From Gemmata sp. (GTDB lineage: Bacteria; Planctomycetota; Planctomycetia; Gemmatales; Gemmataceae): a stretch of 46,138 nt of DNA. Of the stretch, positions 1-46,138 are shown piece after piece. The translations under genes were made by a program, and so were the position numbers. The notes under the pieces were generated by a model. The model saw nothing but the letters and a program-made list of their open reading frames with translations, was not told where the DNA came from and searched no databases. The stretch's first letter is position 1, and every line of letters begins with the position of its first letter. The stretch is from contig JANWYJ010000081.1 of the NCBI GenBank assembly GCA_025055115.1, positions 1 to 46,138 on the forward strand. Direction: 5' to 3'.

Positions 1-37
1 AAGAACTCGCATTTCTGCGTAGTACCTTTCGTATCTG

Positions 38-190
38 TCACACGAAATGAACGCGGTGGTGTTCACCATCCAACACAGGCGGGTCGGTGAAGTCACCCAG
101 TAACAACGGGAATTTCACACCAATATCACCGATCTCCTGAAAAGCCTGAAGCAACTCGGGGAAGTTCCAACGACTTCTTGCCACCAAGGC
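38..190 (-). pseudogene. Possible C-terminal coding remnant, unrecognised
   Basis: On the minus strand a frame stays open for about 50 codons and ends in TGA at 38-40. The translation has a protein-like composition, with stretches such as WNFPELLQAFQEIGDIG and VKFPLLLGDFTDPPVLDG. It is closed upstream by an in-frame TGA at 191-193, and I see no start codon with a ribosome site. Just upstream another minus frame also reads plausibly (MSLGGKKS), so one base in the run of C near 160 could be a frameshift. It may be the decayed end of a gene or chance. The family is not recognised. The rest of 1-423 holds only the repeat at 291-350 and the hairpin at 402-425. Confidence 0.25.
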
Positions 191-290
191 TCATCCCCAA
201 CAAGCCGGCACTGTGCCCAGAGGGCGAAGGCCAGACGACTCACCCACCACGGTCGGGATCGCGAGCACTCAAAGCGGTAGGGATTGCTTG

Positions 291-350
291 CGCTGACATC
301 GGATCAGCGTCATGACAATACGCTGACAACGGATCAGCGTCATGGCGATA
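291..350. repeat. Tandem 30-bp duplication
   Basis: Two adjacent 30-bp units (291-320 and 321-350) match at 27 of 30 positions by eye. Each begins CGCTGACA and contains GGATCAGCGTCATG. They lie beyond the 3' end of the BBP7-like gene. Within each unit GCTGA(C) and (A)TCAGC are partly complementary, so RNA from each copy could form a small hairpin. Confidence 0.9.
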
Positions 351-401
351 CTCAGAAAGAGGCCATCCGGTGTCCTTCCAACCATCTCCCAACGGGTCGA
401 C

Positions 402-425
402 AACGGGCACAGAACGTGCCCCGTT
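402..425 (-). terminator. Hairpin at the 3' end of the BBP7-like gene
   Basis: GGGCAC (405-410) and GTGCCC (416-421) pair around a 5-nt loop. AAC/GTT extends the stem across a one-base bulge. The hairpin overlaps the TAA stop (424-426) of the minus-strand gene. No U-tract follows, so factor-independent termination is uncertain. Confidence 0.4.
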
Positions 426-1836
426 ACCAGTCTACCACCATACCCAAAACCAAGCCGTGGGCCAAGAAATCGCTGGCGCGGAAGACGGTTACCGGACGGG
501 CATTGGGGATACGATGGGCCGCAAAGCTCGGATCAATCGGAACTTGCGATAGGGTGGTCACATCACTGATCACAGTCCCGGGGCGAAGAACATCGGACCA
601 AAACAGAAGGTTATAACCCACTCGCAGCGAGAGGCTTTTGGTCGCTTGGATACCAAGTTCAATTCCCGTTTCCGCAATCAGTGAGAAATCTGTATTCGTA
701 TCGCGGCCGAAGTTGCTGGGTAATGCCCGAATCCCGCCCACTTGAGTTCGCGTGACACCAAAACCAGTTGCTACCGTATTCCCTTCGACACGCAGCGTAT
801 GAAGGTTGATGCCAAGTCCACCTTTGCCGAAGGCTGTTAGCGTCAAAATGTCATGCCGCGATTCCCACCGGCCTCCCAGTTGCAACCCGTGGAACTCGGA
901 TTTGGCCCGAAAACGATCGGTGGTCAGCAGCGTGACACCTCCCGGCAGGCTCTGTCCAAGAAAGGTGGAAACACCACCCACCGATACCGACCGCCCCAGC
1001 AATTCCAAACTCTCGTTCAACCACAAATACCGGTAGCCGATCATCCCATCGAAGCTTCGACAACCGTCGCCATACCACCGGTGGAGAAACATCCCCTCCG
1101 CGCTGAGCAGTTGAATCGCGGTGCGGACTCCCAAACTACCGTCGAAGGTGTTAGGAAACGCGAAGTCGTAAACTCCCGGCGTGCCCGTATCGCTCAGAAT
1201 GGGTACCGAGAGGGGGCGGTTGGGGCTGCCCTGAAAGAAGGTCGCCGTTCCTTCTCGGCCAAAGATGAGACCCGTGATCTCCAACCCTAACTCGCCATCC
1301 GGATCGAACCATCGGCCCAAGGTCAGGCGCGCTCCGTTGAGCATGCCGTAGTCGGACGTGGGTCCAACTAAGGGAATAATGTTGCCCCCACCCGGAATTC
1401 CAGGATTGGGAAGATTTGGGTCTCCGGTGACAATGAGGGGAGGCACCGGGGCATCGCGAAACGCCCAAAGCAACCAATCTCCGCGCAGCCAATGCTCCGC
1501 ATGGACAATCGGCTCGCGAGGGCGGCGGAGATGAACGGGCAGTGGATCGAAGGGGTAGCCAGTTTGTTCGGGTCGCGGTTGGAGGACGGGCCGCGTGGCC
1601 GGTGGTGGGGTTGTAGGGTTCACCGGGGGGAGCATGTCGGGCCGGGTGTCCGAGGGCGTGACGTGGAAGCCGACCCCACGGAGGTTCGGGATATCGTCAG
1701 CGAAGTTGGGTGACACTCCCACCGCCCATCCGGCCGCTGGTACGACCTGAGACGACGTGCCGACTGCCGGAGAATCCGCACCCACCGGTAAGGCGACCAG
1801 GAGGAAAACGATGAGAGAAACTGCCCAACGATCCAT
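424..1836 (-). CDS. BBP7-like outer-membrane beta-barrel protein
   Basis: Predicted exported beta-barrel protein of about 470 residues. I place the start at the ATG at 1836 because it gives a clean signal peptide (MDRWAVSLIVFLLVALPVGA) and is preceded by GGAGG about 6 nt upstream. An earlier in-frame codon at 1896 would put 20 charged residues in front of it. After a Pro-rich linker (about residues 55-100) comes WLRGDWLLWAFRDAPVPPLI, then alternating strands rich in Gly and aromatic residues such as LTLGRWFD, IGYRYLWLNE and LSLRVGYNLLFWSDVLRPG. The protein ends in VVDW, an aromatic terminus typical of barrels. This pattern matches the planctomycete 'BBP7 family outer membrane beta-barrel' proteins. 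The family is numerous and its function is unknown. Nothing near it suggests a specific partner. Confidence 0.8.
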   Translation of the reverse strand: MDRWAVSLIVFLLVALPVGADSPAVGTSSQVVPAAGWAVGVSPNFADDIPNLRGVGFHVTPSDTRPDMLPPVNPTTPPPATRPVLQPRPEQTGYPFDPLPVHLRRPREPIVHAEHWLRGDWLLWAFRDAPVPPLIVTGDPNLPNPGIPGGGNIIPLVGPTSDYGMLNGARLTLGRWFDPDGELGLEITGLIFGREGTATFFQGSPNRPLSVPILSDTGTPGVYDFAFPNTFDGSLGVRTAIQLLSAEGMFLHRWYGDGCRSFDGMIGYRYLWLNESLELLGRSVSVGGVSTFLGQSLPGGVTLLTTDRFRAKSEFHGLQLGGRWESRHDILTLTAFGKGGLGINLHTLRVEGNTVATGFGVTRTQVGGIRALPSNFGRDTNTDFSLIAETGIELGIQATKSLSLRVGYNLLFWSDVLRPGTVISDVTTLSQVPIDPSFAAHRIPNARPVTVFRASDFLAHGLVLGMVVDW

Positions 1837-2182
1837 AGAGGCCTCCGTGCCAACTCCGCGACCTTGTCTCCGGTCCCGATCCTGGCGATCGACCATCCTA
1901 CGTTTCTTGTCGGCAGCTGAGCTTCAAAATGTTGATACTTCCGCTAAAACTGGCCTGTTGCGGATTTTCTGTGTGCTCCTCAATTCTGGCAGTATCACGT
2001 CAAACTGGTTAAATCACCAACCACGTTGGGGGGGGAAGTCCACCCGCGGAGGAGAACCCTCGATATGCCAAAAAAGCAGAACTTGGATGGACTTGGGTTT
2101 GCGTCCAGAGCGTTTCAAGGATAGTATGCGCAACAACTTCAGCCGTCCGCGTGCTGGAACGTGCTGTTACCAGTCCTACGCC
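1837..2182. other. Divergent intergenic region without a gene
   Basis: This spacer lies between the BBP7-like gene (minus) and the zinc-ribbon gene (plus). The plus frame of the downstream gene stays open through it, but the predicted peptide has no domain character and is partly antisense to the barrel gene. It must hold promoters for both genes, but I see no convincing pair of -35/-10 boxes. Confidence 0.5.
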
Positions 2183-3760
2183 ATGATGAGTCAACCCATA
2201 ATCACCTTTCCTTGCCCATTTTGCGGTGGCCGGATGGGAATTCCTCCCGAACTGCAGGGCAAGCAAGTCCGCTGCCCCCGTTGCAAGCAGGTGGTGCTGG
2301 CCCCCCCGGCGTCGCAACCTGTGCCGCAGCCGTTGGCGGCCGCTTCGTCGGTTGTGCCCTCCCCTACGGCGCAGTCCCCGGCCGCTGCTTCGCCCGCCGT
2401 TCCCCCCCCTGTAGTTCCGCCTGCGAATCTGCAGCCTCCCGCGCCGTCATCCGAATCCCTTCAACCCCACACGGCCACGGACGATCTGCCAGAGTTCCAG
2501 TTGCCCAAAGTGAAGGAAGGCCCTGATAGTATCTTGGGTGATCCGGAAGAGTCTGAAGATGAAGTGTTCAGTTCCTCGGCGGCCACTCGCTTGCGCACCG
2601 TGGACTTCACCCGTGACACTTCGCGAGCATCTGAAACCGCCGCCCCTTCCGACAGCCCGGCTTCTCCTCCTCACAAGCTTGTAACGCCCGCGAGCTCCCT
2701 TCCGGTCCTCGTGACCGCACCGGCTTCCTCGACTCCTACCGCGGGGCCAGCGAATCCGCTTGCTCCCACGACAGCGTCCGCAAACCCAACACCCCCCACA
2801 GGATCGGAAGAAGCGAATCCGTTTGCGACGTTGACATCCACCCAGCCCGCGAATCAACAGTCGTCGGATCAATCCCGACTATTGGAATCGAATTTGTCAT
2901 CAATTTCACCCGCAATCGCTCCATCTGCCGGCACCGATGCAGAACGTGAAGTTCGTTCCCCCCTCCGCCGTGCCCGCGAGGCCCCGATCAGCTCCCGTCG
3001 GCCGCTTTTGCTGTGGGTTCTCGCTGGCTATGCGATCCTCGCCACAGCCGTCGCGGTGTATGGCTGGTTCTTCAAAACGAGGTCGAGTCCGTTGCACAGC
3101 GACCACCCCCTCTCGACCATTCCGGACACCTTCGGCGAATTCGATCCCGCGGTACGCAAGAAAGTCAGCCAGTTCAAATTCCGCACCGATGGTGAACTCC
3201 CCCCCCAACAACGGGCCAAGCTGGGGGAAACCATCCACCTCGGACAACTCGATATTGTTCCCCTTGAAATCGTCAAACGTCCCCTCACACTCACCACCGA
3301 AGCCAAAGATGGTGAAACGCGCAACATCCCTTTAGGTAACGCGCTGGTGATGACCTTGCAAATCGTGAATACGTCCCACGATGTCATCATCTACCCACTC
3401 GACCCGGCCCTAACGCGCAAAGCTGTGGGTTACGACCAACCCCTGACGCGGCTGGTGGTTAACAAGGACCTCTCGTTCGCGGGAGGCGCTGTGGTGTGGC
3501 CGTTCCGCGAGCGGATTTTGCGTCAGTACGAAGTGCAACAGAAGAACGATTTCGTGCCGTTGGAACCCGGTGAGCGACGCAAGTACGTGGTTTTCACAGA
3601 TGCTAACCCCGAAATCATCAAGAGTGTGAAACAAGCTAACCAACCGCTGCAATGGCGTGTTCACATTCGCCGGGGTCTGATCGAATGGCGCGGCCGCGAA
3701 ATTCCAGTAACAGCCATCATTGGTGTCGACTTTTCAGCCCAGGACGTGAAAGGGCTGTAG
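2183..3760 (+). CDS. Zinc-ribbon, single-pass membrane protein
   Basis: About 525 residues. The start chosen is ATG 2183 (a second ATG follows directly), since the protein then begins with a zinc ribbon: CPFCGGRMGIPPELQG followed by VRCPRCKQ (two CxxC pairs, about residues 11-36). Residues about 40-280 are a low-complexity Pro/Ala/Ser-rich linker. A single membrane segment follows (LLLWVLAGYAILATAVAVYG, about residue 285). The last 200 residues form a folded domain of unknown type after the membrane helix. N-terminal zinc ribbon plus Pro-rich linker plus membrane helix is a common planctomycete architecture, and the zinc ribbon should face the cytoplasm. Function unknown. The stop codon lies inside a short tandem duplication (3750-3770). 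Confidence 0.8.
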   Translation: MMSQPIITFPCPFCGGRMGIPPELQGKQVRCPRCKQVVLAPPASQPVPQPLAAASSVVPSPTAQSPAAASPAVPPPVVPPANLQPPAPSSESLQPHTATDDLPEFQLPKVKEGPDSILGDPEESEDEVFSSSAATRLRTVDFTRDTSRASETAAPSDSPASPPHKLVTPASSLPVLVTAPASSTPTAGPANPLAPTTASANPTPPTGSEEANPFATLTSTQPANQQSSDQSRLLESNLSSISPAIAPSAGTDAEREVRSPLRRAREAPISSRRPLLLWVLAGYAILATAVAVYGWFFKTRSSPLHSDHPLSTIPDTFGEFDPAVRKKVSQFKFRTDGELPPQQRAKLGETIHLGQLDIVPLEIVKRPLTLTTEAKDGETRNIPLGNALVMTLQIVNTSHDVIIYPLDPALTRKAVGYDQPLTRLVVNKDLSFAGGAVVWPFRERILRQYEVQQKNDFVPLEPGERRKYVVFTDANPEIIKSVKQANQPLQWRVHIRRGLIEWRGREIPVTAIIGVDFSAQDVKGL

Positions 3761-3770
3761 AAGGGCTTAG
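3750..3770. repeat. Stop-codon-spanning tandem duplication (11/10 bp)
   Basis: AAGGGCTGTAG (3750-3760) ends exactly on the TAG stop of the zinc-ribbon gene. AAGGGCTTAG (3761-3770) follows immediately and differs by one missing G. The second copy is out of frame. Confidence 0.75.
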
Positions 3771-3953
3771 TCTGTTCCGGAAGCAAAAGGACGATTCATC
3801 TTTTCGGCTCTTTCCAACAGCTTTTCGAGTGATCGGCCATGGTAGGTAGTGATCGAGAAGTTGAACCATGCGGCATATTCTCGCATCATGAATTGGTCAG
3901 GCTGACTGACGTTCCACCCAACACGCACCACACCTCGACCGGCTGATCGGGCG

Positions 3954-5273
3954 ATGACGGATCGGGAATTTGCTCTGGAAGTCGTGCGTCGGCTCCAAAC
4001 CGCGGGCTATATCGCGTTTTGGGCCGGTGGTTGTGTCCGCGATGAGCTATTGGGGTTGACTCCACAGGATTACGACGTGGCGACTTCGGCCCGCCCGGAA
4101 CAACTCCGGGTTCTCTTCCCGCGGCGGAACGAAATCGGCGCCAGTTTCGGCGTTGTGCAAGTGATCGGCCCCCGTGGTGACGACGGGCACTGGCTGACAA
4201 TCGAAGTAGCGACGTTTCGTTCTGATGTCAGTTACAGCGACGGCCGCCGCCCCGATGCGGTGGTTTTCTCATCACCTCAGGAAGATGCCCAACGCCGGGA
4301 TTTCACCATCAACGGCATGTTCTTCGACCCGATCAAAAACGAATTGATTGACTATGTCGGCGGGCGAGCGGATTTGGAAGCCAAGATTCTCCGGGCTATC
4401 GGCAACCCCTACGAACGTTTCACCGAAGACAAATTGCGTATTCTTCGCGCGGTTCGCATTGCCGCCCGTTTTGACCTCACCATCGATCGCGCGACGTTTC
4501 AGGCCGCCCAGCAACTGGCATCGGCTATCGGCAGCGTGTCGGCCGAGCGAATTGCGGAGGAATTGCGGAAGCTACTTGTCCACCCCAACCGGGCACGAGG
4601 GGTGAAGCTGTTTGGCGAATTGGGATTAGTTCCACCCATTGTGCCAGAACTAGCCCCCGTAGAGGTGTGGACCGCTGGACTTGCCGCGGTGAGCTGTTTG
4701 GAAAAGGGGCAGCTCACCGTGTCGGCACCGACTTTCAAAACTTCCGACCCCAAATCCCCAGACACCCCCACCGTTACGTTTCCTCTAGCAATGGCGGCGT
4801 GGCTTCATCGGCTCCAACCCCATGAAGTGGAAGCCATCGGATGGCGCTTGCGGCTTTCCAACGCGGAGATCGAACGCATGACGTGGTTGGTGGAAAACCA
4901 AGCGGTCCTGAACGATGCCCCCATGCAGCCCCGCAGCCAAATCTATCCACGACTCACCCACCCCGGGATCTGGGAGCTTCTGGCTTTGCATCGCGCCTTG
5001 GCCCGGATCCAACAGCTTCCAGAAGACCATATCGTCTTCTGTGAGAATACCTTACGCACAACACCGCCAGAACGCCTCAACCCGCCAGTGTTATTGACCG
5101 GCCACGATCTGAAGACACTTGGGTTGAAACCGGGACCATCGTTCAAGCAGCTTCTCGACCGTGTCCGGGCCGCGCAATTGGACGAACAAGTGACGACGAA
5201 GGACCAAGCACTGGCTTGGGTGCAACATCTGCTGGCGGAATCGTCGGAAGCGTCGATGACGCCTCCGGAATAA
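3954..5273 (+). CDS. cca: CCA tRNA nucleotidyltransferase (class II / poly(A) polymerase family)
   Basis: Adds or repairs the 3' CCA end of tRNAs in the cytoplasm using CTP and ATP. The N-terminal nucleotidyltransferase head is clear: GGCVRDELLG (about 25-34) followed by the metal-binding D-x-D (QDYDVAT, about 38-44), and later RRDFTINGMFFDP and GNPYERFTEDKLRILRAVRIAARF, the signature of class II CCA-adding enzymes and bacterial poly(A) polymerases. The C-terminal half is helical, as expected for the neck/body/tail. Length 439 aa is typical. CCA-adding and poly(A)-polymerase activity cannot be separated by eye. The tRNA-Val gene in this window lacks an encoded CCA, consistent with a need for this enzyme. 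The last 131 bp of coding sequence overlap the glycosyltransferase gene on the other strand. Confidence 0.92.
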   Translation: MTDREFALEVVRRLQTAGYIAFWAGGCVRDELLGLTPQDYDVATSARPEQLRVLFPRRNEIGASFGVVQVIGPRGDDGHWLTIEVATFRSDVSYSDGRRPDAVVFSSPQEDAQRRDFTINGMFFDPIKNELIDYVGGRADLEAKILRAIGNPYERFTEDKLRILRAVRIAARFDLTIDRATFQAAQQLASAIGSVSAERIAEELRKLLVHPNRARGVKLFGELGLVPPIVPELAPVEVWTAGLAAVSCLEKGQLTVSAPTFKTSDPKSPDTPTVTFPLAMAAWLHRLQPHEVEAIGWRLRLSNAEIERMTWLVENQAVLNDAPMQPRSQIYPRLTHPGIWELLALHRALARIQQLPEDHIVFCENTLRTTPPERLNPPVLLTGHDLKTLGLKPGPSFKQLLDRVRAAQLDEQVTTKDQALAWVQHLLAESSEASMTPPE

Positions 5274-5991
5274 TGAGCGCTCGTTGTCCTCTCACAATTT
5301 CCCGCCACCAAAACGTCAGCAAAGTGCGGCAGATGCGGGGAATCTCCCACAGCGAGACTTTACTGGCCCCACCGAGTCGCGGTCGGTGTGTCACCGGCAC
5401 TTCTGCAACCTCCAGCCCCCTCAGCCGCGCCCGTGTGAGCATTTCACTATTGACAAAAAATCCCCGGGATTGCGGCATCAATAACGTCACGATGTCGCGG
5501 CGAAAAACCTTCAAGGCACAATCGACATCCCGGACACGCGTTCCTAACAGTAAGCGGGCCAAGACGTTATAACCCCACGACAGGAACCGCCGCCGCCACG
5601 GGTCCTGCCGCCGCACCCGATACCCCACAACAATCGGGACCTCTTGAGCCAAGACGACCAAACGGGACAACTCGCGTAGGTCGAATTGACAATCCGCATC
5701 GGTAAAAGCCACCCAATCGTAGCGGGCCGCCGTAAAGCCCGTTCGCAACGCCGCCCCATAGCCGCAATTCACCTCATGACGCAATAACCGGGTGTGCGGA
5801 GCCTTCGGTAGCAGCCGAACCACCTCCGGCACGGTGCGGTCGCTACTGCCATCATCGACAACGAGAATCTCAAACTGAGAAAACTGAGCGCGCAGGGCTT
5901 CTTCCGCTTCCCCAATTGCCTGAGCGATGGATTCCTGTTCGTTGAATGCCGGAATGATAAGGCTCAATCCGAGGCCGCGGCTGGCGTCCAT
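5143..5991 (-). CDS. Family 2 glycosyltransferase, dolichol-phosphate-mannose-synthase-like
   Basis: GT-A fold glycosyltransferase. The start at ATG 5991 has GGAG 8-9 nt upstream; a GTG at 6018 would add nine residues. Motifs: LSLIIPAFNEQESI at the N-terminus, ILVVDDGSSD (nucleotide-sugar site), GYGAALRTGF, and FTDADCQFD with the D-x-D metal site, then a QSRGFF-x-NSEML acceptor-region motif. I see no membrane helices at the C-terminus, so it resembles the soluble DPM1-like group acting on polyprenyl phosphates at the inner membrane. The domain ends near WWREIVRGQRA. The last 42-43 residues are low-complexity (Pro/Ser/Ala) and are read entirely antisense to the 3' end of the CCA-adding enzyme gene, so they are probably a late extension. 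The sugar and acceptor cannot be inferred. Confidence 0.88.
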   Translation of the reverse strand: MDASRGLGLSLIIPAFNEQESIAQAIGEAEEALRAQFSQFEILVVDDGSSDRTVPEVVRLLPKAPHTRLLRHEVNCGYGAALRTGFTAARYDWVAFTDADCQFDLRELSRLVVLAQEVPIVVGYRVRRQDPWRRRFLSWGYNVLARLLLGTRVRDVDCALKVFRRDIVTLLMPQSRGFFVNSEMLTRARLRGLEVAEVPVTHRPRLGGASKVSLWEIPRICRTLLTFWWREIVRGQRALIIPEASSTLPTIPPADVAPKPVLGPSSSLVRPIARPGHGREAA

Positions 5992-6075
5992 GCACCGTCT
6001 CCGTAGGGTGAACAGCACGTCGCGAACCTAACACATCCGCGGTGGACCCGTAAAGTGAGCTTTTGCCAAAATAGC

Positions 6076-6105
6076 ACTTGTCAAGTACTCTTAGGGGGCT
6101 ATAAA
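6076..6105 (+). promoter_or_regulatory. Promoter with overlapping palindrome upstream of the isc operon
   Basis: TTGTCA (6078-6083) and TATAAA (6100-6105), separated by 16 bp, form a good sigma-70-type promoter about 50 bp ahead of the Rrf2-family gene. The perfect palindrome ACTTGTCAAGT (6076-6086) covers the -35 box. A palindrome there is where a repressor would act, and the first gene encodes an Rrf2-type regulator, so autoregulation is a reasonable inference. The palindrome does not match the E. coli IscR type 1 or type 2 consensus that I know. Confidence 0.6.
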
Positions 6106-6157
6106 TAGAATTGGCTGGGTGCTAATTTACCCGCCAACGACATCGGGAGGGCTTTTC

Positions 6158-6652
6158 ATGACGCTCTTGAGCCGCAAGGCCGACTACGCCCTCCTCATTC
6201 TGTCGTATTTGTATCACAATGCCACGGGAGGCACGGCTCGAGCAATTGCCGCGCAGTTTGAGCTGTCCCGACCGTTTGTGGCCAACATTTTGAAGGAATT
6301 GTGCAGTAAGGGTTTTGTGATCAGCCATCGCGGAGTCAAAGGCGGATACTCCCTGGCCCGCGATGCCGCCCAAATTAGCCTGGCAGACTTGCTCGAAGCC
6401 ATTGAAGACGGTTTCCAACTGACCGTTTGTAGCGACAACCACACCCCGGGCGATGCCTGTACTCATGCCCGGGCCTGCACCGTGAAAGGACCGATCGCGG
6501 AAGTGCACCAACGGCTCATGGGCGTTCTCCGCGGTGTAACGCTCGCAGAACTGTTTGACCCAAAAGCCGCACCAGCCGCTGGCCGCTCGCTGCCGGTCCT
6601 CCCGACGATCCAGAGTTGTTGTTCCAACATGGTTGAAAGTGTGAAAGCCTAA
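6158..6652 (+). CDS. Rrf2-family transcriptional regulator, IscR-like
   Basis: Winged-helix regulator of about 164 residues. The start at ATG 6158 gives the typical opening (MTLLSRKADYALLILSYLYH) and has GGGAGG upstream; an earlier in-frame codon at 6119 would add 13 residues lacking family character. The helix-turn-helix reads AIAAQFELSRPFVANILKEL, followed by the wing VISHRGVKGGYSLAR. Downstream are three cysteines (VCSDNHTPGDACTHARACTV), the position where IscR-type proteins ligate a [2Fe-2S] cluster. Their spacing (C-x9-C-x5-C) is looser than in E. coli IscR. It is first in a run with iscS-iscU-A-type-hscB and probably senses Fe-S status and controls this operon through the palindrome at 6076-6086. 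NsrR-like NO sensing cannot be excluded. Confidence 0.85.
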   Translation: MTLLSRKADYALLILSYLYHNATGGTARAIAAQFELSRPFVANILKELCSKGFVISHRGVKGGYSLARDAAQISLADLLEAIEDGFQLTVCSDNHTPGDACTHARACTVKGPIAEVHQRLMGVLRGVTLAELFDPKAAPAAGRSLPVLPTIQSCCSNMVESVKA

Positions 6653-6710
6653 CGGTCAATACTCTAACCACTGACGATCCCTGACGACAAACGAGCTGGT
6701 AGGACGCGCC

Positions 6711-7928
6711 ATGATCAAGTTGCCGATCTACATGGACAACAACTCCACCACCCGCTGTGATCCGCGCGTGGTGGACGCGATGCTTCCCTACTTCACCGAA
6801 AAGTACGGCAACGCCGCGAGCCGGAGTCATGCCTATGGTTGGGAAGCCGAAGCCGCTGTCGAGCAGGCCCGCGAACAGATCGCCGCGATTCTTGGCGCAT
6901 CGGCCAAAGAAATCATCTTTACGAGTGGCGCCACGGAAAGCAACAACCTTGCGATCAAAGGTGTCGCGGGGATGTATCGAAAGAAGGGCAACCACATCAT
7001 CACCCAGGCGACGGAACACAAAGCGGTTCTCGACACCTGCAAACGCTTGGAACGCGAGGGATTCCAAGTCACTTATCTACCCGTTGATCAATACGGCCAG
7101 GTGCATCCCGATCAGGTGCGAGAAGCGATCACCGAGAAAACCATCCTGGTTTCAATCATGACGGCCAATAACGAGATCGGCACACTGCAACCGATCTCGG
7201 CCATTGGCCGGATTTGCAAAGAAAAAGGCGTTCTGTTCCATACCGACGCGGTGCAAGCGGTCGGTAAGATTCCCCTCGATGTCGAAGCGATGGGCATCGA
7301 CCTCCTCAGCCTGACGGCTCATAAGATTTACGGGCCGAAGGGGATTGGGGCGCTTTATGTCCGCAAGAAAGACCCCCGGGTGCGTTTGGAACCGCAGATC
7401 GACGGCGGCGGGCACGAACGCGGCATGCGCTCCGGGACACTGCCGGTGCCCCTGATTGTCGGGTTTGGTCGTGCCTGCGCCATTGCTCAGGCCGAAATGC
7501 ACGAAGAAGTACCGCGGACCTTCGCTCTCCGCGAGCGCCTGCGCCAGGGCATCATGTCGCGTCTGCCCGAAACTTATCTCAACGGTCACCCGACCGAACG
7601 ACTTCCGGGCAACGCCAACATCAGCTTCGCCTATGTGGAAGGCGAAGGCTTGATGATGGGGATTAAAGATGTCGCGGTGTCGAGTGGCTCGGCATGCACC
7701 AGTGCCAGTCTTGAACCGAGCTATGTTTTACGGGCTTTGGGTGTGGGCGATGAATTGGCCCACAGTAGCATTCGCTTTGGCATTGGCCGCTTCAACACCC
7801 AGGAGGAAGTGGACTACGTGGTTGATCTGGTGGTGCGCGAGGTGAACCGGCTACGGGAAATGTCCCCACTCTATGAAATGGTCCAACAAGGCATTGACCT
7901 GAAGAAAATCGAATGGGCGCATCACTGA
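6711..7928 (+). CDS. iscS: Cysteine desulfurase IscS
   Basis: PLP enzyme that converts L-cysteine to alanine and passes persulfide sulfur to IscU and other acceptors. The family opening [15 protein letters not shown] is present. PLP-binding features include TSGATESNN (about 71-79), the EHKAV histidine (about 103) and Lys205 in [11 protein letters not shown]. The catalytic cysteine is Cys329 in [14 protein letters not shown], the long active-site loop of group I (IscS/NifS) desulfurases rather than the SufS type. Length 405 aa matches IscS. It lies 58 bp after the Rrf2 gene and about 100 bp before iscU, which supports IscS over NifS; no nif genes are present. Confidence 0.95.
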
Positions 7929-8031
7929 CGCAAACCGTCGGCACCCACGGGCTACCACGAAGAGCCAAACCACAGTTTCATTCGTTGGTGACGACCGAAG
8001 TTGAATCACAATGATCGATTAGGAGAGCGCT

Positions 8032-8454
8032 ATGCCATACAGCGAAAAAATCCTCGAGCATTACAATAATCCACGCAATGTCGGCAGCTTCGATGCCTCC
8101 GACCCCAACGTCGGTACTGGCCTTGTCGGTGCTCCCGAATGCGGCGACGTGATGAAACTGCAAATCCGCGTCAATCCGCAAACGGGCATCATCGAGGATG
8201 CGAAATTCAAAACCTTCGGTTGTGGCTCCGCGATTGCTTCGAGCAGTTTGGCCACCGAATGGCTCAAAGGCAAAACACTCGAGGAAGCGGCCGCGATCAA
8301 AAACACCGAGATTGTCGAGGAGCTGGCCTTGCCCCCCGTGAAGGTGCACTGCTCGGTACTGGCCGAAGATGCCATCAAAGCAGCCCTGAAAAACTACCAA
8401 GAGAAACAAGCTGCGGCCCAGAAAGCCCAAACGGCGGAACCCGCTACTGTGTAA
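8032..8454 (+). CDS. iscU: Fe-S cluster assembly scaffold IscU
   Basis: Scaffold on which IscS-derived sulfur and iron are assembled into [2Fe-2S] clusters. Start ATG 8032 has AGGAG upstream. All cluster ligands are visible: Cys37 and Asp39 in APECGDVM, Cys64 in FKTFGCGSAIASSS, and Cys107 in VKVHCSVLAEDAI. The opening YSEKILEHYNNPRNVG is diagnostic. Residues 100-104 read LPPVK, the motif that the HscA chaperone recognises in IscU. The C-terminus has an extra Ala/Gln/Lys-rich tail of about 18 residues. Asp39 and the absence of the zinc-type SufU insertion point to IscU. Confidence 0.95.
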   Translation: MPYSEKILEHYNNPRNVGSFDASDPNVGTGLVGAPECGDVMKLQIRVNPQTGIIEDAKFKTFGCGSAIASSSLATEWLKGKTLEEAAAIKNTEIVEELALPPVKVHCSVLAEDAIKAALKNYQEKQAAAQKAQTAEPATV

Positions 8455-8546
8455 CGCTTCACCCGGAACCTGGTATACTGAATCACTATCCTGGGAATCC
8501 GATTCGGTACAGCGGATCGATTCCCAACAACCTTCAGGGGAAAACT

Positions 8547-8960
8547 ATGTCGACTGCAGTTGCTCCAAATGTTGAAAGTCTTGGCCTCAAAGACGAACGA
8601 CCGGCCCCGCCTCCCATCACGGTGACGGAAAAGGCCGCTGCGGAAGTTCGCCGCCACATCGCCACCATGATTGAACACAAGGAAATTGAACCCGACGCCA
8701 AGTTGTATCTGCGTGTCCGGGTCCAAGGCGGCGGTTGCAGCGGGTTCCAGAACAAACTCGACCTCGACCCGAAGTACGACGAAAAAACCGACCACAAATT
8801 TGAGTTTCACGGCATCGAAGTCGTCGTGGATAAACGCTCGATGCTGTACCTTCAAGGAGCTGTCGTCGATTTTCACGACGATCTCAACAAACGGGGCTTC
8901 ACCATCACCAACCCCAACGCCAAGAGCACTTGCGGCTGCGGCAGCTCGTACTCGATGTGA
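8547..8960 (+). CDS. iscA: A-type Fe-S cluster carrier (IscA/ErpA family)
   Basis: Small carrier that receives clusters from IscU and delivers them to apoproteins. I place the start at ATG 8547, which has AGGGG upstream, giving 137 residues. The same frame is open further upstream but only antisense-like to iscU. The three conserved cysteines are present: Cys64 in GGGCSGFQ and Cys129/Cys131 in STCGCGSSYSM. The N-terminal 24 residues (rich in Pro and Glu) precede the domain start ITVTEKAAAEVRRH. IscA and ErpA cannot be told apart by eye. Operon position after iscU favours an IscA role. Confidence 0.92.
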   Translation: MSTAVAPNVESLGLKDERPAPPPITVTEKAAAEVRRHIATMIEHKEIEPDAKLYLRVRVQGGGCSGFQNKLDLDPKYDEKTDHKFEFHGIEVVVDKRSMLYLQGAVVDFHDDLNKRGFTITNPNAKSTCGCGSSYSM

Positions 8961-9045
8961 ACCGGGCTTGGCAATTGCCGCCGCGTACTGCATGAGCGAC
9001 ACGGGATTGATGGTGCCCCATCGTCTGATGGCTCCCAGGTGAACG

Positions 9046-9564
9046 ATGATGGACGCTTTTCACCGCCTCGGTTTGCCGAGGCGGTTTACGATTGATCCCC
9101 AACAATTGGAACGAGCGTATTTGACGCACTCGCGTGCCGTTCATCCGGATTACCATCTCGCGGCCGCTTCCGCCGATCTGAACGCGAGTTTACAACTGGC
9201 GGCGGAGATCAACGAAGCCTACAACATTCTCCGCGATCCCTTCCGACGGGCGGAACACCTGCTACGCCTTGAAGGTGGGCCGACGGCCAGTGAACAGAAA
9301 CAGCTTCCAGCGGCATTCCTCGCCGAGATGCTCGACGCCCGCGAAGAAATCGAACAGGCACGCGGCCTGCCCGAACAACAACAACTTCTCGAACATCGGT
9401 TTCGTCACCGTTATGAGTCGTTGTTGAACGACATTGCTACAACCTTTGAAAAATTGGAGCCGCCCCCAAGTTCCCAACGTGCGAACCAATTGGCTCACAT
9501 CCGTAGTCTGTTGAATGCAGCGCAGTACATCCGCGGGCTGATCCGCGATCTTCACGGCGAATGA
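9046..9564 (+). CDS. hscB: Fe-S co-chaperone HscB (J-domain protein)
   Basis: J-domain protein that normally presents IscU to the Hsp70 HscA and stimulates its ATPase. The J-domain is at the N-terminus with HPD at residues 33-35 (SRAVHPDYH), followed by NASLQLAAEINEAYNILRDPFRRAEHLL, which is typical of HscB. The C-terminal three-helix domain that binds IscU follows (AAFLAEMLDAREEIEQA onward). Length 172 aa matches the family. Two adjacent ATGs (9046, 9049) could both serve; AGGTGA lies just upstream. No hscA or ferredoxin gene follows, so the Hsp70 partner must be encoded elsewhere or be DnaK. Confidence 0.9.
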   Translation: MMDAFHRLGLPRRFTIDPQQLERAYLTHSRAVHPDYHLAAASADLNASLQLAAEINEAYNILRDPFRRAEHLLRLEGGPTASEQKQLPAAFLAEMLDAREEIEQARGLPEQQQLLEHRFRHRYESLLNDIATTFEKLEPPPSSQRANQLAHIRSLLNAAQYIRGLIRDLHGE

Positions 9565-9576
9565 GGAGAAAAAACC

Positions 9577-9879
9577 ATGTTCGACGCGGCCAACATGAAG
9601 AAAATCAAAACTTTGAAGGAATTAGCCCCGGAAGGGATGGCCGCATGGGCGACCCTCAACGAGGTCGCGATGAAAGATGGCGCGATTCCGCGAAAATACA
9701 AAGAGTTGATGGCTCTGGCCGTGGCCTTCACAACGCAATGCGCCTATTGTATCGACGCTCACGCCCAAGCCGCCAAAACGGCTGGTTGCACTGATGCCGA
9801 AATTGCCGAAGCGGCCGTCGTCGCCGCCGCGCTGCGTGCCGGAGGGGCGATCACCCATGCCACGCATGCCATTGGGTGA
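9577..9879 (+). CDS. Carboxymuconolactone decarboxylase family protein, AhpD-like
   Basis: Small all-helical protein of 100 residues with the AhpD-type redox site CAYCIDAH (Cys55, Cys58, His62). In AhpD-like proteins this CxxC reduces a partner or disposes of peroxides; in CMD proper the cysteines are absent, so a thiol-redox role is more likely than lactone decarboxylation. The start ATG 9577 has AGGAG at good spacing, 12 bp after hscB, so it is translated as part of the isc operon. This suggests a link between cluster assembly and peroxide or thiol chemistry, but the substrate is unknown. Confidence 0.85.
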   Translation: MFDAANMKKIKTLKELAPEGMAAWATLNEVAMKDGAIPRKYKELMALAVAFTTQCAYCIDAHAQAAKTAGCTDAEIAEAAVVAAALRAGGAITHATHAIG

Positions 9880-9927
9880 TTTTCACAAACCCAACGGAAA
9901 GCCACCTTTTCAAAGTCCAGCGTCGGA

Positions 9928-10005
9928 GGGGAAAATTCCGTGGGCCATAGGGGAAAATTCTGTGGGCCATACTGAGCGTTGTGAGGGAAAATTCTCTGGG
10001 CCATA
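9928..10005. repeat. Three imperfect 22-bp repeats
   Basis: Units at 9928-9949, 9950-9971 and 9984-10005 share GGGAAAATTC, two variable bases, and TGGGCCATA. The first two abut; the third is offset by 12 bp. They lie between the isc operon and the tRNA gene. The variation between copies shows that they have diverged since duplication. Confidence 0.9.
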
Positions 10006-10069
10006 CTGAACCAGTGTGAGTATCATGGATGAGTATTAGGGTTTCCGATACTCACTCAGGTTGGATTGG

Positions 10070-10142
10070 GGGCGTGTAACTCAGTGGTGAGAGTGCCTCC
10101 CTTACAAGGAGGAAGTCAGGGGTTCGAATCCCTTCACGCCCA
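10070..10142 (+). tRNA. tRNA-Val (anticodon UAC)
   Basis: A full cloverleaf can be folded by hand. Acceptor stem GGGCGTG (10070-10076) pairs with CACGCCC (10135-10141). The D-stem is ACTC/GAGT (10079-10082, 10091-10094). The anticodon stem CCTCC/GGAGG encloses the loop CTTACAA (10101-10107), anticodon TAC. The T-arm is AGGGG-TTCGAAT-CCCTT. The discriminator base is A10142. The 3' CCA is not encoded (CTC follows), so it must be added by the CCA-adding enzyme. Confidence 0.96.
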
Positions 10143-10144
10143 CT

Positions 10145-10221
10145 CCATTGATTCTCATCAAATTATTGCTCGAGCACCACACTCGTTGCGGCGGCAGTTC
10201 AAATCCCTAGTCGCCCACTCC
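10145..10221 (+). pseudogene. Probable decayed tRNA duplicate
   Basis: Bases 10196-10221 match the T-arm and acceptor end of the tRNA-Val gene plus 4 bp beyond it (10121-10146) at 21 of 26 positions, including TTCAAATCCCT and CGCCCACTCC. The offset of 75 bp is about one tRNA length. Upstream, CGAG-CACCACA-CTCG resembles an anticodon arm, but U33 is absent and no acceptor 5' strand is present. It could be a dead tandem tRNA copy or an attachment-site-like duplication of the tRNA 3' end. Confidence 0.4.
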
Positions 10222-10894
10222 GTCCATCCTCACCGCGAAACCATCGCGTCTGTGACGAGAAGATGCCTAGCCGCTTATCGCTGGGGCTAGGGCGTACTAT
10301 CGAGCATCAATGATAGAGACGCAGGTCAACAGATTTGCGCGCGAAATCCCGGCGTGAGTACCATCGGACTGTGTGTGAAATACGAACAAGATAAAAGGTT
10401 TGGACCATCGCCCATCAGCCACCGAACAACGGCGTGGGTGGAAATCGTCCTCTCTGGCCTTTGCGACTTATGTTTTGGCTACAATATTTCTGAGAATGCT
10501 CGAGAACCGCGCTGCGCGAGCCTGTGTCGAAGACACTGTTCAAAATAGGATGGGAAGTTTTCCGAAATGCTGTTGGTCCAGTCGCTTGGTGGGATGTTCA
10601 ACCGTAGCCTGGGATGGTGGAGTGAACTTTCAGCGGGTGGAACCGGCTCTGACACCGCGCCAAAAACTGCAAGTGAATTCTCTGCCAGCAGTGACGGTTT
10701 CATTCCTATGACAATGGTCCCCAGATAATCTGATGCTCAGCCTACTCCGTCGGGTTTTTTCCGACAGCCTCTGAGTTGACTACCAGGATCGCCACATGGC
10801 TTCGAACAACTTCGCGTTGTCCGCCACTTGCCGACGAGGTATGACTCCAGACCTCAGGAAGTTCAGAAGTCAGCCCGGATGGTAGGTCACGAGT
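10222..10894. other. About 670 bp without a recognisable gene
   Basis: Several short open frames occur on both strands, but none has a ribosome site, codon character or recognisable motif. A 5-bp GTCGG/CCGAC inverted repeat with a T-rich loop lies at 10749-10765. No mobile-element gene is seen. Being next to a tRNA with a partial 3' copy, it could be an emptied integration site; nothing proves this. Confidence 0.4.
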
Positions 10895-11773
10895 ATGAGT
10901 GGACATTCACCGATCACCATCGGCTCTTATCGTGTGGGTCGAGGGCAACCGCTGCTGTGGATTTGCGGGCCATGTGTCATTGAATCGCTGGATTTCACGT
11001 TGCAAATCGCCGACGTGTTACGGCAACTGGCCGATCGCTTGTCACTACCTTTGGTTTTTAAAGCCTCATTCGATAAAGCCAATCGTTCGAGTGGGAAGTC
11101 GTTCCGCGGCCCGGGACTGCACGAGGGTTTGAAAACCCTCGCGGCGGTCAAACAGAAAACCGGCCTACCCGTGACGACCGACGTTCACGAATGCCATCAA
11201 GCCGCGGCCGTGGCCGAAGTTTGCGACATTCTTCAAGTTCCCGCCTTTTTAGCACGGCAGACGGACCTACTGGAGGCCTGCGGTCGCACCGGACGGGTGG
11301 TCAATGTCAAAAAAGGGCAATTCATGGCCCCCTGGGATATGAAAAACGTCGTGGCCAAGCTCGCCGAATGCGGAAATCGCCACGTTCTTCTGACAGAACG
11401 TGGCACCACGTTCGGGTACGGCTGGCTGGTCAACGATATGCGCTCGATCCCGTGGATGCAGGAAATCGGCGTTCCGGTGATCTTTGATGCGACTCACAGC
11501 GTACAGAAGCCAGGGGCCTTGGGTGATCGCACTGGGGGCGATCGGGAAATGGTGCCGGTTCTCGCCCGTGCCGCAGTGGCCGCGGGTTGCGATGGCGTTT
11601 TCCTGGAAACTCATCCCCAACCGGATAAGGCCCCCAGCGACGGCCCCAACATGGTCCCGCTGGCTGAATTGCCCCAACTGATCGAGATTTGCTTGCGTAT
11701 CCGAGAGGCTCTCACAATCCCAACCCATGATCATCCGCCATCCCGAGTCCCCTTGTATGAATCTTCCTCATGA
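10895..11773 (+). CDS. kdsA: 3-deoxy-8-phosphooctulonate (Kdo-8-P) synthase
   Basis: Condenses phosphoenolpyruvate with D-arabinose 5-phosphate to Kdo 8-phosphate, the committed step toward the Kdo of lipid A-core. Diagnostic stretches are [66 protein letters not shown]-like (here [15 protein letters not shown]), [16 protein letters not shown] and [18 protein letters not shown]. Length 292 aa fits. The cysteine in GPCVIES is in the position of the metal ligand of metal-dependent KdsA enzymes. It shows that this organism makes Kdo and so probably an LPS outer membrane. The next gene overlaps it by 17 bp. Confidence 0.95.
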
Positions 11774-13661
11774 CCGTGGTTCGACGAATGGCCTCCCCCA
11801 CCAGGACCTGCGCGCAGCAACCCTGGCCACCCTGGCGGCAGTGATACTGCTTCTGGCCGGATGCAGCAAACCCCTCAGCCGGGTGGACGATGCCAATCCG
11901 GCGGAAGTCGCCAAAACCAATCCGTGGAAAACCGCGGCCAGTCGTTTGAAGAAGGAAACCGATTTGGCAGCGACCAAAGTCGTTTTGGCTACCCTCAGTG
12001 CGGATGTGGAACACAGCACCGGCCAGCGCTTGCCGGTCCTCTCAGCGGAGGCCCTTCAGGAGGTGGCACAACTGATCCCTCTGTCGCCCGAGGACCGGGA
12101 GGAGATCGCCGCCGAAGTGTTCACTCCCTTCGACAGTGCCTATCTGGCGGATTGTTTCTACCTGCGTGATGCCGCGATTGCTTTGGCCCTCAGTGGCTTA
12201 CCCGCCGAGAAGCAAGCCGAGCTGGCCTTCGCCTGGGTGTGCCGGCAAGTCTATCTCCATCCGTGGCTTCAGCCGGTCGGTCCGCAACAATTTCTGGTCC
12301 ACACACTCCCACCCACCGCGGTGCTGCGGCGCGGCTTTGGCTCGGGTTTGGAGCGGATGTACGTTTTTCTGGCGCTCTTACAACAACTGGAATTGGATGG
12401 CTGCCTGATCGGCCCCAGCGATCCAGGACCCAGTACGCTGATTTATGAGGTCACGACGCCGATCAAATCCTTGAGTGATTACGAAGCAGCCGTCGCCGCG
12501 GCTCCGCGCGGACCTTTCTGGGCGGTCGGTGTTCGCATTGACAACGATGTGAAATTGTTCGATCCGTGGCGGGGGGTGGTTTTCCCGCTAACGCTCAACC
12601 AACTGAAAGCCAACCCCGAAGCGGCGAAGGCTTGGGCGCAGGATGCCGCCCACCGCCCGCGCGTGACCCTCGACGAACTCAACCATCCGACAGTGTATCT
12701 TGCGGTTCCCGTCAATTCCCTTTCGGCACGCATGGGGGAATTCGAACGGCAGCTCCACAGCGAGCTTCATGTCAAGGTGGCCTACGACCTGAGCGCCTTG
12801 CGGGCAAAGCAAGCCGCTTTTGGAAATTGGCAACCCCGTTTTTGGAATCCTGTCGGTGATCCGTCGGCGTATGGTCGGGTTGCCCGGACCTTCTTGCCGG
12901 TGGAGTTGGGTGGGGCCGATCGCGCCCCTGCCGGCGGGCGGCTCTACGATCTGTACATTCGCGAGCAAATCCCCGCGAGTGCCTTTGGCCAACCGGCGGG
13001 CTTGGAAGAAGGCTTGGCGATCGACCGGCTGCGTGGTGCCGCGGCGGGCAAACTCTACCAGTCGTTCATCGAACCCCCCAATCCCCGCGAACGCATCCAA
13101 CGGGGACAATTCCAAACCGCCGCGTCGGATGTGGTCGCCAAGCAACAAATGTATTCCAACGGGCTGGAACGCCTGCGTGCGCAAAACCCCGCGCAGCAAG
13201 CCCAAATCATCAACGAATGGATTGCGACCACCAACGAATTGTACAACGAATTGCGGCGTAGCCGCTTCAATAACGATAAAGACGCGGAAGCCCGCGTACA
13301 GGCCCAGATCGATAAACATTGGAGTCAACCTGGTGCGATCCTCTTGATCGACCGGGCCTCCGCGGAAGTAGGTCGCGCTGAGGCGTCGTTATTACTGGCT
13401 CTGTGCAAACACGAGCAGGCCGAACGACTGCAAGCCCGGCTCGAACAGACCACCGGATCGGACCGGGAACGCCTGCAAGCCGATGCTCTCGATGCCTGGC
13501 GGACGGCGTTGGCTGCCTGGCGTAGCTACGAACAACTCTCCTCGGCCCATGCCGGATTTCCCAACCGCGCTGCCCACGCCCGGCAACTCAGCGCTCGTGC
13601 CGCGGCCTTCGTCGAACCGAAAAAGTTGCCCAAAACCGATGAAAAACCAAACCCCAAGTGA
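11757..13661 (+). CDS. Lipoprotein with transglutaminase-like domain lacking the usual cysteine
   Basis: About 634 residues. The start ATG 11757 is the in-frame one that gives a lipoprotein signal ending AVILLLAGC (lipobox, Cys about residue 36). The middle region has the transglutaminase-like layout: [12 protein letters not shown], then [20 protein letters not shown], where the catalytic GxC usually sits, then [20 protein letters not shown], where the His/Asp part usually sits. In this reading the nucleophile position is Gly/Ser rather than Cys. The C-terminal 300 residues are helical and charged and may form TPR-like or coiled-coil structure, ending in a Lys/Pro-rich tail. It overlaps kdsA by 17 bp, so it is probably co-translated with it. 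Function unknown, likely an envelope structural or binding role. Confidence 0.75.
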
Positions 13662-13764
13662 TGACAAAGGAAAACGGAATCAGAAATCCCCCCGTCATGG
13701 CAACCCCAGGCGGCTCGTCCGTCACCTGTCGATCTGGCGTGATACCTTGAAGCGAAATGACCTA

Positions 13765-13794
13765 GGGCCGCCGCGCACCGGTGCGCGGCGGCCC
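13765..13794. terminator. Perfect 30-nt GC palindrome between convergent genes
   Basis: The 15-base arm GGGCCGCCGCGCACC (13765-13779) is followed directly by its exact reverse complement (13780-13794). As RNA it would form a very stable hairpin on either strand, about 100 bp after the lipoprotein gene and about 55 bp after the stop of the DUF1080 gene. No U-tract is present. A bidirectional terminator is likeliest; a protein-binding site is possible. Confidence 0.6.
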
Positions 13795-13807
13795 CAGCGA
13801 CCATAGG

Positions 13808-13885
13808 CTTACTTCAATTCCTTGATGGCGATGTTTTTGAACCAGACTTACTTCAATTCCTTGATGTAGATGTTTTTGAACCACA
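13808..13885. repeat. 39-bp tandem duplication of the DUF1080 gene's 3' end
   Basis: Units 13808-13846 and 13847-13885 differ at three positions by eye. The second holds the last codons and TAA stop of the DUF1080 gene. The first lies beyond the stop and encodes, in the same frame, WFKNIAIKELK and a stop, against WFKNIYIKELK in the gene. Confidence 0.92.
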
Positions 13886-14558
13886 ATGGATCGCCGTGGT
13901 ACTGCAGTTCAATCGGGCCGGTTTCGGGTGCCGGCTTATCCTTGAACCAGTAATTCCGCAACTTGCCTTTGTCGACCACCACGATCCCGTTGAGCTTGAC
14001 CGTCACCTCGTCGCCAATAACCGTGATGTGGAAGGTGTTCCATTCACCGACAGGCTTATCGGCTTTCTTGAGGGGAATTTTGGCCGGATCGCCCATGGGA
14101 TTATTCCACAATCCGCCGGAACCTTTGCCGAAATCGGCCTTGTAGCGCTCGGGGTCGAGATTGTCGGAATCCCAGATCTGCACCTGCGGCTGGCCGCGGA
14201 GATAAATACCGCTATCGCCCTTCTTTTCGATTTTCCAATCGACCAGCAACTCAAAGTTTCCGTAATCCTTGACTGTCTGGAGACTCACACCGCCCTTGCC
14301 GGTGCAATGCAGCACGCCATCCTGAACAATCCAGTTTTCTCGGGCGATTTTGGTGCGTTGTTGGATGATCTCCTCGTGTTTCTCTTTGGGGAGCGTTGCG
14401 CGTTGTTTCATGTCAAGGTTGCCTTGCCAACCGTCGAGATTTTTGCCGTTGAACAGGGCGACGAATCCGGGGGGCGGCTTATTATCCTCACTGCGGGCCG
14501 GGGACAGGATACTGGCGAAAAGCGCAATTGCCGCAACCCGTGACATCCAACGCATCAT
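13848..14558 (-). CDS. DUF1080 (3-keto-disaccharide hydrolase-like) secreted protein
   Basis: 236 residues with an N-terminal signal peptide (MMRWMSRVAAIALFASILSPARS). The start at 14558 is preceded by AGGGAG. The DUF1080/concanavalin-like fold is recognised from PGFVALFNGKNLDGWQG, then DGVLHCTGKGGVSLQT, FELLVDWKIEKKGDSGIYLRG, WNTFHITVIGDEVTVKLNG and GPIELQYHGDPLWFKNIYIKEL at the end. Family members include a 3-keto-disaccharide hydrolase; others bind or cleave glycans. It acts outside the inner membrane. DUF1080 proteins are commonly encoded near Gfo/Idh and DUF1501 genes in planctomycetes, as here. Its 3' terminus is duplicated downstream (13808-13846). Confidence 0.9.
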   Translation of the reverse strand: MMRWMSRVAAIALFASILSPARSEDNKPPPGFVALFNGKNLDGWQGNLDMKQRATLPKEKHEEIIQQRTKIARENWIVQDGVLHCTGKGGVSLQTVKDYGNFELLVDWKIEKKGDSGIYLRGQPQVQIWDSDNLDPERYKADFGKGSGGLWNNPMGDPAKIPLKKADKPVGEWNTFHITVIGDEVTVKLNGIVVVDKGKLRNYWFKDKPAPETGPIELQYHGDPLWFKNIYIKELK

Positions 14559-14656
14559 GAACGTTCTCCCTGAGAAAAGGACCTTCGGGGGGCTAAACCG
14601 ACTCGCGCTGAGCCGGTGGTGGGTGGCATCAGGCTATCGTTTGGAGGCAAGTGCCG

Positions 14657-14767
14657 CAAGAGTGTGCCTTCAATCGATGGCGAGCGAGTCCTCCCTATGA
14701 ATCGGGAAGTTGGTTGAATCGTCTGAGTGCAACAAGAGTGTGCCTTCAATCGATGGCGAGCGAGTCC
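14657..14767. repeat. 35-bp direct repeat, 76 bp apart
   Basis: Identical 35-bp copies at 14657-14691 and 14733-14767 begin CAAGAGTGTGCCTTCAATCG. Both sit in the spacer between the DUF1501 gene and the DUF1080 gene. No open frame or hairpin explains them. Confidence 0.92.
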
Positions 14768-14802
14768 GGCGTCGGCTGGAGCATCACGTCACCAGCCAAG
14801 AT

Positions 14803-16218
14803 TCAGGCGAGAGCTTCGTAAATGACTTCCCCACCATTATCCGTGAGCCGTTCATTGCGGCCATTGTGGCGGAAGGTCAATTTTTTGTGGTTGAAACCCA
14901 GCAGATGGAGGATGGTGGCGTGGATGTCGTGAACATGGGCTTTCCCCGTGGCAGCGCGCAGGCCGATGTCATCGGTACTGCCGATCACGACACCGCCTTT
15001 GACGCCGCCGCCGGCCATCCACACGGTGAACCCATGCGGGTTGTGATCGCGGCCGGTGGTTCCTTCGCTCATGGGTGTGCGACCAAACTCGCCTCCCCAA
15101 ATGACCAGAGTCTCTGAGAGCAAGCCGCGCCGCTTCAGATCGGCCAGTAGCGCGGCAATGGGTTGATCGCTGGCCCGGGCCAATCGGCTGTGGTTCTCAT
15201 CAAGATGGCTGTGGCCGTCCCAGCCGTTGGTATCGCCACAGTACAGTTGAACAAAGCGAACACCGCGTTCGACCATCCGCCGGGCCAGCAAGCAGCGGGT
15301 GCCGAATTCGGCAGTTTCTTTCTGGTCGAGGCCATAGAGCCGCTTGGTGGTTTCCGTTTCTTGGGAAAGATCAACCAACTCGGGAGCTTGCGACTGCATA
15401 CGATAGGCCAGTTCGTAGGCGGCGATCCGGGCGGCCAATTCCGTGTCGCCGCCGCGCGCCGCGAGGTGGTCGCGATTACTTTCCGCGATGAAATCGAGGG
15501 TTTTGCGTTGTTGCGCCGTGGAAACTCCCGATGGTGGGGCCAGGTGTTCGATCGGTGTCGGCCCGCCCTTGATCACGGTTCCTTGGTGGACGGTGGGGAG
15601 GAACCCGCCTCCCCACGCGGGCGAGCCGCCCTTCACCCAGCCGCCAGGATCGGGCAGCACCACAAATGCCGGCATGTTGCGGTTCTCGGTGCCCAAGCCG
15701 TAGCTCACCCAGGCCCCGAGGCTGGGCCGGCCCATGAGGATCGAACCGGTGTTCATCAAATAGACCGATTCCGGATGCGTCACGCTATCGCCATAACAAC
15801 CGCGCAAAAAGCAGATATCATCCACACATTGCGCCAAGTGCGGGAACCAATCGCTGACCGCGATACCGCTGTGGCCATACTGGCGGAACTGCCGAGACGA
15901 CGCGAGCAGCTTGTTCTTTTCCACGCCGCGGCGGGTCTTCACCGGTCCAAAACTCGCCGGCAATGGCTGACCGTGCAACCGGGTCAACTCCGGTTTGGGA
16001 TCGAACGTATCGATATGACTGGGGCCACCAGACATGAAAAGGAAGATAACCCGCTTGGCCTTGGCTTCAAAATGCGGCTTTTTCGGGGCCAGCGGATCGA
16101 CCGCAGTATCGCTAGCCAATAAGCCATCGTCGTGTAGCAGCGAGGCTAGGGCGATCGTGCCAAAACCCAGTCCGGCATTGCGGAGAAAGCGTCGGCGGTC
16201 AACCACGGCAGGGAGCAT
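14803..16218 (-). CDS. DUF1501 domain protein (exported, Tat signal), copy 1
   Basis: About 471 residues. I prefer the start at 16218 (MLPAVVDRRRFLRNAGLGFG), which gives a twin-arginine signal and has GAGG upstream; the longer frame from 16296 would overlap the preceding gene. DUF1501 proteins have an alkaline-phosphatase/sulfatase-like fold. Seen here: VIFLFMSGGPSHIDTFDPKP, GVSDWFPHLAQC-like (IAVSDWFPHLAQ), MGRPSLGAWVSYGLGTENRNMP, FVQLYCGDTNGWDGHSHLDENH, LVIWGGEFGRTPMSEG and DHNPHGFTVWMAGGGVKGG. The Asp/His-rich motifs suggest a metal site. It is directly downstream of a DUF1549/DUF1553 gene (55 bp), the standard planctomycete pairing. Substrate unknown; sulfated polysaccharide is often suggested for these pairs but not shown here. 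Confidence 0.9.
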   Translation of the reverse strand: MLPAVVDRRRFLRNAGLGFGTIALASLLHDDGLLASDTAVDPLAPKKPHFEAKAKRVIFLFMSGGPSHIDTFDPKPELTRLHGQPLPASFGPVKTRRGVEKNKLLASSRQFRQYGHSGIAVSDWFPHLAQCVDDICFLRGCYGDSVTHPESVYLMNTGSILMGRPSLGAWVSYGLGTENRNMPAFVVLPDPGGWVKGGSPAWGGGFLPTVHQGTVIKGGPTPIEHLAPPSGVSTAQQRKTLDFIAESNRDHLAARGGDTELAARIAAYELAYRMQSQAPELVDLSQETETTKRLYGLDQKETAEFGTRCLLARRMVERGVRFVQLYCGDTNGWDGHSHLDENHSRLARASDQPIAALLADLKRRGLLSETLVIWGGEFGRTPMSEGTTGRDHNPHGFTVWMAGGGVKGGVVIGSTDDIGLRAATGKAHVHDIHATILHLLGFNHKKLTFRHNGRNERLTDNGGEVIYEALA

Positions 16219-16273
16219 GTGTGAATCCTCGGGCGTGGCGGGAAGCGGGTGGGGTCCCCCGCGCGACGGTTGG

Positions 16274-18412
16274 CTAGTCCACATACAGGAATTCATTGAG
16301 GTTCAACAAGGCGCGGCAAAACTCACTGAGGGGCGAATCGTTCAGGAAGGCAATCGCCCGCTCTATTTCCTTCGCTGTGGGTTTGCGGCCCAGGGTTAGG
16401 CGATAAGCGAGCGTGATCTGTTCCTCGCGTGTGGGGGCTTCTTTTTTCAGGCGTTGGGCGAGGGCCTGCGCCGCGGTTACGGCTTCGGGTGCGTTGAGCA
16501 GGGCCAGCGCTTGCGGGGCGGTGGTACTGCGTTCGCGCTGGGGGCAACTGAGGTTAGTATCAGGAAAATCGAACGCCTCGAGGAATGGGTCGCGCAGATT
16601 CCGGCGGCAAAACAGGTAGACACTTCGCCGAGTGTGCTCGCGAGGATCGCTCGTCACCGTGAGTGCTCGCGCCCCCCCTGCAGCGCGGGCCTGGCTGGGC
16701 AGAACCACCCCCGGGCCGCCCATTTTCAGGTTCAGTTGCCCGCTGATCGCCAACAGCGCATCGCGAACGGCTTCGGCTTCGAGTCGTCGCCGATTCATAC
16801 GGGAAAACAAGGTATTCTTAGGATCACGCTCTTGAGCTTCGGCCGTGGCGAAGCTGCTTTGTTGATAAGTTTCGGACAACACCATCAAGCGGTGCATGGC
16901 CTTCAGCGACCATCGTTGTTCGATCAGTTCACAGGCAAGCCAATCGAGTAGCTCAGGATGGCTCGGCGCGGCTCCGCGGGTCCCGAAATCGTTGGGGGTC
17001 GCTACAATACCCCGACCGAAATGATGCTGCCAGAGGCGATTGACGATCACCCGAGCCGTCAGCGGATTCTCAGGTGATGCCAGCCACTGCGCCAGAGCTA
17101 ACCGCCGCCCGCTGCTCGACGCCAAGGGCGTGATCACCGCGGGTTTGGCTTTCTGGCCGGGTAACAAAATCGCGGGAAAACCCGGTTCGACTTCCTCGCG
17201 TTGGTTGGCCAGCTCGCCTCGTTCTAACAGATACGTTTTTGGGGGCTGGTTCGACGCCTCCATCAGCCCCATCGCCGTCGGCAGTGGCGTGGGCTTCTGG
17301 GCATCGAAGGCTTGCAGCTGATTTTTCAATTCCTCCAGGCGCGACTTCTCGGCCGGGCTTAACGCTTTGGCGATTTCCGCCTCGCTAACTTGGACTTTGC
17401 GTTCGGTTTCGGCAACCAATTCGAGCTGCCCTGGGGTCCGTTTGGCGGGGGGAGTGCGGTGAGCTGCTTGGGCATCGGGAGGGAGCTTGGCCAGTTTCGC
17501 TTCAAAAAGCCGTTGCCGATGTGGCTCTTCGATGGCATCGATGGCGGCGCGAACAGTTTTCGTCAAATCCCAATAGATTTCTTGCTGGCGCTGAAATTGT
17601 CGGACCTCGTCGGCGGTGGCCACTGACAGATCGCGGCGGAAGACGGCTGGCGTGAAAAACGCGAAGAAGCGGAAATAATCGAGTTGGGTGAGTGGTTCAA
17701 ACTTGTGGTCGTGACAGCGGGCGCAAGTCAGGGTCAGTCCGAGAAAAACCAGGGCGGTGGTGTCGGTCATGTCGCTGAGCGTGTTGTAGCGCCGCTGGGC
17801 TTGGTCGGACGAATCCGTCATGTCGGGGCCGAGTAAGTGGAAGCCGGTGGCGATCCGGGCGTCGGGATCGTCGGGAAAGGCTTCATCCCCCGCGATGTGT
17901 TCGAGAATCAAGCGGTCAAAGGGTTTATCGGCATTGAAGCTGCGGATAACGTAATCGCGGTAACGCCAGGCATCGGGTCGCGGTTCATCGAATTCGTAGC
18001 CGTTGGTGTCGGCATAGCGGGCCAAATCGAGCCAATGGCGGCCCCATCGTTCCCCATAACGGGGGCTGGCCAACAACCGATCGACCACCTTCGCCCACGC
18101 GTCGGGCGTATGATCGTGGACAAAGGCGTCGATCTCTTCCGGTGTGGGGGGCAGCCCGGTGAGATCGAAGGTGACACGGCGGAGGAGCTGTTCGCGGCTG
18201 GCCCGCGGCGCAGGCGACAACTGCGCGGCCGCCAATTTGGCGCGAATGAACGCATCGATGGGATTGGCCCGCGGATTCTCAGGAAGTTGGGGAACCGGGG
18301 GCCGCTGCGGTTTCCTCCACGCCCAATGGTTATCGGCATCGGCCGCAAACACCAGAAGGGGAAGGCCCAGCCAAGCAACAATCACCCCGACAACCCATGC
18401 CAGCCGATACAT
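16274..18412 (-). CDS. DUF1549/DUF1553 domain protein, copy 1 (no N-terminal cytochrome domain)
   Basis: About 712 residues. Start chosen at 18412 (MYRLAWVVGVIVAWLGLPLLVFA), a signal peptide; the longer frame from 18553 adds residues without family character. DUF1549 begins at NPIDAFIRAKLAAAQLSPAP and contains RVTFDLTGLPPTPEEIDAF, YGERWGRHWLDLARYADTNG and a CxxCH (LTCARCHDHKFEPLTQLDYF). DUF1553 follows at RRLALAQWLASPENPLTARV, NRLWQHHFGRGIV, PSHPELLDWLACELIEQ and ending LALLNAPEAV. Unlike the second copy at 28022-31297 it lacks the N-terminal planctomycete cytochrome and the LamG domain. The CxxCH could hold a heme or a metal. Paired with the DUF1501 gene downstream; biochemical role not established. 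Confidence 0.9.
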   Translation of the reverse strand: MYRLAWVVGVIVAWLGLPLLVFAADADNHWAWRKPQRPPVPQLPENPRANPIDAFIRAKLAAAQLSPAPRASREQLLRRVTFDLTGLPPTPEEIDAFVHDHTPDAWAKVVDRLLASPRYGERWGRHWLDLARYADTNGYEFDEPRPDAWRYRDYVIRSFNADKPFDRLILEHIAGDEAFPDDPDARIATGFHLLGPDMTDSSDQAQRRYNTLSDMTDTTALVFLGLTLTCARCHDHKFEPLTQLDYFRFFAFFTPAVFRRDLSVATADEVRQFQRQQEIYWDLTKTVRAAIDAIEEPHRQRLFEAKLAKLPPDAQAAHRTPPAKRTPGQLELVAETERKVQVSEAEIAKALSPAEKSRLEELKNQLQAFDAQKPTPLPTAMGLMEASNQPPKTYLLERGELANQREEVEPGFPAILLPGQKAKPAVITPLASSSGRRLALAQWLASPENPLTARVIVNRLWQHHFGRGIVATPNDFGTRGAAPSHPELLDWLACELIEQRWSLKAMHRLMVLSETYQQSSFATAEAQERDPKNTLFSRMNRRRLEAEAVRDALLAISGQLNLKMGGPGVVLPSQARAAGGARALTVTSDPREHTRRSVYLFCRRNLRDPFLEAFDFPDTNLSCPQRERSTTAPQALALLNAPEAVTAAQALAQRLKKEAPTREEQITLAYRLTLGRKPTAKEIERAIAFLNDSPLSEFCRALLNLNEFLYVD

Positions 18413-18501
18413 CGCGCTTGGATCCCAGCAACGTAATTCTTCGCCTCCATTGTCCCTGGGTTCATCCCACCGTGCAAACAGAATTCTGCGACATGTTGCA
18501 A

Positions 18502-19785
18502 CTATGGAAGGGTCGTGGTGTGCGGCGGATGACGAATCCAGCCCTCCGGCCAATCGACCGCCACCGGTTCAGCTTCCTCCATTTCTGTTTCCCACGAGTG
18601 GCTGGCTACCCGTTGGGCGACACAATGACGGGCGATGATGAGAAAGCCACCATACCATAACCATGTAAAACGAAAGAGGTTATGACCGAAGTTCCCCATA
18701 AACAAGAGCAAAATGACCGCGCCGCCGATGGCCGTGGGCAAGGTGAACACAAGGTCGTTCTGCCATTGCGGTACAGCCCGGCGAACACGACGAATGGCAC
18801 GCAAATTGGCCTGAAAGCTAGCCAGCATGGCCAGAAAGGCCAACGCTCCCAGAGTGCCCGTTTCTCCGAGCAATTGCCCGTAAAGATTATGCGACTCTAA
18901 TTTCGTGTTATTGGCCGGTCGCCAGGCCCCCGGACCAATCCCCGTCAGCGGGTTGTTCAACCACTGCTGCCAACCCAGGATCAACCCCTGAATGCGCCCC
19001 TCCCCCGATTCCTGAGCATTCGCGGGGCCGACCTCGGGGTTGATGATCGTCTCAAAACGCCGCTGCAACGATTCTGGCAACGCGACAAAGGCCACAGGAG
19101 CGGCAACCGCAAAAAGCACTGTGGCCGTCCAACGGTAACGGGTCCGGGCAATGACCATCAGGAAGAATAGCAACAAGCCCAACAATGACGATCGCGACCC
19201 GGTCAGCAGAATACACAGTGTCGAAAGGGCTACATAGCCGCTCAGATATACCCGGCCAAGCCGACCCCCAATCCCGGAAGTCCAAAGGGCCACCACGATC
19301 GGCAAGGCAAACACAATACTAGCGCCAAAACTATTCGGATCACCCAGAGTGGTATCGACCCCCATCATCCGAGCGATCCCCATCCGGTAGGTGTGCCGCC
19401 CCCCCCAATATTCACGCAAAGAGTGCAACAGATACAGGCTCATGACCGCGATGAAACCCACCACCAGATGTTTCAGACCGTCTTCGTCATGAATACAAGT
19501 GACCAGCAGCACATAAAATACGACGATCTTTAACCAATCTTCGACCACCGCCTGGCCATAAGCCGCCCACGGACTGGCAGCCCACGCCAGCAGCACCGCC
19601 GCGGCCAACGCGCAATACGCGGCATGCTGCACGTTCGGCAAAAACCGCTTCCTGGGATAAACGACCCACACCGCGAGGGTGAAGAGCATATACACCCGTT
19701 CGATGTGCAACTCCCCCAGCCAAGGCCAGACCTCAAACGGCCGGTGGATGAATAAAAACATGTAGCCAATCAACAGCCAGCGCAT
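18502..19785 (-). CDS. O-antigen ligase-like polytopic membrane protein (Wzy_C family)
   Basis: About 427 residues with roughly ten to twelve membrane helices. Start at 19785 (MRWLLIGYMFLFIHRPFEVW); the longer frame from 19875 begins inside a repeat. The Wzy/WaaL family core is visible: LCILLTGSRSSLLGLLLFFL, then a periplasmic loop with NPLTGIGPGAWRP and SHNLYGQLLGETGTLG, whose Arg/His residues are typical of ligases and polymerases acting on polyprenyl-linked glycans. In the exopolysaccharide branch the same fold polymerises rather than ligates, and the two cannot be told apart here. The C-terminal tail is acidic and Pro-rich. It is 89 bp upstream of the DUF1549/1553 gene and may or may not be co-transcribed. 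It fits with KdsA as part of the surface glycan machinery. Confidence 0.82.
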   Translation of the reverse strand: MRWLLIGYMFLFIHRPFEVWPWLGELHIERVYMLFTLAVWVVYPRKRFLPNVQHAAYCALAAAVLLAWAASPWAAYGQAVVEDWLKIVVFYVLLVTCIHDEDGLKHLVVGFIAVMSLYLLHSLREYWGGRHTYRMGIARMMGVDTTLGDPNSFGASIVFALPIVVALWTSGIGGRLGRVYLSGYVALSTLCILLTGSRSSLLGLLLFFLMVIARTRYRWTATVLFAVAAPVAFVALPESLQRRFETIINPEVGPANAQESGEGRIQGLILGWQQWLNNPLTGIGPGAWRPANNTKLESHNLYGQLLGETGTLGALAFLAMLASFQANLRAIRRVRRAVPQWQNDLVFTLPTAIGGAVILLLFMGNFGHNLFRFTWLWYGGFLIIARHCVAQRVASHSWETEMEEAEPVAVDWPEGWIRHPPHTTTLP

Positions 19786-19844
19786 GCGAGGACCATCCGT
19801 GGTGAAGAAAGCATCTGATGGTAGCCAATCGGGCCAGGGTATGG

Positions 19845-19975
19845 GAAGAGCAAGTCGGCATGACCCCAAATGCACGCGATCAGCTCTCCATGAAGCATGA
19901 AGCCCTGCTCACCTTCCAGGGATGGCAAGAGCAAGTCGGGATTTGAAGAGCAAGTCGGCGCGACCCCGAGTGCAC
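19845..19975. repeat. 31-bp direct repeat with 100-bp period, plus partial third copy
   Basis: Copies at 19845-19875 and 19945-19975 share GAAGAGCAAGTCGGC, then GACCCC and TGCAC, with four differences by eye. A partial copy (GCAAGAGCAAGTCGGG) lies at 19925-19940. They occupy the spacer between the ligase-like gene and rlmN. Confidence 0.88.
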
Positions 19976-20014
19976 AGTTCCCAAAGCACGTCGCAGACCT
20001 ACTCATAACGAATC

Positions 20015-20036
20015 GCGCAAGAAGCGCGCAAGAAGC
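20015..20036. repeat. Perfect 11-bp tandem repeat
   Basis: GCGCAAGAAGC at 20015-20025 is repeated exactly at 20026-20036, 57 bp before rlmN. Confidence 0.85.
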
Positions 20037-20092
20037 GAGGAAGTATTCCGGGTCTGCTTCCCCGAACTTCGTGGCACCACTAAAATGCGTCT

Positions 20093-21253
20093 ATGACCAT
20101 TCATCTGCCACTTGTGGAAGAATTGGGGAGAGAAGCTCAACCGCTTCATTCTCCTTTCATCAAAAGCCTCTTTGAGGAATCCACCGAAAGTTTGCGGGCA
20201 TGGCTGGCCAACCAGCAGCAACCGGCCTTGCGTGCCCAACAAATCTGGCGGCAAGTCTTCGCCAACCGGGCCATTACGTTTGAAGAAATGACGGACTTGC
20301 CCCAGGCACTGCGGGCCAAGCTGGCCCAACACTACCGCATCTTCGCGACGCAGGTAGTGCAACACCTGCAGGCCCGCGACGATACGCACAAACTGCTCCT
20401 GCGGCTGACCGACCAGCGCATGATCGAATGCGTGCTCATCCAGGATCAAGGACGGGCGACCGCGTGCATCAGCACGCAGGTGGGCTGCGGGATGGGCTGC
20501 GTGTTTTGCGCCAGCGGCTTAAATGGCGTTGTTCGCAACCTCACGGTGGGTGAAATTGTCGAACAGCTTGTGCGTCTGCGCAATCTGACGCCACGGCCAG
20601 GGCCGCGCGCAAGAACATCGGTTCTCACGCCCCATGGCCCCCGGGCGGCACCGGCCACACGCTTAACGCACATCGTCGTCATGGGTATGGGCGAACCCCT
20701 CGCCAACCTCGATAACCTGCTTTCCGCACTGGCGATCGCCGGTGATAAAAACGGCTTGGGAATCGGAGCCCGCCACGTCACGATTTCTACCGTCGGATTA
20801 CCCGAAAAGATTCGCCAACTGGCAGCTTGCGGCAAGCCCTACCATCTCGCCGTTTCGCTGCACGCCCCCAACGATGAACTGCGCACGCAAATTGTGCCGA
20901 CAAACGCGAAAATCGGGCTGGATGCCATTCTGTCCGCCGCGGACGACTATTTTGCCGCCACGGGTCGACAAGTGACCTATGAATATGTGGTTCTAGGTGG
21001 ATTGAACGACCAACCGCAACATGCCCGGCAACTCGCCGGCTTACTGCGGGGCCGCAAAGCTCATGTGAACCTGATTCCCTGGAATGAAGTGGAGGGACTT
21101 CCCTTCCGCCGTCCGGTCGCCACCGACGTGAAGAACCTCACCCTCACATTGCGTAAAGCCGGTATCAGCGTGAAAATCCGCAAACGCAAAGGGGCGGACA
21201 TCGATGCCGCCTGCGGTCAACTCCGCCGACGCTGGGAGGAAAAATCGACATAA
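20093..21253 (+). CDS. rlmN: 23S rRNA (adenine2503-C2)-methyltransferase / tRNA methyltransferase, radical SAM
   Basis: Radical-SAM enzyme that methylates C2 of A2503 in 23S rRNA and, in many bacteria, A37 of some tRNAs. The [4Fe-4S] motif CxxxCxxC is Cys132, Cys136, Cys139 in VGCGMGCVFCASG. GMGEPLANLDN (198-208) and the later HVTISTVGLPEKI, YHLAVSLHAPND and YEYVVLGGLNDQ are diagnostic. The methyl-carrying C-terminal cysteine is Cys374 (AACGQLRRRW). The N-terminal HhH-like accessory domain is present (RAQQIWRQVFANRAITFEEMTDLP). About 20 extra residues rich in Arg, Pro and Thr (about 166-189) sit between the Fe-S region and GMGEP. Cfr is less likely because this is a single full-length RlmN with normal context. 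TAAAAT ends 6 nt before the ATG, so the transcript may be leaderless. Confidence 0.94.
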   Translation: MTIHLPLVEELGREAQPLHSPFIKSLFEESTESLRAWLANQQQPALRAQQIWRQVFANRAITFEEMTDLPQALRAKLAQHYRIFATQVVQHLQARDDTHKLLLRLTDQRMIECVLIQDQGRATACISTQVGCGMGCVFCASGLNGVVRNLTVGEIVEQLVRLRNLTPRPGPRARTSVLTPHGPRAAPATRLTHIVVMGMGEPLANLDNLLSALAIAGDKNGLGIGARHVTISTVGLPEKIRQLAACGKPYHLAVSLHAPNDELRTQIVPTNAKIGLDAILSAADDYFAATGRQVTYEYVVLGGLNDQPQHARQLAGLLRGRKAHVNLIPWNEVEGLPFRRPVATDVKNLTLTLRKAGISVKIRKRKGADIDAACGQLRRRWEEKST

Positions 21254-21357
21254 TTCATGAATGAACTTACTAATCCCCTACCGGGGACCATCGCTGCGTG
21301 AGTCCTGAACTGTTCTGGGCCTGTAGTCTTCGACCCTCCAAAACCTCATACCGGTCT

Positions 21358-22029
21358 ATGTCCGTTGGTCAAACTAGCACCCAAATGGCTCTCCGCGACC
21401 CGGACATCCGCTTGATGCTCCGCGTGCGCGACGCGGACGATACCGGCGCCTTCGCGGAGCTGGTCGAACGCTTCCAACATCGGCTCGTCGCGGTCATGCA
21501 TCACTTGGTTGGCCACGCGGAGGAAGCCGAAGATCTGGCTCAAGAGGTTTTCCTACGCGTCTACCGAACGCGAAAAAGTTATACCCCCAAAGCCAAGTTT
21601 TCCACATGGTTATTCACCATCGCCAACAACTTGGCTTTGAATGCTTTGCGCGATCGGCAACGACGACCGGTTACAACCATGGAAGTTCACGACTCCGGCC
21701 CCCTTGGACCCCGGCCGACCGAACAACTAGCCCCCAACCGCGATCAACCGCCGGCCCATCAACTGCAACAACAAGAATTGGCGGAAGTTGTTCGACAAGC
21801 TTTGGATAGTCTCAACGAACGCCAGCGCATGGCAATTATCTTGAACAAATTCGAGGACATGAACTATGCCGACATCGCCGAGGTGATGAACCTCAGCCCC
21901 AAGGCGGTCAAATCGTTGCTCAGCCGCGCCCGCTGCAAGCTGCGCGAGGCCCTTCAGGGTTATATTTATATGGATGAGACGCCCCCGCCCCCCATGGAGG
22001 AGGACGACGAACTGCCACGCGAGTCCTAA
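21358..22029 (+). CDS. ECF-type RNA polymerase sigma factor
   Basis: About 223 residues from ATG 21358; a GTG at 21298 and an ATG at 21385 are alternatives. Region 2 reads FAELVERFQHRLVAVMHHLV to AEDLAQEVFLRVYRTRKSY and KFSTWLFTIANNLALNALR. Region 4 is LDSLNERQRMAIILNKFEDM, then NYADIAEVMNLSPKAVKSLL and SRARCKLREAL. The two are joined by a Pro/Gln-rich linker, and regions 1 and 3 are missing, which defines an ECF sigma factor. A short acidic tail (MEEDDELPRES) follows. The next gene, 13-31 bp on depending on its start, encodes a membrane protein whose N-terminus looks like an anti-sigma domain, so the two probably form a regulatory pair. The regulon is unknown. Confidence 0.92.
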   Translation: MSVGQTSTQMALRDPDIRLMLRVRDADDTGAFAELVERFQHRLVAVMHHLVGHAEEAEDLAQEVFLRVYRTRKSYTPKAKFSTWLFTIANNLALNALRDRQRRPVTTMEVHDSGPLGPRPTEQLAPNRDQPPAHQLQQQELAEVVRQALDSLNERQRMAIILNKFEDMNYADIAEVMNLSPKAVKSLLSRARCKLREALQGYIYMDETPPPPMEEDDELPRES

Positions 22030-22042
22030 CTTCCCCATTTTC

Positions 22043-23770
22043 ATGCGATCGAGCCTGGCTATGCCCCACAATCCACTACCGCCGGATGATGACTCCATTC
22101 TCGATCCCTGGGATGCGGAGTTGGTAGCATATTTGGATGGCGAACTGGACCCACAGGCTGCGCAACGGGTCGAACAGCGGCTGGCGAATGACCCGGCCGC
22201 TCGCGCTCGCGCTGCAGAACTGAAAAAAGCCTACGATCTACTCGATTACTTACCGCGCACGGAACCGTCCGCGAACTTCACCAGCCGAACCCTCGACAAG
22301 CTTCCCACACTCCGACGCCCCACGGTATCGAAAATCTCGGCCACACCGGCCCCCGCCGCGGCCGAGTTATCCACGTCGGTGCCGCTGAGCCTGAATTCTC
22401 AAACATTCAAGGCAAAGCCGCCTTCCGCAGCGAAGGCTACTGCGTCCATCGTCATGGCGTTGGCAATCTTGCTGGCCGTCGTCGTATGCATCCCGGTGGG
22501 CTATGGGTTAGCGGCTCTCTCCCGTGGCATCCTGGCGGACCTGCGCGATAACGACAGCGCCACACGATCTCACGAACCCAATCCGCGCGTCATTGAGTGG
22601 CTTCCCCTGTATGCGGTGATCGACGACATCCAATTTTTGGAAGAATTGGCCAGCTCCGAGTATTTCGGTGAAGATCCGTCGGTGGCCTTCGACCCCACGT
22701 TGCGGATCCCCTCCCACGAAACCATCACCGTACCCACTGGCAAAGAATTCGATCAGTTGGCCAAGTCGTTTCGGTCACTGCCGCTGGAGCGACAGAAAGC
22801 TATCATCCAATTGGATGCGGAACTGCACCAACGCGACGCCAAGGAGCGCGACCGGCTGCTGCGAGTCTTGGAAGCCTACGCCGCCTGGCTGGACCGGTTG
22901 CCGGAGAGTGAACGGCGGGGAATTCTGGCCGCCGCCACGCCGGGGTTGCGTTTAGGCGTCGTCCGCGATGTCCGTGAACGGCACTGGTTAGATTCGCTCC
23001 CAGCAGCAGTGCGGACAAATCCTGAACTGGTGAAGCAATGGCGTGAGGAAGAAGCCATCCGCCGCGACCGTTGGGCGTTCATCCGTCAACATGCCGAGGA
23101 ATTCGCCGCCAACAAATCACCGTGGCCCTTCGACACCGAAGCAGGCAAAAAAGAAGTTCTCGACTACGCGAAAAATGTCTTCAAGGTCGATGATCCGCCG
23201 CGTTGCCGACTCAACGCCGTGGAGTTGGAAGAATATCGCAGCCGGCTCGACGTGGCCCGCCGAGAGAACCTGTGGGCCTGGTTTGGATTGCTCGTTTTTG
23301 AACTGGCGAACCAAAAACCATACCTCCCAGAACCCGAGAATCCGAAACTGCTCTACACCGACTTCAAGGATTTGCCCCAAAGTATCACGTTCCCGCTGTT
23401 GGCTAAAAAGGGGTTATCGACACGCCTGCGCGCAGCCTCGGGGAAATGGCCAGAATACCCTCTGGAGGTTCATCGCGAACTCAGCGGCCTCAGCAAGTTC
23501 GGCAACATACCGCCGCTGGGACCGGCCCGCTTGGCGGACTTCAAACCCGCGGTTCGGGAGTTTGCGCGCGAACAACTTTTCCCCAAGATGTCGGCCGACG
23601 AAAAACGCGATCTGGCCCGATGGGAAGGCAAATGGCCCGAGTACCCGCAGCGGTTACTGTACTACGCCCACAAATACGACCTGCCCGTGCCCGGAGTCAC
23701 CTTGCCCGGTTCGCCCAAGCGCTGGGAATCCACCTACGGGATTCGTTTCCGCCCACAACACAAAAAGTGA
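22043..23770 (+). CDS. Probable anti-sigma factor with large extracytoplasmic domain
   Basis: About 575 residues; ATG 22043 and ATG 22061 are both possible starts. The N-terminal 65 residues (DAELVAYLDGELDPQAAQRVEQRL to ARAAELKKAYDLLDYLP) match the helical anti-sigma layout seen after ECF sigma genes. The His/Cys zinc ligands of the ZAS type are absent. A membrane helix follows near residue 150-180 (IVMALAILLAVVVCIPVGYG). The remaining 390 residues are predicted outside the membrane. They are charged and helical, with the phrase KWPEYP occurring twice (GKWPEYPLEVHREL and GKWPEYPQRLLYYA), suggesting an internal repeat. It probably holds the sigma factor at the membrane until a signal in the periplasm is sensed. 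The sensor part is not recognised. Confidence 0.75.
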   Translation: MRSSLAMPHNPLPPDDDSILDPWDAELVAYLDGELDPQAAQRVEQRLANDPAARARAAELKKAYDLLDYLPRTEPSANFTSRTLDKLPTLRRPTVSKISATPAPAAAELSTSVPLSLNSQTFKAKPPSAAKATASIVMALAILLAVVVCIPVGYGLAALSRGILADLRDNDSATRSHEPNPRVIEWLPLYAVIDDIQFLEELASSEYFGEDPSVAFDPTLRIPSHETITVPTGKEFDQLAKSFRSLPLERQKAIIQLDAELHQRDAKERDRLLRVLEAYAAWLDRLPESERRGILAAATPGLRLGVVRDVRERHWLDSLPAAVRTNPELVKQWREEEAIRRDRWAFIRQHAEEFAANKSPWPFDTEAGKKEVLDYAKNVFKVDDPPRCRLNAVELEEYRSRLDVARRENLWAWFGLLVFELANQKPYLPEPENPKLLYTDFKDLPQSITFPLLAKKGLSTRLRAASGKWPEYPLEVHRELSGLSKFGNIPPLGPARLADFKPAVREFAREQLFPKMSADEKRDLARWEGKWPEYPQRLLYYAHKYDLPVPGVTLPGSPKRWESTYGIRFRPQHKK

Positions 23771-23776
23771 TCGTCG

Positions 23777-23823
23777 CAATCGCTGGACCCTACGGCTCGT
23801 GAAGTTCCAGCGACAGTTGCGGT
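23777..23823. terminator. Hairpin between convergent genes
   Basis: CGCAATCGCTGGA (23777-23789) pairs with TCCAGCGA-CAG-TTGCG-type sequence (23808-23823), with one small bulge and a loop of about 18 nt. It lies just after the anti-sigma gene and about 25 bp from the stop of the FAH-family gene, so it could end transcription in both directions. Confidence 0.5.
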
Positions 23824-23845
23824 CCGGCGCGCGGAGAGCCGAGGG

Positions 23846-24700
23846 TCAGGCCACCGGATTGGTGAGTGTGCCAATTCCCGTGATGGAAATGCTGACCAAA
23901 TCACCCGGCTGGAGGGTGAACTCGTCGGGAGGTACAATCCCGGTTCCGGTCAGCAGCAACGCCCCGTGCGGGAATTCGTTGTCCCTCAATAACCACTCCA
24001 CCAGGCTTTGCGGCGTGCGCGCCATCTGTGTCAGCGTTGTTCGGCCTTCAAAGGCTGTCTGCTGCGCCCGGCGAACGACCAGGCGGATTTCGACCTCCCC
24101 CAGCGGCGGCATATGGGCCACCGGTGTGATGACCGGCCCAATGGCACAGGAGCCTTTATAGACTTTCGCTTGGGGCAAATAGAGGGGATTTTCTCCTTCA
24201 ATGTCGCGGGAACTCATATCGTTGCCGATGGTATACCCAACAATCTGCCCCCGTGGAGAAATCACCAGCGTCAACTCCGGCTCCGGGACACTCCATCGCG
24301 CATCGGCACGAATCCGCACAGGCTGCCCGGGATGAACAACCCGTTGCGCGGTCGCTTTGAAGAAGAGTTCGGGTCGCGGGGCGGTATAGACTTTGTCGTA
24401 GAACTGGGCTGCCCCTTGCGACTCCTCTTCCCGAGCTACTTTGCTGCGCTTGTAGGTCACTCCCGCGGCCCAGATTTCTTGGTCGTTGATCGGTGCCAGG
24501 AATTCGCAATCGGTCGCACGCAGGACTGGTTCGCGGCTGATCAGTTTTTGGGCAGTGGCCACAGGGTCCGGCTGATGCAGGACATCCGCCAACGAGCGGA
24601 TCTGCGGATCACGGTTCATATCGAGCGGGTAGAGATTCCCCCGGTCCAAAGCCATGACCACCACTGCACCCGAGGAAAGCCGGACTTGACCCAATTGCAT
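23846..24700 (-). CDS. Fumarylacetoacetate hydrolase family protein, sugar-acid dehydratase-like
   Basis: 284 residues, cytosolic. The FAH C-terminal domain is clear: INDQEIWAAGVTYKRSK, then PRPELFFKATAQRVVHPGQP, WSVPEPELTLVISPRGQIVG with the metal-binding Glu residues, YTIGNDMSSRDIEGENPLYL and AKVYKGSCAIGPVI. The run from NDMSSRDIEGEN to KGSCAIGP is typical of the subgroup containing 2-dehydro-3-deoxy-D-arabinonate dehydratase, which removes water from pentose-derived keto acids. That assignment is more likely than fumarylacetoacetate hydrolysis or 2-oxohepta-3-enedioate isomerisation, but it is made by eye. It fits a sugar-acid catabolic context with the Gfo/Idh and DUF1080 genes. It stands alone between two spacers with repeats. 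Confidence 0.85.
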   Translation of the reverse strand: MQLGQVRLSSGAVVVMALDRGNLYPLDMNRDPQIRSLADVLHQPDPVATAQKLISREPVLRATDCEFLAPINDQEIWAAGVTYKRSKVAREEESQGAAQFYDKVYTAPRPELFFKATAQRVVHPGQPVRIRADARWSVPEPELTLVISPRGQIVGYTIGNDMSSRDIEGENPLYLPQAKVYKGSCAIGPVITPVAHMPPLGEVEIRLVVRRAQQTAFEGRTTLTQMARTPQSLVEWLLRDNEFPHGALLLTGTGIVPPDEFTLQPGDLVSISITGIGTLTNPVA

Positions 24701-24792
24701 GCCACAAACCCGATGGATAATGAAATCGCAATCCAGAATCGCACTTCAGAAGGCGGTCAGCTGGAGGTTATCCAGTAGGCCGCCCAGTCGGT

Positions 24793-24828
24793 CGTTTTAC
24801 GGCCACCGCCCGTTTTACGGCCACCGCC
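24793..24828. repeat. Perfect 18-bp tandem duplication
   Basis: CGTTTTACGGCCACCGCC occurs at 24793-24810 and again, without a mismatch, at 24811-24828. It lies in the 277-bp spacer between the FAH-family gene and the Gfo/Idh gene. Confidence 0.95.
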
Positions 24829-24951
24829 CAGCCCATCGAGGGTGAATCCCACCGGGGATAAGCGGTGATCCGGGGATACATCGTCACGAGCCGGCAACAA
24901 GGTTTTGAGACCACGGACGATGAGGAAGCCGTGGCCCGGGGATGGCTTGCC

Positions 24952-24983
24952 GGAGCATATCCTACACTAAGCGCATCCTACAC
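24952..24983. repeat. Stop-codon-spanning tandem duplication (16-bp period)
   Basis: Units 24952-24967 and 24968-24983 share GC-(2 variable bases)-ATCCTACAC. The second contains the stop codon (CTA on plus, TAG on minus, at 24978-24980) of the Gfo/Idh gene; the first lies beyond it. The identity is lower than in the other examples. Confidence 0.6.
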
Positions 24984-26249
24984 AAACTTATAAGTACCGG
25001 GGATCGGCACACGGGGAGTTTCGATGGGGTAATTCCAATCGTACTTCGCTGGGGCGAGGTTTTGGTTGGACGCCATCAGTTCTTTCCACGTCAACCGCCG
25101 TCCAGTATAAGCGGCTTCGCGCGCCAAAATGGCCATCAGCGTGCTGTGCGCTGCGGTTTCCCCATCGTTGATGCACTTTCCCGAACGAATGCCGGCGAAC
25201 AATTCATCGTGCTCGACCTGATACATACTCTTGGCGCGTGGATCGGCGAAGACACGCTCAGCACTGCCCGTGGGGCGCACGGCAAACTCCATCAGTTGGG
25301 CTGAGCCTTTGGTTCCGATCACATGATCGTTCACATCGCCTTTGCCGCAATTGTCCATTTGTCGGCAGAAGGAGAAGACCTTCAATCCGCCGTCGAATTC
25401 CAAAGTCGCGGCGAAGTGGTCGTAGATATGGCCGAATTTCGGGTCGCGGCGTTGTTGCCGACCACCCACGGCCGTCGCAGCCACCGGAATTTTGCCTTGA
25501 AGAACCCAGTTCATCTTGTCGAAATTGTGGCAATGCTGTTCAACGATGAAATCCCCACTGAGCCAGGTGAAGTAATACCAATTGCGCATTTGGTATTCCA
25601 TGGGGGTCCAGCGGGGGTCGCTGCCCCGATGCCACAAGGTGCCCGTCAGATAGGTGATGTGCATAGCGGCAATGTCGCCGATGGCATTGTCGTGGATGCA
25701 CTTGACCGTTTCGCGGAGCGGATGATAGTAACGCCAGCAGTAACCCGAGCAGATACTGAGATTTTTCTGTTTGGCCAACCGAGCCGTCTCGATCACCGAC
25801 TTGGCCCCGGCCACATCGACCGCAACCGGTTTTTCACAAAAAACATGCTTCCCCGCCTCGATGGCAGCCTTCAGATGCAGGGGGCGAAACCCTGGCGGCG
25901 TACACAACAACACCACATCGACATGTTCCAGTAACTTTTGATACCCATCGAAGCCGTCGAATTTGCGCTCGGGGGTGACATCCACCTTCGCGGCCACATC
26001 CTTGACGCTGAGAATGTTTTTGAGGCTGTCTTCGAGCCGATCCATGAAGGCATCACACATAGCAACAAGTTTGACTTTCGGATCGGCCCGCAGGGCTTCC
26101 CGGGCCGCAGCCGTCCCGCGACCGCCACAGCCCACCAAGCCAATGCGGAGGGTGTCGTCCGGGGCCGCATAGGCTCCGGGCAGAAGGGTTGCCGCGGCGG
26201 CCGTGGCGGCCGTGGTTTTCAAAAAGGTTCGACGTGTCGTGTCGATCAT
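24978..26249 (-). CDS. Gfo/Idh/MocA family oxidoreductase with Tat signal
   Basis: About 423 residues. The start at 26249 gives MIDTTRRTFLKTTAATAAAA, a twin-arginine signal, and has GAGG upstream. The NAD(P)-binding Rossmann motif is LRIGLVGCGGRGTAAAREAL. The EKP motif that defines the family is present as VFCEKPVAVDVAGAK, and the C-terminal domain contains WYYFTWLSGDFIVEQHCHNFD and KFGHIYDHFAATLEF. These enzymes oxidise or epimerise sugars and sugar derivatives with a tightly bound NAD(P); Tat export lets the folded holoenzyme work in the periplasm. It is the third gene of a minus-strand series after the cytochrome/DUF1553 and DUF1501 genes, 113 bp after the latter. Substrate not known. Confidence 0.92.
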   Translation of the reverse strand: MIDTTRRTFLKTTAATAAAATLLPGAYAAPDDTLRIGLVGCGGRGTAAAREALRADPKVKLVAMCDAFMDRLEDSLKNILSVKDVAAKVDVTPERKFDGFDGYQKLLEHVDVVLLCTPPGFRPLHLKAAIEAGKHVFCEKPVAVDVAGAKSVIETARLAKQKNLSICSGYCWRYYHPLRETVKCIHDNAIGDIAAMHITYLTGTLWHRGSDPRWTPMEYQMRNWYYFTWLSGDFIVEQHCHNFDKMNWVLQGKIPVAATAVGGRQQRRDPKFGHIYDHFAATLEFDGGLKVFSFCRQMDNCGKGDVNDHVIGTKGSAQLMEFAVRPTGSAERVFADPRAKSMYQVEHDELFAGIRSGKCINDGETAAHSTLMAILAREAAYTGRRLTWKELMASNQNLAPAKYDWNYPIETPRVPIPGTYKFV

Positions 26250-26362
26250 GGAGAAAACCTCATAGATAGGACAAGGGAGTGTTAGGGGAAAGCCCAACGG
26301 TATCCGGAAAACAGCCACTCAAATATCGACTCAACGGTCTGACACGGCGACGCCAAATCGTG

Positions 26363-27850
26363 TCAGGCAATCAATTCGTGGATAACATGAGCTTTTTCCA
26401 CGCCGGTGAGCCGCTGATCCAACCCTTGGTAGCGGTAGGTGAACTTCTCATGGTCGATACCCAGCAGGCGGAGGATGGTCGCGTGCAAATCACGGACATG
26501 GACGGGTTTATCCACGATGTTATAGCTGAAGTCGTCGGTTTCGCCGTAGATTGTCCCGCCTTTGGTCCCACCACCGGCCATCCACATCGTGAAGCAGCGG
26601 GGATGGTGGTCGCGGCCATAGTTGGTTTTCGAAAGCCCGCCTTGGCTGTAGATAGTCCGGCCAAATTCCCCTCCCCAAATGACGAGGGTACTATCAAACA
26701 AGCCCAGCCGCTTGAGGTCTTGAATCAAGGCGTAGCAAGGTTGGTCGATATCCTTGCACTGCGACGGCATGCGGCCGGTGAGATTGCCATGATGATCCCA
26801 ATTGTTATGGTAAATCTGCACAAAACGGACACCGCGTTCGACCAAGCGACGGGCCATCAGTGCCGTATAGGCAAAGCTGCCCGGTTTGCGAATGTCGGGA
26901 CCGTAGGATTCCAGCACTTTCGCCGGTTCTTTGCTCAAATCGGTCAGTTCCGGGACACTCGCTTGCATCCGGTAGGCCATTTCGTACATGGCGATGCGGG
27001 TGCGGGTTTCCGGGTCACCAACCTCGGCATAGTGCAGTTCGTTGAGTTTGTTGAGGCCGTCGAGGGTGGTCCGCCGGACTTGGTCGGAAACCCCCGGTGG
27101 GTTGTTGATGAAGAGAATCGGGTCTTTGGCCGCCCGGAAGCTGACCGCGGCATGCTCTCCCGGCAAATACCCCGATTGCCACAAGCGGGCGGAGATGGCC
27201 TGCACTTGCTCTTCGTTGCTGGGTTTGGCCACCATCACGACAAAGGTGGGCAGATTCTGATTGAGTGAGCCTAGACCATAGCTAGTCCAGGCCCCCAGAC
27301 AGGGCCGACCAGTGACCATGTTCCCCGTTTGCATGTGGGTGATGGCGGGTTCGTGGTTGATCGCCTCCGTGTGCATGGAGCGAATAAAAACCATATCGTC
27401 GGCCATTTTGGCCGTGTAAGGCAGCAGTTCATCGTTCATCCACATGCCGCATTGGCCTTTGCGGGCAAAGCGGTAGATGCTGGGGGCGATGGGGAAGCGG
27501 GCTTGCCCACTGGTCATGGTCGTCAGACGCTGGCCCATGCGGACACTATCGGGCAGGTCTTTATCAAAGTAGTCCCGCATTTTCGGCTTATAGTCGTAAA
27601 GGTCCATCTGCGAAGGACCGCCGACACAATGCAAGTAAATGACGTGACGGCACTTGGTGGGGAAGTGTGTTTGCGGCAGCGCGGCACCCACGCCGGTGGC
27701 GGTGCTGGCCCCCGGTCGCGGCATGGGGGCTAGTTCCGCGGCTTCGCCCATCAGGCTAGCGAGGGCCATCGAACCCAGCGACAACCCACTGGCGGCAAAA
27801 AAATGTCGCCGGGTCATTTCCAGCAGCGGGGGATTCTGGAAGATGTTCAT
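26363..27850 (-). CDS. DUF1501 domain protein (exported, Tat signal), copy 2
   Basis: About 495 residues. Start at 27850 (MNIFQNPPLLEMTRRHFFAA), giving a twin-arginine motif TRRHFFAASGLSLGSMALAS; a codon at 27862 is an alternative. Sulfatase-like DUF1501 motifs parallel the first copy: VIYLHCVGGPSQMDLYDYKP, MVTGRPCLGAWTSYGLGSLN, VRFVQIYHNNWDHHGN, LVIWGGEFGRTIYSQG and DHHPRCFTMWMAGGGTKGG, ending ILRLLGIDHEKFTYRYQGLD. The partner gene upstream is the cytochrome/LamG/DUF1549/DUF1553 protein. The two DUF1501 copies are clearly diverged (for example SHIDTFD against SQMDLYD), so they are probably specialised for different substrates rather than recent duplicates. Confidence 0.9.
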   Translation of the reverse strand: MNIFQNPPLLEMTRRHFFAASGLSLGSMALASLMGEAAELAPMPRPGASTATGVGAALPQTHFPTKCRHVIYLHCVGGPSQMDLYDYKPKMRDYFDKDLPDSVRMGQRLTTMTSGQARFPIAPSIYRFARKGQCGMWMNDELLPYTAKMADDMVFIRSMHTEAINHEPAITHMQTGNMVTGRPCLGAWTSYGLGSLNQNLPTFVVMVAKPSNEEQVQAISARLWQSGYLPGEHAAVSFRAAKDPILFINNPPGVSDQVRRTTLDGLNKLNELHYAEVGDPETRTRIAMYEMAYRMQASVPELTDLSKEPAKVLESYGPDIRKPGSFAYTALMARRLVERGVRFVQIYHNNWDHHGNLTGRMPSQCKDIDQPCYALIQDLKRLGLFDSTLVIWGGEFGRTIYSQGGLSKTNYGRDHHPRCFTMWMAGGGTKGGTIYGETDDFSYNIVDKPVHVRDLHATILRLLGIDHEKFTYRYQGLDQRLTGVEKAHVIHELIA

Positions 27851-27990
27851 GGTCGGCCTCAATCGATCACACCAGTAATGAATGCTGTAATAATTCTGTG
27901 CCCAGGTCCATACATCACTTTGGTCATGAGCTTTGTCCGATTCCCGACCCGGGGATTCTCATTCGTTCATGGTGATCTTGTCGCGACGTT

Positions 27991-28040
27991 GGGGTTCTGC
28001 TTGTTAAGAACTTCGGGGGTTCTACTTGTTCAGAACTTCG
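27991..28040. repeat. Stop-codon-spanning 25-bp tandem duplication
   Basis: Units 27991-28015 and 28016-28040 match at 23 of 25 positions. The second carries the stop (28022-28024) and last codons of the large DUF1549/1553 gene; the first lies beyond it. In the first unit the stop has changed (CAG in place of TAG) and it is out of frame. Confidence 0.92.
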
Positions 28041-31000
28041 TCGAGGTTCATCAATTGGTTGGTGAGCATGGTCCACGCGGCCAGTTCCGCCGGATTGATT
28101 CGTGCATCGGGTTTTGATTCGCCGAAGGTGATGAGTTTCTGGGCTTCCGCCACGTGCTCGTGATAGTGGGACCGCAGTTGCGCGAGCGATTCGCGGAGGA
28201 TTTTCTGCTCGGCCGCGCGGAAGGGCCGAGCCAGGAGGCGCTGACCGAGGAAATCGAGGCGCTGCGCATCGTCGGGATGGTGTTGAATGGCTTTTTCTGC
28301 CAACACCCGCGCTGCTTCGACGAACTGCACATCGTTGAGCGTCAGCAGAGCCGCCAGGGGGGTATTGGTCCGGTCGCGGCGGACAGTGCAAGTTTCGCGA
28401 TTCGGGGCGTTGAGAACCTCCATCGCCGCTGGCGGGGCCGAGCGTTTCCAGAAGGTGTACATGCTGCGGCGATAAAGATTTTCGCCTGAATCTCGTTGAT
28501 AGTGACGGGTGTTCGAGCCAATCATAGCCACGGCTTCCCACACCCCATCGGGCTGGTAGGGTTTTACGCTCGGTCCACCGATCTTGCGTACCAGAAGTCC
28601 GCTGGCTGCCAGGGCGTAGTCGCGGATCATTTCGGCATCCATCCGGAAGCGTGGGCCGCGGCTGAGCCAACGGTTATCGCGGTCTTTTTCGAGCTTCTCC
28701 GGCGTGGTGATGGCGGCTTGCCGGTAGGTGGCACTGGTCACGATCAAGCGGAAAAGCTGTTTGACATCCCACGGTTTGGGATCATCGCAACATAGACCGG
28801 GTGTGGGACTGCGGAACTCAACCGCCAGCCAATCGAGCAATTCGGGGTGGCTGGGCAACTCCCCTGCGACGCCGAAATCGCCACTGGTTCGAACCAGCCC
28901 ATTACCAAACACCTCTTGCCAGAAGCGATTGACCGTGACGCGCGCCGTCAGCGGGTGTTCAGGCGAAACGAGCCATTTTGCCAGCCCTAAGCGGTTGCGC
29001 GGGAAGTCTTTTGGCATGGGGGGCATGGCTTCGGGCGTATTGGCTTTCACTTGATCGCGGCGTTTGTCATAATCACCCCGGAACAAAATGTAGGCGGTGG
29101 GTTCGGAATCTTTCCGCTCTTGCATGATGTGGGCAATCGTTCCGCGCCCCTTGATGGCGGCTTCTTCACGTTGCAGTTGAGCGATTTGCTTTTCCAAATC
29201 GCGGGTAGGCTGATCGAACGTCGCAAGCCACCAACTATAGACAGAATCGACTTCCGCAGCTGTGCGTTGCGCCACCGGTTTGGTCAACACCTCAGCCACC
29301 GCGGCGTAACGCATCAACTGCCCCACTTGCTCTGCGCTCAATTCGCTGTCGTAAAGGCGGATATCTTCGATGTTCGCACCGAGTAATCGCCCCTCCCCGT
29401 GCGCGCGTTGACCAATCGTGAAGGGCACCTCGGTTTTGGTTGTTCCGCTGAGCTTGTCGGTTTGAGTGGTGGTGGGTTGCGGCTGACCGTTGACGTAAAT
29501 CGTTATACCAGAGGCTTTTGCGCTGCCATTGGAAACGACAGCCACATGAACCCATTGGTTGACCGGCACCGGGTTGTTGCAGCTGACCTTCAACGCTTGC
29601 TCAGGGAAGGCATGGATGAGATGCATGGCGATGCGGTTGCCCTCCACCCAAACATCCCAGCCACGGTGTTTGTTTTTCGGGTCCATACGGGCCATGACCG
29701 AGCCGGTGCTGTTGTTGCGGGTGAGTTTCAACCAAGCCGTGGCGGTGAACGGTTGGTTGGCCTCGAAGTTGCCCGCGTCGCTAATTGCCGGAGCATTCCC
29801 CTCCCCTTTGGGGCGAACGAGAAAGGCTTTTCCGGTGCGTGGCCCATTGGTCCAGCCGAAGGCGTCCCCGAAGGAAACGGAACGGATTTGACCGTCGAGA
29901 GCAAAACGGATTTCCGTCCCAATCCCTTCATTGAGCGGGGCATGCAGCCGCAAGCCGCTGCGGGGATTTTGCGCGTACACATCGGCAACATCGGCCTTTT
30001 GCGCCCATTTTTCAAACTCGGGTTTGGCGGTTTGTCGCCGTTGCGCCACATGTTGCCGCAAGCGGTTCAGTTGTTGCACGATCTCGTCGTAGCGTTTGCG
30101 GTCCTCGCGTCGTGGCACAGGGATTGTGGGCGGCGTATTGGGGATGTTGCCATCCATCGCCCCTTGCGTGGTGTTATTAAAGAATGCGGACAGCGAGTAG
30201 AAATCCTTCATCGAGATCGGGTCGTACTTGTGGTCGTGACAGACCGCGCAGCCGGTGGTTAAGCCCATCCAGACTTGGGAGGTGGTTTCGGTCCGATCGC
30301 GCGCATACAAAACGATATACTCTTCGGGAATGACCCCCCCTTCGTTGGTGGTGATATTGCAACGGTTGAAGCCGGTAGCGATGAGCTGATCGAGGGTGGG
30401 GTTGGGGAGGAGGTCGCCGGCAAGCTGTTCGATGGTGAATTCATCAAAGGGCTGATTGGCGTTGAAGGCGTTGATGACCCAATCGCGATACGCCCAAATT
30501 TCGCGGTAGTTGTCGAAATGGATACCGTGCGTATCGGCATAGCGGGCGTAATCGAGCCAATAACGAGCGCGGTGTTCGCCCCAATGGGGTGAGGCGAGGA
30601 GTTTCTCGACGTACTTCTCGTACCACAGGGGGGATGTGTCGTTGACGAACGCCTCCACATCGGCTGGGTCGGGCGGCAGCCCAGTGAGGTCAAGCGACAG
30701 CCGCCGCGCCAGCGTGCGGCGATCGGCTTCGGGTGCCGGCTGCAGGCCGCGTTTCTCCAATTCCGCCAAAATGAAGTTATCGATCGGATTGCGGACCCAC
30801 GCCTTGTTTCGAACTTCGGGTACCGGAGGGCGAACCGGGGGAATGAAAGACCAGTGCGGCTGATATTCGGCCCCACTGGCGATCCACTGTTTGAGCAACT
30901 CCTTTTGTTCTCGCGTCAGTTTCTTGTTGGTTTTGGGCGGCGGCATCAGCTCATGCGGATCATCGGCCATAATCCGCCGTATCATTTCGCTGGCGTCGGG

Positions 31001-31297
31001 TTGACCGGGTACGATGGCTTGCAGTTGAATGGCAATGTCGCGTTGATCGAGGCGCAGATCAGCCTTGCGGGCGGCGCTATCGGGGCCGTGGCAGGCGAAG
31101 CAGTTTTCGGCCAAAATGGGGCGGATGTCGCGGTTGTATTCGATCCCACTGGTGTTGCGAGTTGTCACCGGTTTGGGTGGCGGGGCCAACGGCGGCGAGG
31201 CGGCCGAGCGTGAGAGCGAAAACGGTGTCACCACCAGGACTGCTAAACCCGCGAGGACACATACTGGAATCGGGAGGGTCATCCGCGACATCACCAT
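28022..31297 (-). CDS. PSCyt1-LamG-DUF1549-DUF1553 protein, copy 2
   Basis: 1091 residues. Start ATG 31297 has AGGAG at good spacing. After the signal segment comes the planctomycete cytochrome domain: ILAENCFACHGPDSAARKAD, with a heme-binding CxxCH at 66-70, and HELMPPPKTNKKLTREQ. DUF1549 follows (NPIDNFILAELEKRGLQPAP, LDLTGLPPDPADVEAF, a second CxxCH in GCAVCHDHKYDPISMKDFY). A LamG-like concanavalin domain occupies about 440-630 (QPFTATAWLKLTRNN, GWDVWVEGNRIAMHL, VNQWVHVAVVSNGS). DUF1553 is C-terminal (NRLGLAKWLVSPEHPLTARV to LLTLNDVQFVEAARV). It is probably periplasmic and could couple electron transfer with glycan binding. It heads the series DUF1501 - Gfo/Idh. No biochemistry is established for the family. 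Confidence 0.92.
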   Translation of the reverse strand: MVMSRMTLPIPVCVLAGLAVLVVTPFSLSRSAASPPLAPPPKPVTTRNTSGIEYNRDIRPILAENCFACHGPDSAARKADLRLDQRDIAIQLQAIVPGQPDASEMIRRIMADDPHELMPPPKTNKKLTREQKELLKQWIASGAEYQPHWSFIPPVRPPVPEVRNKAWVRNPIDNFILAELEKRGLQPAPEADRRTLARRLSLDLTGLPPDPADVEAFVNDTSPLWYEKYVEKLLASPHWGEHRARYWLDYARYADTHGIHFDNYREIWAYRDWVINAFNANQPFDEFTIEQLAGDLLPNPTLDQLIATGFNRCNITTNEGGVIPEEYIVLYARDRTETTSQVWMGLTTGCAVCHDHKYDPISMKDFYSLSAFFNNTTQGAMDGNIPNTPPTIPVPRREDRKRYDEIVQQLNRLRQHVAQRRQTAKPEFEKWAQKADVADVYAQNPRSGLRLHAPLNEGIGTEIRFALDGQIRSVSFGDAFGWTNGPRTGKAFLVRPKGEGNAPAISDAGNFEANQPFTATAWLKLTRNNSTGSVMARMDPKNKHRGWDVWVEGNRIAMHLIHAFPEQALKVSCNNPVPVNQWVHVAVVSNGSAKASGITIYVNGQPQPTTTQTDKLSGTTKTEVPFTIGQRAHGEGRLLGANIEDIRLYDSELSAEQVGQLMRYAAVAEVLTKPVAQRTAAEVDSVYSWWLATFDQPTRDLEKQIAQLQREEAAIKGRGTIAHIMQERKDSEPTAYILFRGDYDKRRDQVKANTPEAMPPMPKDFPRNRLGLAKWLVSPEHPLTARVTVNRFWQEVFGNGLVRTSGDFGVAGELPSHPELLDWLAVEFRSPTPGLCCDDPKPWDVKQLFRLIVTSATYRQAAITTPEKLEKDRDNRWLSRGPRFRMDAEMIRDYALAASGLLVRKIGGPSVKPYQPDGVWEAVAMIGSNTRHYQRDSGENLYRRSMYTFWKRSAPPAAMEVLNAPNRETCTVRRDRTNTPLAALLTLNDVQFVEAARVLAEKAIQHHPDDAQRLDFLGQRLLARPFRAAEQKILRESLAQLRSHYHEHVAEAQKLITFGESKPDARINPAELAAWTMLTNQLMNLDEVLNK

Positions 31298-31575
31298 AGC
31301 TGCTCCTGAAGGAAATCGCTTCGGTGAAAAATACAGTGAGGCGCGAGTCGATCTCGCGAGGGTGGCGGGATTATATCTGACGCTATTTTAGTCATTTCGC
31401 GTCCTGATGAAAGCCGGTTTTCCTAGAATTCCAGTTTGAATGGGCCGCGCGGCGGGCATCCGTGTGGGTCAACCCGGGAAGCCGATTCGCCTTCCCCTCG
31501 AAAGCCAGGTAGGCTCGGTGATGAAACTCCTGGTTCTTGGGTTTTTGACGATTTTTTCTACGAGGACACCCAAGA

Positions 31576-31625
31576 GTTAGCTCTCGGGACTGCGTTAGCT
31601 CTCTGGACCGTTAGCACTCTGGACT
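31576..31625. repeat. Three tandem 16-18-bp repeats
   Basis: Units start at 31576, 31594 and 31610. Each begins GTTAGC and continues with a CTCT-GGAC core. The copies differ by one to three bases and by 2 bp in length. Confidence 0.85.
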
Positions 31626-31676
31626 GAGCCTAGGAAACGGACTGGTTGAGTCGTAGGAGGTCTTCACCAGCTCTTG

Positions 31677-31704
31677 TATGCTGAGATCCTCGTATGCTGA
31701 GATC
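31677..31704. repeat. 12-bp direct repeat, 16-bp period
   Basis: TATGCTGAGATC occurs at 31677-31688 and 31693-31704, upstream of the flavoprotein gene. Confidence 0.75.
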
Positions 31705-31820
31705 GGTGTGAATGGATGCAATGGGTCGGAGAGTTCAGAAGAGGCTTGTACAGAATATGTACATTTTACCACTTCGTGGGGGTGGCTCGGATACTTCGTG
31801 GCTGTGGGTAGGATAGGAGT

Positions 31821-33425
31821 ATGTTGTTCCGCGTATCGAATGTCCGCTTGCCGGTTGAGGAACCGGAAACGGCGTTGCCGCAGCATTTGAGTCGGGCCTT
31901 GGGGGTGCCCGCCGGGGAATTGGCACGCTGGCGGATCGTTCGCAAGGCTTTGGACTTGCGCGATAAACGCCAATTGCAGTTCGTTTATAACCTCGAAATC
32001 GACATTCCAGAAGCGATCCCCAAGGCCGTGCCGCCGGTGCACGTGGAAGCCGTGGCCGACCCCCCCTTCACCATGCCGGCACCCGGTTCGGCCCCACTGC
32101 GACAGCGGCCAATTGTCGTCGGTTCTGGCCCGGGGGGATTAGTGTGTGCCTATTTTCTAGCCCAGATGGGTTATCGCCCGATCGTTTTAGAGCGGGGAAC
32201 AAAGGTCAGTGATCGGATTCGCGATGTTCAACGGTTCGACGCGGGTGGTCCGTTTCATCCCGAGAGCAACTATCTGTTTGGCGAAGGCGGGGCCGGCACC
32301 TTCAGCGATGGCAAGTTGACGTGCCGCAGCACCGGCCCCGATGTGATGCGGGTTCTCGAGTTACTGGCCGAGTGCAAAGGTCAACAACCCGGTAAACCAA
32401 GCATTTTGTACTACCATCGGCCGCATTTGGGCAGTAACCGGCTGCCGGCTGTGGTCAAAGCCCTTCGGCAACGGATTGAAGAGTTCGGCGGCGAAGTCCG
32501 TTTTCTCACGCGTGTTGAAGATTTGCACATCCGCGCAGGTCAGCTCCAGGGAGTTACAACCTCCAGTGGGTTCCTTCCGGCATCCGTTGTCGTCTTGGCG
32601 ATTGGTCATAGCGCTCGTGACACCTATCGTATGCTGGCCGCCCGTGGCGTGCCCCTGTCGCCCAAGCCCTTTCAGTTTGGGGTACGGATTGAGCATCCGC
32701 AAGAGCTGGTCAACGCCGTGCAATTCGGCCCGCGCCACGACTATTACGAACAACAGCTCGGCAATGCCGACTATTCGCTCGTCGCGCACGGTCACCACGA
32801 TCTATTCACCTTTTGCATGTGCGCCGGTGGCTACATCATCCCCAGCGTTTCTCAAGAGGGCTACTTCGCAACCAATGGCATGAGCCTCAGCAAACGCGAT
32901 TCCCCATACGCCAATAGCGGTTTGGTCGTGACCGTGCCCACGGAGGCTTTTGAGGGCAACGACGTTCTCGCCGGAGTGCGGTTGCAAGAGCACTACGAAG
33001 CCATCGCTTACACGTTGGGTGGACACGGCGAATACCGCTGCCCGGTTCAGCGAGCGACGGATTTCCTGGCCCAGCGGGTGTCGCGGTCGGCACCGACAAC
33101 GAGTTATCCGCGTGGGGTTGCCGCGTGCGACCTACGCGCGGTTTTGCCGCCGCTGGTGATTGAAGCGTTGATGGAAGGGCTACCGCAAATGGACCGTCGT
33201 TGGCAGGGACGTTTTTTAGCTAGCGCGGTCCTGGCGGGGCCAGAATCGCGCGGCAGTTCGCCCGTGCGGATCGACCGCGACAACCACACGCGCGAATCCC
33301 CTGGGGTCAGCGGATTGTACCCAGTTGGAGAGGGGGCCGGGTACGCCGGAGGCATCGTTTCGGCTGCGGTCGATGGCCTGCGCACGGCCAAAGCCATCAT
33401 CGCGAAGTACAGTCCGGTTGAGTAG
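31821..33425 (+). CDS. FAD-dependent dehydrogenase, COG2509 type
   Basis: 534 residues. After an N-terminal alpha/beta segment of about 90 residues that is characteristic of this group, the FAD Rossmann motif is RPIVVGSGPGGLVCAYFLAQ (GSGPGG at 101-106), with the ribose-binding Glu in PIVLERG. Further marks are ESNYLFGEGGAGTFSDGKLT, VVVLAIGHSARDTYRML, FQFGVRIEHPQELVN, YSLVAHGHHDLFTFCMCAGG, and the C-terminal GLYPVGEGAGYAGGIVSAA that closes the FAD site. COG2509 proteins are uncharacterised NAD(FAD)-utilising dehydrogenases. No neighbouring gene suggests an electron partner. The ATG follows TAGGAT by 6 nt and has no properly spaced ribosome site, so a leaderless mRNA is possible. Confidence 0.88.
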   Translation: MLFRVSNVRLPVEEPETALPQHLSRALGVPAGELARWRIVRKALDLRDKRQLQFVYNLEIDIPEAIPKAVPPVHVEAVADPPFTMPAPGSAPLRQRPIVVGSGPGGLVCAYFLAQMGYRPIVLERGTKVSDRIRDVQRFDAGGPFHPESNYLFGEGGAGTFSDGKLTCRSTGPDVMRVLELLAECKGQQPGKPSILYYHRPHLGSNRLPAVVKALRQRIEEFGGEVRFLTRVEDLHIRAGQLQGVTTSSGFLPASVVVLAIGHSARDTYRMLAARGVPLSPKPFQFGVRIEHPQELVNAVQFGPRHDYYEQQLGNADYSLVAHGHHDLFTFCMCAGGYIIPSVSQEGYFATNGMSLSKRDSPYANSGLVVTVPTEAFEGNDVLAGVRLQEHYEAIAYTLGGHGEYRCPVQRATDFLAQRVSRSAPTTSYPRGVAACDLRAVLPPLVIEALMEGLPQMDRRWQGRFLASAVLAGPESRGSSPVRIDRDNHTRESPGVSGLYPVGEGAGYAGGIVSAAVDGLRTAKAIIAKYSPVE

Positions 33426-33451
33426 TCCGCTTCGTATGGCCTATCGGATGA

Positions 33452-33484
33452 TCCAGTGGTGCACAGCCAGTCCAGTGGTGCACA
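33452..33484. repeat. 14-bp direct repeat, 19-bp period
   Basis: TCCAGTGGTGCACA occurs at 33452-33465 and 33471-33484, followed by similar CAG ends, shortly after the flavoprotein gene. Confidence 0.85.
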
Positions 33485-33601
33485 ATCAGATAGCACGACA
33501 ACGATCACATCGCATACTATTCATTTGTTCCTATGTCCAATGAGAGTTGGGGCCGTCTCGGGGATCGTGACGAGCCTCAAACGCGGGCAATCGTGCCTTT
33601 T

Positions 33602-33647
33602 GGATGCCTACGTTGTCAGCCAACGGATGCCTACGCTGTCAGCAAAC
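33602..33647. repeat. 23-bp tandem duplication
   Basis: Units 33602-33624 and 33625-33647 begin GGATGCCTACG and match at 21 of 23 positions. Confidence 0.92.
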
Positions 33648-33755
33648 GGCTCTCAATTCCGTAAGGGTTTGTTCCATCCACCATCAGGCCTCCTCACCAA
33701 TGGCAAATATCACCATGAGGTCAGTTTGGTGTGGTGCGTCCGTCCGCGATCCCAT

Positions 33756-34793
33756 TCAGGCCACGTCACAAATCGTCACGGCGTGTTTCAACCCGGCCAG
33801 CGGATCGCGGGTGGGGATGAATTCTTGGCCCACATAGCCGGTATAGCCGATGGCCCGCAATTTCTTCATCACCGCAGGGTAGTTGATTTCCTGGTGCTCG
33901 TCTAACTCACCGCGCCCCGGTACGCCGGCGGTGTGGATGTGGCCGAGGATGTCTTTGTTCTGCTCGATGCGCCGCAGTAAATCGCCATGCATGATTTGAA
34001 CGTGATAAATGTCGAAAAGCAATTGGACGCGCGGACTACCGACGTTGCGGATGATACTGGCCACAAAATCGAGGTCATCACCCTGATAGCCGGGGTGGCC
34101 CTTCATCGGGTCGGAGTCATCGCGGGTATTCAAATGCTCCAAACATACCGTAACCCCTTGTTTTTCTGCATGTTGCGCTAATTGCTTCAATCCGTTGACA
34201 CAATTGCGGAACGCGTCGTCGCGGGTGATTTCCCCAGATCGAGGATTATCCGGGTCGATCCAGCGATAACCCACAAACGCAATGACATTAGGAAACTTCG
34301 CTTCCGCACACTGATCGATTGTTTTCTTCGTTTGGGCGATCACTTCCTCATGAAAACGCCGATTGTTCAAGCCTCGTTTAAAAGCTGCTCCCGCCACGCC
34401 ATTGGACGCGATAGCACAAATCAATCCATATTTCTTCAACAGGGGCCAATGCTCGGGTGGAATCAGTTCTACCGAAACGCATTTGAGGTCTTTCGCAACC
34501 TGACACACTTTCTCTGCCGACCATTTCTCCCCGCGAGCATGGAAGCACCAAAACGCGACGGATTGCTGGATTCGCCCCCGTCGATCCAGCAGAGGCTCCG
34601 GAGACTTGTCCGCGGAGTGATTGACGGCCAGCCCACGGGTTTGAGAGGCTGTGAGGGCTGTCAATCCCAATCCGGTTTGAATCATATGGCGTCGGGAAAG
34701 CAGGGGAAAACGTTCTTCACATAAGTCGTTGGGTTGTCGTTGGTTTTGGGTTTGCATCATTTGGCTTTGCATCATTTGGGGTTGGGAAAGCAT
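33756..34793 (-). CDS. Exported sugar phosphate isomerase/epimerase-like (hydroxypyruvate isomerase type) protein
   Basis: About 345 residues from ATG 34793, which has AGAGAGG upstream; the longer frame from 34970 would run into the divergent gene. A Tat-like signal (LLSRRHMIQTGLGLTALTAS) follows a Gln-rich leader. The domain is a TIM barrel of the xylose isomerase-like family: WSAEKVCQVAKDLKCVSVEL, CLEHLNTRDDSDPMKGHPGY, QLLFDIYHVQIMHGDLLRRI, ILGHIHTAGVPGRGELDE and GYTGYVGQEFIPTRDP. The Glu, Asp, His, Glu residues in these motifs are the usual metal ligands. It resembles Hyi-type hydroxypyruvate isomerases, but with an export signal a periplasmic sugar isomerase or epimerase is more likely. 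It fits with the exported Gfo/Idh protein nearby. Confidence 0.82.
   Translation of the reverse strand: MLSQPQMMQSQMMQTQNQRQPNDLCEERFPLLSRRHMIQTGLGLTALTASQTRGLAVNHSADKSPEPLLDRRGRIQQSVAFWCFHARGEKWSAEKVCQVAKDLKCVSVELIPPEHWPLLKKYGLICAIASNGVAGAAFKRGLNNRRFHEEVIAQTKKTIDQCAEAKFPNVIAFVGYRWIDPDNPRSGEITRDDAFRNCVNGLKQLAQHAEKQGVTVCLEHLNTRDDSDPMKGHPGYQGDDLDFVASIIRNVGSPRVQLLFDIYHVQIMHGDLLRRIEQNKDILGHIHTAGVPGRGELDEHQEINYPAVMKKLRAIGYTGYVGQEFIPTRDPLAGLKHAVTICDVA
34751..34780. repeat. 15-bp tandem repeat inside the leader of the TIM-barrel gene
   Basis: TTTGCATCATTTGG is repeated (34751-34765, 34766-34780; one final-base difference). Within the coding frame it encodes a repeated MMQ(S/T)Q before the Tat signal, so it lengthens the leader by five residues. 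Confidence 0.85.
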
Positions 34794-34934
34794 GGGACAA
34801 CCTCTCTGACAGTGCCAAGGTTCCCGAGAAACCAGCCGTGAGGGGGAAAGACGCTCTGGCACTGGTTGGTTGGGTGAGTGGGAAAGTGGAGTATACCCCC
34901 ATGGTGACAGAAGTGGGAGCGATATACTGGAGGT

Positions 34935-36371
34935 ATGTCGTTTTCCCAATTTGTTGGCGCCTTCTGGCAAGATATCGCGGGTTGGCTGCTGCTACTGGAA
35001 TTTGCGCTGGTCGGTGGGACACTTCTAGCCGTTCTCCATCTGAAGCGCGAACCCATGTCGGCCATCGCCTGGGCCTTGACGGTCATTCTGTTGCCGATCG
35101 TAGGCCCGGTGTTGTTTTTACTGTTTGGCTATCAATCGATTCCCCGCAAACTCCGCAAGCGGCAACTCCGTGGGCAAGCCTACAAGAAGTTCATCGCGCG
35201 CATTGATGGCGAATCGGCCGAGGTTCCGGCCCCGTGGGCGGTCTTGGCCCGCATCGCGCACCACGCGGATGGTTTTCCGGTCACGCGCGGAAATGCTGTG
35301 GAGTTCTACCACGAAGGCACCGAGGCCTTCGCTGCGATGCTGCAAGCGATCGAGGCCGCTCAGCATCATGTTCACGCTCAGTTCTTCATCTGCCGGGCGG
35401 ATACCACCGGCCGGCGATTCTTCGAAGGCCTGCGTGCCTGTGCCCGCCGCGGCGTGGAAGTGCGGTTGCTGGTCGATTCTGTGGGTTCCTACAACCTCTC
35501 GTCGCGCTGGCTGAAACAACTCCAGCAAGACGGTGTCCGGACGGCGTCGTTTCTGCCGATTCTCAACCCGCTCCGTGTGAATTTGCGGAATCATCGCAAG
35601 ATTCTCGTCGTGGATGGCCGCGTCGGCTTCACGGGGGGTATGAACATCGGCGATGAATACCTCGGCTTGCACCCAAAGTTCGGTTATTGGCGGGATACCC
35701 ACTTTCGCGTTATCGGCCCGGGTGTGGAGGGGCTGCAACATACATTCCTCGAAGACTGGTACTTCACCACCAATGAAGGGGTGAAAGGGCCTTGCTACTT
35801 CCCTCCGCATACCGCCAGCGGTTCGACCTTGGTTCAAGTGGTCGCCAGTGGGCCAGATAAGGAGTACAAGTCGATCCGGGAAACGTATGTCGCGGCGGTT
35901 CTGCGCGCCAGCCGGCGGGTATGGATTGCCAGCCCCTATTTTGTGCCGGATGCCGGTTTCCGCGATGCTATTGTGCTAGCGGCCCGTTCTGGGCTGGATG
36001 TGCGTTTTCTGGGCCTGTTCCGCCCCGATAAATGGCTACCCTTCCTGGCAGCCCGGTACTACTGGGCCGATATGCTCGCCGCGGGCGTGAAAGTTTACCA
36101 ATACACGCGCGGCATGATGCACAGCAAATATCTGCTTGTCGATGGCGAATGGGCTTCTGTCGGCTCGGCCAACACCGACAACCGTAGCCTGTTCTTGAAC
36201 TTCGAGCTGAACTGTCAATTTTTCGACACCACGGTTGTTCACGAACTGGAAATCGCCTTCTTACGCGATTTAGAACACTCGGTGCGGCTCGACCCGGAGG
36301 TGTACGCCACTCGACCACTTGTTAGCCGCTTGGCCGAAAATGCCTGCCGACTTTTCAGTCCCGTCTTATGA
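34935..36371 (+). CDS. cls: Cardiolipin synthase-like phospholipase D family protein
   Basis: 478 residues. Two N-terminal membrane helices (WLLLLEFALVGGTLLAVLHL and IAWALTVILLPIVGPVLFLL) are followed by two PLD catalytic halves. The first HKD motif is His220, Lys222, Asp227 (NHRKILVVDGRVGFTGG); the second is His396, Lys398, Asp403 (MHSKYLLVDGEWASVGSANT). This layout and length match bacterial cardiolipin synthases (ClsA type), which join two phosphatidylglycerol molecules at the inner membrane. Other phospholipid donors are possible. Divergent from the TIM-barrel gene. TATACT (34923-34928) ends 6 nt before the ATG, and GGAGG lies too close to act as a normal ribosome site, so the mRNA may be leaderless. 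Confidence 0.9.
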   Translation: MSFSQFVGAFWQDIAGWLLLLEFALVGGTLLAVLHLKREPMSAIAWALTVILLPIVGPVLFLLFGYQSIPRKLRKRQLRGQAYKKFIARIDGESAEVPAPWAVLARIAHHADGFPVTRGNAVEFYHEGTEAFAAMLQAIEAAQHHVHAQFFICRADTTGRRFFEGLRACARRGVEVRLLVDSVGSYNLSSRWLKQLQQDGVRTASFLPILNPLRVNLRNHRKILVVDGRVGFTGGMNIGDEYLGLHPKFGYWRDTHFRVIGPGVEGLQHTFLEDWYFTTNEGVKGPCYFPPHTASGSTLVQVVASGPDKEYKSIRETYVAAVLRASRRVWIASPYFVPDAGFRDAIVLAARSGLDVRFLGLFRPDKWLPFLAARYYWADMLAAGVKVYQYTRGMMHSKYLLVDGEWASVGSANTDNRSLFLNFELNCQFFDTTVVHELEIAFLRDLEHSVRLDPEVYATRPLVSRLAENACRLFSPVL

Positions 36372-36445
36372 CGACCGACACCGGCCAATATCCCCAATGA
36401 ACCGCATTCCCCCTCGAAACTCCGGACCAACCAGCCACAACTGGC

Positions 36446-36473
36446 TAAAGCACAAACCCTTAAGCACAAACCC
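36446..36473. repeat. Stop-codon-spanning 14-bp tandem duplication
   Basis: TAAAGCACAAACCC (36446-36459) and TTAAGCACAAACCC (36460-36473) abut. The second carries the TAA stop (36460-36462) and last codons of the GGDEF gene; the first lies beyond it and differs at one base. Confidence 0.9.
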
Positions 36474-37347
36474 GGTTGCGGCCATTCCGTTTGGCTTCGT
36501 AGAGCTTCTCGTCGGCCTCGCGGCGCAGGGATGTTGCCGTCACGTCGGGATCACCTGTGGTGCTCGCTACGCCAATGCTGATGGTGAGGTTGATGGGCAT
36601 TGATTCAAAGTGAAATTGATGGGCCTCCACGGCTTCCCGAAGCCGTTCGGCCACCTGCACGGCCCCCTCGCGAGTGGTTTCGACCAGAACGACGACGAAT
36701 TCCTCCCCCCCACAGCGGGCAAAAAGGTCTTCTTGCCGCATAGTTCCACGAACCACATCCGCCAACTCCCGCAACACAAAATCGCCGCACAGATGCCCGT
36801 AGGAATCGTTGAGGGCTTTGAAACGGTCGATATCGAAGGCCAAAATCGACAGTGGCCGGTTGTGACGCTGCGAGCGAACCACTTCGCGTGTGAGAAACTC
36901 GTTCAAATACCGTGCATTGTAAGTTTGCGTCAAAGCATCCAGAATCGTGAGCCGGTAAATCTCCTCATGGTATTCAGCTTCGATGTTCCCCCCCGCCAAA
37001 TACCGATACAGGCAATTGCCCACCCGGAGGTAATCACCATCGTGCAACGGCCAAGGGCCTTCGACAAATTTGTCGTTCACAAACGTGCCATTGGTACTAC
37101 GCTGATCGGTGACCACATAGCCGCCGTTGACCGGTTCAATACAAGCATGCCGCCGCGACACCGAGTGATCCGTCAGGCGGATATCGCAATCATCCCCACG
37201 GCCAATCATGATAGGGCGGTCGCCTAACGGGTAGCGACAACCCATCGTCGGGCCGGAAGGATAAATGTGAACCAGACATGCCTCCCGAACCGTAGAGAGG
37301 ATTTTCTTGGGCGTTGTCACCCAGGTATCAGTGATTCGGTCCACCAT
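36460..37347 (-). CDS. FHA-GGDEF diguanylate cyclase
   Basis: About 295 residues from ATG 37347; a TTG at 37419 would add 24 residues. An N-terminal FHA domain binds phosphothreonine peptides (IMIGRGDDCDIRLTDHSVSR, RRHACIEP, then STNGTFVNDKFVEGPWPLHDGD). The GGDEF domain follows (DALTQTYNARYLNEFLTREV, LAFDIDRFKALNDSYGH, then GGEEF in ARCGGEEFVVVL). GGEEF is an active-type signature, and the inhibitory I-site RxxD is present five residues before it (RQED), so feedback control by c-di-GMP is expected. Joining FHA to GGDEF suggests that a Ser/Thr kinase signal controls c-di-GMP synthesis; such kinases are abundant in planctomycetes. The protein is predicted to be cytoplasmic. Confidence 0.93.
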   Translation of the reverse strand: MVDRITDTWVTTPKKILSTVREACLVHIYPSGPTMGCRYPLGDRPIMIGRGDDCDIRLTDHSVSRRHACIEPVNGGYVVTDQRSTNGTFVNDKFVEGPWPLHDGDYLRVGNCLYRYLAGGNIEAEYHEEIYRLTILDALTQTYNARYLNEFLTREVVRSQRHNRPLSILAFDIDRFKALNDSYGHLCGDFVLRELADVVRGTMRQEDLFARCGGEEFVVVLVETTREGAVQVAERLREAVEAHQFHFESMPINLTISIGVASTTGDPDVTATSLRREADEKLYEAKRNGRNRVCA

Positions 37348-37504
37348 CGCATCGCCTGATTCATCACTTTGTGAGAAGAACAGCGACAGGCTTACTTCCC
37401 CTAATCGAATGTAGATCAAAAATGCGCGATGGTAGTGAACAAAGCCGCGGTTTGTTAAGTTTTATGAGACAGCGAAAGATTTTACCTGAGCAGGAAAATT
37501 CTGT

Positions 37505-39274
37505 TCAGCGATGAAATTCCGGAACAGTCCCCGCCGGTGCGACGATACCGTTGATCCTGGCCCGAGGCTTAGTCAAATCTACCAGCACGGGCTGACGGGT
37601 CACGATCTCTTTCACATTGCCGGCAGCGTCGCGGGCGCTGGCTTTCAGATAGACCCGCGCCGGCACTCCCGCGGGAATTCGCCACGCATAGTGCCCGGTG
37701 TTGGGCAACCGTAGGGCGGTTGGCGATGCGGCCGCGGATGTCTGAACGACGGGTTCGCTTGCGGCCGCCACAACGGGTTTCCACGGCCCCTGCGGGCTTT
37801 CACTCCATTCGAGAGTGATCGGATTTTCACCAAAGTTTCGATCGGTGGCTTTCCATTTGAGAATGAGCGTATCAGGAGCCTGCGGGTCGGGTTCGGGGGG
37901 GTAAAGGTCAATGTGCGGTGGGGTGACATCGAGAATGACCTTCAATTCGGGAGCATCCCCGGCGACTGGCTCGCGTTCACTCAGCCCGGCCCCGCTGACG
38001 GGCACTAAACGGAAGCCATAACTTCCTTCCAACTGCTGGAGATTCTCGCGCACATCAAGAACCACGCGGACAACGCCGCCTTGCCCATCGTGCTGACTCC
38101 ACTTGCGCCACGTTCGGCCATCATCGCGGGTAACCCACAGATCGACCCGACTGATACCCGACGGCCCGCGTTGTTCGAGGTCGAAGCCGATATCGAAGCG
38201 GGGATAATTGATGACCTGCGCACGCACCACTTCCACCGTCGGCGAAGCCCAGGTGCCGGTTTCCGTAGTCTGGGGGTTGTGAATGGGCCGTGTCAGCGTG
38301 GATGTTGCTTGGGGATCGATGGTCGGTAAAGGTTGCGGGGATGACGGTGGGTAGGAGGCCGCGGAAGGAGCGGGTGTTGGCAGGGGTTGTGCCGCTTGCT
38401 GCGATGGTTGGATCGATGTGGGCGGCTGAGGTGCCAGCGGCAGCATCGGGGGGGCACCCGTCGGCGCGGCGGGGGTAACGGGTGCCGGGGGAACAACCGG
38501 TGCGGCCGAAGGCGGTGGGCTGGGGCTGATCGGCTCCCAGTTCGGGGGCGGCAGGGGTGCGGTGCCGGACTGGCCCCCGAGGCCGCTGATAGGGGTCAAT
38601 GGTCCTTTGTCCTTTTCCTGGGATGCGGAGGAGTTGGCGGCCGCTGTGGCCGTCGGTGCACCAGCTGCCACAAACTCGCGGGTGATCTCGGTGCGGTTGC
38701 CCGCGACATCAGTCACTGCAATTTTCACCGTGATCGGTTCGTTGGTGCCCGATCGAAACCGGACTCCGTGGCGGGAATTTTCCGGCAACTTCACTTCTTG
38801 CCAATAGCCCCGCGTGTTGTCGGTGGCCCGGAAGTGAACTTTCGTTTCGGCATCGTTGGGGAATTTCTCGTCAACAGCCCATTCAATCGTGATCTCATCA
38901 CCCTGGCGTTTGGCATTGGTCACCCGAACGATTGGGGGCGTCGCATCGATCAATACTTTCAGATCGGGGGGATCGCGCGTCAAATCGGTTGGCTCACGAT
39001 TACCGCGGATGTCCTCGATCACCATTTTGAACCAATAGATGCCGTCGTCTTTTGCGAGATAAACAAAATCGTCTTTGTCGGGTGTAACGGCCGCTTCTTG
39101 GTACCAGGTGTTTTCGCCATTGCGGGCGACATAGAGAATCACTTGGCGGATGGATTGGCGGTCTTTTTTGTATTCAATGGGAATGCGGATATTCCGCGAA
39201 TTCATGGCGTGGTAGTCCGCGCCAAGCGGCTGGCCTAATGTAATCCCCAGCAACGTGACCGCGGCGAACGTCAT
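37505..39274 (-). CDS. Exported protein with Ig-like beta-sandwich domains
   Basis: 589 residues with a signal peptide (MTFAAVTLLGITLGQPLGA). Two regions look like tandem beta-sandwich domains. The N-terminal half (IPIEYKKDRQSIRQVILYVA, YLAKDDGIYWFKMVIEDIRG, DATPPIVRVTNAK) resembles 'Ig-like with conserved Asp-Thr-Pro-Pro' repeats. The C-terminal half repeats the same elements (RVDLWVTRDDGRTWRKW, ILDVTPPHIDLYPPEPD, ILKWKATDRNFGENPITLEW and a final VDLTKPRARINGI). A Pro-rich linker of about 100 residues separates them. I infer an extracellular or surface structural role; the exact family is not recognised. It is divergently oriented to larB, with 177 bp between the starts. Confidence 0.75.
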   Translation of the reverse strand: MTFAAVTLLGITLGQPLGADYHAMNSRNIRIPIEYKKDRQSIRQVILYVARNGENTWYQEAAVTPDKDDFVYLAKDDGIYWFKMVIEDIRGNREPTDLTRDPPDLKVLIDATPPIVRVTNAKRQGDEITIEWAVDEKFPNDAETKVHFRATDNTRGYWQEVKLPENSRHGVRFRSGTNEPITVKIAVTDVAGNRTEITREFVAAGAPTATAAANSSASQEKDKGPLTPISGLGGQSGTAPLPPPNWEPISPSPPPSAAPVVPPAPVTPAAPTGAPPMLPLAPQPPTSIQPSQQAAQPLPTPAPSAASYPPSSPQPLPTIDPQATSTLTRPIHNPQTTETGTWASPTVEVVRAQVINYPRFDIGFDLEQRGPSGISRVDLWVTRDDGRTWRKWSQHDGQGGVVRVVLDVRENLQQLEGSYGFRLVPVSGAGLSEREPVAGDAPELKVILDVTPPHIDLYPPEPDPQAPDTLILKWKATDRNFGENPITLEWSESPQGPWKPVVAAASEPVVQTSAAASPTALRLPNTGHYAWRIPAGVPARVYLKASARDAAGNVKEIVTRQPVLVDLTKPRARINGIVAPAGTVPEFHR

Positions 39275-39451
39275 GACTGAACCCCCGACACCTCAGCGAA
39301 ACGGCCGCGCGGAATGCGCCTGCTATCGCCTGTATCGGCTGTGCGGGTTGGGGAATTCAGTTTTTTGGCGATTGTCGCCAAATTGATTCAAGTTCTACGG
39401 TGCCACCTTCGCGACGCGAAGGAGCCTTTTCCATCCTCCACGAGAGATCTG

Positions 39452-40234
39452 ATGGCTACCGATACTATCGAATCGATTCTCGAAGCCGTCCGTGCGGGTT
39501 CTCTGACCACAAGCGAGGCCCTCCGGCAGTTAAACGCGCTACTTTCTCCCCCCGTAGCCGAACTCAGCTTCGCCACGCTCGATTTGGACCGCCAACGCCG
39601 TTGCGGCTTTCCCGAAGTGATTCTGGCGGAGGGGAAAACCCCGGAATGGGTCGCCGGAGCGGTCCAACGCCTCGCCGACGCCCACCAGGATTGCTTTGTG
39701 ACACGTGTCAACGACCTACAAGCCGCTCATCTGGCCACGTGTTTCCCCCAGGGCGAACAAGACCGGTTGGGGCGCACTTTCTGGCTACCAGCAACGCGAC
39801 AGCGCCCGGCCCCGGTCGGGAAGGTCATGATCGTCACCGCGGGGACGGGCGATTTGCCGGTGGCTCAGGAAGCCCTCCAAACTGCGCGCGTGATGGGAGC
39901 CAATACGGAAATGATTGTCGATGTGGGGGTGGCCGGCATCCATCGGATTTTGCGGCATTACGACCGCTTACAAACCGCGGATGTCATCATCGTCGTTGCT
40001 GGCATGGACGGGGCCTTACCCAGCGTTGTGGGCGGATTGGTCGATTGCCCGGTGATTGCCTGCCCGACAAGTATCGGTTACGGGGCAGCGCTGGGGGGAA
40101 TCGCCGCGTTACTCACTATGCTGAATAGCTGCTCCGCCGGAGTCTGTGTCGTCAATATCGACGCGGGCTTCAAGGCGGGCTATGTCGCAGCACGGATCGT
40201 CAAACGCTTGCAGAAGAACAACGCCCCAGGATAA
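39452..40234 (+). CDS. larB: LarB, NaAD carboxylase/hydrolase (NPN cofactor biosynthesis)
   Basis: About 260 residues from ATG 39452; the frame from 39314 adds residues without family character. LarB carboxylates and hydrolyses nicotinic acid adenine dinucleotide to make the precursor of the nickel-pincer nucleotide cofactor of lactate racemase and related enzymes. It is related to PurE. Seen: VAELSFATLDLDRQRRCGFP and EVILAEGKTPEWV at the N-terminus, then the PurE-like half VMIVTAGTGDLPVAQEALQT, DVIIVVAGMDGALPSVVGGL, VIACPTSIGYGAALGGIAAL and MLNSCSAGVCVVNIDAGFKA. No larA, larC or larE is in the window, so the pathway is not complete here. Older databases may call it an NCAIR mutase-like protein. 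Confidence 0.9.
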   Translation: MATDTIESILEAVRAGSLTTSEALRQLNALLSPPVAELSFATLDLDRQRRCGFPEVILAEGKTPEWVAGAVQRLADAHQDCFVTRVNDLQAAHLATCFPQGEQDRLGRTFWLPATRQRPAPVGKVMIVTAGTGDLPVAQEALQTARVMGANTEMIVDVGVAGIHRILRHYDRLQTADVIIVVAGMDGALPSVVGGLVDCPVIACPTSIGYGAALGGIAALLTMLNSCSAGVCVVNIDAGFKAGYVAARIVKRLQKNNAPG

Positions 40235-40263
40235 CAGGGCATTGTTCACTTTCTGGACAGATT

Positions 40264-40288
40264 CCTGGCGGACTGATAAGCCGCCAGG
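40264..40288. terminator. Hairpin between larB and the convergent lipoprotein gene
   Basis: CCTGGCGG (40264-40271) and CCGCCAGG (40281-40288) form a perfect 8-bp stem with a 9-nt loop, midway between two convergent genes. No U-tract is present on either strand. Confidence 0.6.
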
Positions 40289-40323
40289 GCGACCGCCCTT
40301 GAGGGTTTCACCCCAGGAAAGGC

Positions 40324-40932
40324 TCATCGGGTCGGGTACAACGGCGTGTGCGGCGGTTCAGGGGTCCGGGTGGCGGGCGGTAAGGGCGGTACGGGCGCAC
40401 CGACGCTCGCCGAGTTCGAACCATCTGGTGGAAGGGGGGGCATCGGGTCGGACAATCCAAGTTGCGGCGGCGGCGGAGTATGCGGCGACGGTGGCGGATT
40501 CATCGCACCGCTGACAGGCATGGTGGTGCTGGGCATCGAGGTGGTGGGAAGAGGCTGGACCCCGGGAATGGTAGGAGTCCCTATCGTTCCACCCATTCCA
40601 CCCATTGCCGGTTGCAGGTTGTAATCCACCGGTGGAAAGGCGCCGCCGGACTTATTCGTGTTGAGACCGTCGGTGCCGAAGCGGGTAGTACTCGGGCCGG
40701 CGCTAGGCGGGGTGGAATGGGTTGGTGATTGGCCTTTCACCGTGGCCAATTGGCCTTGCCCGGGTGGTAGTTGCGGCGTTCCGGGTAGCGGTGGGAGTTT
40801 GCCATGATTGTTAGCTTCCTTGGAGTCTTTCCAACGATCCATACTCCAGCAGCCCACCAAATGGGCACAAACCCACACTCCCAACCCAGTGGCCATCCAG
40901 CGAATCCACCGTCTGCGCGATCCTTGCGCCAT
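40324..40932 (-). CDS. Proline-rich lipoprotein, unknown function
   Basis: About 202 residues. The start at 40932 has GAGGGG upstream and gives MAQGSRRRWIRWMATGLGVW then VCAHLVGC, a lipobox with the cysteine near residue 28. The remainder is low-complexity, rich in Pro, Gly, Thr and Ser (for example PPPSPHTPPPPQLGLSDP), with no recognisable domain. It is the last gene of the five-gene minus-strand locus 40324-44159. A low-complexity protein of this sort may be a spacer or cell-envelope component. Open frames in other phases of this GC-rich stretch are artefacts of its composition. Confidence 0.65.
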   Translation of the reverse strand: MAQGSRRRWIRWMATGLGVWVCAHLVGCWSMDRWKDSKEANNHGKLPPLPGTPQLPPGQGQLATVKGQSPTHSTPPSAGPSTTRFGTDGLNTNKSGGAFPPVDYNLQPAMGGMGGTIGTPTIPGVQPLPTTSMPSTTMPVSGAMNPPPSPHTPPPPQLGLSDPMPPLPPDGSNSASVGAPVPPLPPATRTPEPPHTPLYPTR

Positions 40933-41148
40933 AATTCCCCTCCCCCGAACCGGCGGCAACCCCAGTTCACCGCCAACCGCTTCATAGCCTCCATGCCATG
41001 AGGCGGAATTCCTCGCTCGGTTGCGGGTCCATAACGCCCTCACCATCCAAAAACAAGGGGACTTGGGCTGACACCAACAAACAGCTACGCGAGCCGCCGC
41101 AGCGACTCGCGTCCTAGCCATTTTCGCCGACGGTGAGCTGTTTGCCGA

Positions 41149-41436
41149 CTAGCGCATTCCGCCATTGGCGGGGGCCGGGGGGGCCGGGGCGATCGGTCCG
41201 CCTCCGCCGCCGATACCGACACCACCGCGGGCGATCCCTTCCGGGTCTTCCTGGCTCGCCAATTCCCGCGGTAGTGGGAACACCGGATCGGGGGCAATAT
41301 ATTGCGGGAAATGCTGCAAATAATGGCCGCTGGGTAGCGTCATTCCCCCGTACCACGTCTGACAACCGGTGGCTGCGGTCAGTAGCCATCCCAGCAAGGC
41401 CGCGACGCGGGCCAGCCATCGCCGTTGGGTTCGCAT
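41149..41436 (-). CDS. Small lipoprotein, unknown function
   Basis: About 95 residues. The start at 41436 gives MRTQRRWLARVAALLGWLLT ending AATGC, a lipobox; ATG 41454 is an alternative. The mature part begins QTWYGGMTLPSGHYLQHFPQ and YIAPDPVFPLPRELASQED, then a Gly/Pro-rich tail. The short Tyr/Pro-rich pattern after the cysteine is seen in many small planctomycete lipoproteins, but I know no function. It lies between the TPR protein gene and the Pro-rich lipoprotein gene. Confidence 0.7.
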   Translation of the reverse strand: MRTQRRWLARVAALLGWLLTAATGCQTWYGGMTLPSGHYLQHFPQYIAPDPVFPLPRELASQEDPEGIARGGVGIGGGGGPIAPAPPAPANGGMR

Positions 41437-41581
41437 CTCGCCTTTCCCCCTCATCACGAACGACTTCACGCCCCCCGCGTGTTGTCGCCTCTGGGTCAAA
41501 TATCGGTTTTTCAGGTAATCCCGCTGCAGCCGAATTTGACGGAAATAACGGCAGACTGGGAGTACGCCACAAGGCTCGACC

Positions 41582-42778
41582 TCAGCGTATCAAACAACTG
41601 GGCGTTGAGGATTGCAGTTGGCGGATGAGTTCAGTGGCCGCATCGTGGTGCTTCACAGGGTCGAATTCAATGGCCTGCTGAAGGTGATTGATGGCCCGCA
41701 GGGGGCGACCGGTGCTGGCGTAATGTTGGCCCAGGAGGAAGTGAAAGCGGGCAGCGTCCGTAGGCAAGCGCGTGATGGCCTGTTGGAGAATCTGTTCAAC
41801 TTCACCCTGGCGGCGCTGTTGGCGGGCGTTGTAGGCCAAACCCTCGAAGGCTAAGCAGGCCCGTTCGCGGGCGATTGGGTCGACCTCGACCCAGGGGAGA
41901 AGTTGTTCCAAAGCGGTGCGATAGTGGGTATCGCTTTCGCTCCACCGTTGGCGGTCGCGGTTGACTACCGCGAGTAACAGTACGGCGTTTACGTCTGTAG
42001 CTGTCAGCGGTTCTAAAATGCCAGCGGCCTCGTCGAGCTGTTCGAGTTGGATGAAGGCTTCGGCGCGGGCGAGTTTGGCTCGCACCGATGCCGTTGCTGG
42101 GAGTGGGTAGGCCACACTCCGCTGCAAGCGTTCGATTTCCTTGCGCACCAGCATCAGCAGCTCCGCCGGCGGTTTCTGGGCCACAGGTCGTTCACTGCCC
42201 AATTCCACCAAGCCCACCAATTCCCGCTCGGCCTTGACATAGCGGCCGCTCGCCATCCACTCCTCCGCGGCCTGAGTCCGCGCCGGGATGAGGGCTTCGG
42301 CATAAACTGCACACGGGATCACGGCGAAGGCGATAGCCACGGCGCAAACCCCGTTGAAATGCAGCATCGGCTCGGTACGCGGCGGCAAAGCGGCCAGACA
42401 CCACGGTAACACGAAGACAACAGCCAGTAACACACGCAGGACAAGCAACGGGCCAGAACCGAAAGTCCCTGCGGCGATCGCTTCAGCCAAACCCGCGCTG
42501 ATCGCCGCGACCAAACCCACCATTCCCACCCCAGACCCCAGCCACACGGTCGCTGCCACTTCATTCACCGCGGGTAGCGACCGCAGCCAGCGCGCGAGCA
42601 CGAACCCCAATGGTAGAGCGGTGATCAAATGGCTGACCAGAAGTCGCAGCCACGCGAACGGGGCGGCCGTTAGCCCCCCCTCCCAGCGCTCGCTGCCCGC
42701 TGCCCAATGGAGTCCCAAAGCCGGTACCGCCACCGCTAGTACCACAGCGATGATGGCGCGGCATTCACCCCCCGTCAT
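41582..42778 (-). CDS. Polytopic membrane protein with TPR-like C-terminus
   Basis: About 398 residues. The start ATG at 42778-42776 overlaps the stop of the preceding gene (ATGA, 42775-42778), a classic translational-coupling arrangement. The long open frame further upstream is only the shadow of that gene. The N-terminal 180 residues carry about five membrane helices (IIAVVLAVAVPALGLHW, HLITALPLGFVLARWL, VWLGSGVGMVGLVAAISAGL, LLVLRVLLAVVFVLPWCLAA and VAIAFAVIPCAVYAEAL). The C-terminal half is TPR-like: AKLARAEAFIQLEQLDEAAG, DTHYRTALEQLLP, HFLLGQHYASTGRPLRAINH and LQQAIEFDPVKHHDAATEL. It probably assembles a complex at the membrane. Family not recognised. Confidence 0.78.
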   Translation of the reverse strand: MTGGECRAIIAVVLAVAVPALGLHWAAGSERWEGGLTAAPFAWLRLLVSHLITALPLGFVLARWLRSLPAVNEVAATVWLGSGVGMVGLVAAISAGLAEAIAAGTFGSGPLLVLRVLLAVVFVLPWCLAALPPRTEPMLHFNGVCAVAIAFAVIPCAVYAEALIPARTQAAEEWMASGRYVKAERELVGLVELGSERPVAQKPPAELLMLVRKEIERLQRSVAYPLPATASVRAKLARAEAFIQLEQLDEAAGILEPLTATDVNAVLLLAVVNRDRQRWSESDTHYRTALEQLLPWVEVDPIARERACLAFEGLAYNARQQRRQGEVEQILQQAITRLPTDAARFHFLLGQHYASTGRPLRAINHLQQAIEFDPVKHHDAATELIRQLQSSTPSCLIR

Positions 42779-43755
42779 GAGCCTGCCACTCCCAACGCCC
42801 TGGCTGTTTCGGGCCGGCGAAGTTTCCAGATCATGCCGTCGAAGGCGTAGTGAACGAAAGCGGCCCAAAGGTTCAGACCTTGCCAGAGAACGAATACACC
42901 ACTCTCCTTCCGCGAGGCCCACGCCCCCAACGATCCGAGGATGACGACATACACCGTCAGGAAGAACAGCCAGTACTTCGCCAAGCGGCGGAATGCCCCG
43001 GCACTCCCGACGCTTTGCCGCCGCTGCGCGTAATGCGTTACAATCGCCAGATATTCCACCGCATGAAACATCGAACCAGCCGCGGCCAGCATCACGACCC
43101 CCCGAACCCAGCCCCATTGCAAGCTGAGGATGAAAGCCATGTACAATAGACAAACACTGCTGAGATAGACCATTTTGCCTGTCCGCTCGACGGTGAACCC
43201 GACAATATTGGACGCCAGCAACGCGAGCGGGATGAGCAAGATGGTGAAGTCGAGCGCTTGCAGCCACAGAAAATAGGCGGGTTCAGCTTCTACCCACCCG
43301 GTGGCCCAACCGGCCGCTCGTAGTGCCCCATAAGTGACGAAACCGCGAAGCCCCCAGCGTTCCAGAAATTCCGATCCCCCCCCGACTTTCCGCGAATACA
43401 TGCGTACAACGCCCGCATGCTGGCTGGCGAAATGCCATCCATTCCAAATGTAGTCGATGAGAGCTAGGCACAGAAACGCTCCGGTGCCAAGAAAGGCACC
43501 GATGACCACCGCAGCCGCCAACACGGCGACTGCGAGTAGCCGTTGGGTGTGATCACCGCGGCGGTCTGGGTCCATTAGCACCAAGATGAGAGTGATCCAG
43601 CGATGGGGGAGGGTCAGGAAGTAGATTTGCCAGAAGTCGATAACGGTGTCGGTGTCGGTGGTGAAACCGGGCAACAGGAGCAGAAGCCAACCGAGGTTCG
43701 CAAGGAACAATAAATCGAAAACCGGGGAGACGATCCACCCCCGGTTCAACTCCAT
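42775..43755 (-). CDS. Polytopic membrane protein with conserved-looking histidines
   Basis: About 326 residues and eight to nine membrane helices. Start at 43755 (MELNRGWIVSPVFDLLFLAN), 14 bp after the preceding lipoprotein stop; a frame from 43827 would overlap that gene. Helix-associated histidines occur in FLTLPHRWITLILV, YIWNGWHFASQHAGVVRMYS, FHAVEYLAIVTHYAQRRQ and WAAFVHYAFDGMIWKLRRPE. The pattern of several membrane-embedded His residues recalls iron enzymes of the membrane desaturase/hydroxylase kind and the Brp/Blh carotenoid oxygenases. I cannot assign it to either by eye. It is translationally coupled to the TPR membrane protein gene. Confidence 0.75.
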   Translation of the reverse strand: MELNRGWIVSPVFDLLFLANLGWLLLLLPGFTTDTDTVIDFWQIYFLTLPHRWITLILVLMDPDRRGDHTQRLLAVAVLAAAVVIGAFLGTGAFLCLALIDYIWNGWHFASQHAGVVRMYSRKVGGGSEFLERWGLRGFVTYGALRAAGWATGWVEAEPAYFLWLQALDFTILLIPLALLASNIVGFTVERTGKMVYLSSVCLLYMAFILSLQWGWVRGVVMLAAAGSMFHAVEYLAIVTHYAQRRQSVGSAGAFRRLAKYWLFFLTVYVVILGSLGAWASRKESGVFVLWQGLNLWAAFVHYAFDGMIWKLRRPETARALGVAGS

Positions 43756-43769
43756 GCCGACAAGCGGTG

Positions 43770-44159
43770 TCACGGCAGCGGCGCGGCTTGGATTTTCCAC
43801 TTGTTCCCGACCTTCACGAAGCTCCACTCGACCGTCCCTTGGTCGGTGCCCTCATCGGTGCGCACCTTCACGGTAGCCGTCGCTTTATCACCGTTGACCG
43901 TCGGCGACCCGGACAGGTCGAAGTTGTAAGTATCGTACTTGCGCCAATCTTTTGCAGGTTGGGCAAACAGTTCACCGGCCCGTTTGGGGTTGGCTTTGTA
44001 CTCGTTGAAATCCTCAATCAGAACCGCAATCGCTTTCGCATCATCAGAGTTGTAGCTGGGTGCGATCGGCGTTTCGGGGTTGCTACCGCAACTGCACAAA
44101 CCCACAGCCACTAGCCAGCCACAATTCATCACTAGCCAACGCAACAACGGTCGCATCAT
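43770..44159 (-). CDS. Lipoprotein with small beta-rich domain
   Basis: 129 residues. Signal and lipobox: MMRPLLRWLVMNCGWLVAVG then LCSCGSNPE. The mature domain (AIAVLIEDFNEYKANPKRAG, then VNGDKATATVKVRTDEGTDQ and VEWSFVKVGNKWKIQAAPLP) has a helix-plus-curved-sheet pattern ending in a K-W-K-I strand, as in NTF2-like or DUF4878-type small lipoproteins. Ligand unknown. It is first in the minus-strand locus 44159-40324 and is followed after 14 bp by the membrane protein gene. Confidence 0.78.
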   Translation of the reverse strand: MMRPLLRWLVMNCGWLVAVGLCSCGSNPETPIAPSYNSDDAKAIAVLIEDFNEYKANPKRAGELFAQPAKDWRKYDTYNFDLSGSPTVNGDKATATVKVRTDEGTDQGTVEWSFVKVGNKWKIQAAPLP

Positions 44160-44273
44160 CGATGGTGATCCCCGAAATCGCAGGAAGCAGACAATGGCAG
44201 GACTTCAGAAGCCACGCTCCGTGCGAAGGCGTCAGCTGATCGCCGCGCACGGAGCGTGTTGATGACGGAACAA

Positions 44274-45488
44274 TCAGTCGAAGTTGACCACTTCACCACC
44301 GGCCCGGGTCCCGAGGGCTTGCCATGTGGTCACATTGATTGTGTCGCGGAAAAACCGCACGCTACCATCCGCCATCGCTGCATTCACACCACCGGAGTGC
44401 TTGCTGCGGGCAGCGGCGAAGGTATCCCCGTTGGTTTGGTTTTGCACACAGGCTCGCCGATACGGATCCGTCGTGGGGATCGTCGGTTCACACGAAATGA
44501 TAGTATCGGGTGTGGAGCTATTGGGAGCTGTCAGGGTCGTAAAGACGTTACCCCCCGCGGCGGGCAATAACACACAACCGCGCATATCAAGATTACGGCC
44601 TTCCGGACTCGACGACGTAGCGTCCAGCGTAACGACATCATAAGGTAGCACTTCACTGAACATGATGGTGTTCGATGAACCATCGGTAATCTGGTCCACT
44701 TTCACACCACGACCCGTACCCATCCGCAATTGCCACGGCCACTTGGCGACCTCTACCAAACCAAAGACGCCGCTGGTTGGCGTTGGCGAGAAGGACGCGG
44801 CCGAACCGAACGTTCCACCGCCCCAGCAACCGACGTAATTGCCCTTCATGAGGTTTTCCAAACTGAGATTATTAAAATGCACATTGGGATTGTGGGCTGA
44901 ACTGGGGCAATAGAGGATGCGGGTGCTGAGTGTGGATTGGAAGTCGATATCCGGTCGGCGTTGCGGAACTCCATCCCAGTTATCAGCGGGATTAGATTCA
45001 GCACCCCCCGAGCCATCAGAAAGGAAGGCTGGCTCAATGCGAGCCACCAGAGGCGTTTGCTCGATTTCGGCCAAGATATGCAGCGGCCAACTGGGGCCAT
45101 AACAACGGGTGCCAAAACGGGGGGGGTTCGAGGTACTGGTGCTGTTGCCCCACACCACCCACAGTGGCGGCTCACCCGGAGCAGGAGTGCCACTGCCGGG
45201 AACTGGATTGGGATTGCCACCCGAATCAAACGGCGCGTTCGATTGCAAAGCCTGCAAAATCCGCGGCAAACCCGGCGGGAAAGAACCATGGGTGCTGTGA
45301 TAGTTGTGCGCAGCCAACGCCAACTGCTTCAGATTGTTTTGGCAACGCATCCGAGCTGCCGCTTCGCGGACTTTTTGCACTGCCGGAAGCAACAAGCCAA
45401 TCAAGATCGCGATAATCGCAATCACCACCAACAACTCAATCAATGTAAAACCGCGAAACCGATTCGAGCGCTCTTGGCTGTCGGCCAT
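44274..45488 (-). CDS. DUF1559 domain protein with prepilin-type N-terminus
   Basis: 404 residues. Start ATG 45488 is preceded by GGTGGAGG. The type IV pilin-like processing site and helix are clear: [20 protein letters not shown] (cleavage after the Gly of RG, methylated Phe), then [20 protein letters not shown] and [20 protein letters not shown]. The DUF1559 domain ends with the usual [15 protein letters not shown] motif. Planctomycetes carry dozens of such proteins, believed to be exported and assembled like pseudopilins; their substrates are unknown. It is preceded by an inverted repeat at 45605-45631. Confidence 0.94.
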
Positions 45489-45604
45489 GTAACGCCTCCA
45501 CCAATAAAAGAGGAACGTGGGAACGAACCTGTGATAGCCAGCTGAGATGTTTTAAGGTGCAGCTGTAAAGAACGTGTGTAAGTGTCACGAAGAACAGCAG
45601 TTAT

Positions 45605-45631
45605 TTTCTTCATGAAAAGATCATGAAGAAA
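45605..45631. promoter_or_regulatory. AT-rich 11-bp inverted repeat upstream of the DUF1559 gene
   Basis: TTTCTTCATGA (45605-45615) and its exact complement TCATGAAGAAA (45621-45631) are separated by 5 nt (AAAGA). It is about 117 bp upstream of the DUF1559 start and about 146 bp after the end of the next gene (45777). It could be an operator or a transcription terminator. No T-tract follows on the minus strand. Confidence 0.5.
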
Positions 45632-45776
45632 TTTGGCAAATCTTCACTATAAAAGAAACGCTCGGGGATTACGAAATCATCACGTGGATAGTTCAGAAAT
45701 GAAACTGCGAGCAGATTGATCGAACAATCGTAACTGACCGAACAAACGCCACTTTATCCGCCCGATCCCGCTGGCT

Positions 45777-46097
45777 TCAGTAGGCTCCGAGGTCGCGGGT
45801 GAAACTCATCGATGGGTCTACCTGATCATAGTCGATGCCAAAATGGTCGGCGACAACTCGGCGCACCCGCAAGGCCGTGGCGGGGTTGATGCCTGATGGG
45901 CAGCGGGCCAAGAATTCCTCATCCGAGAGCCACCGCCTACGGGGAGCTGGACGCAACTGCGGCCATTTTCTGCTACCAACAATCATAAAAAGAATGATAA
46001 GAATTCCCATCACTATGAAAATCCACCCATGAGCATCCACGATCGCTGACGGGAGGCTCAATACCGGCTTTTCGAGCCGCCCACGGCAGCATCTCAT
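45777..46097 (-). CDS. Single-pass membrane protein ending in an acyl-carrier-like helix segment
   Basis: 106 residues. A membrane helix (IFIVMGILIILFMIVG, about residues 26-41) is followed by a basic linker (RKWPQLRPAPRRRWLSD). The C-terminal half reads ALRVRRVVADHFGIDYDQVD and PSMSFTRDLGAY. This matches the first helix and loop of acyl carrier proteins, where the pattern is I-x-x-x-V-x-x-x-L-G-I and D-L-G-A-D-S-L. The protein stops at DLGAY, just before the serine that would carry phosphopantetheine. The start at 46097 lacks a clear ribosome site. It lies near the window edge, so its context is incomplete. Resemblance to ACP is by eye only. Confidence 0.6.
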   Translation of the reverse strand: MRCCRGRLEKPVLSLPSAIVDAHGWIFIVMGILIILFMIVGSRKWPQLRPAPRRRWLSDEEFLARCPSGINPATALRVRRVVADHFGIDYDQVDPSMSFTRDLGAY

Positions 46098-46138
46098 GTT
46101 CGCACAGAAGCGAATCGGAGAAAACCCACCGAGCGGGG

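Follow-up and report, generated by a model that had tools for sequence, protein, structure and literature searches.

Between positions 45488 and 41582 on its minus strand, the window (the whole 46,138-nucleotide stretch of Gemmata sp. DNA analysed here) carries a four-gene unit, encoding a pseudopilin, a small lipoprotein and two membrane proteins, whose conservation across planctomycetes is well supported. Few protein families are as expanded in planctomycetes as the DUF1559 pseudopilins, and our literature searches returned no known role for them. Because it joins a single DUF1559 lineage with one lipoprotein and a pair of membrane proteins, the unit offers a concrete entry to the role of this family, namely four genes, predicted partners, and invariant residues to mutate. 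We found no description of it in the literature on DUF1559, SBP_bac_10 and planctomycete pili, with subscription journals mostly outside the scope of that search.

The unit opens with the pseudopilin gene (44274-45488), followed by genes for the small lipoprotein P0001 (43770-44159), for P0002, a membrane protein with 10 helices as read (42775-43755), and for P0003, which combines 5 predicted membrane helices with a TPR domain (41582-42778), all on the minus strand. Two lipoprotein genes on the same strand, P0004 (small; 41149-41454) and P0005 (Pro-rich; 40324-40932), lie outside the unit. The first-pass annotation had described P0001 to P0005 as a five-gene envelope locus. All five open reading frames are real and lie on the minus strand at the positions first described, as do the 14-bp gap between P0001 and P0002 (43756-43769) and the ATGA overlap of P0002 and P0003 (42775-42778), with the gap holding only if the P0002 ATG at 43755 is used, because an alternative GTG start at 43827 would run into P0001. 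The three lipoproteins also stand, each showing by eye a lipobox-like Cys. However, while P0001, P0002 and P0003 do form a conserved block, the locus consists of two neighbouring units, the P0004/P0005 pair being separate and the pseudopilin having been missed. Between the pseudopilin and P0001 lies a hairpin with a 13-bp perfect inverted repeat (44213-44258, minus strand). Perfect stems of at least 7 occur at this position in 13 of the 22 loci examined, with unlike sequences and in a count made without stem-length control, and fold z-scores against simple shuffles range from -6.0 to +1.1 across loci (-2.3 in the window).

Gene order proved not to be confined to this genome, and the suggestion of an undescribed planctomycete envelope complex was a fair guess for P0001 to P0003 given their relatives at many loci. 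The search that covered other phyla returned 15 loci, all with planctomycete titles; among the first 39 P0002 loci, relatives of P0001 are present at 25 and relatives of P0003 at 30, and the block is spread over four families of the class. A DUF1559 pseudopilin, recognized by motif, adjoins P0002 on the same strand in 29 of 35 testable loci (L003, L006, L013 and L069 being dropped for contig ends too near), a count that rises to 31 when L050 and L016 are included by clustering, and the same adjacency was seen in 5/5 later loci. Strong P0003 matches, defined by our own cut of E below 1e-20, were found in 26/26 genomes with a core P0002, in 3 others, and in none of the remaining 70 (99 genomes; Fisher 7e-21, a value which, like the binomial ones, is overstated because the loci are not independent, L011/L012 and L054/L055 being near-copies and L006/L013 coming from the same genome). 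This co-occurrence depends on the stricter cut, since TPRs are common and the P0003 profile matches all 99 genomes at E<=0.001. Overall, the conservation of the unit exceeds chance, and P0002 itself has a patchy distribution, being present in 30 of 99 genomes, its own included.

The wider P0002 superfamily extends beyond this arrangement. At four loci (L084, L086, L091 and L153) a P0002-like domain and TPRs are fused in one chain, with no pseudopilin tagged nearby. The divergent relatives at L065-L068 have neither P0003 nor an adjoining pseudopilin, the DUF1559 genes of L068 lying at least 2.9 kb downstream, and many weaker superfamily members sit in other gene contexts, so the P0002 fold evidently works without this partner as well. 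A search of the plasmid collection with P0002 and with the L084 domain found no relatives.

The gene that opens the unit encodes a DUF1559/SBP_bac_10 pseudopilin, matching both PF07596 (136.6 bits, cut-off 23.3) and the PF07963 N-terminal methylation motif (34.4 bits, cut-off 21.2). Twelve residues near its C terminus form an HX9DG motif. It differs from DUF1559 pseudopilins at large in that the unit pseudopilins form their own branch, carry diagnostic residues, and travel with P0002 and P0003. In a tree of rows cut at 330 residues, the 29 unit members required 2 label changes, whereas shuffled labels needed 21.3 on average. The paralogues for this tree came from the best 30 of 59 own-genome matches, which were made into loci; 23 rows, two of them identical, passed a motif filter, the window's own gene (L135) was dropped, and 12 more paralogues were added from other loci. 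E201 is present in 29/29 unit pseudopilins versus 1/35 others and C323 in 29/29 versus 5/35, while E201, D291, R293, C323 and C337 are all kept in 5/5 pseudopilins not used to define them, and C323 and C337 are both present at L149, L150 and L152. The 59 DUF1559 matches in this genome, which count a few genes twice, can be set beside the 68 paralogues of Planctopirus limnophila (PMC10632474) and the 74 genes of Rhodopirellula baltica (PMC2754498). A proteomics study of Tuwongella immobilis notes that pseudopilin genes of this kind commonly have neighbours encoding type I or II signal peptides (PMC8567305), in passages that make no mention of P0002-P0003 partners.

P0002 and P0003 are predicted to be membrane proteins of undescribed families. 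P0002 had been picked out as a polytopic protein rich in histidines, and these are indeed conserved: H51, H108, Q112, H231, H302 and D306 are invariant among 31 relatives at 16-54% identity, the four histidines falling one on each of four helices, and charged residues in or near helices (D14, R52, D62, D101 and D169) are conserved as well. The alignment used here (A4) comprises 12 of the 34 rows of alignment A1 and 19 of 30 superfamily loci, leaving out L070-L078, L085 and L093 (near-copies or partial) and weaker matches without a locus outside the set; in some rows of A1-A3 the first residue was inferred from the BLAST alignment and is not a Met. Loop charges fit a predicted N-in/C-in topology, which is not firm at TM6-8, because the TM6-7 and TM7-8 loops carry equal charge (K+R 1.0 and D+E 0.4 each). 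Structure prediction, a check that the first-pass annotation had proposed for this pair, gave confident models of both proteins (pLDDT 91 for P0002 and 94 for P0003), of which that of P0003 was TPR-like and that of P0002 had no significant fold match.

Neither family nor fold matches were informative as to the function of P0002. Searches of Pfam and NCBIfam at E up to 1 placed it in no family, fold searches, Foldseek included, gave neither a PDB nor a viral structure at E<=0.001, and a sequence search of the PDB gave a single match at E 3.4. Weak fold matches include transporters and 7-helix receptors. The top VIA-align matches were rhodopsins (Z 7.2, rmsd 5.4, 173 residues aligned), values that we do not take as a sign of kinship and that fall within the range which the tool's note gives for unrelated helical bundles. 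Comparing the N-terminal and C-terminal halves, which align the H108 and H231 regions at a probability of 0.3 (A1) or 7 (A4), offers a mere hint of a possible internal duplication.

Two enzyme families with conserved membrane histidines were tried and rejected. Brp/Blh beta-carotene 15,15'-dioxygenases (PF15461), which have a four-His iron site, resemble P0002 as multi-helix membrane proteins with several conserved histidines, but the P0002 motifs differ, there is no family match, and hhalign against 8 planctomycete members gave probabilities of 3.7 and 0.1. A Blh gene is present elsewhere in this genome. The haem A synthases CtaA/COX15 (PF02628) are likewise polytopic with conserved histidines, which are spread singly over four helices, but they have 8 helices rather than 10; again there is no match, and hhalign against 16 planctomycete members, whose rows kept an untrimmed N-terminal frame, gave 0.3 and 0.1. 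Set beside the Lipocone superfamily by description, in whose published account His, Glu and Asp on successive core helices surround a pocket (PMC12419801), P0002 shows a conserved set of four His, a Gln and an Asp. The P0002 superfamily is an additional unannotated family of membrane proteins with a putative cofactor site.

For the remaining proteins, an absence of recognizable function had been claimed. This held for P0004 and P0005, for which, as for P0002, neither Pfam nor NCBIfam gave a family at E up to 1, but P0003 does have TPRs, if only these, and P0001 has sub-threshold matches. The TPR-like repeats at the end of P0003 were confirmed by PF07719 (33.9 bits, cut-off 27), PF14559 (25.2, cut-off 25) and PF13428 (23.7, cut-off 23.5), as well as by its best Foldseek matches, which are TPR proteins. 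A Cys near its C terminus (C395) is invariant in 30/30 relatives and also present in L060 and in 5/5 loci outside the profile set, and loop charges are consistent with a periplasmic TPR domain. P0001 ends in a conserved W..WKI..APLP motif, and its lipobox-like Cys is invariant in 25/25 aligned relatives. We did not accept it as a DUF4878/NTF2-like lipoprotein, as it scored 16.6 bits against PF12870 (cut-off 24.1); 4 of 25 relatives match DUF4878 at E<=1 (best 0.001). Rv0361_Cterm matched below its threshold (23.1 bits, cut-off 37), and six PDB sequence matches (E 0.057-0.75) were not convincing. Type IV pilus and type II secretion accessory genes include the TPR lipoproteins PilW/PilF and Tgl, and a pseudopilin beside a lipoprotein and a TPR protein resembles these systems, as does the P0003 TPR through a weak match to the PilW model TIGR02521 (18.1 bits, cut-off 154). 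Here, however, one chain carries both the TPR domain and five membrane helices, and it is paired with a multi-His protein of 10 helices.

We tentatively favour, at somewhat less than even chances, a reading in which P0002 and P0003 modify or install the dedicated pseudopilin. The two proteins would most likely form one inner-membrane complex, in which P0002 may bind a predicted cofactor, either a transition metal or haem, through its four histidines, placed at similar depth on four helices and possibly converging on one site. P0003 would place its TPR domain, with the invariant Cys, in the periplasm as an arm that could dock the pseudopilin, the lipoprotein, or both, and the P0002 site might then act on the docked protein by covalent modification or by a redox- or metal-dependent installation step. 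A bolder version, which we consider unlikely, makes P0002 the founding member of an undescribed planctomycete superfamily of four-His (metal or haem) enzymes acting within the membrane. In the core subfamily, it and the periplasmic TPR-Cys arm would be dedicated to modifying or installing a single pseudopilin lineage, perhaps via a thiol link between the P0003 Cys and the Cys pair C323/C337 specific to that lineage. If so, one or more of the dozens of DUF1559 proteins in each genome would have a membrane enzyme to itself.

The same histidines could instead make P0002 a di-haem b-type membrane cytochrome, with H51/H108 and H231/H302 as axial pairs, passing electrons between the quinone pool and periplasmic proteins, and the unit would then be part of a planctomycete redox system. 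The haem A synthase-like layout, in which four helices each bear a single invariant His, is consistent with this, as are the genes just upstream in L010 and L060, which encode PSCyt2/PSD1, planctomycete cytochrome c (PSCyt1) and PQQ-type propeller proteins, a similar order being assigned to L005, L008, L012, L047 and L050 by single-linkage cluster membership only. We nevertheless judge this rather improbable, as no cytochrome b family matched, the CtaA comparison was negative, such upstream genes were seen at only some 8 of the 39 loci, and the invariant Q112 and D306, each four residues after a histidine (H108 and H302), would better suit a metal site. Somewhat less probable still is that P0002 and P0003 form a transporter or a lipid or ion conduit, with histidines serving in gating or proton relay and the pseudopilin merely sharing the transcript. 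The conserved charged residues within or close to the ten helices would suit such a role, and transporters and 7-helix receptors figure among the weak fold matches, but none of these is significant, and the dedicated pseudopilin branch with its diagnostic residues speaks against a passenger.

The pseudopilin might also be a functionally uncoupled neighbour inherited along with the rest, operon partners persisting by descent. Pairwise identities of P0002 and DUF1559 proteins correlate (raw Spearman 0.65), a result that common descent alone would also yield. We give this reading little credence, as the association outlasts altered gene orders in which the partners are retained (L054-L056 and L148) and the replacement, at some loci, of P0001 by another small lipoprotein-like gene (cluster 7, e.g. 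L061), and as the distribution is patchy. Finally, that all five originally grouped genes form one envelope complex is very improbable: the same five genes share one direction here and in a sister genome (L002/G017), the only two of 39 P0002 loci with P0004 and P0005 and the only places where a P0004 relative follows P0003, whereas P0004 relatives occur in 55/59 genomes and, in G008, G010, G012 and G013, are found on a different contig from P0002 or no less than 150 kb away from it. P0005 relatives keep company with P0004 relatives instead, adjoining them in seven genomes (G001, G002, G004, G007, G009, G011 and G012) and standing apart in three (G008, G010 and G018).

The five minus-strand genes that the first-pass annotation had described between 44159 and 40324, with their 14-bp gap and ATGA overlap, were borne out on re-reading the sequence, as were their types: three lipoproteins (P0001, 43770-44159; P0004, 41149-41454; P0005, 40324-40932) and two polytopic membrane proteins (P0002, 42775-43755; P0003, 41582-42778), with the TPR repeats of P0003 matched in Pfam/NCBIfam. 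The absence of a recognisable function held for P0002, P0004, and P0005, none of which had a Pfam or NCBIfam match at E≤1; P0003 matched TPRs only, and the Pfam/NCBIfam matches of P0001 were all sub-threshold. The single five-gene locus proposed earlier is better described as two units, P0004–P0005 being separate from the P0001–P0003 block. Across 39 loci with P0002, the window among them, relatives of P0001 were detected in 25 loci and those of P0003 in 30; P0004 and P0005 were confined to the window and the sister genome. P0004 relatives were nevertheless present in 55 of 59 genomes, and in four that also encode P0002 (G008, G010, G012, and G013) they were on a separate contig or no closer to it than 150 kb. 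This distribution argues that P0004–P0005 is, as judged from sequence comparison, another unit placed by happenstance downstream of P0003. Relatives of P0005, a Pro-rich protein whose weak matches may thus be compositional, were detected in 12 of 59 genomes; excluding the window and the sister genome (G017), they adjoined a P0004 relative in 7 of 10 genomes (G001, G002, G004, G007, G009, G011, and G012) and lay apart from it in the other three (G008, G010, and G018). P0004 and P0005 are separated by a GC-rich hairpin of 11 pairs (41087-41112) on the strand that encodes them, but the window is not enriched in terminator-like sites (8 vs 7.2 in shuffles).

The P0001–P0003 block instead belongs to a real, conserved four-gene unit that includes two undescribed membrane protein families. 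Neighbour clustering identified one family adjoining P0001 in most loci, represented in the window by a DUF1559 pseudopilin (44274-45488, minus strand; cluster member with a Pfam match). In an N-terminal motif search, 29 of the 35 loci with enough flank had a same-strand pseudopilin no further than 1.7 kb from P0002, namely close upstream in 25, 1.7 kb upstream in L015, and after P0003 in L054-L056. Cluster membership added L050 (upstream) and L016 (downstream), and the four loci left without a pseudopilin by both approaches, L065-L068, all carry divergent P0002. With a per-locus chance of ~0.02, derived from 59 DUF1559 matches in 4.93 Mb, adjacency in 31/35 loci is far beyond binomial expectation, although this value is overstated because the loci are related. 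All five further loci obtained by profile search also had a same-strand pseudopilin (upstream in L149, L150, and L152, ~1.7 kb upstream in L151, after P0003 in L148). In L050 (G008:C1:3895198-3896164, a one-contig genome), P0002 is split over two frames, by frameshift or sequencing error.

Of 99 genomes, counting the own one, 30 carried P0002, which was patchy even within the genus (10 of 18 other genomes). TPRs being common, all 99 genomes match P0003 at E≤0.001, so that the choice of cut matters; at E below 1e-20, a cut taken from the match list, P0003 was present in 26/26 genomes with core P0002 (in G006 through a fragment on another contig) and missing from all four whose P0002 is divergent, giving a Fisher co-occurrence value of 7e-21. 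P0003 without P0002 was limited to partial matches in G001, G052, and G002. In the last, a single-contig genome, the P0003 relative (G002:C1:3497179-3497599) is broken into two parts, carries a stop codon, and looks like a decayed unit. P0002-like domains are fused with TPRs in L084, L086, and L091, and one frame in L153 matches both the P0002 and P0003 profiles, its P0003 part being mostly TPR. P0002 pairwise identities are correlated with the corresponding values for DUF1559 (0.65), P0003 (0.69), and P0001 (0.76; 0/999 permutations each), which common descent alone could also produce. Across the phylum, the P0002 profile matched 51 of 294 genomes, own included, many of these genomes through weakly matching and divergent members that stand in different gene neighbourhoods.

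The unit's pseudopilins make up a distinct DUF1559 branch. A quick tree compared 29 unit pseudopilins with 35 others, of which 23 rows came from the own genome and 12 from other loci; with rows cut at 330 residues and long branches among paralogues, unit members required 2 label changes vs a shuffled mean of 21.3. The sole “other” within their branch, L058_3093, comes from a P0002-bearing genome and adjoins cluster-5 genes. Eighteen positions, E201, D291, R293, and C323 among them, were kept in at least 26/29 unit pseudopilins and at most 10/35 others, and E201, D291, R293, C323, and C337 were present in 29/29 unit members (vs 1, 2, 4, 5, and 14 of 35 others, respectively) and in all five pseudopilins from loci outside the defining set. 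A hairpin with a perfect 13-bp stem (44213-44258) separates the pseudopilin from P0001 in the window. Perfect stems of at least 7 occurred in 13 of 22 such gaps, a count made with no control for stem length, and 8 of 22 had none, L009 being almost gapless; stem sequences were unlike between loci, e.g. the window and sister locus L002. Such hairpins would fit a higher yield of pilin than of downstream products.

The confident P0002 structure model (pLDDT 91, pTM 0.89) was interpreted as containing ten membrane helices. Across 34 relatives, loop charges mostly follow a positive-inside pattern with cytoplasmic N and C termini, the TM6-7 and TM7-8 loops having equal, uninformative charges. H51, H108, Q112, H231, H302, and D306 are invariant (31 sequences, 16-54% identity to the first) and sit on helices 2, 4, 8, and 10, all four predicted from the proposed topology to share direction. 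The next Lys/Arg follows H108, H231, and H302 by 10, 14, and 9 residues; H51 is followed 11 residues later by D62, and its neighbour R52 is kept in 33/34 relatives. We interpret the invariant residues as a single putative cofactor site or, alternatively, as a putative pair of haem sites at similar depth. Fold searches gave no significant match, and profile comparison with the members sampled showed no kinship to Blh or CtaA. The P0003 model (pLDDT 94) has a TPR fold, probably periplasmic given its five helices and loop charges. A Cys near its C terminus is present in 30/30 aligned relatives, in L060, and in 5/5 loci outside the profile set, and absent from the L153 fusion; together with the lineage-specific pseudopilin Cys pair, it allows a candidate thiol link between both proteins.

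Published work describes DUF1559 as a large family whose function is unknown, with 68 paralogues in P. limnophila, two of them essential (PMC10632474), and 74 genes in R. baltica, some stress-responsive (PMC2754498). In T. immobilis, DUF1559 proteins were reported in detergent- and SDS-soluble fractions, with neighbours often carrying signal peptides (PMC8567305). The portions of the literature searched on DUF1559 and planctomycete pili or pseudopilins held no description of the four-gene unit. We propose that the cellular prepilin peptidase would process the unit's pseudopilin (GspO/PilD is reported to recognise the N_methyl signal; PMC8567305), that the P0003 TPR arm, perhaps with the lipoprotein, would hold it, and that P0002 would then perform a cofactor-dependent step on it. 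Among alternatives, a redox (di-haem) role for the unit weighs most, because cytochrome c and PQQ-propeller genes lie upstream of it in L010 and L060. At both loci (L010:3-4198, L060:4392-8998), the unit is immediately preceded by an ordered run of PSCyt2/PSD1, cytochrome c + WD40, and PQQ-propeller genes; neighbour clustering alone points to similar upstream genes at about five or six further loci, and there may be an extended seven-gene form of the unit.

Two side observations concern gene content. In L061 (5332-5859) and like loci from several distant Gemmataceae (cluster 7), another lipoprotein-like gene of ~175 residues, with no Pfam match at E≤0.01 in L061, replaces P0001 between pseudopilin and P0002. 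Elsewhere in the own genome (G000:C48:8637-10215; L196, L106), a microbial rhodopsin match directly precedes a Brp/Blh beta-carotene dioxygenase match, and an adjoining frame resembles lycopene cyclase by eye, which suggests that this Gemmata-like planctomycete has a gene cluster for retinal and rhodopsin.
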